This document shows positions 1 through 64,000 of a stretch of DNA of 64,000 nt, piece by piece. The stretch covers positions 1,197,277-1,261,276 of the forward strand of contig NC_007776.1 of assembly GCF_000013225.1 (NCBI RefSeq). The letters are read 5' to 3'. The notes under the pieces were generated by a model. That model did no database searches. It saw only the letters and a list, made by a program, of their open reading frames with translations, and was not told the DNA's origin. This DNA is from Synechococcus sp. JA-2-3B'a(2-13). Lineage in GTDB: Bacteria > Cyanobacteriota > Cyanobacteriia > Thermostichales > Thermostichaceae. Each line of letters begins with the position of its first letter. The stretch's first letter is position 1. Position numbers and translations under genes: made by a program.

Positions 1-886
1 GCTCTCCCATCAGGCGGGGGGCGATGACCCGATCCTTCACCTGCTGCACGATCAGGGAAACCAGCACCACTTTAAGGCTGAGCCAAATGTCCTGAAAGGC
101 CAGCAACACCGCCGCCGCCCCAATGCCAATCACCCCCCCCACCAGGGGGATGACCTCCAGCAGGCCGATCAGCAGGCCAAACAGGAGCCCGAAAGGTACC
201 CGCAAAAACCCAAAAACCGGCACCAGCATCAGGGCCATGATGAACCCCAACACCAACTGGCTGATGAGGAAGTTCTGAAAGCTGAGGGCTAGGGCTTCGC
301 CAATGCGCGGCCCCCAAGGTTTGGGGAAGAGGCTGAGCAACCCCTGCCAGAACTGGCCCCCGTAGAGCAGCATGTAGAGGGCCAACACCAGCACCAGCAC
401 CAAGTCGATCACCTGGTTGAACGTACCCAGAAGGAGATCTAGGGATTGGCCGGCAATTTTCTCGGCGCTGGCCTGCAGGCGGTTGAGAAGGGTATTGACC
501 AGCTCCGTCTGGCCAAGGTTGATGTTGCGCTCGGCGGCCCAAAGGCTAATCTGGTCGAGCCAATTTTGTAAGGTGTCCACCCACTCTGGGATCCGCGCCC
601 CCAGCTGCACCACTTGCTTGGCCAAGACCGGCACCACGGCGATCCCCACCAAGACCAGCAGCACCACCGAGAGAGCAAAGACCAGGGTGACCGCCAAACC
701 TCGACTGACCCGATAGCGCCGCAGCACCTGCACCGGGTAGTTGAGCAAAAAGGCCAGCACCGCCGCTGTCAGGATGGTGGTGAGCAAATGCCCAAACAGC
801 CGACCCACCTGTATGGCCAGCCAGCCGCTGATGACGATCAAGATCCAGGTGAGCAGCAACCGCTGCAAGGGTGAGAAGCGATTCAT
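1..886 (-). CDS. AI-2E family (PerM/UPF0118) transporter, C-terminus cut by window edge
   Basis: A hydrophobic protein reads leftwards from the ATG at 884-886 with no stop before the window edge, giving 295 codons. It begins MNRFSPLQRLLLTW and alternates long hydrophobic segments with a soluble amphipathic stretch (about residues 90-150, containing EWVDTLQNWLDQ). The later LVLGFIMALMLVPVFGF and VIPLVGGVIG segments are typical of the AI-2E/PerM superfamily of about 350-380 residues, so roughly the last 60-80 residues are missing. Members are inner-membrane permeases; the substrate cannot be told from sequence and the AI-2 label should not be taken literally. It lies just upstream, on the same strand, of the fabI stop, with a 32-base gap after fabI. 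Confidence 0.85.
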   Translation of the reverse strand, partial: MNRFSPLQRLLLTWILIVISGWLAIQVGRLFGHLLTTILTAAVLAFLLNYPVQVLRRYRVSRGLAVTLVFALSVVLLVLVGIAVVPVLAKQVVQLGARIPEWVDTLQNWLDQISLWAAERNINLGQTELVNTLLNRLQASAEKIAGQSLDLLLGTFNQVIDLVLVLVLALYMLLYGGQFWQGLLSLFPKPWGPRIGEALALSFQNFLISQLVLGFIMALMLVPVFGFLRVPFGLLFGLLIGLLEVIPLVGGVIGIGAAAVLLAFQDIWLSLKVVLVSLIVQQVKDRVIAPRLMGE

Positions 887-918
887 GCCGGAGCCATCCC
901 CAAGGGATCCCAAAGCGC

Positions 919-1695
919 TTAAAAACCCAGGATGCTATACCCACTATCCACGTAGATCACCTGGCCGGTAATGCCGCTGGCCAGGTCGCTGGCCAGAAAA
1001 GCCGCCACATTGCCCACCTCTATTTGAGTGACATTGCGCCGTAGGGGAGCTTTCTCCTCCACAGCATGCAGCATGGCATGAAAATCGGAAATGGCCGATG
1101 AGGCCAAGGTGCGGATTGGGCCGGCAGAAATGGCGTTCACCCGGATCCCGGCAGGGCCCAGCTCGGCAGCCAGGTAGCGGACACAGGTTTCCAGGCCCGC
1201 TTTGGTGACGGCAGCCATGTTGTAGTTGGGCACCACTCGCACTCCTCCCAAGTAGGTCAAGGTGAGGACACTGCTGCCGGATCTCAGTAGGGGCTTGGCA
1301 GCCCGGCAGAGGGCAATCAGGGAGTAGGTGCTCACATCCATGGCCAGGGCAAACCCCTCCCGCGAGATATCGCTGAAGTTGCCGCTCAGCTCCTCTTTTT
1401 TGACATAGGCCAGGCAGTGAACCAGAATATCGACCTGACCCCATTTTTCGGTTACCCCCTGAAACAGATCGCTGATCTGCTGATCGCTTTGCACGTCGCA
1501 GGGGAGAAGAAAATCTGGCTGCAAGGGATCCGTGAGTTGCTGAACTTTGGTTTTGAAGCGATCCCGCTCGTCCGGCAGATAGGTAACCCCTAGGCTGGCC
1601 CCCGCTTTGTGCAGTTGCTGAGCAATGCCCCAGGCAATGGAGCGCTCGTTGGCAATGCCGGTTACCAAGGCTTTCTTTCCCGTCAGCTGTAGCAT
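919..1695 (-). CDS. fabI: Enoyl-[acyl-carrier-protein] reductase (NADH)
   Basis: FabI catalyses the last reduction in each cycle of type II fatty acid elongation. The protein is 258 residues when started at MLQLTGKKALVTG, the usual FabI length. A longer in-frame start exists at 1809 but adds an unconserved 38-residue leader, so it was not used. Visible features are the N-terminal nucleotide-binding motif TGIANERSIAWG (residues 12-23) and the catalytic pair Tyr158-x6-Lys165 in PNYNMAAVTKAG, which match E. coli Tyr156/Lys163. The C-terminus has TGQVIYVDSGYSILG, also typical. It is on the same strand as the upstream aspS, 219 bases away, so co-transcription is possible but not shown. Confidence 0.96.
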   Translation of the reverse strand: MLQLTGKKALVTGIANERSIAWGIAQQLHKAGASLGVTYLPDERDRFKTKVQQLTDPLQPDFLLPCDVQSDQQISDLFQGVTEKWGQVDILVHCLAYVKKEELSGNFSDISREGFALAMDVSTYSLIALCRAAKPLLRSGSSVLTLTYLGGVRVVPNYNMAAVTKAGLETCVRYLAAELGPAGIRVNAISAGPIRTLASSAISDFHAMLHAVEEKAPLRRNVTQIEVGNVAAFLASDLASGITGQVIYVDSGYSILGF

Positions 1696-1914
1696 GGCAA
1701 AAAAAGTAGGGGTGTATTCCTTTCTATCCTCCCACAGGTGGGAGCTGGGGCTGGGAGAAGGGATCCCAGGCACTCCTGAACTCCCGTTAAAAAGGCCCGG
1801 CTTCCACAATGAAAGTCCTTTTGGTTGAAAAGGAATATTGTCTGCTGGATCTCCGCAGCCCTGTTACCCGTGCCGAAATCATCGAGCACCCGTGGTCGTT
1901 GGAAGATACCTCCC

Positions 1915-3720
1915 TCAACCGGGCTGATAGGTGGAAGCAACGTGCAGTTCCTTGAGCTGCTTCGCCTCAACGCTGGAAGGAGCGCCGGTGAGCAAACATC
2001 GCGCCTGCTGGGTTTTGGGAAAGGCGATGACATCCCGGATGGAATCTTCCCCGGCCAGCAACATCACCAGCCGATCCAGGCCGTAGGCAATGCCGCCGTG
2101 GGGCGGGGTGCCATACTCAAAGGCTTCCAACAAAAAGCCAAACTTGTCCCGCGCCTGTTCGGGGGTGAGGCCAATCGCTTGAAAAACCTGCTCCTGAATT
2201 TCCCGCTGGTAAATCCGCAGGGATCCCCCTCCTACTTCCACGCCGTTCCACACCAGGTCATAAGCCTGGGCCCGCGCCGTTTTCAGGTCGGCCAAGTCGT
2301 CGGGGTGGGGGGCGGTAAAGGGGTGGTGCAGGGCTTCCAGGCGATTTTCTTCGGCGTTGAACTCAAACATGGGAAAGTCGGTGATCCAGAGGAGATTCAA
2401 GGCGTTCTCTGGGATCAAACCCAGCTCCTGGCCCAGGTGCAGCCGCAGCCGGCCCAAAGACTCGTTCACCACTGCCGCCGGCCCTGCCCCAAACAGCAAC
2501 AGATCCCCTGGCTTGGCCTGGGTGAGATCCAGCAACCGCTTCTCCTGCTCGGGGCTCAAGCTCTCTTTCAGGGCGCCGATGGTATCGAGGCTGTCGGGCC
2601 GCACCCGGATAAAGGCCAAGCCGCCCGCCCCATACTGGGTGACCAGCTTGAACAGATCCCCGCCTGGTTTGATGCGGGTGTTGGAGATCTTTTCATCGCC
2701 GCCGGGCACTGGCAGGATTTTGATCAAACCGCCCTCAGCCAGCACTTTGGCGAAGACTTTGAATCGGGATCCCTGAAACACCTCCGAAACATCCACCAAC
2801 TCCATCCCAAAGCGGGTGTCAGGCTTGTCGGAGCCGTAGCGGGCCATGGCCTCGGCATAGGTCAGGCGCGGGAAGGGACGGGGCAGGTGGATCCCTTTGA
2901 CAGTTTTGAAGATATGGCAGATCAGTCGCTCGTTGAGCTCCAGGATCCCTTCTTGATCCATGAAGCTCATCTCCATGTCCAACTGGGTGAACTCCGGCTG
3001 CCGATCCGCCCGCAGATCCTCATCCCGAAAGCAGCGGGCGATCTGGTAGTAGCGATCCACGCCAGCCACCATCAGCAGCTGCTTAAAGAGCTGGGGCGAC
3101 TGCGGCAGGGCAAACCACTCGCCGGGGTTGACGCGGCTGGGCACCAGGTAGTCTCTGGCCCCTTCTGGGGTGGAGCGGGTGAGAATGGGAGTCTCCACCT
3201 CGACAAAGCCCTCCTCGTCTTCTAGGAAACGGCGGATGGCCTGGATGACCCGGTGGCGCAGTTGCAGGTTACGGGACATGCGCTCCCGCCGCAAATCCAG
3301 GTAGCGATAGCGCAGGCGGATCTCTTCTCGCACTTCCTCTGCTTCTTCTCCCGAGACGCTGAAGGGGAGCTGCTTGCCGACTGGACTGAGCACTTCCAAC
3401 TGTTCGGCGTAGATCTCGACCTCGCCGGTGGCCAGGCGAGGGTTGAAGGAGTCGGGGGGCCGTTGCTGGACAGTTCCCGTTACCCGCACCACATATTCGT
3501 TGCGCACTTCCCCCGCCAGTGGATATGACTGCGGAGTTTTCTGCGGATCCGCCACCAGTTGCACAATGCCAGAGCGATCCCGCAAATCCAGAAAGATCAC
3601 CCCCCCGTGGTCGCGGCGGCGGTCGATCCAGCCGTAGAGGGTGACGGTCTGGCCAATGTGGGCCGGGCGGACTTCGCCACAGTAGAGGGTGCGGGCCGGG
3701 CGATGGATGGCAGCAGGCAT
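1915..3720 (-). CDS. aspS: Aspartyl-tRNA synthetase
   Basis: Class IIb aminoacyl-tRNA synthetase charging tRNA-Asp (possibly also tRNA-Asn where a GatCAB amidotransferase operates; this cannot be decided here). The start is the ATG at 3718-3720 ([15 protein letters not shown]), giving 601 residues, the normal bacterial length. Domains in order: an N-terminal OB-fold anticodon-binding domain ([18 protein letters not shown], residues about 25-42), class II motif 2 ([15 protein letters not shown]), the bacterial GAD insertion, and motif 3 near the C-terminus ([12 protein letters not shown]). All expected motifs are intact. A long open frame on the opposite strand (1825-3225) is only the mirror of this gene. 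Confidence 0.97.
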
Positions 3721-3792
3721 GGAAGAGGTGAGAGAACAAGGGTCTGAGCCCCTATCATACAAAACTCAGACCTCCTGCCTCGACTCAGCTTC

Positions 3793-4755
3793 TCAAGAGC
3801 AGTCAGGGGATCCGCCCAGGGCTACCACAATCGTGCAGGTGTTGTGGCGCATCATGGCGATGTAGGTTTCAGCACCGCTGCCTGCTTCCCCCAAAGAATC
3901 GGAGTACAGCTCCTGTTCCGCTACCTTGACTCCCGCTTCAGCGGCCACCGTTTGGATCAGGGCCGGGTTGAGGGTGGTCTCAGCAAAGATAGCCGGCACC
4001 CGCAGAGCGCGGATCTCCTCCACTAAGCGGGCCACTGTCTGGGCGCTGGGCTGTTCTTCGGTGCTGATCCCCAGCAGGGATCCCCCCATTTTCAGGCCGT
4101 AGGCTTGGGTGTAGTAGGCAAAGGCATCGTGAGTGGTCACCAAAACCCGGTTGGGAGGGGGGATGGTCTGAATTTGCTCCCCAATCCAGGCATGAAGCTC
4201 CTCCAGCTCTGCTCGATAGGCAGCAGCATTGGTTTGGAAGAAGGTCGCCTCGCCAGGCACCTGTTCCGCCAGCTCTTGGGCGATGCGCTCCACCATGCGG
4301 ATGACGTTTTCCACATTGCCCCACACGTGGGGGTCGGGAGTGGGGATCCCGTCCTCGTTGGCAACAATAGGTTCAAGGATCTCGGCCAAGGCAACCCGCC
4401 GCGCTCCTTGGGCCGTGGCTTCGATGAGACGCATCAACCCCGGCTCCAGGTTGTAGCCATTCCAGAACACCAAGTCTGCCTGCTCTAGGGCCACCCCATC
4501 CGCCGGCGTTGGCTCGTAGACATGGGGATCCATTCCCGGCTGCAGCAGGCTGGTGAGCTGGATGCGATCTTGGCCCACCTGCTCTACCCAATCGGCGATC
4601 AACGTAGTGGTAGCCACAACGCGGGGACGCGCCCATCCCGAACCGGCCAAGGCCAGAAAACTGCCGTTCCCGTCAGCGAGACAGAGTCCTATTGCCAAGC
4701 CGAAGGCCGCTACCCAACGGCGCCGCCCCCAAAGGAAGACAAGACTTTTGATCAT
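3793..4755 (-). CDS. Mn/Zn ABC transporter substrate-binding protein, TroA/MntA type
   Basis: Periplasmic metal-binding component of a cluster A-I ABC importer, 320 residues. The N-terminus has a positively charged start and a hydrophobic segment (residues 13-37), consistent with a Sec signal; no lipobox is obvious. The metal ligands can be read as His78 (MDPHVYE), His143 (PDPHVWG), His209 (TTHDAFAYY) and Asp286 (LYSDSLG). Their spacing closely matches the His-His-His-Asp set of Treponema TroA. Synechocystis MntC and PsaA have Glu at the third position, so this is a TroA/MntA-type protein rather than a direct MntC copy. There is no His-rich ZnuA loop. It is transcribed away from its ATPase and permease across a 59-base gap. 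Confidence 0.9.
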   Translation of the reverse strand: MIKSLVFLWGRRRWVAAFGLAIGLCLADGNGSFLALAGSGWARPRVVATTTLIADWVEQVGQDRIQLTSLLQPGMDPHVYEPTPADGVALEQADLVFWNGYNLEPGLMRLIEATAQGARRVALAEILEPIVANEDGIPTPDPHVWGNVENVIRMVERIAQELAEQVPGEATFFQTNAAAYRAELEELHAWIGEQIQTIPPPNRVLVTTHDAFAYYTQAYGLKMGGSLLGISTEEQPSAQTVARLVEEIRALRVPAIFAETTLNPALIQTVAAEAGVKVAEQELYSDSLGEAGSGAETYIAMMRHNTCTIVVALGGSPDCS

Positions 4756-4814
4756 CGTTTCATGGTTTAGATGTCCCTTTAGGGTACACTGGACTTACCG
4801 AAAATGAAAACAAA
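4756..4814. promoter_or_regulatory. Divergent promoter/operator region between the metal-binding protein and ABC ATPase genes
   Basis: Only 59 bases separate the two start codons, so both promoters must lie here or in the coding edges. It contains an inverted repeat CCCT-TT-AGGG at 4775-4784, flanked by TGT at 4772-4774 and ACA at 4786-4788, which looks like an operator. TACACT at 4785-4790 is a possible -10 for the rightward genes. A metal-responsive repressor or two-component regulator acting here is inference. Confidence 0.4.
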
Positions 4815-5576
4815 ATGAAAAAGCAACTTCCTCCTCTCCCTCTTGGTCCGGCCAGGGGATCCCTGGTGGTGCGGGATCTGACGGTGCGTTACGGCAGCCT
4901 GCAGGTGCTGCAAGGGATCCAAGCTGAAATCGCGCCGGGCCGCGTCACGGGCATCCTCGGGCCCAACGGGGCCGGCAAAAGCACCTTTCTCAAGGGGCTG
5001 TTGGGGTTGGTGCCGCTGGAACGGGGGGAAGTGCGCTACGGTGGGCAAGCGCTGTGGGGAGAGCAAGTGGCCTATGTACCCCAGCGCTCGGCCATCGACT
5101 GGTCGTTTCCCGCCACGGTGTGGGATGTGGTGTTGATGGGGCAGGTGAGAGCTGCTGGCTGGTTTCGCCGCATCGGGAAAAAGGGGCAGCAGCGGGCTGC
5201 TCAAGCCCTGGAGCGGGTGGGGATGGGGGCCTACCGGGATCGCCCCATTGGAAAGCTGTCGGGGGGACAACAGCAGCGGGTGTTCCTGGCGCGGGCCTTG
5301 GCGCAAGAAGCGGAGATCTACGCCCTTGACGAACCCTTTGCCGGGATCGACCAGCCCAGCGAAGCTATTTTGTTCCAGGTGTTGCGGGAGCTGGCAGATG
5401 CCGGCCACATCGTGATGGTGGTGCACCACGATTTGGGGCAGGCCCGGGCCTACTTCGACGAAGTGCTCCTCCTCAACCGTGTCTTAATTGCCCAGGGATC
5501 CCCGCGGGAGGTGTTGCAGCCAGCGGTGTTGCAGCGGGCCTATGGCCGAGCCCTGCTGCTGGACTCAGCTGCCTAG
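4815..5576 (+). CDS. Mn/Zn ABC transporter ATP-binding protein
   Basis: ATPase subunit (253 residues) of the metal importer whose binding protein lies divergently upstream. Walker A is GPNGAGKST, the Q-loop region is VAYVPQRSAIDWSFP (the PQR-x-x-x-DW form is characteristic of metal-family ABC ATPases), the signature is LSGGQQQRV, and Walker B is IYALDEPFAG followed by the H-loop MVVHHDLG. The start MKKQLPPLPLGP is the first ATG after the intergenic operator. It is followed 24 bases later by the permease, so the two form an operon. Confidence 0.93.
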   Translation: MKKQLPPLPLGPARGSLVVRDLTVRYGSLQVLQGIQAEIAPGRVTGILGPNGAGKSTFLKGLLGLVPLERGEVRYGGQALWGEQVAYVPQRSAIDWSFPATVWDVVLMGQVRAAGWFRRIGKKGQQRAAQALERVGMGAYRDRPIGKLSGGQQQRVFLARALAQEAEIYALDEPFAGIDQPSEAILFQVLRELADAGHIVMVVHHDLGQARAYFDEVLLLNRVLIAQGSPREVLQPAVLQRAYGRALLLDSAA

Positions 5577-5600
5577 GGAGAGTTTGAGGTCAACAACGTT

Positions 5601-6434
5601 ATGGAATGGCTCTGGCACAGCCTGGCGGATCCCTTGAGTTTTGCCTTCATGCAACGGGCTCTGCTGGTGGCGGTGGCCGTCGGCATTCTCTGTGCCGTGG
5701 TGGGCAGCTATCTGCTGGTGCAAAGCTTGGCCCTCCTGGGGGATGCCATCAGCCATTCGCTGCTGCCGGGCCTGGCCATTGCCTACATGCTGGGCCTTAA
5801 CCTGTTTGTGGGAGCCTTCGTGGCCGGTCTCCTCAGCGCCCTCTTAATTCAATGGATCCGCTCCGCCAGCCCCCTCAAGCCGGATGCAGCCATGGGGATC
5901 GTCTTTTCGGCCTTTTTTGCCTTGGGGATCCTGTTGATCACTTTGATCCAACGGCGGGCTCGCATCGATCTCAACCACTTCCTCTTCGGCAACCTCCTGG
6001 GGGTGAATGCTGTCGATGTGCTGACAGTGGTGGGCATCACCCTTTTGGTGTTGGGGTTAGTGGCCCTCTTCTTCAAGGAATTGACCTTTTACAGCTTCGA
6101 TCCCTTGGGGGCCAAAGCAGCCGGCCTGCCCACCGAGCGGCTGGGGTGGGGGCTGATGGTGCTCACTTCCCTGACGTTGGTGGCCAGCATGAAGGCAGTG
6201 GGCGTGCTCTTAGTGTTGGCCATGCTGATCACGCCAGCGGCAACCGCCTATCTGGTGGTGCCTCGATTGCACCAGGTGATGCTGTTGGGATCCCTATTTG
6301 GGGTGAGCGCCAGCCTGCTGGGGATGTACGCCAGCTACTACCTCAACGTCGCCTCCGGCCCAGCCATCGTCCTGGTGGCCTCCGCCTGGTTTAGCCTGGC
6401 CTTTCTGGGCAGAGTGTTCTCAGGAACGCGCTAG
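5601..6434 (+). CDS. Mn/Zn ABC transporter permease (ABC-3 family)
   Basis: Inner-membrane subunit of the metal importer, 277 residues. Many hydrophobic segments are visible, and the family pattern is clear: LADPLSFAFMQRALLVAV at the N-terminus, GDAISHSLLPGLAIAY (the conserved GDA-x-SH motif), a PDAAMGIVF motif, and a C-terminal LLTPAATA-like stretch here reading LITPAATAYLV. It is the ABC-3 (ZnuB/MntB/TroC) family. Its spacing after the ATPase gene indicates co-transcription. The metal cannot be fixed from the permease alone. Confidence 0.93.
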   Translation: MEWLWHSLADPLSFAFMQRALLVAVAVGILCAVVGSYLLVQSLALLGDAISHSLLPGLAIAYMLGLNLFVGAFVAGLLSALLIQWIRSASPLKPDAAMGIVFSAFFALGILLITLIQRRARIDLNHFLFGNLLGVNAVDVLTVVGITLLVLGLVALFFKELTFYSFDPLGAKAAGLPTERLGWGLMVLTSLTLVASMKAVGVLLVLAMLITPAATAYLVVPRLHQVMLLGSLFGVSASLLGMYASYYLNVASGPAIVLVASAWFSLAFLGRVFSGTR

Positions 6435-6437
6435 AAA

Positions 6438-6464
6438 CCAGGGATCGCGGGTTGGGATCCCTGG
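6438..6464. terminator. Possible bidirectional terminator hairpin between convergent genes
   Basis: Just after the permease stop, CCAGGGATC at 6438-6446 pairs with GATCCCTGG at 6456-6464 (nine base pairs) around a nine-base loop. There is no clear T-run on either side, so it is either a weak terminator or an RNA end-protecting hairpin. The stem contains the GGGATCCC-type sequence that is iterated throughout the window. The neighbours are convergent, as expected for a shared terminator. Confidence 0.45.
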
Positions 6465-6502
6465 CTCAAACCTCATCTGAGGAAGGGTAGATGCATGTTA
6501 AC

Positions 6503-6787
6503 TCAAAAGCGGGAAGAGCGGCCATCCCGACCGCCTGCGCTGGTCTGCCGAGGCAACGCCTTGTTGACCCTCAGATCCCGGCCCATCCAAGTAGCACCGT
6601 CCAGCTCGTCGATGGCCTTTTGCTCATCGGCTTCGTTTTCCAGTTCCACAAAGGCAAAACCTCGCTTACGGCCAGTCTCCCGATCCACCGGCAGCTTAAT
6701 TTGCTTAACGGTGCCGTATTCGGCGAACACAAGCCGCAGGTCTTCTTCGCTGGCCTTGAAGGACAAATTACCTACAAAAATGGTCAT
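6503..6787 (-). CDS. Cyanobacterial RNA-binding protein, single RRM (Rbp type)
   Basis: Small cytoplasmic RNA-binding protein, 94 residues, with one RNA recognition motif filling residues 1-80. RNP2 is IFVGNL at residues 3-8 and RNP1 is KRGFAFVEL at about residues 42-50. The C-terminal tail is short and Gly/Ser/Arg-containing (SAGGRDGRSSRF), as in the Rbp proteins of cyanobacteria, several of which are cold-inducible and some of which localise photosynthesis mRNAs. A 196-base gap separates it from the upstream rsmG stop and carries a perfect hairpin just before the start codon, which points to post-transcriptional control. Confidence 0.93.
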   Translation of the reverse strand: MTIFVGNLSFKASEEDLRLVFAEYGTVKQIKLPVDRETGRKRGFAFVELENEADEQKAIDELDGATWMGRDLRVNKALPRQTSAGGRDGRSSRF

Positions 6788-6798
6788 GGTGTAGCAAA

Positions 6799-6832
6799 CT
6801 CCGAACCTTACCCTTTAGCGTTCAGTTCGGAG
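6799..6832 (-). promoter_or_regulatory. Leader hairpin of the rbp mRNA
   Basis: On the mRNA strand CTCCGAAC (6832-6825) pairs perfectly with GTTCGGAG (6806-6799). The 18-base loop contains AAAGGGTAAG, which is ribosome-binding-site-like. The hairpin ends about 11 bases before the ATG at 6785-6787, so it could gate translation with temperature. The pairing is seen; the regulatory role is inferred from the known cold regulation of rbp genes. Confidence 0.45.
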
Positions 6833-6983
6833 GCTCACCTGGTTAAACCATTCGCTCAATCCGAACCTCATGCCAACCACATCTTAGTCTTCCCAATGGC
6901 ATTTGCAAAGCCATCCTTCCAGCTTTTTGTCCGAGAATTGGGAGAAGCTTTTGTAGCAAGATGGAAACTCAGGATCCTAACCT

Positions 6984-7766
6984 TCATGGGCGATTGCTTT
7001 GGCCCAACGGTTGGCGTTTGGGAGTGCCGGGAGAGCGGGGATAAGGAGGCGGCGTGGGGGCTACTTTCTCCAGCAGTAGGCAGTGGCGCACCCCACGGCT
7101 GCGGGGTGTGGTGAAGGCTTCTACATGGATCAGTTTTCCGCCCAGGAGCTCAAGGGCCTGCTCCAAAGTTTGGGCTTCTGCCTCGGTCCAATGGCCGCGA
7201 TAGAGGATGGCGCGTCCCCCCACCTTGAGCAGTGGCAGACAATACTCGGCGCAGATCTCCGCCGAGGCCAGGGCCCTGGCCAGAGCAATATCATAGCTGC
7301 CCCGTTCCTGCGGGTCTTGCCCCCAAATTTCGGCCCGCTGAGCCACTGCCCGCGCTTGGGTGAGGGAGAGCCTTTGCAAGATGTCCTGCACAAAGGCAAT
7401 CTTGCGTTGGGTGCTGTCCAGCAGGGTAAAGCGGGTTTGGGGCAGGGCAATTTGGGCCGGGATCCCTGGAAACCCTGCCCCGGTGCCGATGTCGATCCCC
7501 CGCCAGGGCTGAGCTTGGATTGCCTCCCAGGATCCCAGCAGGCGTAGGCCCCGCAGCGAATCCCACAGGTGTTTCTCCCAAAAGTCGATGGGATCGGTGA
7601 TGCGGGTCAGGTTCTGGGTTCGGTTTCCGGCCATCACCAGCGGATAGAGCTGTTGCAGTTGTTGCTGCTGCTGTTCAGAAGGCTGCCAACCCAGATCCGC
7701 CAGCCAGCTTTCCCACAGGGCCTTGAGCTCTGGAGGCTCAGAGGAAGGAGCGTCAGCCTTCTTCAT
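6984..7766 (-). CDS. rsmG: 16S rRNA (guanine-N7) methyltransferase RsmG (GidB)
   Basis: SAM-dependent methyltransferase that makes m7G in the 530 loop of 16S rRNA. Started at MKKADAPSSEPPELK it has 260 residues. The SAM-binding motif I is IDIGTGAGFPGIP, followed by TLLDSTQRKIAFV, and upstream is NLTRITDPIDFWEKHLWDS, a hallmark of RsmG. Its ATG overlaps the stop of the upstream membrane-protein gene by ATGA (7763-7766), indicating translational coupling. A longer frame begins at 7919 but lies inside that gene, so it was rejected. Confidence 0.95.
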   Translation of the reverse strand: MKKADAPSSEPPELKALWESWLADLGWQPSEQQQQQLQQLYPLVMAGNRTQNLTRITDPIDFWEKHLWDSLRGLRLLGSWEAIQAQPWRGIDIGTGAGFPGIPAQIALPQTRFTLLDSTQRKIAFVQDILQRLSLTQARAVAQRAEIWGQDPQERGSYDIALARALASAEICAEYCLPLLKVGGRAILYRGHWTEAEAQTLEQALELLGGKLIHVEAFTTPRSRGVRHCLLLEKVAPTPPPYPRSPGTPKRQPLGQSNRP

Positions 7767-8752
7767 CCCAGGGATCCCAGTTTCAATCCAGCGGGGATGG
7801 CTCTGTCGGCCCAGCCTTTCAGCTCTTGGGTCAAGCCCTGCAAAGAACGGTCGGTGCCCAGCAGCTCTTGGTTTAAGCAAACCAACTCCTGCAAATCCAG
7901 CTCCTGACAGCTGGCCCAATCTTCCGCCAGCAAGTTAATCGGCTGCGGCTGAGCCTGAAGCAACTGATGAGAGGCCAACTCCAGCTCTACATTCAAAAGC
8001 ACCTGCTCCAACCGCTCTACCCGCTCCTGCATTTGCGCCAGCAGGGCTGCCAACTGCTGACAGCAATGGTGAACCCGCTGAGCATAGACCTTGAGCGGCA
8101 GGGTCAGCGGCAGCAACGACTCAGACAACAGTTGAATCAGGTGCTGGGCCTCCAGTTCTTCCAGTTGCAGGTCTTGCCAAATGGCGTGGTAAAGATGAAG
8201 CGAGCGACGACAGGCTTCCAGGCGCTGGTAGCAAGGCTGTAATACAGAACCGCGCAGCTCCTGCAGATAGTCGGCCCACAGTTGCCCAGCCTCTACTACC
8301 CAACCTGTCTGGAAAAAACTCCACCCCTGGGCCAACAGCCAACTGATCAACAGGCCCGCCAACAATTGGTTTTTTTGTCGCAACAGGAAAGGCGAAAGGT
8401 GCTCTCCCCAAACGGCTAACCCCAGCCAGATCAGGGCAGCCAAAGTCAAATGGGGCAAGCTGATCATCTCGGCCAACAGCTGGGCAGACCAGCGCTGGCG
8501 CAGCATCCAGATCACCCCGGCGCCCAAGCTGTACAGCCCTCCCCCCAACAGCGGGATCAACACCAGCCACAGGGGTTGTCCCCTCCACAGGTGCGATAGT
8601 GACCCATCTTCGCCCAGCGCATCCCAACTGAGCAAGTACAAAGCCAGCAGAGCCAAAACCACGACCCAGCCCTGCTGTCGCTTGAGACGGCGGGCTAGAA
8701 GACGACGGCGGCGGCGCAGATAGGTTTGAAAGGACTCGGCAACAATCGACAT
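7763..8752 (-). CDS. Unknown membrane protein with a C-terminal helical domain
   Basis: A 329-residue protein with no family that I recognise. It starts MSIVAESFQTYLRRRRRLLARR, a strongly basic leader. There are about four hydrophobic segments within residues 28-155, including VVVLALLALYLLSW, LWLVLIPLLGGGLYSLGAGVIWM and LLAGLLISWLLAQGW. The remaining half is soluble, Leu/Gln/Glu-rich and probably helical or coiled coil (residues 160-320). It overlaps the start of rsmG by four bases. This context does not identify a function; a membrane-anchored structural or regulatory role is a guess only. Confidence 0.7.
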   Translation of the reverse strand: MSIVAESFQTYLRRRRRLLARRLKRQQGWVVVLALLALYLLSWDALGEDGSLSHLWRGQPLWLVLIPLLGGGLYSLGAGVIWMLRQRWSAQLLAEMISLPHLTLAALIWLGLAVWGEHLSPFLLRQKNQLLAGLLISWLLAQGWSFFQTGWVVEAGQLWADYLQELRGSVLQPCYQRLEACRRSLHLYHAIWQDLQLEELEAQHLIQLLSESLLPLTLPLKVYAQRVHHCCQQLAALLAQMQERVERLEQVLLNVELELASHQLLQAQPQPINLLAEDWASCQELDLQELVCLNQELLGTDRSLQGLTQELKGWADRAIPAGLKLGSLG

Positions 8753-9112
8753 AAAAAAATGGCACTGCGGATCCCTACCAATACCCCCACCGGCCTGGAG
8801 CGCTCCTTCACGATCATAAGTCTTAACTTTGCTAGGTCATCTGGCTTCTGTATTGCGTTGTTGGCGGGAGTCATGCCCAGCCGGTGGCCAGCTTTTTCAG
8901 GGGCTCATCAGGCGGTTTTTCGGCGAGACTCCTCCGAGAAGCGCTGTTTTCTCGGCAAGCCTGACAGAGGCTTTTTAGAGCAGGCAGCCGCGTGCAAGCT
9001 CTCCACCCCTGTTACCATGGAAGAGCCCTTAATGTTTCTTTCGTATCCATCGTATCCATAGCCAAGCTAGTCTCTTGGACCGGCTTTTTTATTGTGCACT
9101 GCGCCAGGTTTT
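8753..9112. other. Gene-free interval upstream of guaA
   Basis: This 360-base interval holds the divergent promoters of the membrane-protein/rsmG pair and guaA. A GC-rich segment with partial self-complementarity lies at about 8905-8975 and a T-run at 9085-9090. I see no tRNA, no convincing small ORF and no recognised riboswitch. Confidence 0.4.
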
Positions 9113-10723
9113 GTGATCCCTTCTGCATCTCCTCCCAGTTCCGGCCTTTCCCCCCTCGAAGTGCAGCGCCAGATGATCGTCATTCTCGATTTTGGATCCC
9201 AGTACTCTGAGCTGATTGCCCGCCGCATTCGCGAAACCCACGTCTATTCGGAAATCCTTTCCTATCGCACCACTGCTGAGCAACTGCGGCAACTGCAACC
9301 GCAGGGCATTATCCTCTCCGGGGGCCCCAACTCGGTGTATGAGCCAGCCGCTCCGGTGTGTGACCCCGAGATTTGGAACCTAGGGATCCCGGTTCTGGGG
9401 GTGTGCTACGGCATGCAACTCATGGTGCAGCAGTTGGGGGGCAAGGTGGAAGCAGCCCAGAAGGGGGAATATGGCCGTGCCGCTCTGCACATTTTGGATC
9501 CCACCGACCTGCTCACCAACCTGCCGGAAAACAGCATCATGTGGATGAGCCACGGGGATTCGGTTACCGAACTGCCGCCGGGCTTTCACACCTTGGCCTC
9601 TACCGACAACACCCCCTGTGCCGCCATTGCCGATCCAAGGCGTCGTCTCTACGGGGTGCAATTTCATCCGGAGGTGGCCCACTCAGAGGCTGGCGCCTTT
9701 CTCATCCGCAACTTTGTCTATCACATCTGCGGTTGCGAGCCCACCTGGACAACGGCAGCTTTTCTGGAGGAAGCCATTCGAGAGGTACGTGCCCGTGTGG
9801 GCAATAAGAAGGTGCTGTTGGCCCTCTCGGGGGGGGTAGACAGCTCTACTTTGGCTTTTCTGCTGCACAAGGCCATCGGCGACCAGCTCACCTGCGTGTT
9901 CATCGACCAAGGGTTTATGCGCAAGGACGAGCCCCAACGGCTGCTGCGCCTTTTCCAAGAGCAATTTCACATTCCCGTCCACTACGTGGATGGCCAGGAG
10001 CGGTTTCTCCGGCAGTTGCAGGGGGTTACCGATCCCGAAGAAAAACGCAAACGAATTGGGGCAGAGTTTATTCGCGTGTTTGAGGAAGAATCCCAGCGGC
10101 TGGGTCCTTTTGAGTACTTAGCCCAAGGCACTCTCTACCCAGACGTGATCGAGTCTGCCAATACCCATGTGGATCCGGTTACTGGAGAACGCATTGCCGT
10201 CAAGATCAAAAGCCATCACAATGTCGGCGGCCTGCCCGAAAATCTGCGCTTTAAGCTGGTAGAGCCTTTGCGCAAGCTCTTCAAAGACGAGGTGCGGCAA
10301 CTGGCCCGCTCTTTGGGGCTGCCGGAAGAGATTGTGGGCCGCCATCCTTTTCCGGGGCCGGGGCTGGCCATCCGCATTGTAGGCGAGGTTACCAAAGAAC
10401 GGCTGGAAACCCTGCGAGAAGCGGACATGATCGTGCGGCAGGAGATCAACCGCTCCGGCTACTATCCCAAACTTTGGCAAGCCTTTGCCGTGCTGCTGCC
10501 AGAGGTGCGGTCGGTGGGGGTGATGGGGGATAAGCGCACCTATGCCTGCCCGGTGGTGGTGCGGCTGGTTACCAGCGAAGACGGTATGACCGCCGATTGG
10601 GCGCGAGTTCCCTACGACCTCTTGGCCACCATTTCCAACCGCATCGTCAACGAGGTGCCCGGCATCAACCGCGTGGTTTACGACATCACCTCCAAGCCCC
10701 CTGGCACCATCGAGTGGGAGTAG
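9113..10723 (+). CDS. guaA: GMP synthase (glutamine-hydrolysing)
   Basis: Converts XMP to GMP in purine synthesis. Domains in order: class I glutamine amidotransferase ([16 protein letters not shown] at the N-terminus, nucleophile Cys in GVCYGMQ, His/Glu in FHPEVAHS), a PP-loop ATP pyrophosphatase ([10 protein letters not shown]), and the C-terminal dimerisation domain ending KPPGTIEWE. The start is ambiguous. GTG at 9113, preceded by an AGG, gives 536 residues, similar to other cyanobacterial GuaA proteins, which have an approximately 20-residue leader. TTG at 9092 and ATG at 9173 are alternatives. The gene stands alone and is convergent with two small unknown genes. Confidence 0.95.
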
Positions 10724-10768
10724 GCGGGATCCCTTGCGTCTGGCCTCGATTCCCGGCTGGATCGATGG

Positions 10769-10990
10769 CTACCTATGGCCAGCTTCCGGCAGGGAATAGG
10801 AAGGGCTTGAGCTGAAGGGCTGAGCGGCTTGGACTTCCATTCGGGCCAAAGTCGTAGCGGCATCCGCCAGTTGCAGAGCAAGGTTGGCACGGCTAATCGG
10901 ATCCCGGGCATTCCAGAGATCCTGTCCCAAACAAAACACCCGATAACGAAAGGCTTTGATCGAGCGCGATGGGATGACCTTGACAGTCAT
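10769..10990 (-). CDS. Small unknown protein, 73 residues
   Basis: A short frame starting MTVKVIPSRSIKAFRYR, beginning two bases after the stop of the 108-residue unknown gene upstream. That tight spacing is the main argument that it is real. Residues 30-50 (ISRANLALQLADAATTLARM) look helical. I recognise no family. It is convergent with guaA, 45 bases away. The tail is low-complexity Ser/Pro and may be less constrained. Confidence 0.5.
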   Translation of the reverse strand: MTVKVIPSRSIKAFRYRVFCLGQDLWNARDPISRANLALQLADAATTLARMEVQAAQPFSSSPSYSLPEAGHR

Positions 10991-10992
10991 GG

Positions 10993-11319
10993 CTACAACC
11001 TCTTCTCCACAGAGACGTGAATAGTCAGCAGAACCCGCTCGGGCTCAAGGTAAACAAATGTTACCAAAACAACCTCGTCCTCAGAGGCAATACTGACCGG
11101 GCAGGTGGCTTTCGGGGGCTCCACCCGTTCATGCCGTACCCCCACAGTGTATTCTCCAATTGGCAGGTCATCAAATCCAGCGTCCGCATAGATCAACTCA
11201 ATGGTTTCTTCTGCAATCAACTGCCCCTCTCGCTCCAGGAAACTGAGAAAAGGGATCCCATCGATGGAGGTGAGCGCGTTGTTGGCCTGGTTGCGGATCA
11301 TCACGAAGATGTCGGACAT
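10993..11319 (-). CDS. Unknown small acidic protein, 108 residues
   Basis: Starts MSDIFVMIRNQANNAL. It is predicted mostly beta, with alternating hydrophobic residues and several acidic patches (ELIYADAGFDDLPIGEYTVGVRHE), and has no signal peptide or membrane segment. The part IGEYTVGVRHERVEPP reads like an Ig-like or transthyretin-like beta fold, but that is an impression only. It forms a two-gene unit with the 73-residue gene that follows immediately. No function is proposed. Confidence 0.6.
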   Translation of the reverse strand: MSDIFVMIRNQANNALTSIDGIPFLSFLEREGQLIAEETIELIYADAGFDDLPIGEYTVGVRHERVEPPKATCPVSIASEDEVVLVTFVYLEPERVLLTIHVSVEKRL

Positions 11320-11410
11320 GGAGGGTGCGCCATCACCTCAGGGGTTTATGATCGAGGGTGCTGGAATGTAGCCCGACTTTCTTTAGCCTGGACTGCCGCC
11401 AAGTCCTGAT

Positions 11411-12448
11411 TCAGCGACCAAACCCTTGACCCCGCGTGGCCGGGCGGGCAAGACAGGCTTGGAGTTTTTTCCGCAGCTGGGCTGTATCGAGGCGCTGACC
11501 GATGAGCACCAACTGGTTTTTGGGCTGGCGAGGCCACTCATCGCTGCTGAGGGTATAGCGCCGACCGCTGAGGTGAAAGATATGTCGCTCTGGGCTTTCC
11601 TCGAACCACAACACCCCTTTGGCACGAAAGACTGCATCGGGCAACTCGTTGAGAAAATTTTGGAAAGCATCCAAAGAGAAGGGCTGATCGCTCTCAAAGG
11701 CTAGGGAGTTAAAGCCGTCGGCCTCGATGTGGCTGTGATGGGAGTGGTGGTGGTCATGATCGTGCTCATGGTCATGGTGGTCGTGACTGTCGTGATCATG
11801 GGCTTCTTCTTGGGGCAAGGAACTGGCCTGAAACAAATCGGTATCCAAGATTAGCTCCAGGGGAACTGCGCTGTTGACGGTGCGCAAAATGCGGGCATCT
11901 TCTTTGATCTCGCGGATGCGTTTTTCCAGACGCTCGATCTCGGCTTCCTCGACCAAATCGATTTTGTTGAGGAGAATCACATCCCCATAGGCAATTTGGC
12001 TGTAGGCCACGTTGCTGTTGAACAGATCGGGGGCAAAGTTGGTGGCATCTACCAGGGTGATAATCGAGTCTAGCCGCGTCAGATCTCGCAATTCTGGCCC
12101 CAAAAAGGTGAGGGCCACCGGCAAGGGATCGGCCAATCCCGTGGTCTCCACCACCAAGTAGTCGATGTGGTCAGAGCGTTCCATCAGCCGCAAAACACTC
12201 TCGGCGATGTCATCTCGGATGGTGCAGCAAATGCAGCCGTTGTTCAACTCCACCAAGTCTTCTTCGCTGGAGACGATCAGTTCCGCATCGATGCTGATCT
12301 CGCCGAACTCGTTGACCAGCACCGCTGTGCGCATCCCTTTCTGGTTGTTGAGGATGTGGTTGAGAAGGGTGGTTTTCCCACTGCCCAAAAAACCTGTGAT
12401 GATGGTGACAGGTAAGCCTCGCTTAGGCACTTCGATGGTTGCGGTCAT
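11411..12448 (-). CDS. CobW/COG0523-family GTPase, His-rich (putative zinc metallochaperone)
   Basis: G3E-family GTPase of 345 residues, starting MTATIEVPKRGLPVTIITG. Walker A is GFLGSGKTTLLNHIL, the metal-binding motif is NGCICCTIRDD (C-x-C-C), and base recognition is LLNKIDLV. A His/Asp-rich linker (about residues 213-240, rich in HDHD repeats) precedes the CobW C-terminal domain (GVLWFEESPERHIFHLSG). COG0523 proteins with C-x-C-C plus a His-rich loop are usually zinc chaperones or allocators; in this genome no cobalamin gene is next to it. No Zur box was recognised upstream. Confidence 0.9.
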   Translation of the reverse strand: MTATIEVPKRGLPVTIITGFLGSGKTTLLNHILNNQKGMRTAVLVNEFGEISIDAELIVSSEEDLVELNNGCICCTIRDDIAESVLRLMERSDHIDYLVVETTGLADPLPVALTFLGPELRDLTRLDSIITLVDATNFAPDLFNSNVAYSQIAYGDVILLNKIDLVEEAEIERLEKRIREIKEDARILRTVNSAVPLELILDTDLFQASSLPQEEAHDHDSHDHHDHEHDHDHHHSHHSHIEADGFNSLAFESDQPFSLDAFQNFLNELPDAVFRAKGVLWFEESPERHIFHLSGRRYTLSSDEWPRQPKNQLVLIGQRLDTAQLRKKLQACLARPATRGQGFGR

Positions 12449-12848
12449 AGAGTGGCAGCGATCCGATATAGAGGGAACTCTTCCACTTTACCCTCATTGC
12501 CCTTGTCCCCTGAGGCCGGGTGAACCTCTCAGATGCGGTCGGTAGAGCCTTTGCGCCTCGGCATTGGCGGCGTCGCCAGTGTGGCCCTGGCTCTCCCAAC
12601 TCGGCGGCCTCTCTCTTTCTGGCTTACTCTTCAGGGTCAGATTGCTTCCTCTAATCCCCTGGCCCTGAAAGTAGGGTTATTTCGATTCAAACTGGGACAA
12701 TGCACCCAACACCTAAAACGTTGAACGCAGGGGGCCAGAGAGCTGTTCTCAGTGGCCCACGGGTCTCACCCTAACCTGAAGTGACTATCGATAACATCCC
12801 TAGGTAGACTATAGTGCTGACCCACCCCAGCTTGGCCTGTCGGGATGC
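12449..12848. other. Gene-free interval between the CobW gene and the DUF4335 gene
   Basis: This 400-base interval lies upstream of the CobW gene and downstream of the DUF4335 gene. Two inverted repeats can be seen: TTCAGGG with CCCTGAA at about 12630-12670, and GGGCCA with TGGCCC at about 12732-12758. They might be ends of transcripts or part of a small RNA, but neither has a T-run. I see no tRNA or credible ORF. Confidence 0.35.
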
Positions 12849-13796
12849 CTACCTGTCCTGGGTTACTTCCACCTGGTTGCCCGGCTCTAGGCTGACGCGG
12901 AACTGTTGGGCGCCTGTTGGCAAGGGATCCGGCGGTAGCTCCGGCAGGTCGGCAAATGGGGTTTCGGCTCGGCGCTCTCGGGCAAGCTCATTCTCCGGAT
13001 CGGCAGCCAGCAGGGATCCCGTCCTATCCACCGTTACCCGGTAGACCAAGCTCTCTGGCCAATCGGGGGGAGACTGCCACTGCTCCGCCAGAATGTCTCG
13101 CAGACGGGAAAGGGGATCCGCACCTGCTGCCTCTCTTCCCGCTGTGGGGTCAGATTCTTGAGGGGATGTGGCCAAAGGCTGTGACTGATCCGTCAAGGCA
13201 GGGGTGGTGAGCTGCTCTTGCGGGGAAGGGGAAGCTGTGGGATCCCTAGGGGGGCGACTGGCCCAGATCCCAACACCGGCCACAACTGCGATCCCTCCCA
13301 CCAGCAGGGCCGCGATCCCAGTGGGCTGTCGATACCAAGCCCGCGTCACCGGAGTTCCCAGATTGGCCAGTTGGGGAATGTCATCCGCCACCTGGGAGAG
13401 GTTCTCCAGCAGGTCGTACAACTGCGTCATCGACAAATCCACCTGCGCGATGCGATCTTCCCCTTGGCGCACCGTGAGACGATGAAAAATAAAATCAAGC
13501 GGACGGATGGCCACGGTACCGCTGAAGGTTCCCTTGGGTTCCCCACTCAAGTGGGATCCCACGTAGCGGTCGATTACGGTGATCAAATCGTTGAGCCAAA
13601 CGTTATCGCCGTGTAAAGTTTTGACTGTCTCCCCCTGGCGGATTTCCAACTGACACTCGAAGCTGCGCTGGATGGCTTGCAGCGGCGGCGTTGCAGAGGA
13701 GTCTGAAGAATTGGAATCGGCAGGGGCTTCTCCCCGTACAGTCAGCGTAGAAGTGGGCTGTTGATAGGTGTGGCTAACCAGGGTAAGGTTGGGCAT
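12849..13796 (-). CDS. DUF4335 family protein, single-pass membrane, cyanobacterial
   Basis: Conserved cyanobacterial protein of unknown function. Start chosen at MPNLTLVSHTYQQPTSTLTV (13794-13796), giving 315 residues; an upstream start at 13889 would add a 31-residue hydrophobic leader and overlap the previous gene. The N-terminal domain (residues 1-155) carries DFIFHRLTVRQGEDRIAQVDLS and QLYDLLENLSQ, which match my memory of DUF4335. A single hydrophobic helix follows (IAALLVGGIAVVAGVGIW, about residues 165-182), then a Pro/Ser/Gln-rich linker and a small C-terminal domain. It directly follows a DUF3038-like gene; the two are usually adjacent in cyanobacteria, suggesting a joint role. Confidence 0.75.
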   Translation of the reverse strand: MPNLTLVSHTYQQPTSTLTVRGEAPADSNSSDSSATPPLQAIQRSFECQLEIRQGETVKTLHGDNVWLNDLITVIDRYVGSHLSGEPKGTFSGTVAIRPLDFIFHRLTVRQGEDRIAQVDLSMTQLYDLLENLSQVADDIPQLANLGTPVTRAWYRQPTGIAALLVGGIAVVAGVGIWASRPPRDPTASPSPQEQLTTPALTDQSQPLATSPQESDPTAGREAAGADPLSRLRDILAEQWQSPPDWPESLVYRVTVDRTGSLLAADPENELARERRAETPFADLPELPPDPLPTGAQQFRVSLEPGNQVEVTQDR

Positions 13797-13869
13797 GGCA
13801 ACTGCGGGCAAACAACACGGGTAGAGGGCTACAAAGGCGATAACAGAGGTGATAATTGACGAACCTGCC

Positions 13870-14571
13870 TCAAGAAGAGGGTGAGGCATCGGGGCCGGAG
13901 CTGTGGGCTACCCCCTCTTCTTCCAGATCGCTGCCGGCAGGCAAATCCATCTCAGGACGGCTGAGCAAGGCTTTCCACAGGCGCTGAGCGCCTTTCGGGC
14001 TACTGTAGAACATCAGCTCAATCAAGATGCGCAGGGCCAGCTCGGTGAGGCTATTCTCATCGCGCACGTCCCCATCCACCATGCGGCTGCGGTAGTGAGA
14101 GAGGAATTCATCCAAGTAATCTCCCACCAGCGGCTGACGGAAGGGGCTGAGCTCTTGATCGACAGCGGCTTCCAGTTGCTCCAAGGTGCTGCGGATACGG
14201 GCTTGTTGCTGAGCAGCCAGATAGGCAATCACCATCACCAGGGCGCGGGCCTCTTCGATATCGACCTTTTTGCGCCCACCGCTGCTGCGGCGCAAGGGGT
14301 TAGCATTGCGCAGTCGCCAGAGAGTCACCCGATCGCCAATCTGCTCTTCCAAGTTGAGGGCTTTGGCTGCGGCCAGAACCGCTTCGGAACTTTCTCCGCT
14401 CAGGGACTCCAACCCCAGCAGTAGCAAGTCCAACTGGGCTTTGATGGTACCGGTGGCTGTGTTCAGGCCAACGGGCCGACTGTCTAACTGAATGTGCTTG
14501 TGTTCCACCGTCACGCTGTCAATGGGAGCTTTGGGTTTCGACGAAACTCTATGATCTCCTGTCCAAGCCAA
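13870..14571 (-). CDS. DUF3038 family protein, cyanobacterial
   Basis: Cytoplasmic, largely helical protein of 233 residues paired with the following DUF4335 gene. The core contains TIKAQLDLLLLGLESLSG and WRLRNANPLRRS, then EEARALVMVIAYLAAQQQ and YLDEFLSHYRSRM, features I associate with DUF3038. The start is uncertain: TTG at 14569-14571 gives the full frame, while GTG at 14512-14514 would remove 19 unconserved residues. The acidic tail EEEGVAHSSGPDASPSS is probably disordered. Function is unknown. Confidence 0.72.
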   Translation of the reverse strand: MAWTGDHRVSSKPKAPIDSVTVEHKHIQLDSRPVGLNTATGTIKAQLDLLLLGLESLSGESSEAVLAAAKALNLEEQIGDRVTLWRLRNANPLRRSSGGRKKVDIEEARALVMVIAYLAAQQQARIRSTLEQLEAAVDQELSPFRQPLVGDYLDEFLSHYRSRMVDGDVRDENSLTELALRILIELMFYSSPKGAQRLWKALLSRPEMDLPAGSDLEEEGVAHSSGPDASPSS

Positions 14572-14926
14572 ACCTGCAACCTACCTCCCTGCGCTCTAGT
14601 CTAAAAGACTTTGGGCATGCTAGACTGCTCGCCAGCCTGCCGAGAGTTGAGCTCTCAGGGTTCTTCCCCAAAACGGGGTAACTCTGGATGCATCTTAGAC
14701 CAATAAGAATGGGTTTTCTGGCAATAAGAATGGGTTTTCTGGGCCGGTTTCTGTTTCGGCAACACCCCTACTCCTAGCTGAACTTGGGCTTTTGGACTCA
14801 GGGGGATGGCTACTTATAATGGGGAAAGCAGCTGCTGCTTTGGCCTTTAAGAGCTAAGTGACTACCCACCTTCATTGAGTTTCCCTTTTGTTGACACCAG
14901 CGACTCTAGGTGCAGCTTGATTCATC
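14572..14926. other. Gene-free interval with a perfect 21-base tandem duplication
   Basis: This 355-base interval separates divergent genes (DUF3038 leftwards, FHA rightwards) and so holds two promoters. It contains a perfect 21-base tandem duplication at 14701-14742 and a TTGACA at 14891-14896 that may be the -35 of the FHA gene. No RNA gene was recognised. Confidence 0.5.
14701..14742. repeat. Two perfect tandem copies of a 21-base unit
   Basis: Copies at 14701-14721 and 14722-14742 are identical; each begins CAATAAGAATGGG and ends TTTTCTGG. The unit is AT-richer than its surroundings and non-coding. A second perfect 21-base tandem pair, of different sequence, lies at 35823-35864. Confidence 0.9.
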
Positions 14927-15454
14927 ATGGCCTCTTCTGCTCGCTGCAGTACTCAGCCTGTCCCTGTTCACTGGGTCTTGATCTTCAGGGATCGATTGGG
15001 GCAGAGGGGGGTTGTTCTGGATAGTATCTATTACTCAGTGGGACGGTCTAAAGACAATCATATTCGCCTTTACGATCCCTGCGTCTCTCGGAAACACGCT
15101 TCCCTCATCCGCATCCCAGGTTCAGGGCCAACTGCACAGGGATCCCTGCAGTACAGCTACATGGTATTCGATGGCAGTCCGGGATCCAGGCCCAGCACCA
15201 ATGGCCTATTCGTCAACGGAAAACGGGTTTTGTCCCATCGCCTTCAGCTCCTAGATAAGATAAGGTTTGGGCCGAACGTAACAGCAATTGTGGAGACAAC
15301 GGATCGACTCAGCCCGGAAACCCTAGCCAAGTTATTGCAGCCTCTGGATGCTGCTAGCTCTACATCCCCATCCACCTTTGATTTTAATAAAGACACGGAG
15401 CCGAACCCGGAAAACCTGGCTCAGCCAGAGGAAGAGGATTTCACTGTTGCCTAA
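14927..15454 (+). CDS. FHA-domain protein
   Basis: A 175-residue protein whose residues 15-125 form a forkhead-associated phosphothreonine-binding domain. The conserved residues are visible: YYSVGRSKDNHIRL (Gly-Arg-Ser), CVSRKHASL (Ser-Arg-Lys-His) and the STNGLFVNGKRV stretch (the Asn-Gly loop). The acidic C-terminal tail (residues 145-175, ending PEEEDFTVA) may be disordered. FHA proteins read Thr phosphorylation by Hanks-type kinases, so a partner kinase elsewhere is expected; the kinase-like gene at 35.9-38.1 kb is a pseudokinase and would not serve. Start ATG at 14927-14929. Confidence 0.92.
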   Translation: MASSARCSTQPVPVHWVLIFRDRLGQRGVVLDSIYYSVGRSKDNHIRLYDPCVSRKHASLIRIPGSGPTAQGSLQYSYMVFDGSPGSRPSTNGLFVNGKRVLSHRLQLLDKIRFGPNVTAIVETTDRLSPETLAKLLQPLDAASSTSPSTFDFNKDTEPNPENLAQPEEEDFTVA

Positions 15455-15484
15455 GCCAACCCAACCAGTCTTCTGAATCCTCCT

Positions 15485-16228
15485 GTGCCCCCCATCCCAC
15501 CTGCTCTGAGCGGCTACTGGCAAAATGCCTTTGACCTAGAAGCCCATCTGGGATCCTTCCTGGGCCTTGGGGCTGCCGATCTGCGGGAGAAACTGCGGGC
15601 AGGGCAGCAGCAATTGGCGGAGTTGGGCCGGCGAGACTTTGGCTGGGATCGGGCAGATGCGTTTTATCGGGATCAGGTGAGATCCGCCTATCTGCTGGAT
15701 TTGGCGGCTTGGCACCTGAGCAGCACCGACTACATCGGCGATACCTTACGCCTGGTGGCGGATCATGCCCGCGGGTTGGTGTTGGATTTTGGCGGCGGCA
15801 TCGGCACCCATGCTATCGGGGCGGCCCTCTGCGCAGCGGTGGATCAGGTGATCTTCTGGGATATCAACCCCATCCATCGGCAGTTTGTGCAATGGCGGGC
15901 GGAAAAGCTGGGCTTAACTGAGCGCATCCACTGTCCAGAAAACTTCCCAGAAGAGATCTTTTTTGACACGGTCATCTGCTTCGATGTGGTGGAACATCTG
16001 GCGGATCCGGCAGCGCAGTTGCGGCAGTTTTACGACTGGCTCAAGCCGTCAGGTAAGCTTTTGATCAACTGGTACTTTTTCAAGGGGTTTAACGGCGAGT
16101 TTCCTTTTCACCTGGACGACCCGCAAAAGGTAGAGCAATTCTTTCAGGTGCTGCAAAGCTGTTTTTTGGAGGTGTTTCACCCCTATTTCATTACCGCCCG
16201 CTGTTACCGCAAGTGGGATAAAAGCTGA
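15485..16228 (+). CDS. Class I SAM-dependent methyltransferase
   Basis: A 247-residue protein started at GTG 15485. SAM-binding motif I is VLDFGGGIGTHAIGAAL (about residues 99-115), followed by the acidic motif IFWDINPIHR and motif IV DTVICFDVVEHLADP, the usual layout of Methyltransf_11/25 enzymes. The N-terminal 90 residues (DLREKLRAGQQQLAEL) are helical and probably bind substrate. The substrate is unknown. It lies two bases upstream of an ABC-2 permease gene, so the two are very likely one transcript. Confidence 0.85.
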   Translation: MPPIPPALSGYWQNAFDLEAHLGSFLGLGAADLREKLRAGQQQLAELGRRDFGWDRADAFYRDQVRSAYLLDLAAWHLSSTDYIGDTLRLVADHARGLVLDFGGGIGTHAIGAALCAAVDQVIFWDINPIHRQFVQWRAEKLGLTERIHCPENFPEEIFFDTVICFDVVEHLADPAAQLRQFYDWLKPSGKLLINWYFFKGFNGEFPFHLDDPQKVEQFFQVLQSCFLEVFHPYFITARCYRKWDKS

Positions 16229-16230
16229 GA

Positions 16231-17028
16231 TTGGAGAAAACCAAGGTGCTGCGCTATTTGCGGATATTGTGGCTGTTTTGGAGCACCTCAATCGCGGCAG
16301 AAATGGAGTACCGTGCCAATTTTTTCTTTGCCAGCCTCAGCAGTCTGGGTGGCTTGGGATCCGCTCTGTTTGGGCTGTCGTTGTTTTACCAGCAGGGGCA
16401 CTGGCTGGGCGGTTGGAGTTGGCCGGAAGCCCTCATCGTGTTGGGGGTGTTCACCATTCTGCAGGGGGTGTCGGCCAGTCTCTTTAACGTCAACCTCAAT
16501 CGCATTGTGCAGCAGGTGCAGGAAGGCACCTTGGATTTTGTTTTGCTAAAGCCAATAAGCAGCCAGTTTTGGCTGTCGGCCAGGGTGTTTTCCCCCTGGG
16601 GCCTGGTGGATATCGGCTTTGGCCTGTTGCTGATTCTCTACGCCGGGATCCAGCTCCATTTGCCTGCTTGGGCCTATGCTCTGGGGCTGCTGCCTCTGCT
16701 GCTGGGGCTGATCATCCTCTACAGCCTCTGGTTTATGTTGGGAGCCACCAGCATTTGGTTTGTGAAAATCTACAACGTCACCGAGGTGCTGCGGGGCCTA
16801 GTAGAGGCAGGACGATTTCCGATAGTGGCCTATCCGGTGGCCTACCGCGTGTTTTTCACCTTCGTCGTGCCGGTGGCTTTCCTGACCACCATCCCGGCGG
16901 AGACCCTGCTGGGGCGAGCCCAATGGCCGTGGCTGCTGGGATCCGCTCTGCTGGCGGCAGGGCTGTTGTGGGGATCCCATCTCTTCTGGCGCTTTGCCCT
17001 GCGCTTTTACACCAGCGCTTCCAGTTAA
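16231..17028 (+). CDS. ABC-2 type transporter permease (COG3694/DUF990-like)
   Basis: Inner-membrane permease of 265 residues with six predicted membrane segments. It starts at TTG 16231, two bases after the methyltransferase stop, so translation may be coupled. The stretch VQEGTLDFVLLKPISSQFW (about residues 96-114) is the hallmark of this family of export-type permeases, which usually occur as two permeases plus an ATPase. Here no ATPase or second permease is adjacent, so partners must be encoded elsewhere. Substrate unknown. Confidence 0.85.
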   Translation: MEKTKVLRYLRILWLFWSTSIAAEMEYRANFFFASLSSLGGLGSALFGLSLFYQQGHWLGGWSWPEALIVLGVFTILQGVSASLFNVNLNRIVQQVQEGTLDFVLLKPISSQFWLSARVFSPWGLVDIGFGLLLILYAGIQLHLPAWAYALGLLPLLLGLIILYSLWFMLGATSIWFVKIYNVTEVLRGLVEAGRFPIVAYPVAYRVFFTFVVPVAFLTTIPAETLLGRAQWPWLLGSALLAAGLLWGSHLFWRFALRFYTSASS

Positions 17029-17282
17029 AGTCTGGGCCAAAAAGCTTGGATCCCACGCATCCGAGTTTCCAGGAGTTGAGTAATTTCTACAGACGCGCCC
17101 CATGCGCTGCCATCGCAGAGAACAACTGCCTTCAGTACAAGGCAGAGGGAATCGCAGAGTTCTCTGGGTTGAGGGCAAAAAAGTTTTCACTGCAGCGCTT
17201 TGCAGCCACAGGCTCTGTGGTTTAGGGGGGCTTGTCTGTCAGTGGTTTTGATGGTTTGTCGATCTTTTGAGGAGCCTGTTCA

Positions 17283-18083
17283 ATGCACAAACACAGAAGC
17301 TTTGTAGCAGCATCTGTGATAGCCGGCAGTTTTGCTCTCTTGGGCTGTGGCAGCAGCACTTCGTCTTCGATGATGCCTTCCCAAGCGGATTTGGTGGCTT
17401 TGAGCGGCGGCAATCGCTTCACTTTCATCCGCTCTGCCGATGCCTTTGTGCAGGGATCCCTGACGGTAACAGGAGTGAACGGCAGCCTCATTGGTGTCGA
17501 TGTGCGCCCTGCCAACCGGCTGCTTTACGGGCTGACCGACACCAGCATCCTTTACACCATCAACTTGCAGACCAGTGCTGCTACCGTAGCCAGTACCCTG
17601 TCAGCGCCCTTTACGGCGGGCATGCTTTCTGGCATGGATTTCAACCCTGTTCCGGATCGGCTGCGCTTGGTGGGAGCCAATGGCCAGAACTTCCGCATCA
17701 ATGTGGATACGGGCGAAGTGATCCAAGATAGACCTTTGGCCTTTGGCCCAATGGAACTACGGGGATCCCAGCCGGCCATCACCGCCGCCGCCTACACCAA
17801 CAATGTGGCGGGTGCCCAATCCACGCGGCTGCTGAACATCGACGGGCAACGGAACCTGCTGGTGTTGCAGAATCCCCCCAACGATGGGGTTCAGGTGCCC
17901 ATTGGCCCCCTGGGGGTGAACTTCGGCCCTATGGGTGGGTTTGACATCCGTACTGCTGATGGAGTGGATACCGGCTTTGCCATCGGCGGCTCCACCTTGT
18001 ATCGAATTGACCTAAACACCGGTCGGGCCACATCCCTGGGCACCCTGCCGGGTGGGCCGTTCTTTGGCTTGGCCGCCCTCTAG
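17283..18083 (+). CDS. DUF4394-domain lipoprotein
   Basis: A 266-residue secreted protein. The N-terminus is basic then hydrophobic and ends in a lipobox FALLGC (Cys near residue 22), so it should be lipid-anchored. The rest is a DUF4394 beta-propeller-like domain: LVALSGGNRFTFIRSADAF, then GIDFNP-like GMDFNPVPDRLRLVGANGQN, and AAYTNNVAGAQSTRLLNID. The function is unknown. It lies about 300 bases upstream of an ECF sigma/anti-sigma pair on the same strand, which suggests it may be a regulon member or the sensed envelope protein; this is inference. Confidence 0.88.
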   Translation: MHKHRSFVAASVIAGSFALLGCGSSTSSSMMPSQADLVALSGGNRFTFIRSADAFVQGSLTVTGVNGSLIGVDVRPANRLLYGLTDTSILYTINLQTSAATVASTLSAPFTAGMLSGMDFNPVPDRLRLVGANGQNFRINVDTGEVIQDRPLAFGPMELRGSQPAITAAAYTNNVAGAQSTRLLNIDGQRNLLVLQNPPNDGVQVPIGPLGVNFGPMGGFDIRTADGVDTGFAIGGSTLYRIDLNTGRATSLGTLPGGPFFGLAAL

Positions 18084-18381
18084 GAAAGCCGATTCCCATT
18101 TGCCTATCTAAATCAAGGTTAATCAACATTAATCAATGTTTTGGATTCATTGATTTGGAACCAATTGTTGGAATCGTTTTGAGATCGTTGCTGCTGTTGA
18201 TCCTTGACCCGGTCCGATCCCAGCTCAGGATTGGGTCTTCTATCTCCCCTTAGCTCGGGGTTGACCTCCGCCTATGCAGACGATAAATTATGAGAGCCGC
18301 TGCCCTGCTTGGATTACTCTGGGCGATGCTTGTGCCTCTGCAGTTTCTTTCTCTTTTCCATCCCGTTTCCTCTTCCCACTC

Positions 18382-18963
18382 ATGAAGATCGAGGGTGACA
18401 AAGCTGAGGGATCCCTGCAGGAAAAAACCGATGCAGAGGTGTTTGCAGCCCTAAAAGCAGGCCGGTCACAAGCTCTGGCCATTCTCTACGACCGACATGC
18501 CGGCTTGGTGTACGGAATTGCCTGCAAAATGCTGGGCAGTACTGCCGAAGCCGAAGATCTCACCCAGGATATTTTTTTGAACTTGGCTCGTTCCTCCTTT
18601 GATCCCAGACGGGGATCCCTGCGCACCTACCTGAGCATCTTGGCCCGCTCTCGCTGTTTGGATCGGCTGCGCTCTTGGCGGAATCGACAGCGCCCCCTGG
18701 AACGGGGCAGAGTGGAATTGCAGGGTAGTCCTGCTGCGGATCCCACCTTGGAGCAGTTGGCCCAAGCGGAACGGGTGGCCGAGGTGCAAACGGCCTTGGC
18801 CGAGTTGTCCGAAAGTCAACGGCAAGTCTTAAAGATGGCCTATTACGAAGGCATGAGCCAAACGGAAATTGCCAAGCAACTGGATCTGCCTTTGGGAACG
18901 GTCAAAGCCAGAGCTCGGCGGGCTCTGCTGCGGCTGCGCGAGTTGTTGGGAGGCCCCTCATGA
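18382..18963 (+). CDS. ECF-type (group 3/4) RNA polymerase sigma factor
   Basis: A 193-residue sigma factor started at MKIEGDKAEGSLQEK; a longer frame from 18274 is unconserved. Region 2 is visible as LYDRHAGLVYGIACKML through EDLTQDIFLNL and SILARSRCLDRLRS, and region 4 as LSESQRQVLKMAYYEGMSQTEIA with the HTH LPLGTVKARARRAL. The type resembles SigK of mycobacteria and SigG of cyanobacteria. The stop overlaps the anti-sigma start by ATGA (18960-18963), so the two are translationally coupled, as is usual for sigma/anti-sigma pairs. Confidence 0.93.
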   Translation: MKIEGDKAEGSLQEKTDAEVFAALKAGRSQALAILYDRHAGLVYGIACKMLGSTAEAEDLTQDIFLNLARSSFDPRRGSLRTYLSILARSRCLDRLRSWRNRQRPLERGRVELQGSPAADPTLEQLAQAERVAEVQTALAELSESQRQVLKMAYYEGMSQTEIAKQLDLPLGTVKARARRALLRLRELLGGPS

Positions 18964-19715
18964 AAGCCGAATCTGTGTCTCCCGAAGAACTGCAACTGTG
19001 GCTGGCGGGCTACGTGCTGGGGGATCTCTCCCCGGAAGAGGCCGAGCGGCTGGAAGCCTTGCTCAAGCTGCGCCCGGAGCTGCACCGAGAACTGCAGGCT
19101 TTGCAACAGGCATTGGAGACAGCCTACGGCGTGGAGGAAAAGCAACCTCCCCCCGCCCTGCGGGCTTCTCTGTTGCAGGCACATGCGGAGCAGGCAGCCC
19201 AACCGATGCGCACCCCCGCCTGGATTGCCAAGGGATCCCGTCTCTGGCAACGGGGCTTGGGGGCGGTGGCCGCAGGCTTGATCGTCGCTTTGGGGCTGGG
19301 GAACCTCTACCTGTGGCGCAGGCTGCAGCTAGCCCAGACGCAAGGGATCCCTGCCGAGGTGTTGACCTATGAATTGCAGCCGACTGCGGAGAACCTGGCC
19401 GGCTCGGTCAAGCTTGAGGTGGATCCCCAGCGCCTGCAAGGGCGATTGGTGGCCCAAGGGTTGCCGCCTTTGCCGGAAGGCCGGGTCTATGCCCTGTGGG
19501 TGGTGCTGGAACCGGAGGCGCCCTTTACCACCGATAGAGCGGGGGCCGTTCTCGTGGCAGCTTTTCCGGTGGATGAAACAGGAAATCGCCAACAGGAGCT
19601 GCGCCTACCGCCGGTGTTTGAATCTACAGAATGGGTGCGGGCTGTGGCCATTACCGAAGAGGATGGCAATCGTCCCCAAGAGCACCAGGGATCCCCTTTG
19701 TGGATTTCCGGCTAG
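18960..19715 (+). CDS. RskA-like anti-sigma factor, single-pass membrane
   Basis: A 251-residue protein coupled to the sigma gene by a four-base overlap. The N-terminal cytosolic domain (residues 1-90) has LWLAGYVLGDLSPEEAERLEA, the typical sigma-binding helix bundle without a zinc HCC motif. A single membrane helix follows (GAVAAGLIVALGLGNLYLW, about residues 100-118). The extracytoplasmic part matches the RskA C-terminal domain: EGRVYALWVVLEPEAP and ending in EDGNRPQEHQGSPLWISG. It should hold the sigma factor at the membrane until envelope signalling and proteolysis release it. Confidence 0.88.
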   Translation: MKAESVSPEELQLWLAGYVLGDLSPEEAERLEALLKLRPELHRELQALQQALETAYGVEEKQPPPALRASLLQAHAEQAAQPMRTPAWIAKGSRLWQRGLGAVAAGLIVALGLGNLYLWRRLQLAQTQGIPAEVLTYELQPTAENLAGSVKLEVDPQRLQGRLVAQGLPPLPEGRVYALWVVLEPEAPFTTDRAGAVLVAAFPVDETGNRQQELRLPPVFESTEWVRAVAITEEDGNRPQEHQGSPLWISG

Positions 19716-19848
19716 GGATGGATTGGCGTGGCCCGATGGCACAAGTAGGCGATTGTGATGCAGATGGATGTCAACCCAGTCTTGTGACCAAGGCAGAAGG
19801 CCTTAAGATAAAAGTCGCCACCCCAGCGAAGAACTTGGAGGCCACCCC

Positions 19849-20070
19849 ATGGGCGAAGCGAAGCGCCGTAAAACCCGCATCAGCCAAGATCCCGACCAAG
19901 AGCTGGTGTTTCCCAACCTCAAAGACATTCCCCTCACCAAAGGGCAAGCTCGCGCCATCTACAATTGGACAACCCGTGGTGCTTGGGCAGGCATTATTCT
20001 GCTGGCGATTGTTTGGGTTGTGATCCGATTTGTGGGGCCTGCCTTGGGCTGGTGGCATCTGGTCGGCTAG
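19849..20070 (+). CDS. DUF2839 family small membrane protein
   Basis: A 73-residue cyanobacterial protein. It starts with the conserved MGEAKRRK, followed by LPNLKDIPLTK-like FPNLKDIPLTKGQARAIYNWT, and then one hydrophobic helix (AGIILLAIVWVVIRFVG, about residues 47-63). That arrangement is DUF2839 as I know it. Function unknown. It sits between the anti-sigma gene and a nitrilase-family gene, all on the same strand, but the gaps (133 and 40 bases) leave operon structure open. Confidence 0.85.
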   Translation: MGEAKRRKTRISQDPDQELVFPNLKDIPLTKGQARAIYNWTTRGAWAGIILLAIVWVVIRFVGPALGWWHLVG

Positions 20071-20110
20071 CCGGCCGGATCCCCTTTAGCATCCTTTGGA
20101 GTTTCCGTCT

Positions 20111-20938
20111 ATGCGCTCTTATCTGGCAGCCGCCATTCAAATGACCAGCATTCCCGATCTGGCCAGCAACTTGCAGCAGGCGGAAGAGTGGATCGACTTT
20201 GCAGTGCGCCAGGGATGCGAGCTGGTGACGCTACCAGAAAACTTTGCCTTCATGGGGCCGGAAGCCGAGAAAGCCCGCCTTGCTCCTGAGATTGCGGAGC
20301 GGGCGGAGGAGTTTTTGGCCAAGATGGCCCAGCGTTACCAAGTATTTATTTTGGGAGGAGGGTATCCTGTGCCGGACGGGCAGGGCAAAGTTTACAATAC
20401 CGCTGCCCTCTACAGCCCTGACGGCAAAGAGCTGGCCCGCTATCGCAAAATCCACCTGTTCGATGTCAATCTGCCCGACGGCAATACCTACCGCGAGTCG
20501 AACACGGTGGTCAGCGGAGATGAGGTGGTCACCTGCGAGCAAGAGCAACTGGGGAACCTCGGTTTGTCGGTCTGCTACGACGTACGCTTTCCAGAGCTGT
20601 ACCGATCCCTGGTGGATCGCGGAGCCCAGATTTTGCTCATCCCTGCCGCCTTCACGGCCTACACGGGTCGGGATCACTGGCAGGTTTTGCTGCAATGCCG
20701 GGCCATTGAGAACACCTGTTACGTGATAGCCCCCGCCCAGGTGGGCACCCACTACGAGCGGCGACAGTGTCACGGCCATGCCATGATCGTGGACCCCTGG
20801 GGGACTATCTTGGCGGATGCGGGTGGCGAAAAACCGGGGGTGGCCATTGCTGAAATTAACCCAGAGCGTTTCCAGTTGGTCAGGCGGCAGATGCCTTCCC
20901 TACAACACCGTCGGCTGGCCTGCACCGTCACCCGCTAG
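20111..20938 (+). CDS. Carbon-nitrogen hydrolase, Nit2-like amidase (omega-amidase or deaminated glutathione amidase)
   Basis: Nitrilase-superfamily amidase of 275 residues from ATG 20111. The catalytic triad is visible: Glu43 (LPENFAF), Lys111 (RYRKIHLFD) and Cys153 (SVCYDVRFPELYR). The flanking motifs place it in the Nit1/Nit2 branch, whose members hydrolyse deaminated glutathione or alpha-ketoglutaramate. Which of the two is the substrate cannot be settled from sequence. A GTG-initiated glutaredoxin-like gene follows nine bases after the stop, which fits a glutathione or redox housekeeping context. Confidence 0.9.
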   Translation: MRSYLAAAIQMTSIPDLASNLQQAEEWIDFAVRQGCELVTLPENFAFMGPEAEKARLAPEIAERAEEFLAKMAQRYQVFILGGGYPVPDGQGKVYNTAALYSPDGKELARYRKIHLFDVNLPDGNTYRESNTVVSGDEVVTCEQEQLGNLGLSVCYDVRFPELYRSLVDRGAQILLIPAAFTAYTGRDHWQVLLQCRAIENTCYVIAPAQVGTHYERRQCHGHAMIVDPWGTILADAGGEKPGVAIAEINPERFQLVRRQMPSLQHRRLACTVTR

Positions 20939-20947
20939 GGATCCGCT

Positions 20948-21208
20948 GTGCCTTGGCCCCCCCTGATTCTCTACAGCAAACCCGGCTGCCACCTCTGCGA
21001 GAGCTTGGTGGAGAAGTTGCGGCAGATCCCCGAAATCCGTGATCTGGAAGTCCGCGACATCACCTCCAACCCGAGTTGGTGGGAGCAATACCAACTGGAA
21101 GTTCCCGTGCTCACCCTGGCAGGGGATCCCGAGCGACCTTTGCCACGTCCTTCCCCTCGGCTGACGGTGAGCCAGTTGCGGGCTTGGCTTGAGAAACAGC
21201 TCCGTTGA
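20948..21208 (+). CDS. Glutaredoxin-like protein (DUF836 family)
   Basis: An 86-residue thioredoxin-fold protein started at GTG 20948. The redox motif is SKPGCHLCE (C-x-x-C at residues 14-17), followed by a beta-alpha-beta pattern and the cis-proline segment LEVPVLTL. The C-terminal helix is LRAWLEKQLR. It belongs to the short glutaredoxin-like DUF836 group; the reductant and target are unknown. It follows the amidase gene by nine bases and probably shares its mRNA, and it is convergent with dnaE, 37 bases away. Confidence 0.88.
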   Translation: MPWPPLILYSKPGCHLCESLVEKLRQIPEIRDLEVRDITSNPSWWEQYQLEVPVLTLAGDPERPLPRPSPRLTVSQLRAWLEKQLR

Positions 21209-21245
21209 ATTTCTCCTGCTGCTGCCGGAGCTTTCTCTGCCATGC

Positions 21246-24200
21246 CTATGGAGAGAGCAGCGATTCGCTGCGGGCGGTGTAGCCGGCTTGACGCAGGGCT
21301 TCAACGGCGGCTTGGGCATTGTTAACCCAAAATTGGGATCCCATTCTCACCCAAAGGGTATGGGGATGGGCGGTGATGGCAGCCACGACAGGAATGCGAT
21401 TTTCTTCTTTAATTTCCGAGCGTTGGCGAGCGATTAGCGTCTGTAAACGGTATCGATCCTCCAGTGTCCCAGCAGAGTCGAGAGGGAGCTCCACCGTTAC
21501 CCAACTAACAGATTCAATCGGTTGTAAATCTTCCACAATCAGTTGCACCTGTTCATCCCGCTGATCCACTTTGGCCCAAACCAATAGCCGTTGATCCACC
21601 TCCAGGCAACCGCGCAAACGTTCATAGGTTTTGGGGAAGATCACTGCTTCACAACTGCCGGTGAGATCTTCCAGTTGCAAAATGGCCATGCGATCCCCTT
21701 TCTTGGTTGTGACATTTTTAATGGCAGTCACCAGGGCGAGAACGCCCACAGAGGCATCGGCTGCGCAGCCGCCCAAGTCAGCTAGGTTTACAGGGGCCAG
21801 CAGCCGCGCTTGCTCCTGAATGCGCCGCAGCGGATGATCCGAGACATAAAACCCCAGCAGCTCCCGTTCCAGCCTCAACTTTTCCTGGGGTGGAAAATCC
21901 TCGGTAACCGGCCCACGCGGAGCTTCCACAAATCCATTGCCGGCGCTGCCACTGCTCCCCAGTAAATCGAACAAGCTGGCTTGGCCGATGGCTTTGGACT
22001 TGGCTCGCTGCGCTGCCCAACTGAGGATGGGATCCAAATCGGCAATTAGTTGTTTACGATTTCCAGAAATACAATCAAAAGCGCCCGCACAAATCAGGGC
22101 CTCCAGGGCACGACGGTTAACAATGCGCAGATCCACCCGCTGGCAAAAATCCGCCAGAGAGGTGAAGGGGCCATCAGCTTGACGGGCAGCCAAAATGTTT
22201 TGAATGGCCCCCTCCCCTACATTCTTCACTGCCCCCAGACCAAACAAAATGCTGGATCCCTGGGGAGTAAAGTCCATTCCAGAACGGTTGATATCCGGCG
22301 GCTGAATTTGGATCCCAATTGACAAGCAATAGGTAATGTAGCGCTGTACCTTGTCCTGATCTCCCCCCACAGAAGAGAGCAAGGCTGCCATATATTCCGT
22401 TGGGTAATTGGCCTTGAGGTAAGCTGTTTGAAAAGTAATCAACCCATAGGCAGTAGAATGCGATTTATTGAAGCAATACTCGGCAAAAGCAACCATTTGA
22501 TCAAACAATTCTGTGGCAACTTCTTGGCTTACACCCCGCTTGGCTGCCCCCTGCACAAATTGCTCGCGGTGTTTCTCCATCTCGGAGACTTTCTTTTTCC
22601 CCATCGCTCGCCGCAGCAGATCGGCTTGGCCTAAGGTGTATCCGGCCATGTCTTGGGCAATGCGCATGATCTGTTCCTGGTAGAGGATGGCTCCGTAGGT
22701 ATCCTGAAGAATGGGCTTGAGGAGTTCGTGGGCATAGGTTACCGGTTTGCGACCGTGCTTGCGATCGATAAAGTCGGGGATCATTCCCGTATCCAATGGG
22801 CCTGGCCGGTACAAGGCCAATACTGAAGAAATATCTTCCAGGTTGGAAGGTTTGAGCTCCCGCACCACCTGCTTCATGCCAGAAGATTCCAGTTGGAAGA
22901 TCCCTTCCAGCTCTCCCTTTTCCAAAAGCTGGTAGGTTTTCTTGTCGTCTAGGGGTAGGTTATCCAGATCTATATTGACGCCATTGTGTTCTCGGATCAG
23001 TTCCACTGCCCGCTGAATCATCGTCAGGTTGCGCAGACCCAAAAAGTCCATCTTCAGCAAGCCCAAAGACTCGATATCTTCCATCGAGTACTGGGTGATA
23101 ATTTGGCCTTCATTGTTGTACTGCAGAGGCACGATCTCATCTAAGGGATCCTTAGCAATCACCACACCGGCAGCGTGAACCCCGAAGGTTTTGTTGGTGC
23201 CCTCCAACAAACGTGCCAGCTCGATCCAGCGGTGGGTGGTTGGGTCTTTCTCGTATTTTTCTTTGAACTCTGGAGCGGGAGTATCCTCGCCAATCATCTC
23301 TTCCAATTTTGCGGGCTTGCCTCGGGATACCGGGATCAATTTCGCCATTTTGTCGGCTTCTGAGTAGGGAATGTCTAAGACTCGACCGACATCTTTGAGA
23401 ATGGCTTTAGAGGTCATGCGGTTAAAGGTGATGATCTGGGCGACTCGCTCTTGGCCGTATTTGCGGGTCACATAGTCGATCAGCTCTCCCCGCCGCTCGA
23501 TGCAAAAATCCGTATCAATATCCGGCATCGATTGACGTTCTGGATTGAGAAATCGCTCAAACAGTAGGCCGTATTTAACCGGGTCAATGTTGGTAATTTG
23601 TAGGGCATAGGCCACCAGGGATCCTGCTGCCGAGCCTCGCCCCGGCCCCACCGGGATCCCCTGCTCGCGGGCATAGCGAACGTAGTCCCAGACCACCAGG
23701 AAATAGCTGGAGAAGCCCTTTTGTTGGATGATGTTCAGCTCAAAGCGCAGGCGCTCCTGGTAGTTTTGGGGGATCTGATCCGGCTGAGCAACACCGCAGC
23801 GCTTCGCCAGCCCCTGCCAGGCCAATTCTGTGAGATAGCTATCGGCAGAATGGCCCGGTGGAACCGGGTAGTCGGGCATGCGCATTTCCCCAAATAGGTC
23901 ATAGCCCTCGATCTTTTCCAGCACCTTCAGGGTGTTGGCGATGGCCTCGTCAATCACCTCCTGTTCCAAATGGTCACGGCAGAGACGGCGCATCTCTTCT
24001 GGGCTTTTCAGGTATTCGGTTCCGGTGTAGCGAAGGCGATTTTTTTCAGTAAGGGATTTGCCTGTTTGAATGCAGAGCAGCGCATCGTGGGCCTCTACAT
24101 CCCAGCAGGAAATAAAATGGCTATCGTTGGTGAGGATGATCGGGATCCCCAATTCGCGGGCGATGCGCACCAACTGCACATTGACAAAGCGATCTTCTTG

Positions 24201-24743
24201 ATAACCGTGATCCTGAATCTCGATGTAATAATCATCCCCAAACTGCTCTTGGTACCAAGCGGCAACTTCACGGGCAATTTCTGGCCGCCGCTGCAAAATA
24301 GCTTGAGGCACTTCTCCTGCCAAGCAGCCGCTGGTGACGATCAACCCTTCTTTGTATTGCACCAAATACTCTTTGTTAATGCAGGGGCGAGAGAAAATCC
24401 CTTTGCCTTGAATGCCGTGTAGATGAGAAATGGTGGTTAGCTTCACTAAGTTTTTGTAGCCCTGGGTATTTTTGGCCAGAACCACTTGGTGATACTTGGG
24501 GTACTTGCGGCTTTTGTCGCGGATATCGCCGTTGATTACATACATTTCATTGCCGATGATTGGAGTAATCCCTTTGCTTTTACACAGTTTCACCAGCTCC
24601 AATGCCCCATACATGACACCGTGATCCGTCAGGGCCAGCCCCGGCAAACCCATAGCCACCACCTGCTCGACCAAACGCGGCAATTGGCTGGCACCATCCA
24701 AGAGGCTGTATTCGCTGTGGAGATGCAAAGGAACAAAAGACAT
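21246..24743 (-). CDS. dnaE: DNA polymerase III alpha subunit, intact and intein-free
   Basis: Replicative polymerase of 1165 residues. The N-terminal PHP domain begins [17 protein letters not shown], the palm carries [14 protein letters not shown] and the catalytic acidic motif [13 protein letters not shown], and the C-terminus contains the OB-fold part [15 protein letters not shown]. In Synechocystis and many other cyanobacteria dnaE is split by an intein just before the Cys of a [11 protein letters not shown] motif. Here that sequence (Tyr|Cys junction between bases 22476 and 22475) is continuous, so the gene is complete and uninterrupted. It is transcribed alone, divergent from selD. Confidence 0.97.
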
Positions 24744-24860
24744 GGCAACGCTACGGATAGTGGGATCCCTTTAACCTTAACTCAGCGTGTCCATTTCTCG
24801 ACTGCCTGCAGATGCCGCTACAGTAAAGTCAGCTGATGTTTTTTCCCTTTTCTTGAATCT

Positions 24861-25928
24861 ATGGATGCTCCCATTCGCCTCACCCAGTACTCCCACGGCG
24901 GTGGCTGCGGCTGTAAAATTGCCCCGGCCCTGCTGCAACAAATTCTTAAGGATGTGCCCCTGCTATCCCCAAATCCGGCTTTGTTGGTGGGAGCTGAAAC
25001 CAGCGATGATGCGGCTGTCTATCAACTAAACGACCACCAAGCCCTAATTTTGACCACCGACTTCTTCATGCCGATTGTGGATGAGCCGGTGGATTTTGGT
25101 CGGATCGCGGCGACCAATGCCCTTTCCGATGTCTACGCGATGGGGGGCACTCCCATTCTGGCTTTGGCGGTTTTGGGCATGCCGGTCAATACCCTGCCGA
25201 TGCAGGCCATCCAAGGGATCATGGCCGGAGGGATCCAGGTTTGCCAAGAAGCCGGGATCCCTTTGGCAGGGGGGCACTCCATCGATTCGCCGGAGCCCAT
25301 CTTCGGCTTGGTGGCAGCAGGTTTGGCCCATCCACACCACATTCGCCGCAATGCCACGGCCCAAGCCGGGGACGATCTGATCCTGACCAAACCGCTGGGG
25401 ATCGGGGTGATGACCACCGCTCTGAAAAAGGGTCAGCTCAGTGCGGCAGGCTACGCGGAAGTTTTGCAGGTGATGACCCAGCTGAATCGCATCGGCTCGC
25501 AACTGGCCCAGCGACCGCAAGTTCACGCCATGACGGATGTAACAGGGTTTGGCCTGGTGGGACACTTGCTGGAAGTCTGTCGCGGCTCGGGGGTGGGGGC
25601 CAGTTTGGATCTGGCTTCCATTCCGTTTTTGGCAGAAGCGCTCTCGCTGGCAGAGGCGGGGATCTTTCCAGGGGCGGCTCGTCGCAATTGGCAGGGCTAT
25701 GAGGGGGTACAGGCAGAATCCCTGCCCGAGTGGCAGCAACTGCTGCTGGCAGATCCCCAAACCAGCGGGGGCTTGCTGGTGGCGGTGGATCCCGGCTACA
25801 CCTCAGACCTCTTGCAAGAGCTGCACAGTGCCGGCTACCCCTACGCCCGTCGCATCGGCCGATGCCAAGCTGGAGACACCAGAATCCATGTTACCGGCAA
25901 GATCAGCCTCAGCCCAGCGGCAGCCTGA
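24861..25928 (+). CDS. selD: Selenide, water dikinase (selenophosphate synthetase)
   Basis: Makes selenophosphate from selenide and ATP. The 355-residue protein starts at MDAPIRLTQYS and carries the glycine-rich catalytic loop YSHGGGCGCKIAP, with the catalytic Cys16 and Lys19 both present. It is followed by ETSDDAAVY and ILTTDFFMPIVD (metal-binding Asp) and GGHSIDSPEP. No selA, selB or selU was seen nearby. In cyanobacteria SelD usually supplies 2-selenouridine in tRNA rather than selenocysteine; that is family knowledge. It is divergent from dnaE with a 117-base gap. Confidence 0.95.
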   Translation: MDAPIRLTQYSHGGGCGCKIAPALLQQILKDVPLLSPNPALLVGAETSDDAAVYQLNDHQALILTTDFFMPIVDEPVDFGRIAATNALSDVYAMGGTPILALAVLGMPVNTLPMQAIQGIMAGGIQVCQEAGIPLAGGHSIDSPEPIFGLVAAGLAHPHHIRRNATAQAGDDLILTKPLGIGVMTTALKKGQLSAAGYAEVLQVMTQLNRIGSQLAQRPQVHAMTDVTGFGLVGHLLEVCRGSGVGASLDLASIPFLAEALSLAEAGIFPGAARRNWQGYEGVQAESLPEWQQLLLADPQTSGGLLVAVDPGYTSDLLQELHSAGYPYARRIGRCQAGDTRIHVTGKISLSPAAA

Positions 25929-26071
25929 AGAAGACCCTCTGGCAATACTCACCATGCAAAGTCTCATGCAAAGTCTCGATAGAGGGCTCAGTATGAAGAT
26001 TGCGTCAAGCAGCTCTGAGAAAGTTAAAGATACCATGTAAGGCAAGGGAAGGTTAGGATATCCTGAGATCT

Positions 26072-26569
26072 ATGAGCGAGCTTCCCCCCAGCCGTAGTCT
26101 GGTTCAGCGAGTTGAGCCTGGCCAGCTGATTCGAACCCTCAGCAGTGGGCAATTGCTGATGGTGGATCCCCAGCGGCACAACGCCCTGATCATCTGCAAG
26201 ACGTTTCATGCTGAGTTTGCCGGGCCGGGTGCTGCTGTTGGGGGGCCCTTGGATGTGGAGTCCGGCGGCGTTGTCCCCATTGGGGATGTGGTTTTGCTGC
26301 ATCCGCAAGACCACCAAGAGCGGCAAAGTGCCTATGCCAAGCGGCTGCACTGGATGCGTTGGCTACAGCAAATCACCGACAATCCTTTGCCGGCCCAGCG
26401 GGCGCGGGTTTTGCTCTTTAGCTTAGAGGAATTTTTCTCTGCGGATTTGGTTAGCCAATTGCCCGATGACATTTTGGCACGGCTGGTGGGGGTGCTGCCC
26501 CAGACGATTGCTGCGGTGCGGATGGAGATGACGGCCCTCTACAGCCCCAGCTATTCCTTGGCAGGCTGA
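26072..26569 (+). CDS. Unknown conserved-looking soluble protein, 165 residues
   Basis: Starts MSELPPSRSLVQRVEPGQL (ATG 26072-26074). There is no signal peptide or membrane segment. The N-terminal half is beta-rich with an apparent short barrel (GQLIRTLSSGQLLMVDPQ), and the C-terminal half is helical (RLHWMRWLQQITDNPL, then LEEFFSADLVSQLPDDILARLVGVLP). I do not recognise the family. It lies between selD and an ABC permease gene, all on the plus strand. A 12-base tandem duplication (25953-25976) lies just upstream. Confidence 0.65.
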   Translation: MSELPPSRSLVQRVEPGQLIRTLSSGQLLMVDPQRHNALIICKTFHAEFAGPGAAVGGPLDVESGGVVPIGDVVLLHPQDHQERQSAYAKRLHWMRWLQQITDNPLPAQRARVLLFSLEEFFSADLVSQLPDDILARLVGVLPQTIAAVRMEMTALYSPSYSLAG

Positions 26570-26711
26570 GCTTGTCTTGGACTGGGGAAGGGACTCGTCC
26601 TGCCAGCATGAATCGGTGACACCTTGCAGCCCTCTCTGCAACTGGAACAAGACACGATCAGCTACACTGCTGGCATTTGGTTCAACTGGACTCGACTGGA
26701 ATCTTTGCCTC

Positions 26712-27848
26712 ATGCAGTGGTGGAAACGGCTTCGCCAAAACCGATGGGCCCAAGTAGGAGCTTACATTCTCCTTGTTTTCTACGCCTGCGCCATTTTTGC
26801 CGAGTTCGTTGCCCCCTACAGCCCACTGGAATCTCAACCGGGGGGATCCCTTCTGCCGCCCACCGCCATTCACTTTTGGGATGAATCGGGCGCTTGGATT
26901 GGGCCCCACGTTTATCCAACCCGCCAGGGGCCAGTGGATCTGGAAACGGGAGAACGCCCGCTCTTGGTGGATACCAGCCGTCCAGCCGGGATCCGCTTGT
27001 TTGTGGCCGGTACTCCCTACCGTTGGTTGGGGTTGATCCCCTCCAATCGGCATCTGTTTGGCACCGTCCCGCTGCGGCCTGTTGCAGAAGAGGGACAGGT
27101 GGGATCCCCAATCGGCGAAGAGCCCTCTGTGGCACGGCTACACCTGCTGGGCACCGATGATCAAGGTCGGGACTATTTCAGTCGCTTGGTCTATGGCGGG
27201 CGCGTCAGCCTGTTTATCGGCTTGGTGGGCATTGGCATCTCTTTCCCCATTGGTCTGCTGGTGGGGGCCATATCCGGCTACCTTGGGGGCTGGGTGGATA
27301 CGCTCCTGATGCGCTTGGCAGAGGTGTTGATGTCGATTCCGACGCTGTATCTGCTGGTGTCGCTGGCAGCGGTGTTGCAGGTGAATCCGCTGACCGGGGT
27401 GCCCTTCAGCAATGCCGAGCGCTTCTTGGTGATTGTGGTGATCCTCTCTTTTGTGGGTTGGGCGGGCCTAGCCAGGGTGATTCGTGGGCAGGTGCTGTCC
27501 TTGCGAGAGCGGGACTTTGTGCAGGCAGCGCGGGTAGCCGGGGCTGGATCCCTGTACCTGCTGGTGCGGCATATTTTGCCCCAGACAGCCACTTATGTGG
27601 TGATCTCGGCAACCTTGGCGGTGCCCGGCTACATTGCGGCAGAGTCGGTGCTGAGCCTCATTGGGTTGGGGATCCAACAGCCGGATGCCTCTTGGGGCAA
27701 CATGCTCTCGCTGGCCACCAACGCTTCGGTGATCATCCTACAACCCTGGCTGGTGCTGGCCCCAACGCTGATGGTGGTGCTGACCTCTCTATCCTTTAAC
27801 CTGCTGGGGGATGGTTTGCGGGACGCCCTCGATCCTCGGGAAGGGTGA
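26712..27848 (+). CDS. Oligopeptide/dipeptide-type ABC transporter permease (OppC/DppC family)
   Basis: Inner-membrane permease of 378 residues from MQWWKRLRQNRWAQVG (ATG 26712); an earlier frame start at 26577 is unsupported. An unusually long periplasmic insert of about 130 residues follows the first membrane helix (LESQPGGSLLPPTAIHF onward), longer than in E. coli DppC. After HLLGTDDQGRDYFSRLVYG comes the BPD_transp_1 domain with VGAISGYLGGW, the EAA-like loop RERDFVQAARVAGAG and C-terminal SFNLLGDGLRDALDPR. No partner ATPase, DppB or binding protein is adjacent, so the other subunits are elsewhere. Confidence 0.92.
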   Translation: MQWWKRLRQNRWAQVGAYILLVFYACAIFAEFVAPYSPLESQPGGSLLPPTAIHFWDESGAWIGPHVYPTRQGPVDLETGERPLLVDTSRPAGIRLFVAGTPYRWLGLIPSNRHLFGTVPLRPVAEEGQVGSPIGEEPSVARLHLLGTDDQGRDYFSRLVYGGRVSLFIGLVGIGISFPIGLLVGAISGYLGGWVDTLLMRLAEVLMSIPTLYLLVSLAAVLQVNPLTGVPFSNAERFLVIVVILSFVGWAGLARVIRGQVLSLRERDFVQAARVAGAGSLYLLVRHILPQTATYVVISATLAVPGYIAAESVLSLIGLGIQQPDASWGNMLSLATNASVIILQPWLVLAPTLMVVLTSLSFNLLGDGLRDALDPREG

Positions 27849-27895
27849 GCTGCTTCCCCATTGCGCCGAGTGAAGGGAATGGAGTGGCCTGCAAA

Positions 27896-28837
27896 TCACC
27901 GCTTTCCGTCGGGATAGAGCCGGTTTAGACCCTTGCGAGCCTTAGCATGGACATCCAGGGTGGCATCCATTTTCAGGATCTGCCGGTAAACTTGCTCGGC
28001 ACGAGCCACTTCCCCTTCCCGTTCCAACTTTTCTCCCAGCTTGAGCAAGTTTTGGGCTGAGAGATCTGCCCAAGGATTCTGTTCGGCTGTTGGCTCCTGC
28101 AGTTGCCGCAGCTCTTCTAGGCGCTCTTGCACCATCGGTCGTAACAGCCAAGAGTCATCCAGATCCAAAACCTCTCGGTAGTAGCGCTGGGCCTCTTTAA
28201 AGTTCTTTTGCTCGTCGTAGGCTTCGGCCAGTTGTAGCGCCAGTTCCGCTGTGGGCTGATCCTTAAACTGGCGATGCAGTTGGTTCAGTCGCCGCACAAA
28301 GGGGGATCCCTGCTGCGGGTTTTTCAAATCCGGGGCGTGCTGAACCGGCAGATAGTCGTCCCTCTCCGCCGATGGTTGAGGGGAAGGGGCAGGCTCTGCA
28401 GCTTGAGGTCGAAGGGGCGCTTGGCGGCTGATGCTTTTGGGATCGATGGGGGTGGGCTTGTAAACCCAAATTGGCTGATCCGGAGGAGATGCGGGTGGGG
28501 TTGGGCGTGGGATCGGCTGCGGCAAGGGAATGGTCTTGCGATCCGGCGGTTCAGGAGATGGCTGCTTCAGCTCCTCAAGGGTGCTGGGAGGTTTGGGGGC
28601 CTGAAATTGAATCGCTTTGGGAGTCTCCCTGCGCTCTTGGGCCAATTCTCGGTACAGAGCGGCCAATTGCAGGTACCCCGCTTCTTCATAGGCAGTGGCC
28701 AGCCAACGGGCATTCTCTGGGCTGGGATCCGCACGATAAGCTCGCCGGAGCAACTGCAAAGCAGTGCCGTAGTTGCGCTCTCGAATGGCTGCCCGTCCCA
28801 AACTCGCTGAGCTGGCCCCGGTCGTATCGCTAGCCAT
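27896..28837 (-). CDS. TPR-repeat protein with a proline-rich linker
   Basis: A 313-residue cytoplasmic protein. The N-terminal part has one TPR-like pair (IRERNYGTALQLLRRAYRADP, then WLATAYEEAGYLQLAALYRELA). Residues 80-160 are Pro/Gln-rich and probably disordered, including PQPIPRPTPPASPP. The C-terminal part has a longer TPR array (LALQLAEAYDEQKNFKEAQR and LGEKLEREGEVARAEQVYR). TPRs mediate protein contacts; the partner is unknown. It is convergent with the permease gene, 47 bases away. Confidence 0.85.
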   Translation of the reverse strand: MASDTTGASSASLGRAAIRERNYGTALQLLRRAYRADPSPENARWLATAYEEAGYLQLAALYRELAQERRETPKAIQFQAPKPPSTLEELKQPSPEPPDRKTIPLPQPIPRPTPPASPPDQPIWVYKPTPIDPKSISRQAPLRPQAAEPAPSPQPSAERDDYLPVQHAPDLKNPQQGSPFVRRLNQLHRQFKDQPTAELALQLAEAYDEQKNFKEAQRYYREVLDLDDSWLLRPMVQERLEELRQLQEPTAEQNPWADLSAQNLLKLGEKLEREGEVARAEQVYRQILKMDATLDVHAKARKGLNRLYPDGKR

Positions 28838-29137
28838 AGGTTTCCGTCATGCCTCGCTGTGCGCCGATGATAGATCAGTTCTCCCTAGCCAGCCACCTGG
28901 GGCAACCTTTGCGACTGGATCCCTTGGCCTTAGCATACCCTTGCCAAGCTGAACGTTGCTTGCCTAGAAGGGTCTCTCTGGAATTGGGTGGCAGACTTCT
29001 TTGCCGATATTGATCCGACAATTTGAGAGGACAATTTGATTATTACTGATTATTAAGACATTGAGATCTGGATGTGAGGTTGACTTTCAAGCTAGCTTGT
29101 GATCAAGCCTCGAGCAGCGACAGGTTCCGGCGCAAAC
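28838..29137. other. Gene-free, partly AT-rich interval upstream of the dsRBD-like gene
   Basis: This 300-base interval is divergent-promoter space. Its right half is AT-rich with short direct repeats: GACAATTTGA twice (about 29017 and 29030) and TGATTATTA twice (about 29037 and 29047). They may be regulatory. No RNA gene was recognised. Confidence 0.4.
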
Positions 29138-29725
29138 ATGATTCAACAGTTTCGAGAGCGGTACCCTATGGGCAGTTTGCTCACCGATCTGTTGCGTGTG
29201 GAAGAAGGGATCTACATTGTCAGAGCCCAGGTGGTGGTGAACAACACGGTTTTGGGCAGTGGCATGGCTGGCTCGAACACCGTCGAAGAGGCGGAAGATG
29301 CTGCCTTGAAGCGCGCCCTCCACCACGCAGGATTTGGTCGCCCCACTTCCTCTTTGAGTTTGGGCATGGATTCTGCTGCCGCCAGGGTGCCTTATCTGCC
29401 AACTCCTGAGTTGGCCAACGGACACGCTCAGTCTTCCCCTGCTTCTCCAGCCCCCGAGTCGATAGGGATCCCTGCAAAGCCAAGTTCCCCAGAGCTGCCC
29501 GGTCTAAGTGAGCCGGCGGCCTATGGGGATGACCTATCGGACATCATTGCCCAAACGGATGTGGAGATGCAGCGCATTGGCTGGGGCCGCAAGGAAGGAC
29601 AAGAGTTTTTGGAACGTCGCTTTCAGAAGAAATCTCGCCACCAACTCAGCGACGCCGAGCTGCGGGAGTTTTTGCGCTACCTAAAACAGCAGCCCTCCCG
29701 CCTCAGCAGCGAACCCCGCTTTTGA
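29138..29725 (+). CDS. Unknown cyanobacterial protein: dsRBD/Rad52-like N-terminus plus a conserved C-terminal box
   Basis: A 195-residue protein from ATG 29138 (MIQQFRERYPMGSLLTDLL); a GTG at 29099 would add 13 residues. Residues 10-75 have a beta-beta-beta-alpha look (YIVRAQVVVNNTVLGSGMA then TVEEAEDAALKRALHH), which resembles a dsRNA-binding-like or Rad52/annealase-like fold. The middle is Pro/Ser-rich. The C-terminus has IGWGRKEGQEFLERRFQ-type and LSDAELREFLRYLKQQP segments, a box I recall from several cyanobacterial hypothetical proteins and perhaps a DNA-repair relative. Function not established. Confidence 0.7.
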   Translation: MIQQFRERYPMGSLLTDLLRVEEGIYIVRAQVVVNNTVLGSGMAGSNTVEEAEDAALKRALHHAGFGRPTSSLSLGMDSAAARVPYLPTPELANGHAQSSPASPAPESIGIPAKPSSPELPGLSEPAAYGDDLSDIIAQTDVEMQRIGWGRKEGQEFLERRFQKKSRHQLSDAELREFLRYLKQQPSRLSSEPRF

Positions 29726-29946
29726 AGTCTTCTCGGCCTTGCCGCCAAGATCTCGGGATCTGGAGATCTGGCAACTCCTATCTTCCAACTAGGGTTGTTC
29801 CGAGCCCGTTCAAGTAGCCTCTGACCCTTGCCCCCGGCCCCTCTGGAAGGGGGAGTTGGGAATCAAGCCAGCCAACTGTTTTACTGCTAGTTGGCTGCTA
29901 CTTGGAATAAGCCCGTTCTACCGTCGGTGTCTTGCTGCTGCTGAAG

Positions 29947-30897
29947 CTAGGGCGCACCTACAATCACGCTGGTGTCTTCCATTTGCTTCACGACCGTTTC
30001 TCCCCCTTCCGAGAGCACAACCCGTCGCTCTGGCACCGATACTCCGGCCACCTTGGCGGTTTGGTAGTTTTGCCCGGCCTGCACCACAGCGGGAATGACA
30101 CCTGGGCCAGAAACCAGAGCAAAGGACTCGCCGCCGATCTGTATCATCCCGGAAACCTGTACACTGCGGGCAAAGGCAGCCGGGTCGGGGGTAGGCGTTG
30201 GGATCGGGGTGGCCACTGCTACAGGCGCTCCATTGCCGTCGCCAGGAGGGGGCAAAACCGGAGGTGGAGGCAGGGGCGGCAGGACAATCTGCGGTTCAGG
30301 AGCACGCACGTTTTGAGGCACAAAGGGATCCACACGGCCAGCCCCACTCAAGGCCCGCTGGGTTTCCTGCTCTCGATCCACTGGCGGGATCAGGCTAGAG
30401 GCAGCTTGGGTAGCCTGCAGAAGGGAGGGCACCGGCGGCGGGGGTTGATCGGGGAGGGGCCTGAGGAGCCGGGGGAGGGACTGCAGAAGGGAGGGCACCG
30501 GCGGCGGGGGTTGATCGGGGGCGGTCTGGCCAAAACCGGCAGGCAAGTTCACCGTTTGTTGCCGGGCGAGAGCTTGCATCTGGCTGGCTCCGCGGGCCAA
30601 GGTGGCGCTCATATCCTGTTCCCAAGTCCCTGCAGCATTCAGCCGCATGATCACAGGGCTGGTTCCCCCCCGAGACTCCACCCAAATTTCCGCTTCTGTG
30701 TCGCTCAATCGCCGCGAGCTGAGGATCCGGGATCCCGGAGGCAAGAGGGGCCGAAGCGCCAGTTCGGCCTCAGGAACAGCCTGTTCGTTGGCCAGAGCCG
30801 GGAACCAACGGGGGGCCAAAAACGCAACGCCCCCTGCCAACAGCAGGCCGGCTACAAGAAAGCAGGACAATGGGCGAGCAGGCAGCGATTTCAGCAT
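29947..30897 (-). CDS. Unknown secreted or membrane-anchored protein with Pro-rich duplicated linker
   Basis: A 316-residue protein from ATG 30895-30897. A hydrophobic N-terminal helix (PLSCFLVAGLLLAGGVAFLAP, shortened here) acts as signal or anchor. The middle is Pro-rich and carries an exact duplication: PDQPPPPVPSLLQ occurs twice, 22 residues apart. The C-terminal domain has AGRVDPFVPQ, then SGMIQIGGESFALV and a final KVAGVSVPERRVVLSEGG. The 'RVDPFVP' and GESFALV pattern resembles pilus-assembly PilP-type proteins, which is only a suggestion. The 284-bp element begins 13 bases upstream of its ATG. Confidence 0.75.
   Translation of the reverse strand: MLKSLPARPLSCFLVAGLLLAGGVAFLAPRWFPALANEQAVPEAELALRPLLPPGSRILSSRRLSDTEAEIWVESRGGTSPVIMRLNAAGTWEQDMSATLARGASQMQALARQQTVNLPAGFGQTAPDQPPPPVPSLLQSLPRLLRPLPDQPPPPVPSLLQATQAASSLIPPVDREQETQRALSGAGRVDPFVPQNVRAPEPQIVLPPLPPPPVLPPPGDGNGAPVAVATPIPTPTPDPAAFARSVQVSGMIQIGGESFALVSGPGVIPAVVQAGQNYQTAKVAGVSVPERRVVLSEGGETVVKQMEDTSVIVGAP
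30415..30520 (-). repeat. In-frame 40-base direct repeat inside the Pro-rich coding region
   Basis: Identical 40-base copies at 30415-30454 and 30481-30520 are 66 bases (22 codons) apart, so the frame is preserved and the peptide PDQPPPPVPSLLQ is duplicated. This looks like a recent slippage or recombination event. Confidence 0.9.
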
Positions 30898-30910
30898 AGA
30901 GACCACCGGG

Positions 30911-31194
30911 AGAGCATGACTCTAGTCAATAATAAGCTCAACTATACTGAAAATAATGTATAATATGTTCAGTACGGATTACTACCAGTTGATCTTTCTG
31001 TTTACTTTCGAGTCTGCCAACATGGTAGCCAAAGCAAAGCAGAAAATTGGTAGTAAGACGACACGGAAACTGCGCTTTGGGTATTCTACTCAAAGCTTTG
31101 CGGGATACCGCCATTCTGGTTGGAAACAAACAGAATGCTATCGCTGCATAGTTGAACAGTGATGTTCAGCAGTGTTCAGCGTAAATGTATCAGC
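30911..31194 (+). mobile_element. 284-bp non-autonomous element, copy A (internally deleted TnpB derivative)
   Basis: Copy A and copy B (35511-35794, inverted) agree over all 284 bases compared by eye. The left 60 bases are AT-rich end sequence with a hairpin (AGAG-CATGA-CTCT) and a TATAAT at 30959-30964. The middle encodes part of a TnpB (YYQLIFLFTFESANMVAKA and KIGSKTTRK), and the right part encodes the TnpB C-terminus in another frame (ALGILLKALRDTAILVGN). So it is a TnpB element with two internal deletions. The right end has a hairpin TGAACA-GTGA-TGTTCA (31154-31169) and ends in the conserved TGTATCAGC. It matches the right end of the decayed TnpB at 59485. Confidence 0.88.
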
Positions 31195-31400
31195 CTCGTA
31201 TCCTCTCCACCAAAATATCCAAAATCTTCGTGATGGGGCCAAGCCGAGCTGCTTTTCTCGACAACAGTGCTAGGATTTGTCGATCGAAACAGTGGCACCA
31301 TGTCCCCAGAGATCCCGACCGGGCCAGACAAAGACGGCCTCTGTCCAAGCGCAGCCTCGTTTGCCATACTGAAGAAAGATTGTAAATATTTGTTAACGCC

Positions 31401-32150
31401 ATGACTGTCTCTGCTTTGGATCCCGCCAACCCCGCCCGTTTACAGGAGATCGCTCAACGCTTGCGCAGCCCGCGTTCTGCAGACCGGATGGTGGCCTTGG
31501 CCCAGTTGCGGGATGTGCCGGCAGAGCAGGCGGTGCCGCTGATTTTGCAGGTCATCGACGATGAGAACCTGCAGGTGCGCTCTTTTGCCGTCTTTGCCCT
31601 GGGGATCAAGCAAACGGACGCCTGTCTGCCCAAATTGCTGGAAATCCTCACCCAAGACCCGGATTATGGCATTCGCGCCGACGCGGCAGGTGCCCTGGGC
31701 TACTTGGAAGATCCGCGGGCTTTTGAAGCTTTAGTGCGTGCTTTCTACGAGGATGTAGAATGGCTGGTGCGCTTCAGTGCCGCGGTGGCCTTGGGGAACT
31801 TGAAGGATCCGCGGGCTTACGACGTGCTGCTGCGGGCGTTGGAGGGGCCAGAAGAGCTGCTACAACAGGCGGCCATCGCAGCTTTGGGAGAACTGGGGGA
31901 TCCGCGGGCCCTGGATCACATCCTGCGGTTTGCCCAATCGGAAGACTGGCTGGTGCGGCAGCGGCTGGCCCAAGCGCTGGGCAATTTGCCTTCCCCCAAG
32001 AGCGTTTCTGCTCTCAACTACCTGGCCAGGGATCCCCACGATAGCGTTGCGGCGGCGGCTCTGGATTCGCTGCGGCGCTTGCGGCAAAGGGGCATCTCAG
32101 AAACCACCCCTGAGAAGGGATCCGGGCCAGCCAATTCTGAGGAAGGCTAA
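31401..32150 (+). CDS. HEAT-repeat protein, NblB/CpcE-like
   Basis: A 249-residue all-helical repeat protein from ATG 31401. Six or so HEAT-like repeats are visible with the typical A-x-x-A-L-G-x-L pattern: RADAAGALGYLEDPRAFEALV, RFSAAVALGNLKDPRAYDVL, QQAAIAALGELGDPRALDHI and QRLAQALGNLPSPKSV (quoted in part). This spacing and length resemble cyanobacterial NblB proteins and the CpcE/F phycobilin lyase group, linked to phycobilisome turnover or chromophore handling. Which of these is right cannot be decided by eye. The upstream 206 bases follow the right end of element copy A. Confidence 0.85.
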   Translation: MTVSALDPANPARLQEIAQRLRSPRSADRMVALAQLRDVPAEQAVPLILQVIDDENLQVRSFAVFALGIKQTDACLPKLLEILTQDPDYGIRADAAGALGYLEDPRAFEALVRAFYEDVEWLVRFSAAVALGNLKDPRAYDVLLRALEGPEELLQQAAIAALGELGDPRALDHILRFAQSEDWLVRQRLAQALGNLPSPKSVSALNYLARDPHDSVAAAALDSLRRLRQRGISETTPEKGSGPANSEEG

Positions 32151-32252
32151 AGTAAAGATCCCGGCTCAGCTTGTTCCGGGTTCCCCAATCCCCAGAGAGA
32201 GGCCTCCTCTGTTTCCGGCTGAGCCTTTCTTTTCCTAGGATCCCTTGTCTCA

Positions 32253-33359
32253 ATGGTTATCAGCCCCCACTCATCGGTTTCACCTGTTGCATCCCCGTCG
32301 CGGCCCCGCATTGTGGCGGCCCTTTCTGGGGGTGTGGATAGCTCTACGGTGGCGGCCCTTTTGCAGGAACAGGGCTACGCCGTGGAGGGGGTCACCCTCT
32401 GGCTCATGAGGGGGAAGGGGCAGTGCTGTACCGAAGGCTTGGTGGATGCGGCAGCTGTTTGTGAGCAGCTGGGGATCCCGCACCATGTGGTGGATAGCCG
32501 CGAGCTGTTCCAGGCCAACATTGTCGATTACCTGGTAGCCGGCTACGCGGAGGGCATTACTCCCCTGCCCTGCTCCCAATGCAACAAGCTGGTGAAATTC
32601 GGCCCGTTGCTGGCCTATGCCCGCGAAAAGCTGGGCATCTCGCAGATGGCCACCGGCCACTACGCACGGGTGCGCTTTAACGCCGAGCTAGGACGTTACC
32701 AACTCCTGCGGGCGGTAGATCGGCAGAAGGATCAGTCCTATTTTCTCTACGACCTCAGCCAAGAGCACCTAGCCCATAGCCTCTTCCCCTTGGGCGAGTA
32801 CACCAAGGCCCAAACCCGTCAGTTGGCTGCCCGCTACGGGCTGGTTACAGCCGACAAGCCCGAAAGCCAGGATCTCTGCTTGATTGAAACCTATGGCTCG
32901 ATGCGGAGCTTTTTGGATCAGTACCTTGGGCAAAGGCCAGGGGAAATCGTCGATACCCAGGGGCGAGTGCTGGGATCCCATGAGGGCATCCACCACTACA
33001 CGGTGGGCCAGCGCAAGGGGTTGGGGATTGCCTCTTCCCGTCCGCTTTACGTGGTGCGCATCGATGCGGCCATGAACCGCGTTGTCGTGGGGGAACGGGA
33101 GGAGGCTACCCAGGCTGAAGCGTGGGTAAGCCAAGTCAACTGGGTCTCTATCCCGGCGCCGACGGGATCCTTGGCTGTTGAGGTTCAGGTGCGCTACCGT
33201 ACCCCCCCAGTGCCCGCCATGGTGATCCCGGAATCGCCAGAGCGGGTAAAGCTGCAGTTTGCCGAGCCGCAGTTTGGGGTCACTCCTGGCCAAGCCGCCG
33301 TCTGGTACCACGGGGATCTCCTGCTGGGGGGAGGGATCCTGGAGCGCCCTTCTCCCTAG
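32253..33359 (+). CDS. mnmA: tRNA-specific 2-thiouridylase
   Basis: Makes the 2-thio group of the wobble uridine in tRNA-Lys, -Glu and -Gln. The 368-residue protein starts at ATG 32253. The PP-loop is [15 protein letters not shown], the first catalytic Cys is in [13 protein letters not shown], and the second lies in ESQDLCLI. The C-terminal beta-barrel domain ([15 protein letters not shown], then [11 protein letters not shown]) is complete. It has no operon partner: a 102-base gap separates it from the HEAT gene. It lies between the two inverted 284-bp elements. Confidence 0.96.
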
Positions 33360-33417
33360 GCCAACTGCAACTTCCCTCTCGCCAGGGGGGAAGGATTGGG
33401 GGTGAGGGCAAGCCAAA

Positions 33418-34083
33418 CTACGCTGCTTGCGCTTGCAGCTGCTGCAGGGATCGGAACAGGAGCACTGTATAGATATTGAGGATAGGCGCAACTGCCGTGG
33501 CGGCAGCATTCCCAACCACAGCCGCACCTAGGGTATCTCCCAGGATCCCCCCAACAGAAAACGAAATCAGGATCGCGATGCCGAAGATCAAACCCACGGC
33601 CAGAAATGCCCAAAACACCCCCCACCAACGGCCCCTGACGAGGTTCCAACTGTAGCCCAACCCTTCCGTGGCACCTTTGTCTTCCAGGACAATCGCGTAG
33701 AGGGTAAAAGCTAGCCTCACCCCCCAGTAGATTCCGGGAAGCACAAACAACAGCATCCCCAGCGAGACAATCAACACCAGCAGAATGCTGCCGAATACCA
33801 GAGGCACTGCCCTAGAGACAGCCCGATCCAGGCTGTTGCCCAGCGGGGGAGTTCGCTGCTTCAAGTGCTGATCCACCAACCAGAAGGCTGCCCCGGCCAG
33901 GATGGGCGCACCAATCAGGCCATAGGCCAAGTTGAGGATCCCCCCGGCAAGCGGGATCAGCTCCGCAACGATGGGAATGACAAAGCCAGGAGAAGCCAGG
34001 ATCAGCAGCGGCCCATAGATAGGGCCTACCAGTTCCAGCGAGCGCTGCAAAAGGGAGAAGGGGTTGAGGGTAACATTCTGCAT
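33418..34083 (-). CDS. Unknown multi-pass membrane protein
   Basis: A hydrophobic protein of 221 residues if started at ATG 34083 (MQNVTLNPFSLLQRSLEL); ATG 34125 would add 14 residues and the full frame reaches 34215. At least four to five membrane segments are visible, such as ILLVLIVSLGMLLFVLPGIYWGVRLAF and FWAFLAVGLIFGIAILISF (given as separate parts of the protein). The FVLPGIYWGVRLAFTLYAIVLE segment recalls bacterial DUF975/glycerophosphodiesterase-membrane-domain proteins. The function is unknown. It lies downstream of, and its upstream end overlaps the 3' end of, the FAD oxidoreductase frame only if the longest start is used. Confidence 0.7.
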   Translation of the reverse strand: MQNVTLNPFSLLQRSLELVGPIYGPLLILASPGFVIPIVAELIPLAGGILNLAYGLIGAPILAGAAFWLVDQHLKQRTPPLGNSLDRAVSRAVPLVFGSILLVLIVSLGMLLFVLPGIYWGVRLAFTLYAIVLEDKGATEGLGYSWNLVRGRWWGVFWAFLAVGLIFGIAILISFSVGGILGDTLGAAVVGNAAATAVAPILNIYTVLLFRSLQQLQAQAA

Positions 34084-34190
34084 AACAGAGGGATCCTCGT
34101 GGGCGACCAAGTTCACCCCCTTCATACCACGGGATCCCGGCTTTGGTTCTGGGAGCAGGCTTAAGAAAGTCTGTATTGCTTTGTACAGAT

Positions 34191-35510
34191 CTAGGCGGAT
34201 TTTTGGAGGATCCACGCCGCTGCCTGTTCGCCGCTGCGCAGGGATCCCTCGATGCTGCTCTGGTGAGTGTACTCTCCAGCCCAGAGAAGGCCTGGCAGGC
34301 CGCTATGGGTGGGAACCAAATGCTGCTGAAAGCCGGGGGGTTGTACAAACTGGGCAAAAGGGATCCGGTACACCCGCAGCAGGCGCAGTTGCTCCAAGGG
34401 GGCTTTATCGCTACGCGACGCTGCCGCGACGGGGAAGTAAGTTTGCAGCTCGGCCTGGCAGGCTTGGGCCAGTTCCTCGTCCCTCAAGGGGGGATCCCCT
34501 AGCACCACCACAGAGTACAGGTGTTGGCCAGGAGGAGCCAGCGCCGGGCTGATGCGGGTAAGTTGGACCCAATGGTTGATCCAGCCCTGGCCGGTGGCGT
34601 TGAGGTACAAGTAGGCGCCGCGGCTGAGGGAAAAGGGGGCGCAGAAGTAGAGACAGGTCACCGCTCGCCCCTGGGTGGGAATGGGGGTGGGGGCTTGAGG
34701 GCACAGCTCCGCCTGCCAGGCCCGTGCCTGAGGGGCATCAGTAGCACAAACTACCCACTCGGCAGGGATCTCTTCACCCTTGGCGGTGCGGATCCCGCGC
34801 ACTTTCCCGTCTTCTGCCAGGATGCGCTCCACCGGGGTTTGGTAGCGAATCTGTTCGGGGGACAGGTGACCGGCCAGTTGTCGGGCCAGTTCTCCCATGC
34901 CCAAGGCCGGGGTGACAATGGATCCCTCGGCCATCATCTTGAAATAAAAGGCAAAGAGGCGGGCGCTACTGCCCAGATCCGGATCTAGAAGGATCCCGCG
35001 GAAAAAGGGGTAGAAAAAGTGCTGGCAGATCTGTTGGGAAAAGCCGTACTGCTCCAGAAACTCCCGCAGCGAGCAATCGGATCCCCCTAGCCCTTCTTGA
35101 AAAACCTGCTCCGGGCTGCGGCGCGCCAGCTCGGATCGCAATTGCAGCACCTTGAGCTTGTCCCCAAAGCTGGCCAAGGGGTTGAGCAAAGAGGGGAGAA
35201 GGCTGGACAGATCCCGTAGGGGATCCCCCAACAGCCAGCAGCGACCGGGTTGAGCCAAAATAGCGCCGGGCCGGTAGGGACGGGGATCGAGCTTGCCTAG
35301 ATCCAAATGCTGTCGCACTTTGGGATAGGCGGTGAACAGCACCTGAAAACCGCGATCCAGGCGAAAGCCATCCACCTTGTCGGTACGCACCCGCCCCCCA
35401 GGGCCGTCGCTTTTTTCCAGAACCAGGACATCCCTCCACCCCGCCTGGCTCAGCACTTTGGCGCAAGCCAAGCCGGCCAGCCCCGCCCCAATGATGACAA
35501 CTTTGCCCAT
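34191..35510 (-). CDS. FAD-dependent oxidoreductase (amine oxidase / phytoene-desaturase-like)
   Basis: A 439-residue flavoprotein from ATG 35508-35510 (MGKVVIIGAGLAGLACAKVL). The N-terminus is a classical Rossmann FAD motif GAGLAGL with a second Glu-containing segment (VLEKSDGPGGRVRTD). The C-terminal FAD site is LLWAGEYTHQSSIEGSLRSG, typical of the amine oxidase/carotenoid desaturase superfamily. The substrate is not evident. Element copy B begins one base upstream of its start codon, so the original promoter and ribosome site are displaced. The short repeat at 34408-34431 lies inside the frame (peptide VAAASRSDK). Confidence 0.88.
   Translation of the reverse strand: MGKVVIIGAGLAGLACAKVLSQAGWRDVLVLEKSDGPGGRVRTDKVDGFRLDRGFQVLFTAYPKVRQHLDLGKLDPRPYRPGAILAQPGRCWLLGDPLRDLSSLLPSLLNPLASFGDKLKVLQLRSELARRSPEQVFQEGLGGSDCSLREFLEQYGFSQQICQHFFYPFFRGILLDPDLGSSARLFAFYFKMMAEGSIVTPALGMGELARQLAGHLSPEQIRYQTPVERILAEDGKVRGIRTAKGEEIPAEWVVCATDAPQARAWQAELCPQAPTPIPTQGRAVTCLYFCAPFSLSRGAYLYLNATGQGWINHWVQLTRISPALAPPGQHLYSVVVLGDPPLRDEELAQACQAELQTYFPVAAASRSDKAPLEQLRLLRVYRIPFAQFVQPPGFQQHLVPTHSGLPGLLWAGEYTHQSSIEGSLRSGEQAAAWILQKSA
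34408..34431 (-). repeat. Copy 1 of a short GC-rich dispersed repeat inside a coding region
   Basis: Carries TCGCTACGCGACGCTG then CCGCGACG. It is translated within the FAD oxidoreductase as VAAASRSD. Related copies are at 35939-35962, 36909-36932 and 47786-47809, the last in the opposite orientation relative to its gene. Confidence 0.75.
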
Positions 35511-35794
35511 GCTGATACATTTACGCTGAACACTGCTGAACATCACTGTTCAACTATGCAGCGATAGCATTCTGTTTGTTTCCAACCAGAATGGCGGTAT
35601 CCCGCAAAGCTTTGAGTAGAATACCCAAAGCGCAGTTTCCGTGTCGTCTTACTACCAATTTTCTGCTTTGCTTTGGCTACCATGTTGGCAGACTCGAAAG
35701 TAAACAGAAAGATCAACTGGTAGTAATCCGTACTGAACATATTATACATTATTTTCAGTATAGTTGAGCTTATTATTGACTAGAGTCATGCTCT
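35511..35794 (-). mobile_element. 284-bp non-autonomous element, copy B (inverted copy of 30911-31194)
   Basis: Inverted duplicate of copy A; no mismatch was found by eye. Its right end (GCTGATACATTT on the plus strand, from 35511) directly abuts the ATG of the FAD oxidoreductase. Its left end is at 35794, 66 bases from the 3' end of the pseudokinase gene. The identity of the two copies means recent transposition or conversion. Confidence 0.88.
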
Positions 35795-35822
35795 GCCGGG
35801 ATCCCTTCTTCGTCGAGTATTT

Positions 35823-35864
35823 TATCTGCTTGGATCCCACTAGTATCTGCTTGGATCCCACTAG
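35823..35864. repeat. Perfect 21-base tandem duplication overlapping the pseudokinase stop codon
   Basis: Copies at 35823-35843 and 35844-35864 are identical, each TATCTGCTTGGATCC followed by CACTAG. The second includes the complement of the TAG stop (35861-35863) of the pseudokinase gene, so the duplication leaves the encoded protein unchanged. The unit contains the iterated palindrome GGATCC. Confidence 0.9.
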
Positions 35865-38140
35865 GGCTGAGCTGGGTCGGCTGGCCCCCAAATGCGAATT
35901 GAGCCATCGGCGCCACCACTGAGAAGGGTCTGCCCATATCGCTGCGCGACGCTTCCGCGACCGGGGCCAAACAGCAAGACGCTCACCATCCAAGTCTGGC
36001 CGCCCAGGGTGCGCAACTGTTCTCCGCTGCGCAGATCCCAGAGCTTAATCTGGTGAGCGCGGTAATCGGTGCCGCTGGCGAGCAAGCGGCCATCAGGGCT
36101 GAGGGCAAGGGCGGCCAAGCCGGACAAAGTCTGGGGCAAGGTGCGCTCCAAGGATCCCGTGCCCAAGTTCCAGACCAAGATGCCACCGGTACTGCCGGCG
36201 AGCAAATAGCGGCCATCTGGACTCAGAAGCACCTGCTCGATGGGGTAGTCGGCCTTTAGGGTTTCCAGCAAGGCCCCGCTGCCAGGATCCCAAAGGTGAA
36301 CGGTGGGATCTCCATTGGCGGCCACCAAGATCCAAGGGGGGATCCCTTCAGACTGGCGGGAAGTATTCATACGGGTGGGTCTTGGGCCAAAGGCCACCGC
36401 TGTAATGCCTGCCCTCTGAGGGGTATCCTGGGCGGCGGCAGCAGTGTGAGGCGATAGGGTGCGGATCAACTGGCCGTTGTCGGCCTGCCAAAGGCGGATG
36501 GTGCGGTCGGCGCTGCCACTGGCAATCCAACGACCATCGGGGCTAATGGCGACACTGTTGATCAACCCGGTGTGCCCTTGCAACTGCAGCCGCGCCAGCA
36601 CATCCCCAGGCGAGAGAGCCGGATCCCCCAGGGTCGCCAGATCCCAGACCCGTGCCGTCTTGTCTGCCCCCCCACTCACCAAAAAGGTACCATCTGGGCT
36701 GATGGCCAGTGCCTCAACGGATCCCTCGTGGCCTGCCCAGCTCTGGAGCAGTTGGCCAGCCTGGGGATCCCAAAGCCGGATCACGCCGTCGTCTCCCCCG
36801 GCAGCAAGGAGATTTCCATCCGGGCTGATGGCCAGAGCAGTGACGGCGACAGGGCCTTCCAGCGTAGCCTTGAGCTGCAAAGACTTGGCCCAGTCTGCCG
36901 GGTCGTTATCGCTACGCGACGCTTCCGCGACCGTGACGGCGGTGGGGACGGAGGCATGAGAACCGTTCTCGCGAGTAGGATGGAGTCCCAGGCCGTTGCG
37001 CTTTGCCGGGCCAGAGGATCCCGTTCTCGTGAGGGGGACAGAATCCTTGGGCTCCCCCCGCAGGCCAAGGTTCGCCCTCATCTGCCATACCCCTGCCACC
37101 GTCAACGCCAGCAAAGCCGCCAAGCTGCCTCCTGCCCAAACCGGTGGGATCCGGGGACGCGCCCGCAGCGATACCGGAGAACGCGGTGGGGTGGTTGGCT
37201 CCTGTAAGGGCTCGGCGGCGACAGGGCTGGGCTGGGACAGGAGTTCGGCGGCAGGGGGGCTCTCGGCGGGGGGCAAAGCCTGCAAAGCGGCCAGAGCTGC
37301 TGTTGCTGAAGGAAAGCACTGTTGTGGGTTGCAGCTCACCAAACGATCCAGAAAAGCAGCAAAAGGAGCGCTAGTAGAGGCCAGATCGTGCCAGCGCAAC
37401 TCCCCCGTCAACGGGTCGCGAAACAGCTTCTGGGGCGGGATCCCGCAGAGGGCCTGCAGGGCAATCAGCCCAAGAGCATAGAGGTCGCTGCAATGCCTGG
37501 GGCCATAGGGGTTCCCGAAGCCAGAGCCGGAAAAAGCCAGACCCTGTTCCTCACCCCCCCACTTCAACAACACCCATCGGCCATCCGCCTGACGGTAGAT
37601 CAAGCGAGAGGGCTGCAGGTTGCAGCAGCTCACCCCTTCCTCATTCAGGAAGGCCAAGGTTTGCAGCACATCCTGCAACAAGGCTCGTACCTCAGCCTCT
37701 GTCCAGTCGTGCCCCCAATGGCAGTGCATTTGGCGGGACGGAGTCGTTAGCTGGCCCCTCTCGGTTGCGTTACCTAGCAATAGAGCTTGTTCCAGGGTGG
37801 GCCCTTCAACCCATTCTTCCACCCAATAAAACTCCCCCTCTTGCTCAAAGCAGGCCAACAGGCGGGGGATACCCTCGTGGGATCCCAGGTGCTCCCGCAG
37901 CGCCACTTCTTGCTGAAAGAGATGCCGTAGCGAGGCGGAGTCCTCACTGTGTTCGCGGTGCGGAGCATTTTGGCCGGCCTGCCAGCGTTTGAGCACCACC
38001 CGAAGCCGCTCAGGATGATGGCTATCCTGTGCCAAGTAGGTTTGTCCGCTGGATCCCAGTGCTTCCAAGATCTGATAGCGGCCACCCAGGGTCTGCCCTA
38101 CCATGGGGAGAGTGCGAACCTTTTCCTTCCGACCCATCAT
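35861..38140 (-). CDS. Pseudokinase-WD40 protein: Hanks-type kinase fold without catalytic residues, membrane helix, WD40 propeller
   Basis: A 759-residue protein. Residues 14-290 form a Ser/Thr kinase fold (RYQILEALGSSGQTYLAQD; Lys51 in VVLKRW). The catalytic HRD is replaced by Cys172-Cys173-Asn174 (SCCNLQPSRL), its downstream Asn by Arg179, and the DFG Asp by Lys193 (LLKWGG), so phosphotransfer is very unlikely. One membrane helix is at about residues 333-353. Residues 425-759 are at least six WD40 repeats (ISPDGNLLAAGGDDGVIRLWD). The start may also be ATG 38104, closer to the conserved MVGQTLGGRYQIL. The gene carries two copies of the short GC-rich repeat. Confidence 0.92.
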   Translation of the reverse strand: MMGRKEKVRTLPMVGQTLGGRYQILEALGSSGQTYLAQDSHHPERLRVVLKRWQAGQNAPHREHSEDSASLRHLFQQEVALREHLGSHEGIPRLLACFEQEGEFYWVEEWVEGPTLEQALLLGNATERGQLTTPSRQMHCHWGHDWTEAEVRALLQDVLQTLAFLNEEGVSCCNLQPSRLIYRQADGRWVLLKWGGEEQGLAFSGSGFGNPYGPRHCSDLYALGLIALQALCGIPPQKLFRDPLTGELRWHDLASTSAPFAAFLDRLVSCNPQQCFPSATAALAALQALPPAESPPAAELLSQPSPVAAEPLQEPTTPPRSPVSLRARPRIPPVWAGGSLAALLALTVAGVWQMRANLGLRGEPKDSVPLTRTGSSGPAKRNGLGLHPTRENGSHASVPTAVTVAEASRSDNDPADWAKSLQLKATLEGPVAVTALAISPDGNLLAAGGDDGVIRLWDPQAGQLLQSWAGHEGSVEALAISPDGTFLVSGGADKTARVWDLATLGDPALSPGDVLARLQLQGHTGLINSVAISPDGRWIASGSADRTIRLWQADNGQLIRTLSPHTAAAAQDTPQRAGITAVAFGPRPTRMNTSRQSEGIPPWILVAANGDPTVHLWDPGSGALLETLKADYPIEQVLLSPDGRYLLAGSTGGILVWNLGTGSLERTLPQTLSGLAALALSPDGRLLASGTDYRAHQIKLWDLRSGEQLRTLGGQTWMVSVLLFGPGRGSVAQRYGQTLLSGGADGSIRIWGPADPAQP
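35939..35962 (-). repeat. Copy 2 of the short GC-rich dispersed repeat, inside the pseudokinase gene
   Basis: The core is TCGCTGCGCGACGCTTCCGC then GACC. It is read in a different frame from copy 3, giving GRGSVAQRYG in the last WD40 repeat region. Confidence 0.75.
36909..36932 (-). repeat. Copy 3 of the short GC-rich dispersed repeat, inside the pseudokinase gene
   Basis: TCGCTACGCGACGCTTCCGC then GACC; read as VAEASRSD (residues 404-411) in the linker between the membrane helix and the WD40 domain. Confidence 0.8.
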
Positions 38141-38184
38141 GCCATGGCGACGTGAGACTCAGGCTAACCGTTCACCAAATTTTC

Positions 38185-39462
38185 GGGCTGGAGGCCCGCA
38201 CCATAGCCGCAGGCTTGGTGTCGGGAGGAAAGCCCTCCTCCATATAGGTTTGCTGGTCAAAAGTCTGGATGAACTACAATAAGCCTATGAGCCAGGCCAT
38301 ATCTGTACGTTGCAAGCTGATAGTCCCTGTAGAGTTGCGTCAAGAAATTGACCGCACCCTGCAGAGGTTTGCTGACGCTTGCAACCAGATTCTGGATACC
38401 GCCAAGCGTGAGAAGTGCTGGAACACCGTCAAGCTGCATCACCTGGTCTATCGACCGGTAAGAGCAGCAACGGGGCTGAAAGCCAACCACGTCTGTCAGG
38501 CGCTCCGTCGGGTGATTAGCAATGCCAAGGCGGTGAAGCAAGTCCACAAGTTCCGCCCCACCAGTCTGACTTTGGACGCTCGTACTTTTAAGTACCGAGA
38601 GTCCGACCAGGCCGTGGGCGTGACCCTGATGAGCGGACGGGTTTGGCTCAAGCTCAAGATTGGCGGTTATCAAATCGCTTTGCTGCGGGGGCAAACGCCC
38701 ACCAGCGCTACTCTGTCCAAGACCAAGCAAGGGGAGTACTACATCAACATCGCTGTTGAGCTGGATACTCCCCCGACTGGCAAAACTCCAAAGGTAATCG
38801 GAGTTGACTTGGGCAGGCGGGATATCGCCACCGCTAGCAATGGACGCTCTTGGAGTGGAGAGCACATCCAGGCCGTCCGTGACCGGTTCAGCCGTGTACG
38901 CGCCAAGGTTCAATCCAAACGCACTCGCAGCTCTAGGAGGCTGCTGAGAAGGCTCTCTGGGAGAGAACGGCGCTACCAGACATGGCTGAACCATAACATC
39001 AGCAAAACCTTGGTCAGGGATGCCCAGGCTATTGGTGCGGCACTGGCTTTTGAAGACTTGACAGGCATCAGAGATTGCTTGAATCAGAAGTCTCGAAGTA
39101 AGGCTGAGCGGCGCAGGACTAACAACTGGGCGTTCTACCAGCTCAGGATGTTTGTAGCCTACAAGGCTGCCATTGCTGGAGTGCCTGTGGTGCTGGTGCC
39201 GCCTGCCTACACCAGTCAGACCTGCCACAAATGCCTGCACATCCACCCTGAGCGGGGTAAGTCCTACCGCAATGGTAAGTCGTTCAAGTGTGGGCACTGC
39301 GGGTGGGAAGGGGATGCTGACCATAACGCTGCTCAAGTAATCTCTCTCCTTGGGGCGACTGTAAACTCGCCTGAAATTCCGAAACTTAGCTGTCCTCTGG
39401 GGCCGCTAGGGATTGGGATAAAGCCCGCACCCTGCGCATAGCGCGGGTGTCGGGTAGTTTAC
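38185..39462 (+). mobile_element. Orphan TnpB element 1 (IS200/IS605 superfamily, IS1341-like)
   Basis: Contains one tnpB gene and no tnpA. The left hairpin is at 38195-38225: CCCG-CACCA-T-AGCC-GCA-GGCT-TGGTG-T-CGGG. The right hairpin is at 39424-39454: CCCG-CACCC-T-GCGC-ATA-GCGC-GGGTG-T-CGGG. Both have the same bulged T on each side. After the right hairpin comes TAGTTTAC (39455-39462), shared with element 2, which is taken as the right boundary; the left boundary is uncertain by about ten bases. GGATCC is absent from the whole element, unlike its surroundings. Confidence 0.85.
38287..39441 (+). CDS. tnpB: TnpB RNA-guided nuclease-like protein, element 1
   Basis: A 384-residue TnpB. The start MSQAISVRCKL (38287) is chosen because the segment TACAATA...ATGA is shared with element 2 at the same spacing. 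The RuvC triad is intact: Asp174 (GVDLGRRDIA), Glu256 (FEDLTGIRD) and Asp345 (GDADHNAA). The zinc ribbon has Cys313, Cys316, Cys335 and Cys338 (QTCHKCLHIH and KCGHCGW). TnpB uses an RNA from the element's right end to guide cleavage. The stop codon lies in the loop of the right hairpin, so protein and guide RNA would overlap. No TnpA is adjacent. Confidence 0.93.
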   Translation: MSQAISVRCKLIVPVELRQEIDRTLQRFADACNQILDTAKREKCWNTVKLHHLVYRPVRAATGLKANHVCQALRRVISNAKAVKQVHKFRPTSLTLDARTFKYRESDQAVGVTLMSGRVWLKLKIGGYQIALLRGQTPTSATLSKTKQGEYYINIAVELDTPPTGKTPKVIGVDLGRRDIATASNGRSWSGEHIQAVRDRFSRVRAKVQSKRTRSSRRLLRRLSGRERRYQTWLNHNISKTLVRDAQAIGAALAFEDLTGIRDCLNQKSRSKAERRRTNNWAFYQLRMFVAYKAAIAGVPVVLVPPAYTSQTCHKCLHIHPERGKSYRNGKSFKCGHCGWEGDADHNAAQVISLLGATVNSPEIPKLSCPLGPLGIGIKPAPCA

Positions 39463-39614
39463 CCTTGCGTTCACGGTGCGGAGCGCCTGGGTGGGATAGA
39501 GTCCTCGCCGCATCAGTCCTCCACCGCCATGGCTGAGGTGAGCAGAGCAAAAAGCGAAAGGGGATCCCGACAGCCGCTTTCGGTCAACTTTCTCCCTGGA
39601 GCAGGCTGAGTTGC

Positions 39615-42518
<2,904 letters not shown>

Positions 42519-42581
42519 CTCACCACCTTTTCGCGCAGCGTGTCACAGGTATCCCGTCGAGACCGGCGAGTAACAAAATCT

Positions 42582-42605
42582 TAACGATTCTTAGCTAACG
42601 ATTCT
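42582..42605. promoter_or_regulatory. Direct repeat in the uvrA/TgpA-like divergent promoter region
   Basis: TAACGATTCT occurs at 42582-42591 and again at 42596-42605, a 14-base period, in the 183-base gap between uvrA and the transglutaminase gene. It could be a regulator site. It does not match a cyanobacterial LexA box that I can recognise. Confidence 0.35.
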
Positions 42606-42701
42606 AATGCCCTTCGCTTTGTCCAGAAGGGGATCCCAGGGAGGGCAAACCGGTAGCAAAAAAGACTTGGCTATGCTGGAAAGGATTGAATCCCAAGGGC
42701 C

Positions 42702-45068
42702 ATGACCTGGACACTGCCATCCGTTCAAAAGGTGTTTGTTTACCTGTTGGTGGGGATCGCCTTCACGGCCCTTTGTCTGGGGGATCAGGCTCTGTCGCCA
42801 CCGGTCATTGCCGTTTGCTTGGCCGCAGGGGCCTGCAGTTGGTTTTGGGAGCCGCCAAGGATTGCTTTTGCCCGCTATGCCCCCCTGTGGATGCCCCTGA
42901 CGGTGGCGGTGTTGCTTAGCCTGCTGGCTTTGGTTATCTTTGGGATCCTTCCCTTTTCCGATGGGGCCATTGGCTTGGTGCTTTACCTAACGGGGGCCAA
43001 GCTGTTTCAGCGGGAACGGGCAGCCGATCACATCCAGTTGGCGGTGCTGTCTCTGCTGCTGATGGCCATTGCCACCCTGTTCAACGAAGACATCAGCTTT
43101 GGGCTGCTGTTTTTGCTGTACGTGGGGGTAGGGCTAATCAACCTCACCCTTTACCACCTGCGCCTGCAAGCAGAGCAGCACCCGCAGGCAGCCAGCCAAA
43201 CCCGTGGCATCAACCTCAACTTCTTGGGCTTTCTCGGATCCCTGGCTTTGCTGGCGGTGATCCTGTCCGTGGCTTTGTTTTTCTTGTTCCCGCGGGTCAG
43301 TTTAGGAATTCTGGGTCGCCAGGCCCGCTCGCCGGTGATGACCACCGGCTTTGCCGAGGAAGTCAGCCTGGGAGCATTCGGCACCCTCAAAACCGATAAC
43401 ACCGTTGTCATGCGGGTGGAATTTCCGGCAGGGGTGCCGCCCCGTGTGGAGTCCCTCTACTGGCGCGGGATCAGCTTCGATCGCTACGACGGGCTGGCCT
43501 GGTCGCGGACGCTAGACCGCTTCATCCCCATTTTCCCCAACGCAGCAGGGGTATTTGATCTCTCTGCCTCCAGCTTGATCCCCACTGCTCCTGACCTGCT
43601 GCTTCTCCCCTTGGAGCAGCTTATCTATCTGGAGCCGCTGGCCACCAACACCGTTTTTGGGGTGGCGCCGCTGGTGGAGGTGGAATGGCTGGATCGAGGT
43701 GGGGCGATGACCCCACAGCAGAGGTGGCAATGGCAAAACCGCCGCCTGCTCCTGCGCGAGACCGGGGATGTCAGCCATTCTCTGCCCCCCCGGATGCCCT
43801 ATCTCTACCGTGCCGTGAGCCGGATCCCACGGGATCTGGAACCCCGCCTGCGCCAGCTTGGCCGGGAGGAGCTGCTGAGCGCTCTTGACCCAGTCCAGCA
43901 ACAAGCCTATCTGCAGTTGCCAGCAGACCTGGATCCGCGCATTCCCGCCTTGGCTGAAGACGTTACCGCTGGGATCCCCGATGTCTTTGGCAAGGTGACG
44001 GCTTTGCAGAACTACCTGCTGGAGAACTACGCCTATACCACCGATCTGCCGGATCCCGGCCCTGAACCGCCTTTGGAAGCCTTTCTGTTCACCCATCGGC
44101 GGGGCCACTGCGAATATTTCGCCACAGCCCTGACGATACTGGCCCGCAGCATTGGCATCCCGGCCCGGATGGTGAATGGCTTTTTGGGCGGGCGCTGGGT
44201 GGCGCAGGAACGGTATCTGGCAGTGCGCAATGCCGACGCCCATTCCTGGACAGAGATCCCCTTTGGCTCCTACGGGTGGATCATTTTCGATGCCACACCG
44301 GCAGAGGCCAATGTCAGCCGGCGGGAAACCTGGTGGGATCCGATTCAGGATTTTTACGACAGCTTGCGCTTTCGCTGGTTCAAGTACGTCATCCAGTACG
44401 ACCTATCCACCCAGCAGCAGATCTGGCGGCAGATTCAGGAGATGGCCAGCGCTGTAGCCGCCTCTCCGGATCGAGAGGATGTCGGTGCTGGCTTCCGTCG
44501 CAACCTGGTTGCCTTGGGGCAAACGTTGCAGCAGAATGGCCTGCCGGTGTTGGGGGTGGTTTTGATCACCGGATCCATGGCCTATTGGGGTCGCCGCCGC
44601 CGCTATCGGGCTTTGCGCTGGCAGGATGGGGGGTGGATTCTGTTGGCCACTGCCGGCAATGGGGTTTTGCTGGGATCCCTGTGGCAGCCTCCGCCCCCCT
44701 GGCCCACCTGGATGGTTGGCCTCTTGCTACCGAGTCTGGCCTTTGCTGGGATGCGCTGGATCCCGGCGGCTCTACCCAAGTCGCAGCAGCGCCGCCAGCT
44801 TATCTCAAGGCTTTATCTGCAACTGCGGGATCTGGCGACGGCGGTGGGGATCCCAGCCCACCTAGGCCCTGAGGCCTGCCTGGAACACTTGCGCCACTCC
44901 GACTTACCACAAGCCCAGGTGGCCATCCAGTTCTTGGAGCGCTACCTGGAGGTGCGCTTCGGTGGGATCCCGTTGGAGGCGGGCGAATTGCAGCGCTGGC
45001 AACAGCAATTCAAACGGCTCAGACGAGCATGGCAGCCACTGGCCAAAACCCCCAGAAGAGCCGCCTGA
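42702..45068 (+). CDS. TgpA-like membrane transglutaminase-domain protein (DUF3488, TGc, DUF4129)
   Basis: A 788-residue membrane protein. Residues 1-205 hold about six membrane helices (DUF3488/TgpA N-terminus, for example GLLFLLYVGVGLINLTL). The transglutaminase-like catalytic triad is visible on the periplasmic side: Cys470 (GHCEYFATA), His514 (DAHSWTE) and Asp530 (IFDATP). Two more membrane helices follow (about residues 610-680) and a C-terminal DUF4129-like helical region. TgpA of Pseudomonas is a periplasmic transglutaminase; the cyanobacterial substrate is unknown. It stands alone between uvrA and the phosphatase. Confidence 0.93.
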   Translation: MTWTLPSVQKVFVYLLVGIAFTALCLGDQALSPPVIAVCLAAGACSWFWEPPRIAFARYAPLWMPLTVAVLLSLLALVIFGILPFSDGAIGLVLYLTGAKLFQRERAADHIQLAVLSLLLMAIATLFNEDISFGLLFLLYVGVGLINLTLYHLRLQAEQHPQAASQTRGINLNFLGFLGSLALLAVILSVALFFLFPRVSLGILGRQARSPVMTTGFAEEVSLGAFGTLKTDNTVVMRVEFPAGVPPRVESLYWRGISFDRYDGLAWSRTLDRFIPIFPNAAGVFDLSASSLIPTAPDLLLLPLEQLIYLEPLATNTVFGVAPLVEVEWLDRGGAMTPQQRWQWQNRRLLLRETGDVSHSLPPRMPYLYRAVSRIPRDLEPRLRQLGREELLSALDPVQQQAYLQLPADLDPRIPALAEDVTAGIPDVFGKVTALQNYLLENYAYTTDLPDPGPEPPLEAFLFTHRRGHCEYFATALTILARSIGIPARMVNGFLGGRWVAQERYLAVRNADAHSWTEIPFGSYGWIIFDATPAEANVSRRETWWDPIQDFYDSLRFRWFKYVIQYDLSTQQQIWRQIQEMASAVAASPDREDVGAGFRRNLVALGQTLQQNGLPVLGVVLITGSMAYWGRRRRYRALRWQDGGWILLATAGNGVLLGSLWQPPPPWPTWMVGLLLPSLAFAGMRWIPAALPKSQQRRQLISRLYLQLRDLATAVGIPAHLGPEACLEHLRHSDLPQAQVAIQFLERYLEVRFGGIPLEAGELQRWQQQFKRLRRAWQPLAKTPRRAA

Positions 45069-45126
45069 CCAGAAGGACGGCTATGCCCTGGAGCAGGTAC
45101 CCCAAAAGCCCTGCGAGAAACCTTGA

Positions 45127-45166
45127 CAGTTAAGAGATAGTTAAGAGATAGTTAACAACAGTTATG
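45127..45166 (-). promoter_or_regulatory. Pho box: tandem SphR/PhoB sites upstream of the alkaline phosphatase
   Basis: On the minus strand there are repeated NTTAACTA units with 3-base spacers (11-base period): CTTAACTG, CTTAACTA and GTTAACTA, plus a degenerate CATAACTG. This matches the cyanobacterial Pho box (PyTTAAPyPyW in 11-base tandem). It lies about 150-190 bases upstream of the phosphatase start codon, so phosphate control through SphS/SphR is predicted. Confidence 0.78.
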
Positions 45167-45315
45167 GACCCCGTAAGCTGGCCTGCCAGAATAGCGGGAT
45201 GGGAGGCGGCGTACTCACTTTGGGCACGTCGCACACTGGTAAGTTGCTCTGCTCTTGCAAACTCGTCCGAAGCTGTGTTACTTTTCTTAACGTTCAGCTT
45301 TGAACGAGCAAGAGC

Positions 45316-46665
45316 GTGCTAGCTACGCGTAGCTATTCTCTGAGGGCAGCGTTGGCTGCGACTGTATGCGTTTTGTCTTCTTCCGTCTTCTCCTCTAGCC
45401 TGGCTCAAGCAGCGCCTCAGCCGACCGGAAACGGGGCCATCTTCTTCCACCCGGATGGCACTTCGGCTTCTCACTGGGACATCACACGCATTCTCCACTA
45501 CGGCCCCGATGGCTTTCTGAACTGGGATCGTCTTCCCGTGATTACCACCTATCGCGGGCACCTTTTCGACCAGCTTGGGGGAACTTCCAACGCCGGAGCG
45601 GTGACCCATGCCACAGGAACTCGTGCCCACGCCAAGAGCTTTGGGTTGGATCCGGACGGCAAAGAGTACTCCTCTGCCAACGGCACCCTGAACACGATCA
45701 TGGAAGAGGCTGTGGCGGCAGGCTTGGGTACGGCTCTGGTGCAAACGGGATCCATCATTGAGCCGGGGACGGCTGCCTTCGTTGCCAAAGCTGCCAAGCG
45801 CAGCGACTATGAGGAGATTGCCCTGCAGGTGGTGGAGTCAGGGGTAGACATCATCCTCGGCGCTGGCGAGGAATGGCTGCTGCCGGAAGGTGTCCAGGGC
45901 CGCTTTGGCAAAGGGAAGCGCAAGGATGGCCGCAACCTGATTGAGGAGGCCAAGAAAAAGGGGTACGCCGTTGTCTACACCCGCGACGAGCTGCTCAAGC
46001 TGCCGGCAGATGTCTCCAAGGTTTTGGGGGTGTTCAACGTCGAGGACACCTTCTACGACAAGCCTGAAGAAGAGTTGCGGAAAGAAAACTTGCCCAACTA
46101 CATCGCCAGCGCCCCCACCATTGCCGAGATGACCGAATTTGCCCTGGCGCGGATCTCCCGCAATCCTAAGGGCTTCTTCGCCGTCATCGAAGAAGAGGGC
46201 ACTGATAACATGTGCAACAACCTCAATGCCTCTGGCTGCCTGGAGGCCATGAAGCGGGCCGACGATGCCATCGGGGTGATTCTCAACTTTATCGAGAAGA
46301 ATCCCAAGACCTTCATGATTACCACCAGCGACAGCAACGCCGGCGGGATGCAGTTGGTGGATATCGAATCCGCCGAGGAGCCGCTGCCCCCTACTGACCC
46401 CAAAGGCAGTGGTGCCCCCATTGACGGAGTTGACGGCACGGGCACAAAGCCGTTTATTTCTGCTCCTGACAAGAATGGCAAGCGCTTTCCCTTTGCCGTG
46501 GCTTGGGCTACCGGAGATGACGTCGGCAGTGGAGTCATCGCTCGCGCTGCGGGCCTGAACGCTCGAGAGCTAGTGCCGGTCACTGGAATCCTGAACACAG
46601 ACATCTACCGCATTCTCTACTTCGTGCTCTTTGGGGAGCGCATCCCCAGCGAGCTGAAGCCCTAG
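45316..46665 (+). CDS. Alkaline phosphatase family protein, divergent active site
   Basis: A 449-residue secreted enzyme started at GTG 45316, with a Sec signal peptide ending around AQA-AP (residue 33). It aligns with the PhoA family through HPDGTSASHWD (Asp47), GAVTHATGTRAHAKS, IEEEGTDNMCNN and TTSDSNAGG. Several canonical residues differ: the PhoA nucleophile region VTDSAAS reads VTHATGT, so the Ser position is Ala99 next to Thr100, and two metal-binding His positions are Asn/Ser. A Thr nucleophile is possible. A perfect strong terminator follows the gene. Pho-box control is predicted. Confidence 0.85.
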   Translation: MLATRSYSLRAALAATVCVLSSSVFSSSLAQAAPQPTGNGAIFFHPDGTSASHWDITRILHYGPDGFLNWDRLPVITTYRGHLFDQLGGTSNAGAVTHATGTRAHAKSFGLDPDGKEYSSANGTLNTIMEEAVAAGLGTALVQTGSIIEPGTAAFVAKAAKRSDYEEIALQVVESGVDIILGAGEEWLLPEGVQGRFGKGKRKDGRNLIEEAKKKGYAVVYTRDELLKLPADVSKVLGVFNVEDTFYDKPEEELRKENLPNYIASAPTIAEMTEFALARISRNPKGFFAVIEEEGTDNMCNNLNASGCLEAMKRADDAIGVILNFIEKNPKTFMITTSDSNAGGMQLVDIESAEEPLPPTDPKGSGAPIDGVDGTGTKPFISAPDKNGKRFPFAVAWATGDDVGSGVIARAAGLNARELVPVTGILNTDIYRILYFVLFGERIPSELKP

Positions 46666-46724
46666 TGTCTGCTGTGGTCACCTGCCTTGGGCGGGTGTTT
46701 GCCCCACAAGCTCTGTCCGTCACG

Positions 46725-46754
46725 GGGGATCCATCCAGTGGATCCCCTTTTTTT
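46725..46754 (+). terminator. Rho-independent terminator after the alkaline phosphatase
   Basis: GGGGATCCA (46725-46733) pairs perfectly with TGGATCCCC (46739-46747) around a five-base loop, followed by seven Ts. It is one of the clearest terminators in the window. The stem is built around the iterated GGATCC motif. Confidence 0.92.
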
Positions 46755-46823
46755 ATGAGAACCACATAACGGCGAAGGGGCTAGCTCAGCAAAGCAGATA
46801 GACGTAGTTCATTTTGCGTTAGA

Positions 46824-46836
46824 ACTGTACTACAGT
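46824..46836. promoter_or_regulatory. Candidate autoregulatory operator upstream of the MarR gene
   Basis: ACTGTA-C-TACAGT is a perfect 13-base palindrome. It lies 72 bases upstream of the MarR start and just before a possible -10 TATCAT (46841-46846). MarR proteins usually repress their own promoters through such palindromes. Confidence 0.5.
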
Positions 46837-46908
46837 GGGCTATCATGGAGCCGAGACTGTCCTTTGGGTTTGAGTTTGTTCCACCAACGCGAACTGCGAT
46901 CTTCAACC

Positions 46909-47427
46909 ATGCCCACTCCCGCTGACTCCTCTCCATCCCCCCTTCTCCAAAGCGACGAGGTTCTCAAGCCTGAGGACTCTGTTCCGCTGAGGGGGACGGT
47001 ATTGGCGGCCCGTGAGCCTTTTTTGGGGCTGTTGCGGGATCTGGCGCGGGCCTACCAAGCTTTTGAAAATTACGCCGGGGTTCACATTCGGCAAATGGGG
47101 CTGACGGCCCCCCAATTCGATGTGTTGGTTACCCTTGGCAATACCCCTGGGATGACCATGAATGTCTTGGCCCAAAAAACGCTGGTGACCAAAGGGACAC
47201 TGACCGGCATTGTGGATCGCCTGGAACAAAAAGGGCTGGTGCGCCGGGAAGTGCCCCCGGAAAACCGACGCTGCTTTAAGGTCGTGCTGACAGAAGCGGG
47301 GGAAAAACTGTTTGAGGAAATTTTCCCGGCCCACGTCGCCTACTTGAAAGAGCGCTTCCAAAAGCTGGATCCCTCGGAGATGGCGCAGATCCAGGCTTGC
47401 CTTAAAAAACTGCAGGCTATTTTCTAG
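46909..47427 (+). CDS. MarR-family transcriptional regulator
   Basis: A 172-residue winged-helix regulator from ATG 46909 (MPTPADSSPSPLLQ). The core (residues 30-150) shows MGLTAPQFDVLVTLGNTPG, the recognition helix MNVLAQKTLVTKGTLTGIVDRLEQ and the wing VRREVPPENRRCFKVVLTEAG. The N-terminal 30 residues are Ser/Pro-rich and probably disordered. No enzyme or efflux gene is directly next to it: the downstream neighbour is a TnpB element inserted right after the stop. Target genes are therefore unknown; a palindrome upstream suggests autoregulation. Confidence 0.93.
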   Translation: MPTPADSSPSPLLQSDEVLKPEDSVPLRGTVLAAREPFLGLLRDLARAYQAFENYAGVHIRQMGLTAPQFDVLVTLGNTPGMTMNVLAQKTLVTKGTLTGIVDRLEQKGLVRREVPPENRRCFKVVLTEAGEKLFEEIFPAHVAYLKERFQKLDPSEMAQIQACLKKLQAIF

Positions 47428-47509
47428 CGCTTTCAGCTAGAAATCGCAGGAGCCCCGCACTGTACCCGTAGGGTCAGTGCCGAGAGGAATGCGAGGTTAC
47501 AATAGAACT

Positions 47510-48745
47510 ATGACCCAAGTCCTGACCGTATCCTGCAAGCTCAAGGTGTCCCAGTCGCAGGCCGCCAAATTGGACGCGACTTTGGAGGCTTTTGGCCAAG
47601 CCTTGAACTGGGTCAACCAAAACACACCCGAGAAAGTCGCCAACGCCGTTAAGCTCCAGTCTCTGTGCTACCGCGAAATCCGTGCCCGGTTCGGCTTGTC
47701 CAGTAACTTGGCTCAACAGATATGCAGACGGGTAGCGTATGCTCGCAAGGTGGCACAACAGAAAAACCGCCCCGTCAAAGCGTTGTCGCTACGCGACGCT
47801 AACGCGAACAAGGGGGGCTTCGCTACCTACGACGCTCGTATCTTTTCGTTCCGCGAGAAAGACTGGTCGGTGTCGCTGACCACGGTGGAGGGTCGGGAGC
47901 GCTTTGAGCTGGCGATTGGCCGCTACCAGAGAGAACGGCTGGCGGGCTCCAATCCCAAATCTGCCACTCTGGTCAAGCGTAAAGACGGCTCCTACTCCAT
48001 TCAAATCTGTGTAGAAGCGGAGCCATCCCCACCGCAACGCACGGGTAGAGTACTGGGGGTGGACTTGGGGAGGACGGATATTGCCCATACGTCAGAGGGG
48101 GACAATTGGAATGGACAGCAGTTGAACAGAGTCCGCGACCACTACTCCCGGTTGAGGGCGGTACTCCAACGCAAAGCCAGTAAGGGCACACGCAGTTCGC
48201 GGCGCAGATGCCGTCAACTGTTGCAACGGCTGTCTGGCAAGGAGAGACGTTTTCAGGCGTGGGTCAATCATCGCATCTCCAAAGCTATTGTCTCTAGGGC
48301 AAAAGCTACCAACAGCGCTATTGCCCTGGAAGACCTGACAGGGATCCGGAAAAGAGTCAATCAACAGCCGCGCAGCAAAGCCGAGCGGCGCAGGGCCAAC
48401 AGTTGGGCGTTCTACCAACTACGTCAGTTTCTGGAATACAAGGCGAGGGCTGCAGGGGTTTCTCTGATTCTTGTGCCGCCTGCTTACACGTCGCAGACCT
48501 GTCACAAGTGTTTACACATCCATCCCGACCCTGCGCAATCCTACCGCAGTGGAAAGAAGTTTAAGTGTGGGCACTGTGGATGGGAAGGAGATGCGGATTT
48601 GAATGGTGCGAATGTGATTGCGCTTTTTGGGGCTGTCGTAAACCAGCCTAGAGGTTCGGGCCTGTTTTGTTCTCTGGTAGAGCAGAACAGGCTCAGGGCT
48701 ACTGAAAGCCCGCTCCGTACCGCTTTAGCGGTCGGAGTCGGGTAG
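47510..48745 (+). CDS. tnpB: TnpB RNA-guided nuclease-like protein, element 2
   Basis: A 411-residue TnpB starting MTQVLTVSCKL, aligned with element 1 (frames upstream at 47477 are artefacts). The RuvC triad is intact: Asp185 (GVDLGRTDIA), Glu274 (LEDLTGIRK) and Asp363 (GDADLNGA); zinc-ribbon Cys331/334/353/356 are present. It is about 27 residues longer than element 1, including an insertion of roughly a dozen residues (SLRDANANKGG region) that coincides exactly with a copy of the short GC-rich repeat (47786-47809) seen elsewhere inside coding regions. Its stop codon is within the right-end structure. Confidence 0.93.
   Translation: MTQVLTVSCKLKVSQSQAAKLDATLEAFGQALNWVNQNTPEKVANAVKLQSLCYREIRARFGLSSNLAQQICRRVAYARKVAQQKNRPVKALSLRDANANKGGFATYDARIFSFREKDWSVSLTTVEGRERFELAIGRYQRERLAGSNPKSATLVKRKDGSYSIQICVEAEPSPPQRTGRVLGVDLGRTDIAHTSEGDNWNGQQLNRVRDHYSRLRAVLQRKASKGTRSSRRRCRQLLQRLSGKERRFQAWVNHRISKAIVSRAKATNSAIALEDLTGIRKRVNQQPRSKAERRRANSWAFYQLRQFLEYKARAAGVSLILVPPAYTSQTCHKCLHIHPDPAQSYRSGKKFKCGHCGWEGDADLNGANVIALFGAVVNQPRGSGLFCSLVEQNRLRATESPLRTALAVGVG
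47786..47809 (+). repeat. Copy 4 of the short GC-rich dispersed repeat, inside tnpB of element 2
   Basis: TCGCTACGCGACGCTAACGC then GAAC. It encodes SLRDANAN in a region where the TnpB of element 1 has no matching residues, so it looks like an in-frame insertion. Confidence 0.75.
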
Positions 48746-48809
48746 TTTACATTCCCCTCTCCGATCCGGCTGATCAGCGACCCCCAAGCCGCAGTGCCGG
48801 AAGCAACCT

Positions 48810-49784
48810 CTAGCCCGGTTCAAACGGCTGCCCCAGAGCTGCCGGCGGAGTGGCCTTCACCGCCTGCTGGATCCAGCGCCGCAGCCGAGGTGGGATCCCG
48901 CGCAAGCCGCACTCCCACCATTCCCCAGAAGTGAGCACCAACACCAAAATCATCAACACGAAGGGGGCCACCGTAAAAACTTGGGTGGGCACGGCGCGGA
49001 TGGTAGTCTGGGCAACTCCGGCAAAGGACTGCAAAATGCCGAACAGGTAGGCCCCCAGGGCTACCCGCAAGGGGTTCCAGCCACCGAAGATGACGATGGC
49101 CAAAGCAATCCAGCCATACCCTGCTGTATGTCGGTGGCTCCAGCCGGCCTTGAAATCCAGAGAAAAGGCAGCCCCCGCCAAGCCCAATAGGGATCCCCCC
49201 ACAAGGGTGTAAACATAGCGCCAGAAAATGACATTGGTGCCGCGGGCAAAAGCCGCCGCCGGCTGTTCTCCCATAGCCCGCAACATCAGGCCAGGCTGAG
49301 TGCGATACAAAAAGAACCAAGTTCCCCCGATGAGCGCGTAGCTGGCGTACAGCAACAGATCCCCTTGGAACAGGAGTGGCCCCAGCAGCGGCACCTCTCT
49401 CAGGAAGGGGATGGGCAGACTGGGCACCGTTGGCCCTGGGATCCGCACGAACGGATTGCCCAAAAAGGAAGACAAATCCGCCCCCAATAGGGTCAAGACG
49501 AAACCAATGGCAATTTGGGATCCCTTCAGGGTCAGCGAGCCAAAGGCCACGATCCCAGCAAACAGCGCTCCCACCGCGGCGGCAGCCAAAAAGCCCAACG
49601 CCAGACTTCCCGTCAGCTTGGCCACGGCGAACCCAACCATGGCCGCCAGCATGATCGTCCCCTCTGCGGAGAGGTTGATCACCCCTGCCCGCTCGGTAAT
49701 GGTTTCCCCCACACAGGCGAAGACCACCGGTGTAGCGGTGGCAATGGCAGTGGAGAGAATAGCAACCAGTTGGGCAGCGGTCAT
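48810..49784 (-). CDS. ABC transporter permease, BPD_transp_2 (nucleoside/branched-chain) type
   Basis: A 324-residue permease with about eight membrane helices. It starts MTAAQLVAILSTAIATATPVVFACVGETITERAGVINLSAEG (shown in parts) — the GETITERAGVINLSAEG segment is characteristic of the NupQ/YufQ-type nucleoside ABC permeases. The C-terminus has ALAIVIFGGWNPLRVALGAYLFG. Its partner permease, ATPase and BmpA-type binding protein are not adjacent. It lies just after the TnpB element on the opposite strand, so the rest of the operon may lie beyond, upstream of 49784, where a small unknown membrane gene is instead found. Confidence 0.9.
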   Translation of the reverse strand: MTAAQLVAILSTAIATATPVVFACVGETITERAGVINLSAEGTIMLAAMVGFAVAKLTGSLALGFLAAAAVGALFAGIVAFGSLTLKGSQIAIGFVLTLLGADLSSFLGNPFVRIPGPTVPSLPIPFLREVPLLGPLLFQGDLLLYASYALIGGTWFFLYRTQPGLMLRAMGEQPAAAFARGTNVIFWRYVYTLVGGSLLGLAGAAFSLDFKAGWSHRHTAGYGWIALAIVIFGGWNPLRVALGAYLFGILQSFAGVAQTTIRAVPTQVFTVAPFVLMILVLVLTSGEWWECGLRGIPPRLRRWIQQAVKATPPAALGQPFEPG

Positions 49785-49864
49785 TATGAGCCTGTCGAGA
49801 ACTCGGGTTGGGTTAACGCATTTGCAGTTGCTGCGGGAATGCGCCTGTCGATCTGGTCATCGCC

Positions 49865-50140
49865 TCACCCCAACACCCAGAGCATGAAAGCCACCCCTAG
49901 GGTGACGGCACCAAACAGAGCATAGCTGATCCGGCGCAGCGGCCTCAGTTGCAGGGCATGCAGATCCTTAAGCCAGCCCAGCCCCAAGGATTCGACAAAG
50001 CGATCCAGCACCGCCTGCATAGGGTAGGCGTAAACCGATCCTTGCTCCTTAAAGTTCACCAGCACAACCAGCAGTGTAGCGTAGCCCCAGAGGAGGCCCC
50101 AGAGCACAGCGCTCAACCCGATTAAAATTGGCTCAAACAT
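49865..50140 (-). CDS. Small unknown membrane protein, 91 residues
   Basis: Starts MFEPILIGLSAVLWGLLWG (ATG 50138-50140), preceded by a GGGAAAG sequence about 5 bases upstream, which fits a ribosome site; a longer frame to 50347 is less likely. Two membrane helices are visible (residues 3-24 and the C-terminal YALFGAVTLGVAFMLWVLG), separated by a soluble loop (NFKEQGSVYAYPMQAVLDRFVESL). No family recognised. Confidence 0.6.
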   Translation of the reverse strand: MFEPILIGLSAVLWGLLWGYATLLVVLVNFKEQGSVYAYPMQAVLDRFVESLGLGWLKDLHALQLRPLRRISYALFGAVTLGVAFMLWVLG

Positions 50141-50386
50141 CGACTTTCCCTTGCCTTCTATAGGCATGTCCACTGCTTGCGTGAGCGGGAGACGGAGTTC
50201 TTTGAGCCTGGGGGACTTGGATCTCATTATTCCGGTTGTTTTCCCGTTGAGGCTGCCCTCCCTCAGACAAGAGCGTAGAAGGGATCCCAGCTTGCTTGCA
50301 GAGATCACGCCGGTTCTCTTCTGCCCGTCCAGGCCAGGAGATGACAAACTGGAAGTACCCGCTCGGAGTTATCTCGTCAAATCCCC

Positions 50387-50920
50387 ATGAGTTCTCGCTA
50401 CCTGCTGCCCCCCGCTGAACCCAAGTCTGTCGGTACTGCCTATATCCTCTGGGCGTTGGGCATCTTCGGGATCTGTGGCGTCCATCGCTTCTACCTGGGC
50501 AAGACTGGAACAGGCATCCTCTGGCTGTTCACCTTTGGCCTGCTGGGCTTTGGCCAGTTAATTGACCTGTTTTTGATCCCAGGCATGGTGGAGAACTACA
50601 ACTTCAAGCTGGCCGTCCTGCAGGGATCCCGACCCTCCCCATCCCCAGCTTCCTCAAAAAACACCTCAGCACCTCCTCAGCCCCTCAAAGGTCAAGCTCT
50701 GATGCGGGAGATCCTGCGGCTAGCCCAACAGCGGCAAGGGATCCTCACCCTTGCGGAGATAGCTATCGACTTACCTGCCGACTTTGACGAAATTGAAAAG
50801 GCGCTGCAAGAGCTGAGCCGGCGGAGCATGGCTTTCCCCGAAAACAACCCGGTCACTGGAGCGGTAGAATACCACTTCCCTCACCTGCTGCACCGCTCCC
50901 CCAACCAACGTTCGCTCTAG
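50387..50920 (+). CDS. TM2-domain protein
   Basis: A 177-residue protein from ATG 50387. Residues 14-66 are a TM2 domain: AYILWALGIFGICGVHRFYLGKTGTGILWLFTFG (shown partially) then GFGQLIDLFLIPGMVENYN. The GVHRFYLGKTGTG motif is the family signature. A Pro/Ser-rich linker (about residues 78-100) follows, then a cytosolic winged-helix-like C-terminal domain (ILRLAQQRQGILTLAEIAID then FDEIEKALQELSRRSM). Function unknown. Confidence 0.88.
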   Translation: MSSRYLLPPAEPKSVGTAYILWALGIFGICGVHRFYLGKTGTGILWLFTFGLLGFGQLIDLFLIPGMVENYNFKLAVLQGSRPSPSPASSKNTSAPPQPLKGQALMREILRLAQQRQGILTLAEIAIDLPADFDEIEKALQELSRRSMAFPENNPVTGAVEYHFPHLLHRSPNQRSL

Positions 50921-50938
50921 ATGCCCTCCTGCAGACCT

Positions 50939-51721
50939 CTACTGGGATCCCAGGATCCCTCGGCGCTTGGCTGCCCGAACCGCCCGGCGAAAGGTCAGCA
51001 AGCCCAGGCCGAAGTAGAAAACGCCGCTGGTCAGAGCCATGATCAGCCGCACGGGATCCAAGCCCGCCTCCCGCACCATCACGTCTCGCAGCAGCCCAGC
51101 CCCCGCCGTCATGGGCAGACTTTGCCCTAGCCACCTCAGGGATCCCGGCCATTCTTCCGTGGGAGCAGCCAACAGGAAAAGCAGGCCGAATTGGCTGATG
51201 ATCAAAAGCTGCTGAATTCGCTTCCAAATCAGAGCGGCGGATCCCAGCAAAAACGAGAAGCCGTAGGCCCCCAGCACCACGCTCACCAAAGGCAACACCA
51301 GAGCAGGGGGAAACCGCAACCGGCTGCCCGTCAGCAATAAGATGACGCCCAGAATGACGACGACAATGGAAAAGCGCAACACCAAGCTGGCACAAGCCCG
51401 TGCCAAGAAGAGAGTGGCTGCCGAAAATGGCGAGAGCAACACCTGCTCCAAGGTGCCTGTCTGGGCTTCCACCTGCAGGTTGAGGGCGATGTCGTTCACC
51501 ACAAAAATGACCAGCGTCCAGAGCACATAGCCGATCACCACCGCGTCCAGCCGTTTGCCAAATTGGGAGGCAGGCCCTGCCACATATTGGGCGCCGGCAA
51601 AGAGGGCATAGAAGAAGAACGTGGTGATCAGGATCCCGCCCAGGGCCTCCGCCGGATAGCGAATGTACTGGATCCAGGCCCGCTTTAGTTCAGCCCAAAA
51701 CAGGTGTATCACCGGCATCAT
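50939..51721 (-). CDS. ABC-2 type exporter permease
   Basis: A 260-residue membrane permease coupled by a four-base overlap (51718-51721) to the upstream ATPase gene. About six membrane segments are visible, with NLQVEAQTGTLEQVLLSPFSA, a conserved segment of this family, in the middle. The C-terminus is the short basic RRAVRAAKRRGILGSQ. It forms an exporter with the ATPase; the cargo is unknown. It is convergent with the TM2 gene, 18 bases away. Confidence 0.9.
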   Translation of the reverse strand: MMPVIHLFWAELKRAWIQYIRYPAEALGGILITTFFFYALFAGAQYVAGPASQFGKRLDAVVIGYVLWTLVIFVVNDIALNLQVEAQTGTLEQVLLSPFSAATLFLARACASLVLRFSIVVVILGVILLLTGSRLRFPPALVLPLVSVVLGAYGFSFLLGSAALIWKRIQQLLIISQFGLLFLLAAPTEEWPGSLRWLGQSLPMTAGAGLLRDVMVREAGLDPVRLIMALTSGVFYFGLGLLTFRRAVRAAKRRGILGSQ

Positions 51722-52653
51722 CCTTGCCCCTCTCCCCTTTTCAACAACTCGAGGAAAATATGGGTGAGATCGGCTTCCTCTCGTTTGAGGCTGAGCAAGG
51801 GCAAAGGCTTCAAGATCTCCAGCACCTGATAGAGCATCTCTGGCGGGCCGCTGAACCGCACCCGATGGGATCCGAGAATCTCCACCCCTTGGCGGGCCAG
51901 TTGTTCAAACCTCCAGGGATCCAGCCCCTGTTCCAGCTCGATCCGGTAAGTACCGACGGCGCCGGCAAAGTGCCGGATCAACTCTCCCGTGGGGGCTTGG
52001 GCGATGATCACCCCTTGTCGAATAACGGCTACCTGATCCGAGAGCGCTTCCGCAATATCCAGTTGATGGGTGGTGAGCAAGATGGCTCGACCCGAAGCGG
52101 CAATTTGGCGGATCAGGGATTTCACCGCTTGCGCCGATTCCACATCCAACCCCAGGGTGGGCTCATCCAGCAGCAACAGGGCCGGTTGATGCAGGAGGGC
52201 GACGGCAATGGCCACCTTCTGCTGCATGCCCCGCGAAAGGGTTTGCACGGCAACATCCCGCTTTTCCCACAGGCCAAAGGTCTCCAGGAGCTCTAGCCCC
52301 CGTTGCCGAGCGGTTCTGGGGGATAGCCCCCGCAGCACACCGAAGTACTCCAGGTTCTGTAGGGGGGTCATCCGCCAGTAGAGGTTGCGGTTGCCTTCCA
52401 GCACCGCCCCTACTTGGGCCAATGTGCCAGGATCCCTGTGGGGATCCCGTCCGAGAACGCACACTGTGCCCGCGTCGGGTTGGATCAGGCCGGCAATCAT
52501 CTTAATGGTGGTGGTCTTGCCGGCCCCGTTGGGCCCCAAAAAAGCCAGGATCTCCCCTGCTGCCAGCGTCAGGGAGACATCCACCACCGCCCGCACCTCC
52601 CTGCCTCCTTGCCGGTAGGTTTTTTGGAGGTGGTGAGCTTCTAGAACTTTCAT
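51718..52653 (-). CDS. ABC transporter ATPase partner of the ABC-2 permease
   Basis: A 311-residue ATPase from ATG 52651-52653 (MKVLEAHHLQKTYRQGG); a longer frame to 52770 lacks support. Walker A is LGPNGAGKTTTIKM, the signature is LSRGMQQKVAIAVALL and Walker B is ALLLLDEPTLGLD, followed by TTHQLD. A C-terminal extension (about residues 225-311) is typical of the DrrA/Nod-type exporters. The stop overlaps the permease start by ATGA, so they form one operon. Cargo not evident. Confidence 0.93.
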   Translation of the reverse strand: MKVLEAHHLQKTYRQGGREVRAVVDVSLTLAAGEILAFLGPNGAGKTTTIKMIAGLIQPDAGTVCVLGRDPHRDPGTLAQVGAVLEGNRNLYWRMTPLQNLEYFGVLRGLSPRTARQRGLELLETFGLWEKRDVAVQTLSRGMQQKVAIAVALLHQPALLLLDEPTLGLDVESAQAVKSLIRQIAASGRAILLTTHQLDIAEALSDQVAVIRQGVIIAQAPTGELIRHFAGAVGTYRIELEQGLDPWRFEQLARQGVEILGSHRVRFSGPPEMLYQVLEILKPLPLLSLKREEADLTHIFLELLKRGEGQG

Positions 52654-52773
52654 GACGCGAACCCGATGCAAACGCGAAGCCGATGCAAAAAGGAGCGCTG
52701 AAGAGAGGAGGGCCGGCCATTCCACTCTCTCACACCAGAGCATGGGCCCGCCTCGAGAGGGATCCGGCAAGAT

Positions 52774-55700
52774 CTAGGGGGTCATTGGGATCCCAGCCTC
52801 CATCCGGCTCAGGGCCAGGCTCATCTTGTCCAGCCACTGCAAAAGGTTCTCCAGTTGCTGCGCCGCCGGCACCATCCCCAGCCCTCGCACCGTCACCTTG
52901 CCCGGTTGGTAGACAAAGCGAGGCTGCAGGTGAGTGGGCAGAGCCTCTTTCAGGCGATTCCAAGCCGGCTCCTCCATGGGGGTTTCCAAAAGCACATGCT
53001 CTTTGGCCGGTTTGATGCGGGAAAAGCCCAGGGTGCGGGCCAGGATCTTCAGCTCCATCACCCGCAGCAGCTCCTGGGTAGGCTTGGGCAGGGGGCCAAA
53101 GCGGTCTTGCCATTCTTGGGCAATTTGCAACAGCTCGACCCGAGAGCCGGCAGCAGCCAGGTGTCGATAAGCCTGCATCTTTTGATCTTCGTCGGGGATA
53201 TAGCTTTGCGGGATCATGGCGGTAACATTCAGGTCGATTTGCGTGTCCTCCACCTGTGGGATCTCCTGGCCGCGAATTTCTCGAATGGCTTCTTGCAACA
53301 TTTCCAGGTAAAGATCGAAGCCCACCGCATTGACTTGCCCGGATTGTTCCGTTCCCAGCAGGTTGCCAATGCCGCGAATTTCCATATCCCGCATTGCCAA
53401 CTGATAGCCGGATCCCAGTTGGGTAAATTCCTGAATGGCCTGTAGGCGTTTGCGGGCCTCCTCGGTGAGGATCCCGTCTTCTCGGTAAAACAGCCAAGCA
53501 TGGGCTTGGATCCCAGCCCGGCCCACCCGCCCCCGCAGCTGGTATAGCTGAGCCAATCCAAACTCCTGAGCATTTTCAATCAAAATGGTGTTGACGCGGG
53601 GAATATCCAAACCGGATTCGATAATCGTCGTGCAGACCAGGATATCGATTTCCCCATTGTTAAAAGCCAGCATCGTTGCCTCTAGCTCCCCTTCCGGCAT
53701 CTGCCCGTGGGCAATGGCAATGCGGGCGCCGGGCACCCATTCCCGCAATTTGGCGCTGGCTTCTTCGATGCCTTCAATGCGGTTGACGACATAGAAGACT
53801 TGACCGCCGCGATCCAACTCTTGGCGGATAGCCGTGCGGATGACTTCGGGGTTGTAGGGAGAAAGGTAAGTTTTGATAGGCCGGCGGGAAGGAGGCGGAG
53901 TTTGGATCAAGCTCATTTCCCGCAAACCCGACAAGGCCATATACAGAGTGCGGGGAATAGGGGTGGCGGTGAGGGTGAGTACATCCACCTGGGTTTTGAG
54001 AAGTTTGATTTTCTCTTTTTGGTTGACGCCAAAGCGCTGCTCTTCGTCAATAACCAAAAGGCCTAAATCCCGAAATTGCACATCCTTGCCCAAAAGCTGG
54101 TGGGTGCCCACCACAACATCCAGTTCGCCACTCTTGAGACGGGATAGGATTTCTTTTTTCTCCTCCGAGGTGCGGAAGCGGTTGAGCAAGCCCACTTGAA
54201 TAGGATAGGGAGCAAAGCGCTCTTTGAGGGTGTGGTAGTGCTGCTGGGTAAGAATGGTGGTTGGCGCCAAAAGAGCCACTTGCTTGCCGGCGGTTACGGC
54301 CTTGAAAATGGCGCGGATGGCCACTTCCGTTTTGCCAAAGCCCACGTCCCCACACAGCAGCCGATCCATAGGGCGTGGAGATTCCATATCCCGCTTGATC
54401 TCCTGGACAGCTCGGAGTTGATCCGGCGTCAGGGGATAGGGGAAAGAATCTTCCAGCTCCTGTTGCCAAGGAGAATCGGGCGGGAAGGCATAGCCCTCCT
54501 GTTCGGCGCGTTTGGCATAGAGCTGCAGCAGGTCAAAGGCCACTTTTCGCAGGCTCTTTTTCACCTTCTGTTTGGTCTTTTCCCAGGTGCTGCCGGACAT
54601 CTTGTGCAGGGCAGGTGGTCCATCCCCGCTGGCGCGGTAGCGGGAAAGGGAGTTGACCTGGTCGGCAGCCACCCGCAACAGGCCATCGCTGTATTGAATA
54701 ACCAGGTACTCGCGGGTTTCGCCCCCAATGGTGAGGGTTTCCAGGCGCAGGAATTGGCCGATGCCATGCGCCTTGTGGACAACAAAATCCCCCGGCTTGA
54801 GCAGGTTGGGATCCACCTGGCGGGAGCTGGCCTGGCGGCGCTTGCGCACATAGGTGGGGGTGGCCAGGCTGTGTTGGCCGAAAAACTCGCGGTCGGTGAG
54901 CACCACCCACCCCAAGGTGGGCAGGAGAACCCCCTCCAGCTCGGCCAGGCCGGAATACTTGAGGGCCACTGGGGTGTAGGACTGTAGCTGGCGCTCGATG
55001 GCCGGGAAGTCTTTGGGATTGGGCACGTACTGGGCCGGGCAGTCGTGTTCCTGCAGCAGGGCCACGGTGCGGGAGGGCTGGGCAGAGAGGATCCACACCT
55101 GCAACTGCTGCTTGCGGTACTCGCGCAGGGTTTTGGCCAGGGATCCAAACTGGTGGGGAGCAGTAGGCACAGGCCGGCTTTTTAGGTCAAGGGCAGCTTC
55201 GGCTTCGCCAGCAGGGGCAAAGGTGCGGGCCAACAGGCAGGGGAAGGGATCCCAGTCGGGAGCATGGAGATCGAAGGGGCGGTGAAAGGGCTGCAGAGCC
55301 GGCTCCGCAACCTGGGCCTGTTTCCACTGTTCTTGGGCGTGGTAGAGCCACTGCTGGCTGTGGGCTTGGCACTGCTCCGGCTCGTCGATCAGGATCAAAG
55401 CCTCGGGATCCAGATAGCTCAGCAGGTTGGCTGGCGGATCGTAGAGTAGGCCAAGAAAACGGCGCAAGCCCTCCGGGGGGGTGGGCGACTGCTCCAACTG
55501 CTGCCGTAGGCCCTGGGAGAGCTGATCGGCTTTTTCCTGCAGAGCCGGCCAGAGGATGGGTCCGTAGCCAGTGGGGGTCAGCCAGACGTGGGGGATCCCA
55601 TCTTGGGAGCGCTGGCTGACTGGGTCAAACTCCCGCAGCCGCTCCAGCTCGTTGCCAAACCACTCTAGGCGCACCGGCCATTCGCAGGCCACCGGGAAAA

Positions 55701-56250
55701 CGTCGAGAATGTCGCCCCTTTGGCTCCACTGCCCCTCGCTTTCCACCAGACTCACCCGCTGGTAGCCCAGACGGGTCAACTGCTGCCCCAGTTGCTGGGG
55801 AAACATCTCCAAGCCGGGTTCCAGCTGGAGACAAAAGGCCCGCAACACCTCTGGGGGAGGGAGGTGGGGTTGGAGGGCCCGCTCTGTCGCCACAATGGCC
55901 ATGCCCTTCTTCCCCTGGAGGCAATCGGCCAGCACCTGAAACTGACCCCACACCAGCTCCGGTTCCAGGTCAAAAGGTTCGTAAGGGGAAGCCTCTGAAG
56001 TAGGGTAGAGCTGCACACTCTCCCAGCCCATGCCCTCCAATTGCGCTGTCCACCGGCCCGCTTCTTCCAGCGTGGCAGTGACCACCAGCAGGGATCTTCC
56101 CTCCTGCTGGGCCAAAGCCGAGGCGATCAACCCCTTCGGGATCCGCCCTGCCCCCTGCAGATCTGCCTGTCGCCGTGATCTCAACCGGGCGGCCAACTCT
56201 TGCATCAAGCCAGATTGGGCCAGAAAGCGCACCAGCGGAATAAACGACAT
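52774..56250 (-). CDS. mfd: Transcription-repair coupling factor
   Basis: Releases stalled RNA polymerase at lesions and recruits the UvrA machinery. It has 1158 residues from ATG 56248-56250 ([14 protein letters not shown]); a GTG four codons earlier is an alternative. Domains in order: UvrB-homology module, CarD-like RNA polymerase interaction domain ([19 protein letters not shown]), RecG-like translocase ([28 protein letters not shown]), and the C-terminal TRCF domain. All are intact. With uvrA in the same window the repair pathway is well represented, but the genes are 10 kb apart and not an operon. Confidence 0.97.
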
Positions 56251-56724
56251 CTTCCACCCCACCCTGCAAACTGGGATCCCAATTCTGGCAGGCTCCGGGG
56301 ACGATCAGCAGCCGTCTGCCGGCTCTGTAAACCGGAAGTCCTCCCTTGCTGGGAATTGCTCCTCGATCTATTGGGACAACAGTTTTGTTGTTTAAAGACG
56401 AAGAAAACCAGAACCCTATGTCAATGGCCTGCCAGTTTTTGGCCGCTAGGTTCACAGAGGGCTTTTTGCTTTGTAGTCCAAATTACAAAAAAAGGTCTAT
56501 ATCTCACAGAATCCTAAAATTAACCTTTAGAGTCGGACGGCTTGTCGATTGTCTTAGCCAAGATTCGATGTTAGAAGGAACCACAAAGCGCGGCTTTCCC
56601 GGCCTCATCTGATGTCTGCTAGGGAGCAAGATGTTTTTCATGCAAGAGGTGTAGCTGCATCAACTGCAGAGGATGTTGTCGGAAAAAGCTGTATTGGCCA
56701 ATTCATCTAAGCTTGGTACAAATC
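56251..56724. other. Gene-free interval upstream of cydA
   Basis: This 474-base interval holds the divergent promoters for mfd and cydA. The right half (about 56480-56530) is AT-rich. I see no RNA gene or riboswitch. There is no credible small ORF. Confidence 0.4.
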
Positions 56725-58158
56725 ATGTTTCTAGATACCGTTGCCCTTTCTCGTCTACAGTTTGCCCTCACGGCCATTTTTCACATGTTGTGGCCGGTCT
56801 TAACAACAGGAATGGCCATTTATCTTGTTGTGATTGAGGGGCTTTGGCTGAAAACCCGCAACTTAGATTACTACCGCCACGCCCGTTTCTGGTCAAAACT
56901 CTATGTGTTGAACTTCGGTATTGGCGTGGCCTCAGGCTTGCCAATGGCTTTTCAGTTTGGCATGAACTGGGCACCTTTTTCCGAAGCAGTGGGGGACTTC
57001 TTTGGAACCATCCTGGGCTTTGAGGGCACGATGGCCTTTATGCTGGAGGCCAGCTTTCTGGGGATCATGCTGTTCGGCTGGGAGCGCGTCCCGCCGGTGA
57101 TTCACTGGATCTCGACGATCCTGGTGGCCTTTGGCGCCAACTTATCCACCTTTTGGATCCTGACGGCCAACTCTTGGCTGCAGACGCCGGCAGGTGGCGT
57201 GTTCGTCGATGGGAAATTTGTGGTGCGGGACTACCTGCAAGCTATTGTCAACCCCTTCATGGTCAACAGCTTTCTGCACATGTTTTTTGCCACCTTGGAA
57301 ACCTCTTTGTTTGTTATCGGTGGCATCAGTGCCTGGTACATTCTCAAGCGGCGGCACAGCGAGTTCTTCTCCCGCTCCCTCAAAGTGGTCTTGGCGATGG
57401 CCCTGGTGGTTGCCCCCCTGCAGGTGTATATCGGCCATTTGAGCGCAGAGCAAGTGTATCGCTATCAGCCGGCCAAGCTGGCGGCCATGGAGGCCCAGTG
57501 GGAGACGATCCCCGCCGGTGAGCGGGCGGACTGGAGCCTGTTGGCTGTGCCCAACGACCGCGAAGAGCGCAACGAGTGGGAGGTGAAGATCCCTGGCGCG
57601 CTGGGCTATCTGCTGGAGTTCAAACCCAGGCTGGATCGACCCATTCAAGGGCTCAAAAGCTGGGATCCCCAAAATCGTCCCCACATGGTTGGCCTCATCT
57701 ACTACTCCTTTAGGACAATGGTGGCCATTGGCCTCCTCCTAGCCGGGCTTGTCGGAGTTACCCTTGTGCAATGGCTGAGGGGCAAGCTCTCAGTGGAGGC
57801 CCTTTCTCAGCAAAAGTGGCTGATGAGAGCTTGGATCTTCGCAGCACCCCTGGGATACATCGCCGTTGAAACCGGTTGGATCGTCCGCTGTGTGGGTCGG
57901 CAGCCCTGGATTGTGTATGGACAACTGCGCACGGTGGAATCGGTTTCGCCCCTGCCGGCAGGAGAAGTGCTGTTTTCTCTGGTTGGCCTGACCGCGTTGT
58001 ACACTGTGTTCTTCGTTGCCGCTCTCTACTTTGGCAGCCGCATCATCCGCAAAGGGCCCAACCTGGAGTTGCCCGCTCCTGCCCCGGCAACGCAGCCGGT
58101 GATCGTGGTCGAGCCTGCCCGCCACGAGCCAGATCGCCGTCCTGCAGAAGCTCGGTAG
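56725..58158 (+). CDS. cydA: Cytochrome bd-type quinol oxidase subunit I
   Basis: Membrane oxidase subunit that carries the hemes, 477 residues from ATG 56725 (MFLDTVALSRLQF). An in-frame TTG at 56713 is not preferred. The heme ligand His20 (IFHMLWP) and a second His in VNSFLHMFFATLE are visible, with the Met in YSFRTMVAIG and the GRQPWIVYGQLRT motif. The quinol-binding loop is short, so this is the short-Q-loop (CIO/bd-II-like) type. It is followed by cydB after a 193-base gap. In cyanobacteria it is an alternative terminal oxidase. Confidence 0.95.
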   Translation: MFLDTVALSRLQFALTAIFHMLWPVLTTGMAIYLVVIEGLWLKTRNLDYYRHARFWSKLYVLNFGIGVASGLPMAFQFGMNWAPFSEAVGDFFGTILGFEGTMAFMLEASFLGIMLFGWERVPPVIHWISTILVAFGANLSTFWILTANSWLQTPAGGVFVDGKFVVRDYLQAIVNPFMVNSFLHMFFATLETSLFVIGGISAWYILKRRHSEFFSRSLKVVLAMALVVAPLQVYIGHLSAEQVYRYQPAKLAAMEAQWETIPAGERADWSLLAVPNDREERNEWEVKIPGALGYLLEFKPRLDRPIQGLKSWDPQNRPHMVGLIYYSFRTMVAIGLLLAGLVGVTLVQWLRGKLSVEALSQQKWLMRAWIFAAPLGYIAVETGWIVRCVGRQPWIVYGQLRTVESVSPLPAGEVLFSLVGLTALYTVFFVAALYFGSRIIRKGPNLELPAPAPATQPVIVVEPARHEPDRRPAEAR

Positions 58159-58351
58159 CAGCAGTTTGGTAGCCATCTAACTGGTGACTCCAAGTAGCAA
58201 CAGGGCAACGTAGCAGGCCCATTCCCCACAGCAGTGAAACCCTTCGCTACGTCAACTCCCAACTTCCCTTCCCTGGAGGGAGAGGGACTGGGGATCGCCA
58301 TCGGGAACTGTCTCGCACTGGTCAGAAATACTCAAAGCAGAGGGAACAGCG

Positions 58352-59401
58352 ATGGAATCTTTTGAGCCTTTACAGCGGTTTCTGCCCCAGGTTTGGTTTT
58401 TTATCCTGGGCCTATTCCTATTTCTCTACGTTCTGCTGGACGGGTTTGATCTGGGAGTTGGTATCCTCTCCCTGACGGCCTCCAGCGAGACGCGGCGCAG
58501 CATTCTCATGACCAGCTTGGGCAATGTTTGGGATGCCAACGAGACGTGGCTGGTGTTGATGGGGGGATCCCTATTTGGATCTTTTCCTCTCGCCTACGCC
58601 ACCATTCTCAATGCCCTCTACATACCCTTGGTGATCATGGTGGTGGGCCTGATCTTGCGGGCCGTTTCCTTCGAGTTTCGGGAAAACGCCGACAACAAGT
58701 TGGTGTGGAACCTAGCCTTTGGAGTGGGCAGCTTTTTGGCAGCCTTGGGCCAGGGATTTGCCTTGGGCAGCGTCTTCGAAGGGATCCGCGTGGACGAAGC
58801 CGGCCACTTTGCCGGCAGCCCCTGGGATTGGCTGACCTGGCGCACGCTGTTGGTGGCTCTTACTTTGATCCAGGGCTATGTGTTAATCGGCTCAGCCTAC
58901 CTAATCGTTAAGACCACCGGCGAGCTTCAGGAAACCTACTACAAGACGGCAACCATCGCCACCTGGACAACTTTACTGGGGGCAGTGTTTATCACCATCA
59001 GCACTCCTATCATGTCCGAGCAGGCGCGTGCTCAGCTTTTCTCGCCCCCCCTTTTCTACATCTTTGCTGCCATCCCAGTTCTGGGACTTTTGTTGGTGGC
59101 GTTGTTGCTGCGCAGCCTGCGCCGGCGGGAAGAAAATAGCGTTTTGGTTTACACTTTTTTGATCTTTGCGCTTTCTTTTATCGGCTTGGGGTTCATGGTC
59201 TTCCCCAACATCATCCCCCCCAGCGTCACCATCTACGAAGCGGCAGCCTCCCCCAGCTCGCTGGTGTTTATGCTCACCTTTATTGGCTTTCTGATCCCGG
59301 TTATCTTGTCCTACAACATCTACAACTACGTGGTGTTCCGGGGCAAGATCGTGGTGCAGGAAGTGGCGGCGGAAGAGGCCAAAGTTCCAGAGGCAGTTTA
59401 A
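58352..59401 (+). CDS. cydB: Cytochrome bd-type quinol oxidase subunit II
   Basis: Partner of cydA, 349 residues, from ATG 58352 (MESFEPLQRFLPQVWFF). About eight membrane segments are visible. Family motifs include YVLLDGFDLGVGIL near the N-terminus and NVWDANETWLVLMGG (the conserved WDANETWL). The C-terminus is short and acidic (EAKVPEAV). A strong terminator follows. No cydX or cydDC was seen nearby. Confidence 0.95.
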   Translation: MESFEPLQRFLPQVWFFILGLFLFLYVLLDGFDLGVGILSLTASSETRRSILMTSLGNVWDANETWLVLMGGSLFGSFPLAYATILNALYIPLVIMVVGLILRAVSFEFRENADNKLVWNLAFGVGSFLAALGQGFALGSVFEGIRVDEAGHFAGSPWDWLTWRTLLVALTLIQGYVLIGSAYLIVKTTGELQETYYKTATIATWTTLLGAVFITISTPIMSEQARAQLFSPPLFYIFAAIPVLGLLLVALLLRSLRRREENSVLVYTFLIFALSFIGLGFMVFPNIIPPSVTIYEAAASPSSLVFMLTFIGFLIPVILSYNIYNYVVFRGKIVVQEVAAEEAKVPEAV

Positions 59402-59425
59402 GCTGGCCTGAGGATGCAGCAATAA

Positions 59426-59456
59426 CCCCGCCCGGTGATGGGCGGGGCAATTTTTT
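59426..59456 (+). terminator. Rho-independent terminator of cydAB
   Basis: CCCCGCCC (59426-59433) pairs with GGGCGGGG (59440-59447) around GGTGAT, followed by AA and six Ts. It closes the cydAB unit, 25 bases after the cydB stop and just before the decayed TnpB element. Confidence 0.93.
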
Positions 59457-59484
59457 AGGTGCAATCGAACGTCTACAGAGAAAG

Positions 59485-60118
59485 GCTGATACATTTACGC
59501 TGAACACTGCTGAGCATTACTGCTCAACGGTGAAGCGATAGCATTCTGTCCGTTTCCGAACAGAAAGGCGGTATCCCGCAAAGCTCTGAGCATAACACCC
59601 AGAGCGCCTTGCCAATCTCGTGGTAGCCTATGGCTGCACTTTGGGCATCTAAACACCTTTGCGCCACCCAACTTGGTGTGGATGTGCCCGCACCTGGTAC
59701 AGGTTTTGCTGGTGTACGCTTCCGATACTTCCACGACGACCACGTTTTTCTTTTTGGCTTGGAACCTCAGGAACTGCTTGAACCGATAGTGCGCCCAGGT
59801 GAGCATCGCCCTTGCTGTCTTACTACCAAACTTCCTCCCCGCCTTGGCAACCATCTTGGCTGACTCGAAAGTGGGGAGAAATATCAATCGGTAGTTATCC
59901 GTCAGGAACGCCGCTACCTTGCGATGGCACTCGTCCACCAAGTTCCTGATTCTCTCCCGCAGACGAAACGCCGCTTGCCGCATTCGCCTACGCTTGGGCC
60001 TCGGCGCTTTGCTCAGCCTAGATTGCAGATCGTCTAGGTGGTAGCACAGCCGAGCGATTCTACCAAAGTCCCCCTTGGCGATATCTACAAAACCTGCTCT
60101 CACTCTCTCTTGAGCCAT
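59485..60118 (-). pseudogene. tnpB: Decayed TnpB element related to the 284-bp elements
   Basis: Only the C-terminal half of a TnpB frame (about 207 residues) remains, entered just after the stop of the upstream membrane protein gene. Visible parts are GDFGRIARLCYHLDDLQSRLS, IFLPTFESAKMVAKAGRKF and SEAYTSKTCTRCGHIHTK (zinc ribbon). The catalytic motif region reads RDWQGALGVMLRALRDTAF, with Gln in place of the usual Asn. The N-terminal DPG-type catalytic Asp is missing, so it is inactive. Its right end GCTGATACATTT (from 59485) and hairpin (TGAGCA-TTAC-TGCTCA on the plus strand) match those of the 284-bp copies. Confidence 0.85.
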
Positions 60119-61686
60119 TGCCGGATCTGCTCGGCAGCTACATCGCGACCTCCCAACCCAAAAGCCAACGCCACCGCCACGGCAATCGCCCCCAGAACCA
60201 GACCAAAAGCCAACACCACAATGTCGGTGGCCACGCCCATCTGCTGCAGGGCCATGGCGCCAACAAAAACCAAGATAGCCACCCGCGCCGCCTGGGCCAG
60301 TACCCCTGAGGAAGGGCTACCCAAGCTCTTGATCATAGAGTGGGCCAAATTGGCCAAATAAAGACCGATCCCAAACACCAGGGCGCCGATGAGCACCCGA
60401 CCGGAAATCAGCAACAGCCCCTGCACAATGTCGGTTAGGGCGGCAAACTGCAGCAACTCCACTGCCGGCACCGCCCCAAACAAGACCACGCCTACCCAGA
60501 CCACCAAGCCGGCGATCTCGGAGGGAGTGCGACGTTTGGCAGCGGGATCCCCTTCAGGCTCAGGAGCAGCGGCCAGGGGCAAGCCCAGCCCCGCGACCAG
60601 ACGGTCAAAACCCACCGCCTGCAGCAACTGGGTTACCAAGCTGGCCAAAAATTGCCCCAGCAAGTAAAAGACGGCCAGGATCAAAGCGGATCCCGCGATC
60701 AAGGGAATGGCCCGCAACACCTGCTCCAGCATCGCCACCGCCGGATCGGAGATGGCCCGAATTTCCAAGGCATTCAGCGCCGCAATCACCGCCGGGATCA
60801 ACACCAAGACATACACCACCGTCCCGACGATCTGGGCCAACTGGGGAACGCCAAAGCGTGCCCCCAACCGATTTGCCCCTGCTGCCACCAACAAATTGGA
60901 GACGATCCCACGCACGATGCGGGCCAAAAACCAGCCCACTGCACCGATGATCAGCGCTCCCAAAATCCGCGGCACCATCGACAGCAACTGATCCAGCAGG
61001 TTTTGCACCGGCTGCAGCGGCCCCTGCAGGTTCAGGGTATCCAGGATGATCGGCAAAAAGAACAGCAGAATCAGCCAGTAAAGGGCATTGCCCAAAGTTT
61101 CATTCAGCAGGAAAGGGGTGACCTCTGTACCTCCCTCTTGGCCGGTTGGGGTTCCTTCTGCACCTGCCTCACCGGCAGTGCTTTCCTGTTGCAGAGGCCG
61201 GGCCAACTGCTCATCGAGGTTGAAACGCCGCAGCCCCTGGATGACCGCCAGCCGAGCAACAGTGGCCACCACCCAGCCCACAGCCAGCAGCACCAGCGCC
61301 CCACCCACCCGTGGCAGATAAACGAAGATTTCCCCCAAAAACCTGTTGAGCGGATCGGAGACAGCTTGAAGCTGCAGGGCATTCAGTACCGCCACCAACA
61401 CAAAAGCAAGAATCACCCAGTAGACGGCAGCGGCCACCCAGCGCTCCGTTTGGGGCAGCTTCTCGCCGGGCTTTTGGCCCAAAACCCAAGCAGCCAAGCG
61501 ATTGTCCAGTTGCGTCCTCTTGAGAAGTCCTCTGATGCCGAAGGCTACTGCCGTGGCCACTATCCAACCCAGAATTAAGATGGCAATCGCCGCAAGGAGA
61601 TTGGGCATAAAATCGATAAGCCTAGACCAAAGACTGACGACAAAAGAGATGGCCTCATCTCCAATGGTGTTTCCAGAGGTGTCCAT
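60100..61686 (-). CDS. TM-helix-repeat membrane protein (mechanosensitive-channel-type family)
   Basis: A 528-residue protein from ATG 61684-61686 (MDTSGNTIGDEAISF); an earlier frame start at 61839 adds 51 unconserved residues. It has about four repeated units of a conserved TM-helix type: VPRILGALIIGAVGWFLARIVR and LPRVGGALVLLAVGWVVATVAR (quoted separately) are clear homologous repeats. The C-terminus is LAFGLGGRDVAAEQIRQWLKR, also typical. It lacks the MscS beta-domain. Likely an inner-membrane channel-type protein; the ion is unknown. Its stop overlaps the start of the decayed TnpB. Confidence 0.85.
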   Translation of the reverse strand: MDTSGNTIGDEAISFVVSLWSRLIDFMPNLLAAIAILILGWIVATAVAFGIRGLLKRTQLDNRLAAWVLGQKPGEKLPQTERWVAAAVYWVILAFVLVAVLNALQLQAVSDPLNRFLGEIFVYLPRVGGALVLLAVGWVVATVARLAVIQGLRRFNLDEQLARPLQQESTAGEAGAEGTPTGQEGGTEVTPFLLNETLGNALYWLILLFFLPIILDTLNLQGPLQPVQNLLDQLLSMVPRILGALIIGAVGWFLARIVRGIVSNLLVAAGANRLGARFGVPQLAQIVGTVVYVLVLIPAVIAALNALEIRAISDPAVAMLEQVLRAIPLIAGSALILAVFYLLGQFLASLVTQLLQAVGFDRLVAGLGLPLAAAPEPEGDPAAKRRTPSEIAGLVVWVGVVLFGAVPAVELLQFAALTDIVQGLLLISGRVLIGALVFGIGLYLANLAHSMIKSLGSPSSGVLAQAARVAILVFVGAMALQQMGVATDIVVLAFGLVLGAIAVAVALAFGLGGRDVAAEQIRQWLKRE

Positions 61687-62233
61687 AATGATCCTCACAG
61701 CTTGAAAATGCTCAGGATGGACAGATAACAAGTGTAGGTTAACCTGAAGTGTTTTTTCAGGCAAGTTGGCCAAAGGGGGAATATGATATGAAAAATATAT
61801 ATTGAGGCAGAAATATCGGATCTCGAAATAAAACTTCACATTCTATTAACCCAAGGGCTCCAGCCATCAGTCAAAGCTCCGATGGGCCATCGAACGGCAA
61901 GGATCGAATTCAAGTTGTTGATACCGCAGATTATAGCTTTTCCCCACCGAGCAGGAGCTTTGTAGATTAAGTCAGGATCTCTGTTGTGCGATGGATGCGG
62001 CTGCATTGGCTAGAGTCAGTGTTGCTGGGAGGAACTGCAGCGGGCAGTTTGCATCCACAGAATGAGAGCATTTTGATGACCTATATAAAGAATCAAACGG
62101 GCAATCGACACTCGGTCAATGGGTTGGATCCCCTGTAGCCTTGATATGCTTAGCCTATTGGCTTGCTCACTGTCTGGCCTAAGGTGTATCCCGAAATACG
62201 TTTGCAGTTCTTCAATTTACAATTGATAGCCTT
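61687..62233. other. Gene-free interval of about 550 bases
   Basis: No credible ORF. The left half is AT-rich near 61795-61850. A hairpin candidate is at 61992-62057: TGGATGC (61992-61998) pairs with GCATCCA (62051-62057), and inside it AACTGC (62033-62038) pairs with GCAGTT (62044-62049). It could be part of a small RNA, or chance. This is an unusually long gap for this window. Confidence 0.4.
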
Positions 62234-62767
62234 CTAAATCGGTTTCTTCCAATACACCAGCGCATCTTCTCCGTTGTAATACCCCTTGCGACGTCCCAGC
62301 CGTTGAAACCCTGCCGATTCGTACAGGCGGATTGCCGCTTGATTGGAAGCCTTTACCTCCAGAGTGGCCCAGCGGCAGCCTGCTGCTCTCGCTTGGTTCA
62401 GCAGTTCTTCCAGAATCCGCCGGCCCAAGCCCTGTTGCCGGTGCTCGGGATCCACCGCCAGAGAGATGATATGTGCTTCTTCTTCAATGCGCCAGAGAAT
62501 GCCGAAGCCCACCAGCTCTTTTGTCACCTGCGTCGGCGAAGTGGGGTTTGGAGAGGGAAGGGGAAACTCGGCTCGGCCCGAGCCACACGAAGCGCCAACG
62601 GCAGCGGGTTCCGCCACTACCCCAATCACCGTGCTTGTGGGTCGTTCCAGCTCCGCTCGATATCCCTGTTCTCCCCAGTATCCCCCATAGCACCGCCGAT
62701 CCAGCTCCAGCAGTTGGGGCAGGGCAGTGATGTCCAACAGCTGCAGCCGATAACTCGTACCGCTCAT
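62234..62767 (-). CDS. rimI: Ribosomal-protein-alanine N-acetyltransferase (RimI-like)
   Basis: GNAT acetyltransferase of 177 residues. The acetyl-CoA motif is HRQQGLGRRILEELL, preceded by HIISLAVDPE, and the C-terminus has NQAAIRLYESAGFQRLGRRKGYYNGEDALV, typical of RimI (shown partly). RimI acetylates the N-terminus of ribosomal protein S18. It contains a short Ser/Pro-rich insert (residues about 60-82) not usual in RimI. It follows the unknown 149-residue gene by six bases and so belongs to the purK operon. Confidence 0.9.
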   Translation of the reverse strand: MSGTSYRLQLLDITALPQLLELDRRCYGGYWGEQGYRAELERPTSTVIGVVAEPAAVGASCGSGRAEFPLPSPNPTSPTQVTKELVGFGILWRIEEEAHIISLAVDPEHRQQGLGRRILEELLNQARAAGCRWATLEVKASNQAAIRLYESAGFQRLGRRKGYYNGEDALVYWKKPI

Positions 62768-62773
62768 GGTGGC

Positions 62774-63223
62774 CTAGTCTCGCAATTCGCAGAATTCCGC
62801 CAACAACAACTGCCCCAAGGGATCGTCATCGGGAGCCGCGTAGGGCAAGGCTCTGCGGCTGATGCTCAAGATGTTGCCCCCCGATTGGGGATGGTGCTCC
62901 GCACCGCTTTCGAGAACAGGCTTGAGTTCGTAGTCGATCCCTTCGGTGAAGCCGGCTTCCTGTAGGTAGTCTTGGGCGGCTTTGAGGATCCCTTCTCGCA
63001 GTTGCGCTTTGACCGCAGGGGCCATGAGGTGGCGAACAAACCACTGGGCGCTGGCGGGATCCACCTCGGCGAGGTATCGAAGGGCAGGGGTCAACACGGC
63101 GGGGCGCTCTTGGGGGGAGAGGCGGTTGACCTGCTGGGCTACCGCGGGCACATCCCGCCGTTGCATGGCCTGGATCAGGGCTTGAATGTCTGGGGAGAAG
63201 GAGGGATCCGACACTTGGCTCAT
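62774..63223 (-). CDS. Unknown cyanobacterial protein, 149 residues
   Basis: Starts MSQVSDPSFSPDIQALIQ (ATG 63221-63223), overlapping the purK stop by four bases (ATGA 63220-63223), so it is translationally coupled. A longer frame to 63355 lies inside purK and was rejected. It is cytosolic and mostly helical (DVPAVAQQVNRLSPQERPA then SAQWFVRHLMAPAVKAQLREGI). No family recognised. It sits between purK and rimI. Confidence 0.75.
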   Translation of the reverse strand: MSQVSDPSFSPDIQALIQAMQRRDVPAVAQQVNRLSPQERPAVLTPALRYLAEVDPASAQWFVRHLMAPAVKAQLREGILKAAQDYLQEAGFTEGIDYELKPVLESGAEHHPQSGGNILSISRRALPYAAPDDDPLGQLLLAEFCELRD

Positions 63224-64000
63224 GGCTGGGGGTACCAGAGGGATTCGAGGGTGCGGACAAGGGCTGCTGCTTCGAAAGGAGAGGGAGCAGTCGGCAGACA
63301 GACGGTTACATGGCCCAGTTTCCGCCCTGGGCGGGCAGGGGTTTTGTGGTACCAATGCACCGTGGCATTGGGGAGCTGGGCCAGGCGCTGCCGCTTTTCT
63401 GGGTAATCGCCGGTGGAATGCTCATAGCCCAAGAGGTTCACCATCACTGCCCCCCCACACTTGAGGGAGGGATCCCCCAAGGGCAGGCCGAGGATGGCCC
63501 GCAGGTGTTGCTCGAATTGTGAGGTGCGGCAGGCTTCTAGGGTGTAGTGGCCGGAATTGTGGACCCGCGGCGAGATTTCGTTGATCCAGATCCCGGCCTT
63601 GGGGTGGGGCGGCGGCACCCAGAACAGCTCGATGCCAAACACGCCAACTGCACCCAATTTTTCCATCAGATCGGCTGCTAAGCGCCGGATCTCCGCCTCG
63701 GTGGTTGGGGGGATGCGGGCAGGCACCAGGACGTGGCGGCAGATTTGCTCAATCTGCACAGTTTCCACCACCGGGTAAACCCGGATCTCTCCCTTCAGCC
63801 CCCGCGCTACCATCACCGCCAGCTCCCGCTCGAACGGGATCCATTCCTCCAGCAATAGCGGGATCCCCTCAGATTGGCTAAGGGCCTGCTGCAAAGCCGC
63901 TCGCTCGTGCAAGATGCGGGTGCCCTGCCCATCGTAGCCCTGCCGCCGTCGCTTGAGCACCACCGGAAAGCCCAGTCCAGCCAGGTCTGCCGAATCCAAC
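63220..64000 (-). CDS. purK: N5-carboxyaminoimidazole ribonucleotide synthase, N-terminus cut by window edge
   Basis: ATP-grasp enzyme of purine synthesis that makes N5-CAIR from AIR, bicarbonate and ATP. The 5' end lies beyond the window, so the first roughly 100-120 residues are missing. Visible are LGFPVVLKRRRQGYDGQGT (ATP-grasp lysine region), PFERELAVMVARG, and the metal/substrate site IWINEISPRVHNSGHYTLEA. The stop overlaps the next gene by ATGA. The operon order purK, unknown, rimI is leftwards. In several cyanobacteria 6S RNA lies near purK; it is not seen on this side. Confidence 0.93.
   Translation of the reverse strand, partial: LDSADLAGLGFPVVLKRRRQGYDGQGTRILHERAALQQALSQSEGIPLLLEEWIPFERELAVMVARGLKGEIRVYPVVETVQIEQICRHVLVPARIPPTTEAEIRRLAADLMEKLGAVGVFGIELFWVPPPHPKAGIWINEISPRVHNSGHYTLEACRTSQFEQHLRAILGLPLGDPSLKCGGAVMVNLLGYEHSTGDYPEKRQRLAQLPNATVHWYHKTPARPGRKLGHVTVCLPTAPSPFEAAALVRTLESLWYPQP

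Follow-up and report, generated by a model that had tools for sequence, protein, structure and literature searches.

Miniature IS607-type elements in a Synechococcus genome carry an apparently complete TnpB guide-RNA scaffold

An inverted pair of identical, gene-less elements in the genome of Synechococcus sp. JA-2-3B'a(2-13) raises two questions: how the two copies came to lie where they do, and whether they may still work with a TnpB nuclease encoded elsewhere. The window analyzed here is a stretch of 64,000 nucleotides (contig NC_007776.1, positions 1,197,277 to 1,261,276), and coordinates refer to it unless stated otherwise.

The two copies and their full-length relatives

A repeat search of the 64-kb window gave a sole inverted pair, 30906-31194 and 35511-35799, of 289 nt with 100% identity. 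The bases of this repeat outside GAG...CAG are chance matches of the flanks and the element proper is 282 bp; an earlier note on this DNA, made from the sequence alone, had rightly described two identical elements in inverted orientation, with a length of 284 bp. Copy A is located at 30912-31193 (+) and copy B, its inverted counterpart, at 35512-35793 (-), with a spacing of 4.3 kb. Alignment to two full-length elements of the same genome resolved both copies into the three pieces that the note had named: a left end (30912-30974 (+) in copy A, 35731-35793 (-) in copy B) corresponding to positions 1-63 of the full-length elements with 87-92% identity; a decayed remnant of the RuvC region of tnpB (30975-31071 (+) and 35634-35730 (-)) corresponding to positions ~1350-1444 with ~76% identity; and a right end (31072-31193 (+) and 35512-35633 (-)) corresponding to positions 1644-1765 with 80-89% identity, which includes a frame-shifted C-terminal piece of tnpB. 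The miniature is the product of two internal deletions of an ISSoc2-like tnpA-tnpB element, of which these three pieces are left, ISSoc2 being the name given to a Synechococcus IS607-type element (PMC10711439 and PMC10969869). The longest open reading frame of the miniature copies is 68 aa and has no Pfam match; as the note had stated, they cannot encode TnpB.

The two intact full-length tnpA-tnpB relatives are found at genome coordinates 31560-33324 (+) and 21285-23097 (-), and the tnpA and tnpB reading frames are open in both. Their TnpA is a 197-aa serine recombinase with a MerR-type helix-turn-helix (Resolvase, PF00239, 9.7e-18; MerR_1, PF13411, over its cut-off), and their TnpB matches PF07282, with PF01385 below its cut-off. 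The autonomous relative, present in two intact copies, thus carries the serine recombinase and MerR-like helix-turn-helix of the IS607 family and not the Y1 HUH transposase of IS200/IS605. PF01385 has 64 matches in the genome, a number well above that of the two intact ISSoc2-like elements, and the window itself contains a separate TnpB gene of another group at 38269-39441 (+), encoding 390 aa. This gene was set aside as a parent. Among the other TnpB loci of the genome that were compared, DNA similarity to the element was limited to L042, which adjoins a copy, and to L044, where 59 nt match.

The full-length copies found diverge by 11-25% from the miniatures. Nine full-length copies from three genomes encode nearly identical TnpB peptides in the middle piece, whereas the miniature peptide departs from theirs at eight or nine residues out of 30, with silent-site differences similar in number. 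The direct parent would consequently be a diverged full-length lineage that was not found, and the extant full-length copies are, as judged from these comparisons, diverged cousins of the miniatures. The intact parental element for which the earlier note had suggested a search is therefore represented by intact relatives, but not by the direct parent.

Copy number, insertion site and mobility

The genome, a single contig of 3,046,682 bp, contains 43 near-identical copies of the miniature, a number well above chance, with 40 scored by similarity search and the remainder added by their end pattern, in two size classes (28 copies of 282-283 bp and 15 of 306 bp). The congener G001 has further copies of both sizes, so that the wider occurrence that the note had wanted checked extends to relatives. 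The ~24 bp by which the classes differ lie in a single apical loop of the RNA at the right end, and the sequence inserted there in the 306-bp copies (GGACTCCGTCCCGCTNACGCGAA) also occurs, shorter or longer, at this position in other members of the group. One stem is lengthened via this apical loop by a dispersed palindromic repeat of ~24 to 48 nt (GGACTCCGTCCCGCT...) in three kinds of element, namely the 306-bp copies, the long form of a second miniature family described below, and the full-length L062 and L143-L155. The window also contains short dispersed repeats of the form TATCGCTACGCGACGCT.CCGCGAC at 34399-34435, 35930-35966, and 36900-36936, which resemble the loop insertion of the 306-bp copies in style. 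At one further locus (L067) a solo right end (GTTCAGCGTCAATGTATCAG) has degenerated and retains little scaffold.

The only feature common to the flanks of the copies is a purine before GAG, which is present in 92 of 95 elements if the count takes in the second family and full-length copies; the target motif is common to miniatures and full-length elements. An occupied site reads R-GAG[CAT...TATC]AG-y and an empty site R-GAG-y, which indicates recombination within the AG dinucleotide, in line with what an IS607 serine recombinase would do (PMC10711439). The core is this 2-bp AG, with no longer duplication, and GAGCATGACT... at one end and ...AATGTATCAG at the other do not form inverted repeats. 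When the joined flanks of all 43 sites were searched against three congeners, 14 gave alignments readable at the junction, most of which show an intact R-GAG-y. The element is absent from site A in G001 and G002 and from site B in G001 and G003, in each case between the same neighbors, so that the empty-site check proposed in the earlier note came out positive for both window positions. The lack of terminal inverted repeats, the insertion at a matching dinucleotide and the precise empty site are all as in IS607 elements. The core GG of IS607 and ISXfa1 is replaced by AG in the window elements, a difference not taken to exclude membership because IS607 elements typically use matching dinucleotides (PMC10711439).

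Two other origins of the pair were considered. A larger segment could have been duplicated and inverted to give identical copies 4.3 kb apart; however, the identity ends at the element ends, the flanks differ, and the precisely empty sites at matching places in relatives indicate independent insertions, which makes this origin practically untenable. Scarcely more credible is the proposal that the copies are dispersed regulatory repeats of the host and not mobile elements. Both window copies do lie near start codons, copy A ~14 bases from an ATG at 30897 (-) and copy B one base from an ATG at 35510 (-), but the precise empty sites, the constant target motif and the ends shared with a tnpA-tnpB element all argue against it, as do the insertion sites, which differ between two congeners with one site alone seen in common (L016/L098), whereas regulatory repeats would be expected at conserved positions. 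The findings that the earlier note had named as damaging to its reading were not made, since there are other copies and full-length relatives, and the pair is not accounted for by any larger duplication. Taken together, the copy number, the precise empty sites, the common target motif and the two intact tnpA genes elsewhere support the proposal that copies A and B are non-autonomous IS607-type elements moved in trans. Moreover, copies are identical between two congeners whose orthologous flanks are ~87% identical, which, with the single common insertion site, points to recent spread between species in addition to mobility within the genome.

The right-end RNA and other gene-less elements

The 122-nt right end folds with a z-score of -5.3. 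Its structure comprises four hairpins and one pseudoknot, the latter formed in copy A between a loop, GAUA (31104-31107 (+)), and a 3' strand, UAUC (31188-31191 (+)), which is followed directly by the AG core (31192-31193). In an alignment of seven sequences, drawn from the two miniature families and the full-length elements of three genomes, 97.6% of cells are paired and 11 pairs have changed on both sides, a score reached by none of 500 shuffles (slid controls, 0-3). Among 42 distinct sequences the paired fraction of cells is 93.3%, and changes on both sides are seen in 38 of 42 pairs, the pseudoknot included. The pseudoknot helix was left outside the covariance model, and an alignment fitted to nested helices favors those helices and not the pseudoknot; it is nevertheless 95.1% paired with compensatory changes, its loop and partner occurring as GAUA/UAUC, GAUU/AAUC, GCUA/UAGC, and GACG/CGUC.

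The covariance model, which scores 138 bits in each of copies A and B, matches 64 places in the genome: the 43 and 16 copies of the two miniature families, the two full-length elements, one truncated copy and two weak matches. There are 53 places in G001, and 24 of 386 cyanobacterial genomes have matches, which overlap the 3' end of tnpB at nine other loci with a complete tnpB. The truncated copy, at 59486-60097 (-), is of full-length type and retains the 3' half of tnpB and an intact right end with scaffold but no left end; it is 97.5% identical to the genome element 31560-33324 and scores 149 bits, the best in the genome. Its left junction, GTGAGAG-CAGG, resembles the R-GAG target.

In the full-length relatives the structure extends from within the 3' end of tnpB as far as the right boundary; its stem-loops are conserved, and its pseudoknot joins an apical loop to the 3' end of the scaffold, all as in guide RNAs of TnpB (omegaRNA/reRNA). 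Rfam contains no model for it. The TnpB of the IS607 element ISXfa1 requires an equivalent pseudoknot for activity, its TAM is GGG, and the nucleotide flanking its right end is treated as part of the scaffold (PMC10711439). The right 122 nt therefore model as an apparently complete TnpB guide-RNA scaffold, and the note's guess that such a scaffold might be encoded there gains support from the covariation. By analogy with IS607 reRNA (PMC10711439), the predicted guides would be the right-end flanks, with an inferred length, at 31194-31213 (+) for copy A (CCTCGTATCCTCTCCACCAA) and at 35492-35511 (-) for copy B (CATGGGCAAAGTTGTCATCA). The latter spans the start codon (35510, -) of the downstream gene, which is flavin amine-oxidase-like.

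The second miniature family has 16 copies in the genome (L063:2101-2395 and 15 other places). Its R-GAG...CAG ends and its scaffold are those of the first family, whereas its interior is unrelated and contains no piece of tnpB. Its first 151 nt are identical in the 16 copies and in nine copies of G001, and 69% identical in G002. Upstream of the RNA is a promoter-like site, TTGGCA-17-TATAGT, that agrees with the consensus at 10 of 12 positions and has a counterpart in G002 (TTGCCA-16-TATTGT); 0.1 sites were expected per region, and each scan also gave one site on the opposite strand. The interior includes a hairpin motif, GATCCTTGAGTC...GCCGGGAAGTGAAGG, which is also conserved in G002, and the changes there appear to be compensatory. 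Rfam gave no match for this interior, and an origin from a group I intron (IStron) was set aside on that basis.

In this genome 59 scaffolds thus reside in gene-less elements, compared with two intact tnpA-tnpB elements of the same type, a ratio of about 30 to 1. Gene-less elements with the scaffold and other interiors are also present in G116, G338, and G362, with similar ones in G002. Those of the distant cyanobacteria G116 and G338 (L268:190-560, L269, and L273:330-540) have in common a 23-nt motif around GATCGGTATTGCACCGTG between the left end and the RNA. The two of G362 (L257:650-949 and L263) are 90% identical to each other and lie beside full-length copies with tnpB, with which they share the scaffold part (~116 nt) alone.

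Proposed use of the scaffold and known systems

TnpB is thought to hold its transposon in place by cutting the empty site after excision. The reading that we favor, and consider fairly likely, is that the elements are protein-less miniatures of IS607 type, moved in trans by TnpA, which keep a complete TnpB guide-RNA scaffold and may use it for retention. The serine recombinase TnpA of an intact relative, acting in trans, would recombine the AG at the element ends with an R-GAG target. Transcription through the right end would yield a guide RNA with the flank as guide (CCTCGTATCC... for copy A and CATGGGCAAA... for copy B), to be bound by the TnpB of a full-length copy. The guided TnpB would cut an empty chromosome site, R-GAG-y, in which GAG is the putative TAM as judged from the target site, while the occupied right junction, TCAG-y, with CAG and not GAG, lacks the motif and would be spared. 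Repair of the cut site from a chromosome copy still holding the element would then retain it. Retention and gene-drive roles of TnpB have been described for IS200/IS605, with an IS607 element used in one assay (PMC11870625), and by analogy the miniatures may exploit this retention system as well as the transposase.

The main alternative, to which we give somewhat less than an even chance, is that these are ordinary internal-deletion miniatures with young deletions, in which the right end is kept for TnpA and the guide RNA is an unused or unmade passenger. In line with this, no sigma-70 promoter-like site was found in the window family, and no selection on RNA structure was seen among 60 present copies, where four of nine variable positions on paired bases break the pair, which is about chance (45 of 84 possible transitions would keep it); both window copies carry one pair-breaking change (G at model column 51). 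Because the full-length copies found are 11-25% diverged, part of the conservation of the RNA could also predate the deletions. Against a passenger, however, the conserved stretch is 122 nt long, shows compensatory changes and keeps its pseudoknot intact, and the second family retains this same stretch despite its unrelated interior. In addition, the tnpB remnant has decayed faster than the RNA on the miniature branch, with 17 changes in 90 nt compared with seven in 119 nt, as against 11 and 26 on the other branches (relative-rate test with the G002 element as outgroup; Fisher p = 0.003).

Beyond use of the scaffold for retention lies a wider and more doubtful reading, a recurrent cyanobacterial class of solo-guide elements, protein-less and of IS607 type, consisting of two ends and a guide-RNA gene with its own promoter, which would use the TnpA and TnpB of others, a few TnpBs serving dozens of guides. 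If gene-less elements do supply guides to TnpB made elsewhere, so exploiting both retention system and transposase, one nuclease would receive numerous natural guides, and this could conceivably be a step by which a transposon nuclease with a single guide moves toward a many-guide system. With ~30 gene-less scaffolds for each intact tnpA-tnpB element, the question of guide sharing is directly testable in this genome. The parent TnpB is of wider interest, as cyanobacterial IS607 TnpBs have been placed near the ancestry of eukaryotic Fanzors, with ISSoc2 as an example (PMC10711439).

Multi-copy miniature derivatives of ISSoc2 were reported from thermophilic Synechococcus in 2012 (Nelson, Bhaya, and Heidelberg, J Bacteriol 194:3636, as cited in PMC10969869), and the window elements are very likely these, as matched by the description in PMC10969869. 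That report predates the discovery of TnpB guide RNAs, and the scaffold would be a later reading. New here are the retention of a covarying guide-RNA scaffold by miniature families, the excess of gene-less scaffolds over intact elements and the similar gene-less elements in other cyanobacteria; no report of guide-RNA-bearing miniature IS607 elements was found in the literature searched, whose incomplete coverage makes this weak evidence of absence.

Like classical MITEs, the window elements are short, multi-copy and without coding capacity. MITEs in the strict sense have terminal inverted repeats and a target-site duplication, however, whereas the window elements lack such repeats and show no duplication longer than the 2-bp core. 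Another likeness is to the non-autonomous IS200/IS605 elements, PATEs among them, which are likewise protein-less relatives of insertion sequences with TnpB and are mobilized in trans; these depend on a Y1 HUH transposase and have palindromic ends, whereas the window elements would depend on a serine recombinase. The closest likeness is to the IS607 elements with reRNA, ISXfa1 and ISSoc2, in the serine recombinase, the TnpB, the recombination at a 2-bp core, and a right-end RNA with stem-loops, a pseudoknot and a fixed right-flanking nucleotide (PMC10711439). Unlike ISXfa1, with its core GG and TAM GGG, the window elements have the core AG, the target R-GAG, and no genes.

Follow-up and report, generated by a model that had tools for sequence, protein, structure and literature searches.

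The kinase-WD40 gene and its product

The window, the whole 64,000-nucleotide stretch of the Synechococcus sp. JA-2-3B'a(2-13) genome that was analyzed, contains on its minus strand an open reading frame of 759 codons without internal stops (positions 35861–38140). A preliminary description made from the letters alone had given these limits, which proved exact; the frame lies on the minus strand. Translation probably starts at 38104 (Met13), because orthologues start at the Met of the motif MxGQTL. Hereafter, G000 denotes the genome of the window (3,046,682 bases, one contig) and G003–G007 five further genomes of the genus, each species being represented by one genome. Downstream of the frame and on the same strand lies a gene encoding a flavin amine oxidase/phytoene-desaturase-like protein (34191–35546, minus strand; PF01593), with which co-transcription is possible. 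This gene also adjoins the orthologue in G004, G003 and G005. Upstream, an inserted element bearing tnpB (38177–39458; tnpB ORF 38269–39441, plus strand; Pfam OrfB_IS605 and Cas12f1-like TNB) separates uvrA from the kinase-WD40 gene, whose immediate neighbours in the window are uvrA, tnpB and the amine oxidase gene. G004 lacks the element and has uvrA immediately upstream of the orthologue. About 45 long tnpB homologues are present in the genome of the window, 7 of them nearly identical to the copy at 38177–39458. No defence genes were seen directly beside the kinase-WD40 gene, and an anti-phage role was discarded, the PADLOC matches obtained (PD-T4-6, MkoA and mad6) looking like generic kinase similarity.

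As had been proposed beforehand, the product was confirmed to join a kinase fold at its N-terminus to a WD40 propeller, here found to have seven blades, by way of a single predicted membrane helix; this layout is supported by Pfam, AlphaFold2, Foldseek and hydropathy. The kinase half (residues 14–292; 37265–38101, minus strand), which was aligned with 40 cyanobacterial kinases, gave a sub-threshold match to Pfam PF00069 (27.7 bits versus a cut-off of 31.7). AlphaFold2 predicted a kinase fold for it (mean pLDDT 84.8), in a model that was built with homologues and is biased towards that fold, and the top Foldseek matches to this model were Staphylococcus Stk1/PknB and Mycobacterium PknB (E ~1e-12). 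The fold is of the Hanks type, with two lobes and with the alpha-F Asp (D219) kept in all six orthologues. The predicted helix (residues 334–356; 37073–37141, minus strand) is preceded by a conserved LQEPTTPPRS and an Arg-rich stretch. It is moderately hydrophobic, the Kyte-Doolittle maximum in a 19-residue window being a mean of 1.70 at residues 334–352, and a hydrophobic segment occurs at the matching position in 5 of 5 orthologues. The WD40 domain (residues 421–754; 35879–36880, minus strand) is intact, as first described: Pfam finds six PF00400 stretches (E 1e-54), and the full-length model shows seven four-strand blades, the propeller being closed by the N-terminal strand 421–428. Net charge next to the helix is +4 towards the kinase and +1 towards the propeller, and the propeller is devoid of Cys in all six orthologues; both traits fit the predicted topology, with the kinase half in the cytosol and the propeller outside the cytoplasm. 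Among the best PDB matches to the propeller was that of the PkwA-type kinase-WD40 proteins (PDB 5yzv), in which a kinase is likewise joined to a propeller; PkwA comes from a different phylum.

With a kinase fold, a membrane helix, seven WD40 blades and orthology to live members, the protein belongs with the STK-TM-WD40(7) proteins, or cbSTKII-WD40(7), an established cyanobacterial class (PMC2176072) with which it shares domain order, number of repeats and kinase subfamily. The comparators of this class found in our analysis also carry a membrane helix but keep HRD and DFG, both of which the window protein has lost. A 2007 survey counted eight STKs for JA-2-3Ba(2-13), none of them with WD40 (PMC2176072), so the survey seems to have overlooked the window gene or left it out. 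There is some precedent for a degenerate kinase linked to WD40, as Ava_3867, a WD40-type STK of Anabaena variabilis, shows some deviation from the canonical motifs (PMC2176072).

Catalytic residues in the window protein and across the genus

The residues of the catalytic site are those read in the preliminary description (all coordinates in this section are on the minus strand). The loop that reads HRDLKPxN in live kinases is CCNLQPSR (residues 172–179; 37604–37627), with C172, C173 and N174 in place of HRD and R179 in place of the metal-binding Asn, and alignment and codon table place K193, W194 and G195 (37556–37564) at the position of DFG. With N174, R179 and K193 at these sites, and only Lys51 of the VAIK motif (37988–37990) retained among the catalytic positions, the domain does not have the residues of an active Ser/Thr kinase. 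Losses beyond those first described comprise a two-residue deletion in the Gly-rich loop (GSSGQT at 38039–38056, versus GSGGFGQT in live orthologues), a change of the catalytic-loop Lys to Gln, the reduction of the activation segment to a remnant (residues 196–217; 37490–37555) with 22 gap positions relative to live G005, the disappearance of the APE Glu, and the replacement of the conserved alpha-I Arg by Cys275 (37316–37318). In kinases, this Arg usually forms a salt bridge with the APE Glu. Residues 199–214 are the lowest-confidence stretch of the AlphaFold2 model. A misread frame or an overlooked motif was ruled out: the orthologues align unambiguously across the catalytic loop, and the domain contains no second HRD or DFG, which excludes an alignment artefact as the source of the substitutions.

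The kinase half contains 8 Cys, whereas 45 related kinases have 0–4 (mean 1.8). Of the eight, six (172, 173, 217, 232, 270 and 275; 37316–37627) are common to G000 and G004 and are located in the dead catalytic loop, in alpha-F and in the alpha-H/I region.

The gene has an orthologue in 5 of the 5 other genomes of the genus, with 58–85% identity across the six; orthology was assigned by similarity and partly by synteny with the adjoining amine oxidase gene. A related-locus search of genome contigs returned only the G004 genome (Synechococcus sp. M44_DOE_062). In G005 and G006, HRD, Asn, DFG and Lys are all intact. G007 (L008) carries HRN through a GAT to AAT change, the remaining catalytic positions being intact. 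G003 (2,932,766 bases) shows HGN, C and GLG at the respective sites, together with Arg for the VAIK Lys, Ala for the alpha-C Glu, and an activation segment that is nearly gone. G004 has CCN, R and KWG as well as Arg for Lys, and G000 has CCN, R and KWG with Lys51 and the alpha-C Glu (Glu78; 37907–37909) retained. Thus, CCN and KWG are common to the window protein and its nearest orthologue. Gene trees unite G000, G004 and G003 in a fully supported clade, referred to below as the eroded clade. The Asp to Asn change of G007, known from a single assembly, seems to be independent of this clade because both possible sisters of G007 carry Asp; reversion or recombination is also possible. The protein tree leaves the placement of G007 unresolved and the DNA tree puts it beside G006; the uvrA tree lacks G007, whose contig ends there, and the independence of its change is therefore judged from the gene tree.

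Of 54 cyanobacterial kinase domains that were aligned, 48 are not orthologues of this gene, and the Asp residues of HRD and DFG were both present in 48 of these 48. STK-TM-WD40 proteins of one other genus keep HRD and DFG in 14 of 14 genomes, and other families yielded membrane STK-WD40 proteins whose catalytic sites are intact. Across 286 cyanobacterial STKs, conservation amounts to 100% for the His and 97.2% for the Asp of HRD, 98.9% for the Asn, 96.1% for the beta-3 Lys and 97.2% for the DFG Asp (PMC2176072). Another kinase group of the genus (L027, L028 and L029) has HGD for HRD, with the catalytic Asp kept.

The ATP-anchoring Lys51 and the persistence of the fold had been stressed in the preliminary description. 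Both are present in the window protein; the weight given to Lys51 was misleading, this residue being Arg in both of the closest orthologues, G004 and G003. Given this Arg, a shortened Gly-rich loop and the missing DFG Asp, nucleotide binding is unlikely, and for the eroded clade as a whole we infer that ATP binding is improbable. To judge from the residues, catalysis has almost certainly been lost.

Selective constraint on the two halves

Substitution rates were estimated with a branch-omega codon model of the MG94 type, with a transition/transversion ratio and position-specific base frequencies. For the kinase half, omega was 0.39 in the eroded clade versus 0.21 in the other clade (p 0.002), and was below 1 at p 6e-12; at the G000 and G004 tips it was 0.55, below 1 at p 0.005. 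Removal of gap-flanking columns gave 0.31 versus 0.16 (p 0.011), and 0.42 for the tips (below 1 at p 0.004). In G007, omega was low (0.15). Values for the linker and helix were 0.43 in the eroded clade versus 0.23 in the other. The propeller is under purifying selection, with omega of 0.22 versus 0.16, a difference that was not significant, and of about 0.2 for the two tips, G000 and G004. When gap-flanking columns were left out, its values were 0.19 versus 0.11 (p 0.027), and some of the relaxation may therefore extend to the gene as a whole or to the lineage. The branching order within the other trio hardly altered these results. Pairwise comparison of G000 and G004 (NG86) gave dN/dS of 0.42 for the kinase half, 0.19 for the propeller, 0.096 for uvrA and 0.095 for the amine oxidase gene, and of 0.065 and 0.077 for two live kinase paralogues. 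The kinase half thus evolves about six times faster than these paralogues in the closest genome pair, and about twice as fast as in the other clade; its constraint is weaker but real.

The preliminary description had offered two readings, an allosteric scaffold and a dead copy. The first may hold, on a kinase half whose constraint has clearly weakened. The second, taken as a pseudogene, was ruled out by the undisrupted frame and by omega significantly below 1, and neutral decay is not seen; moreover, the substitutions are common to the nearest orthologue. The kinase-half omega below neutrality and the propeller omega of about 0.2 indicate that the propeller is conserved and that the domain attached to it is a true pseudokinase specific to this lineage, a kinase fold without catalytic motifs that is conserved as such. 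The open frame was rejected as evidence for a function of the kinase half, since the downstream propeller enforces it. Likewise, the perfect identity of codons 169–196 in G000 and G004 was not accepted as showing that a new site had been selected: this stretch has no synonymous differences either, and chance, recombination or recent conversion is the likelier cause. As judged from sequence conservation, what is retained of the kinase half is for the most part the structural core together with the alpha-F/alpha-G side: identity between G000 and live G005 is 17/18 in alpha-F and 19/21 in the alpha-G region, versus 7/15 in the catalytic loop and 6/13 in the DFG strand.

Possible roles of the dead kinase domain

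We favour, with a probability slightly under one half, a reading in which the protein now works without phosphoryl transfer, the kinase half serving as a cytosolic docking module on a propeller that binds a ligand or partner. The ancestor would have been a cyanobacterial receptor-type Ser/Thr kinase composed of kinase, membrane helix and seven-bladed WD40 domain. The lineage of G000, G004 and G003 would then have lost catalysis and, by deletion, the activation segment, with helix and propeller kept. The propeller, for which a position beyond the cytoplasmic membrane is predicted, may still bind a ligand or partner protein, and the folded dead kinase domain would remain in the cytosol as a hypothetical docking module, acting through the alpha-F/alpha-G side, the best-kept face of the C-lobe, by analogy with EssB/YukC and similar membrane pseudokinases. 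EssB/YukC of type VII secretion (PMC12599244) is functionally the nearest described protein: it is a cytosolic pseudokinase with the three motifs, the Gly-rich loop and the activation loop degraded and with a single membrane helix, a layout resembling that of the window protein, whose topology is predicted. In contrast to the window protein, EssB has no WD40 propeller. It belongs to a type VII secretion locus; next to the window gene lie uvrA, tnpB and the flavin amine oxidase gene. Two further cases are cyanobacterial. SpkE (Slr1443) of Synechocystis is a kinase homologue without the catalytic Asp for which no kinase activity was found, but it is classed as cbSTKI-other and has no WD40 domain (PMC2176072). 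The CP1 pseudokinases (PMC12599244) are cyanobacterial and vary in motif loss, but lack membrane helices and are linked to COG3899; membership of this family was ruled out by helix 334–356 and by WD40 in place of COG3899.

The data fit a docking module, and they fit nearly as well a tolerated relic, in which only the membrane-anchored propeller would be functional and the kinase half, with no role of its own, would be slowly eroding, kept since frame, fold and membrane insertion must stay unharmed. We regard this as a real possibility, if a less probable one. The weak constraint on the kinase half (0.42 versus 0.065 and 0.077 in live paralogues) counts against docking, the conservation of alpha-F may reflect folding alone, and no partner gene was identified. 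Erosion is also suggested by the tip omega of 0.42–0.55, by the match of only 13 of 28 residues to live G005 from catalytic loop to DFG, by insertions of up to 24 residues and the loss of the activation segment, and by the far better preservation of the propeller. Against a relic speak an omega still significantly below 1, the retention of a 280-residue domain over a dS of about 0.9 (G000–G003) despite partial deletions, and an alpha-F/alpha-G side almost the same as in live orthologues.

That the whole gene is being lost in the window strain, and is expressed poorly or not at all, is unlikely. The edge of the 1.28-kb tnpB element lies 37 bases upstream of the ORF and its insertion may have removed the native promoter, but the 759-codon frame is intact and at both tips, G000 and G004, the propeller remains constrained. 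Probably recent, the element is uninformative about the catalytic loss, since G004 and G003 share that loss without it. We consider it quite improbable that catalytic loss was repeated and possibly favoured, in a receptor that had worked without phosphorylation before, and that the dead site of G000 and G004, with its shared cysteines, became a redox- or metal-responsive switch. On this reading, the Asp to Asn change in G007, otherwise intact and with low omega, seemingly independent of that of the eroded clade, would point to a receptor that had no need of phosphorylation by then. It is very improbable that some catalysis persists or has changed in kind, as in SelO or SidJ, kinase folds that use ATP otherwise. 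Lys51 and Glu78 are retained in the window species, but G004 and G003 have Arg for Lys51, G003 has Ala for Glu78, and the Gly-rich loop is shortened; the metal-binding Asn and the DFG Asp are gone with no acidic substitute, and SelO and SidJ retain their metal ligands.

Bacterial pseudokinases have been little studied by experiment (PMC12599244). Within one genus, the gene described here occurs in a live form (G005, G006), with a single change (G007) and in an eroded form (G003, G004, G000). Its stable second domain serves as an internal control, and live kinase paralogues provide an external one. This makes the order of catalytic loss, and any prior non-catalytic role, directly testable, and the series is a good natural example of a signalling enzyme turning into a non-enzyme.
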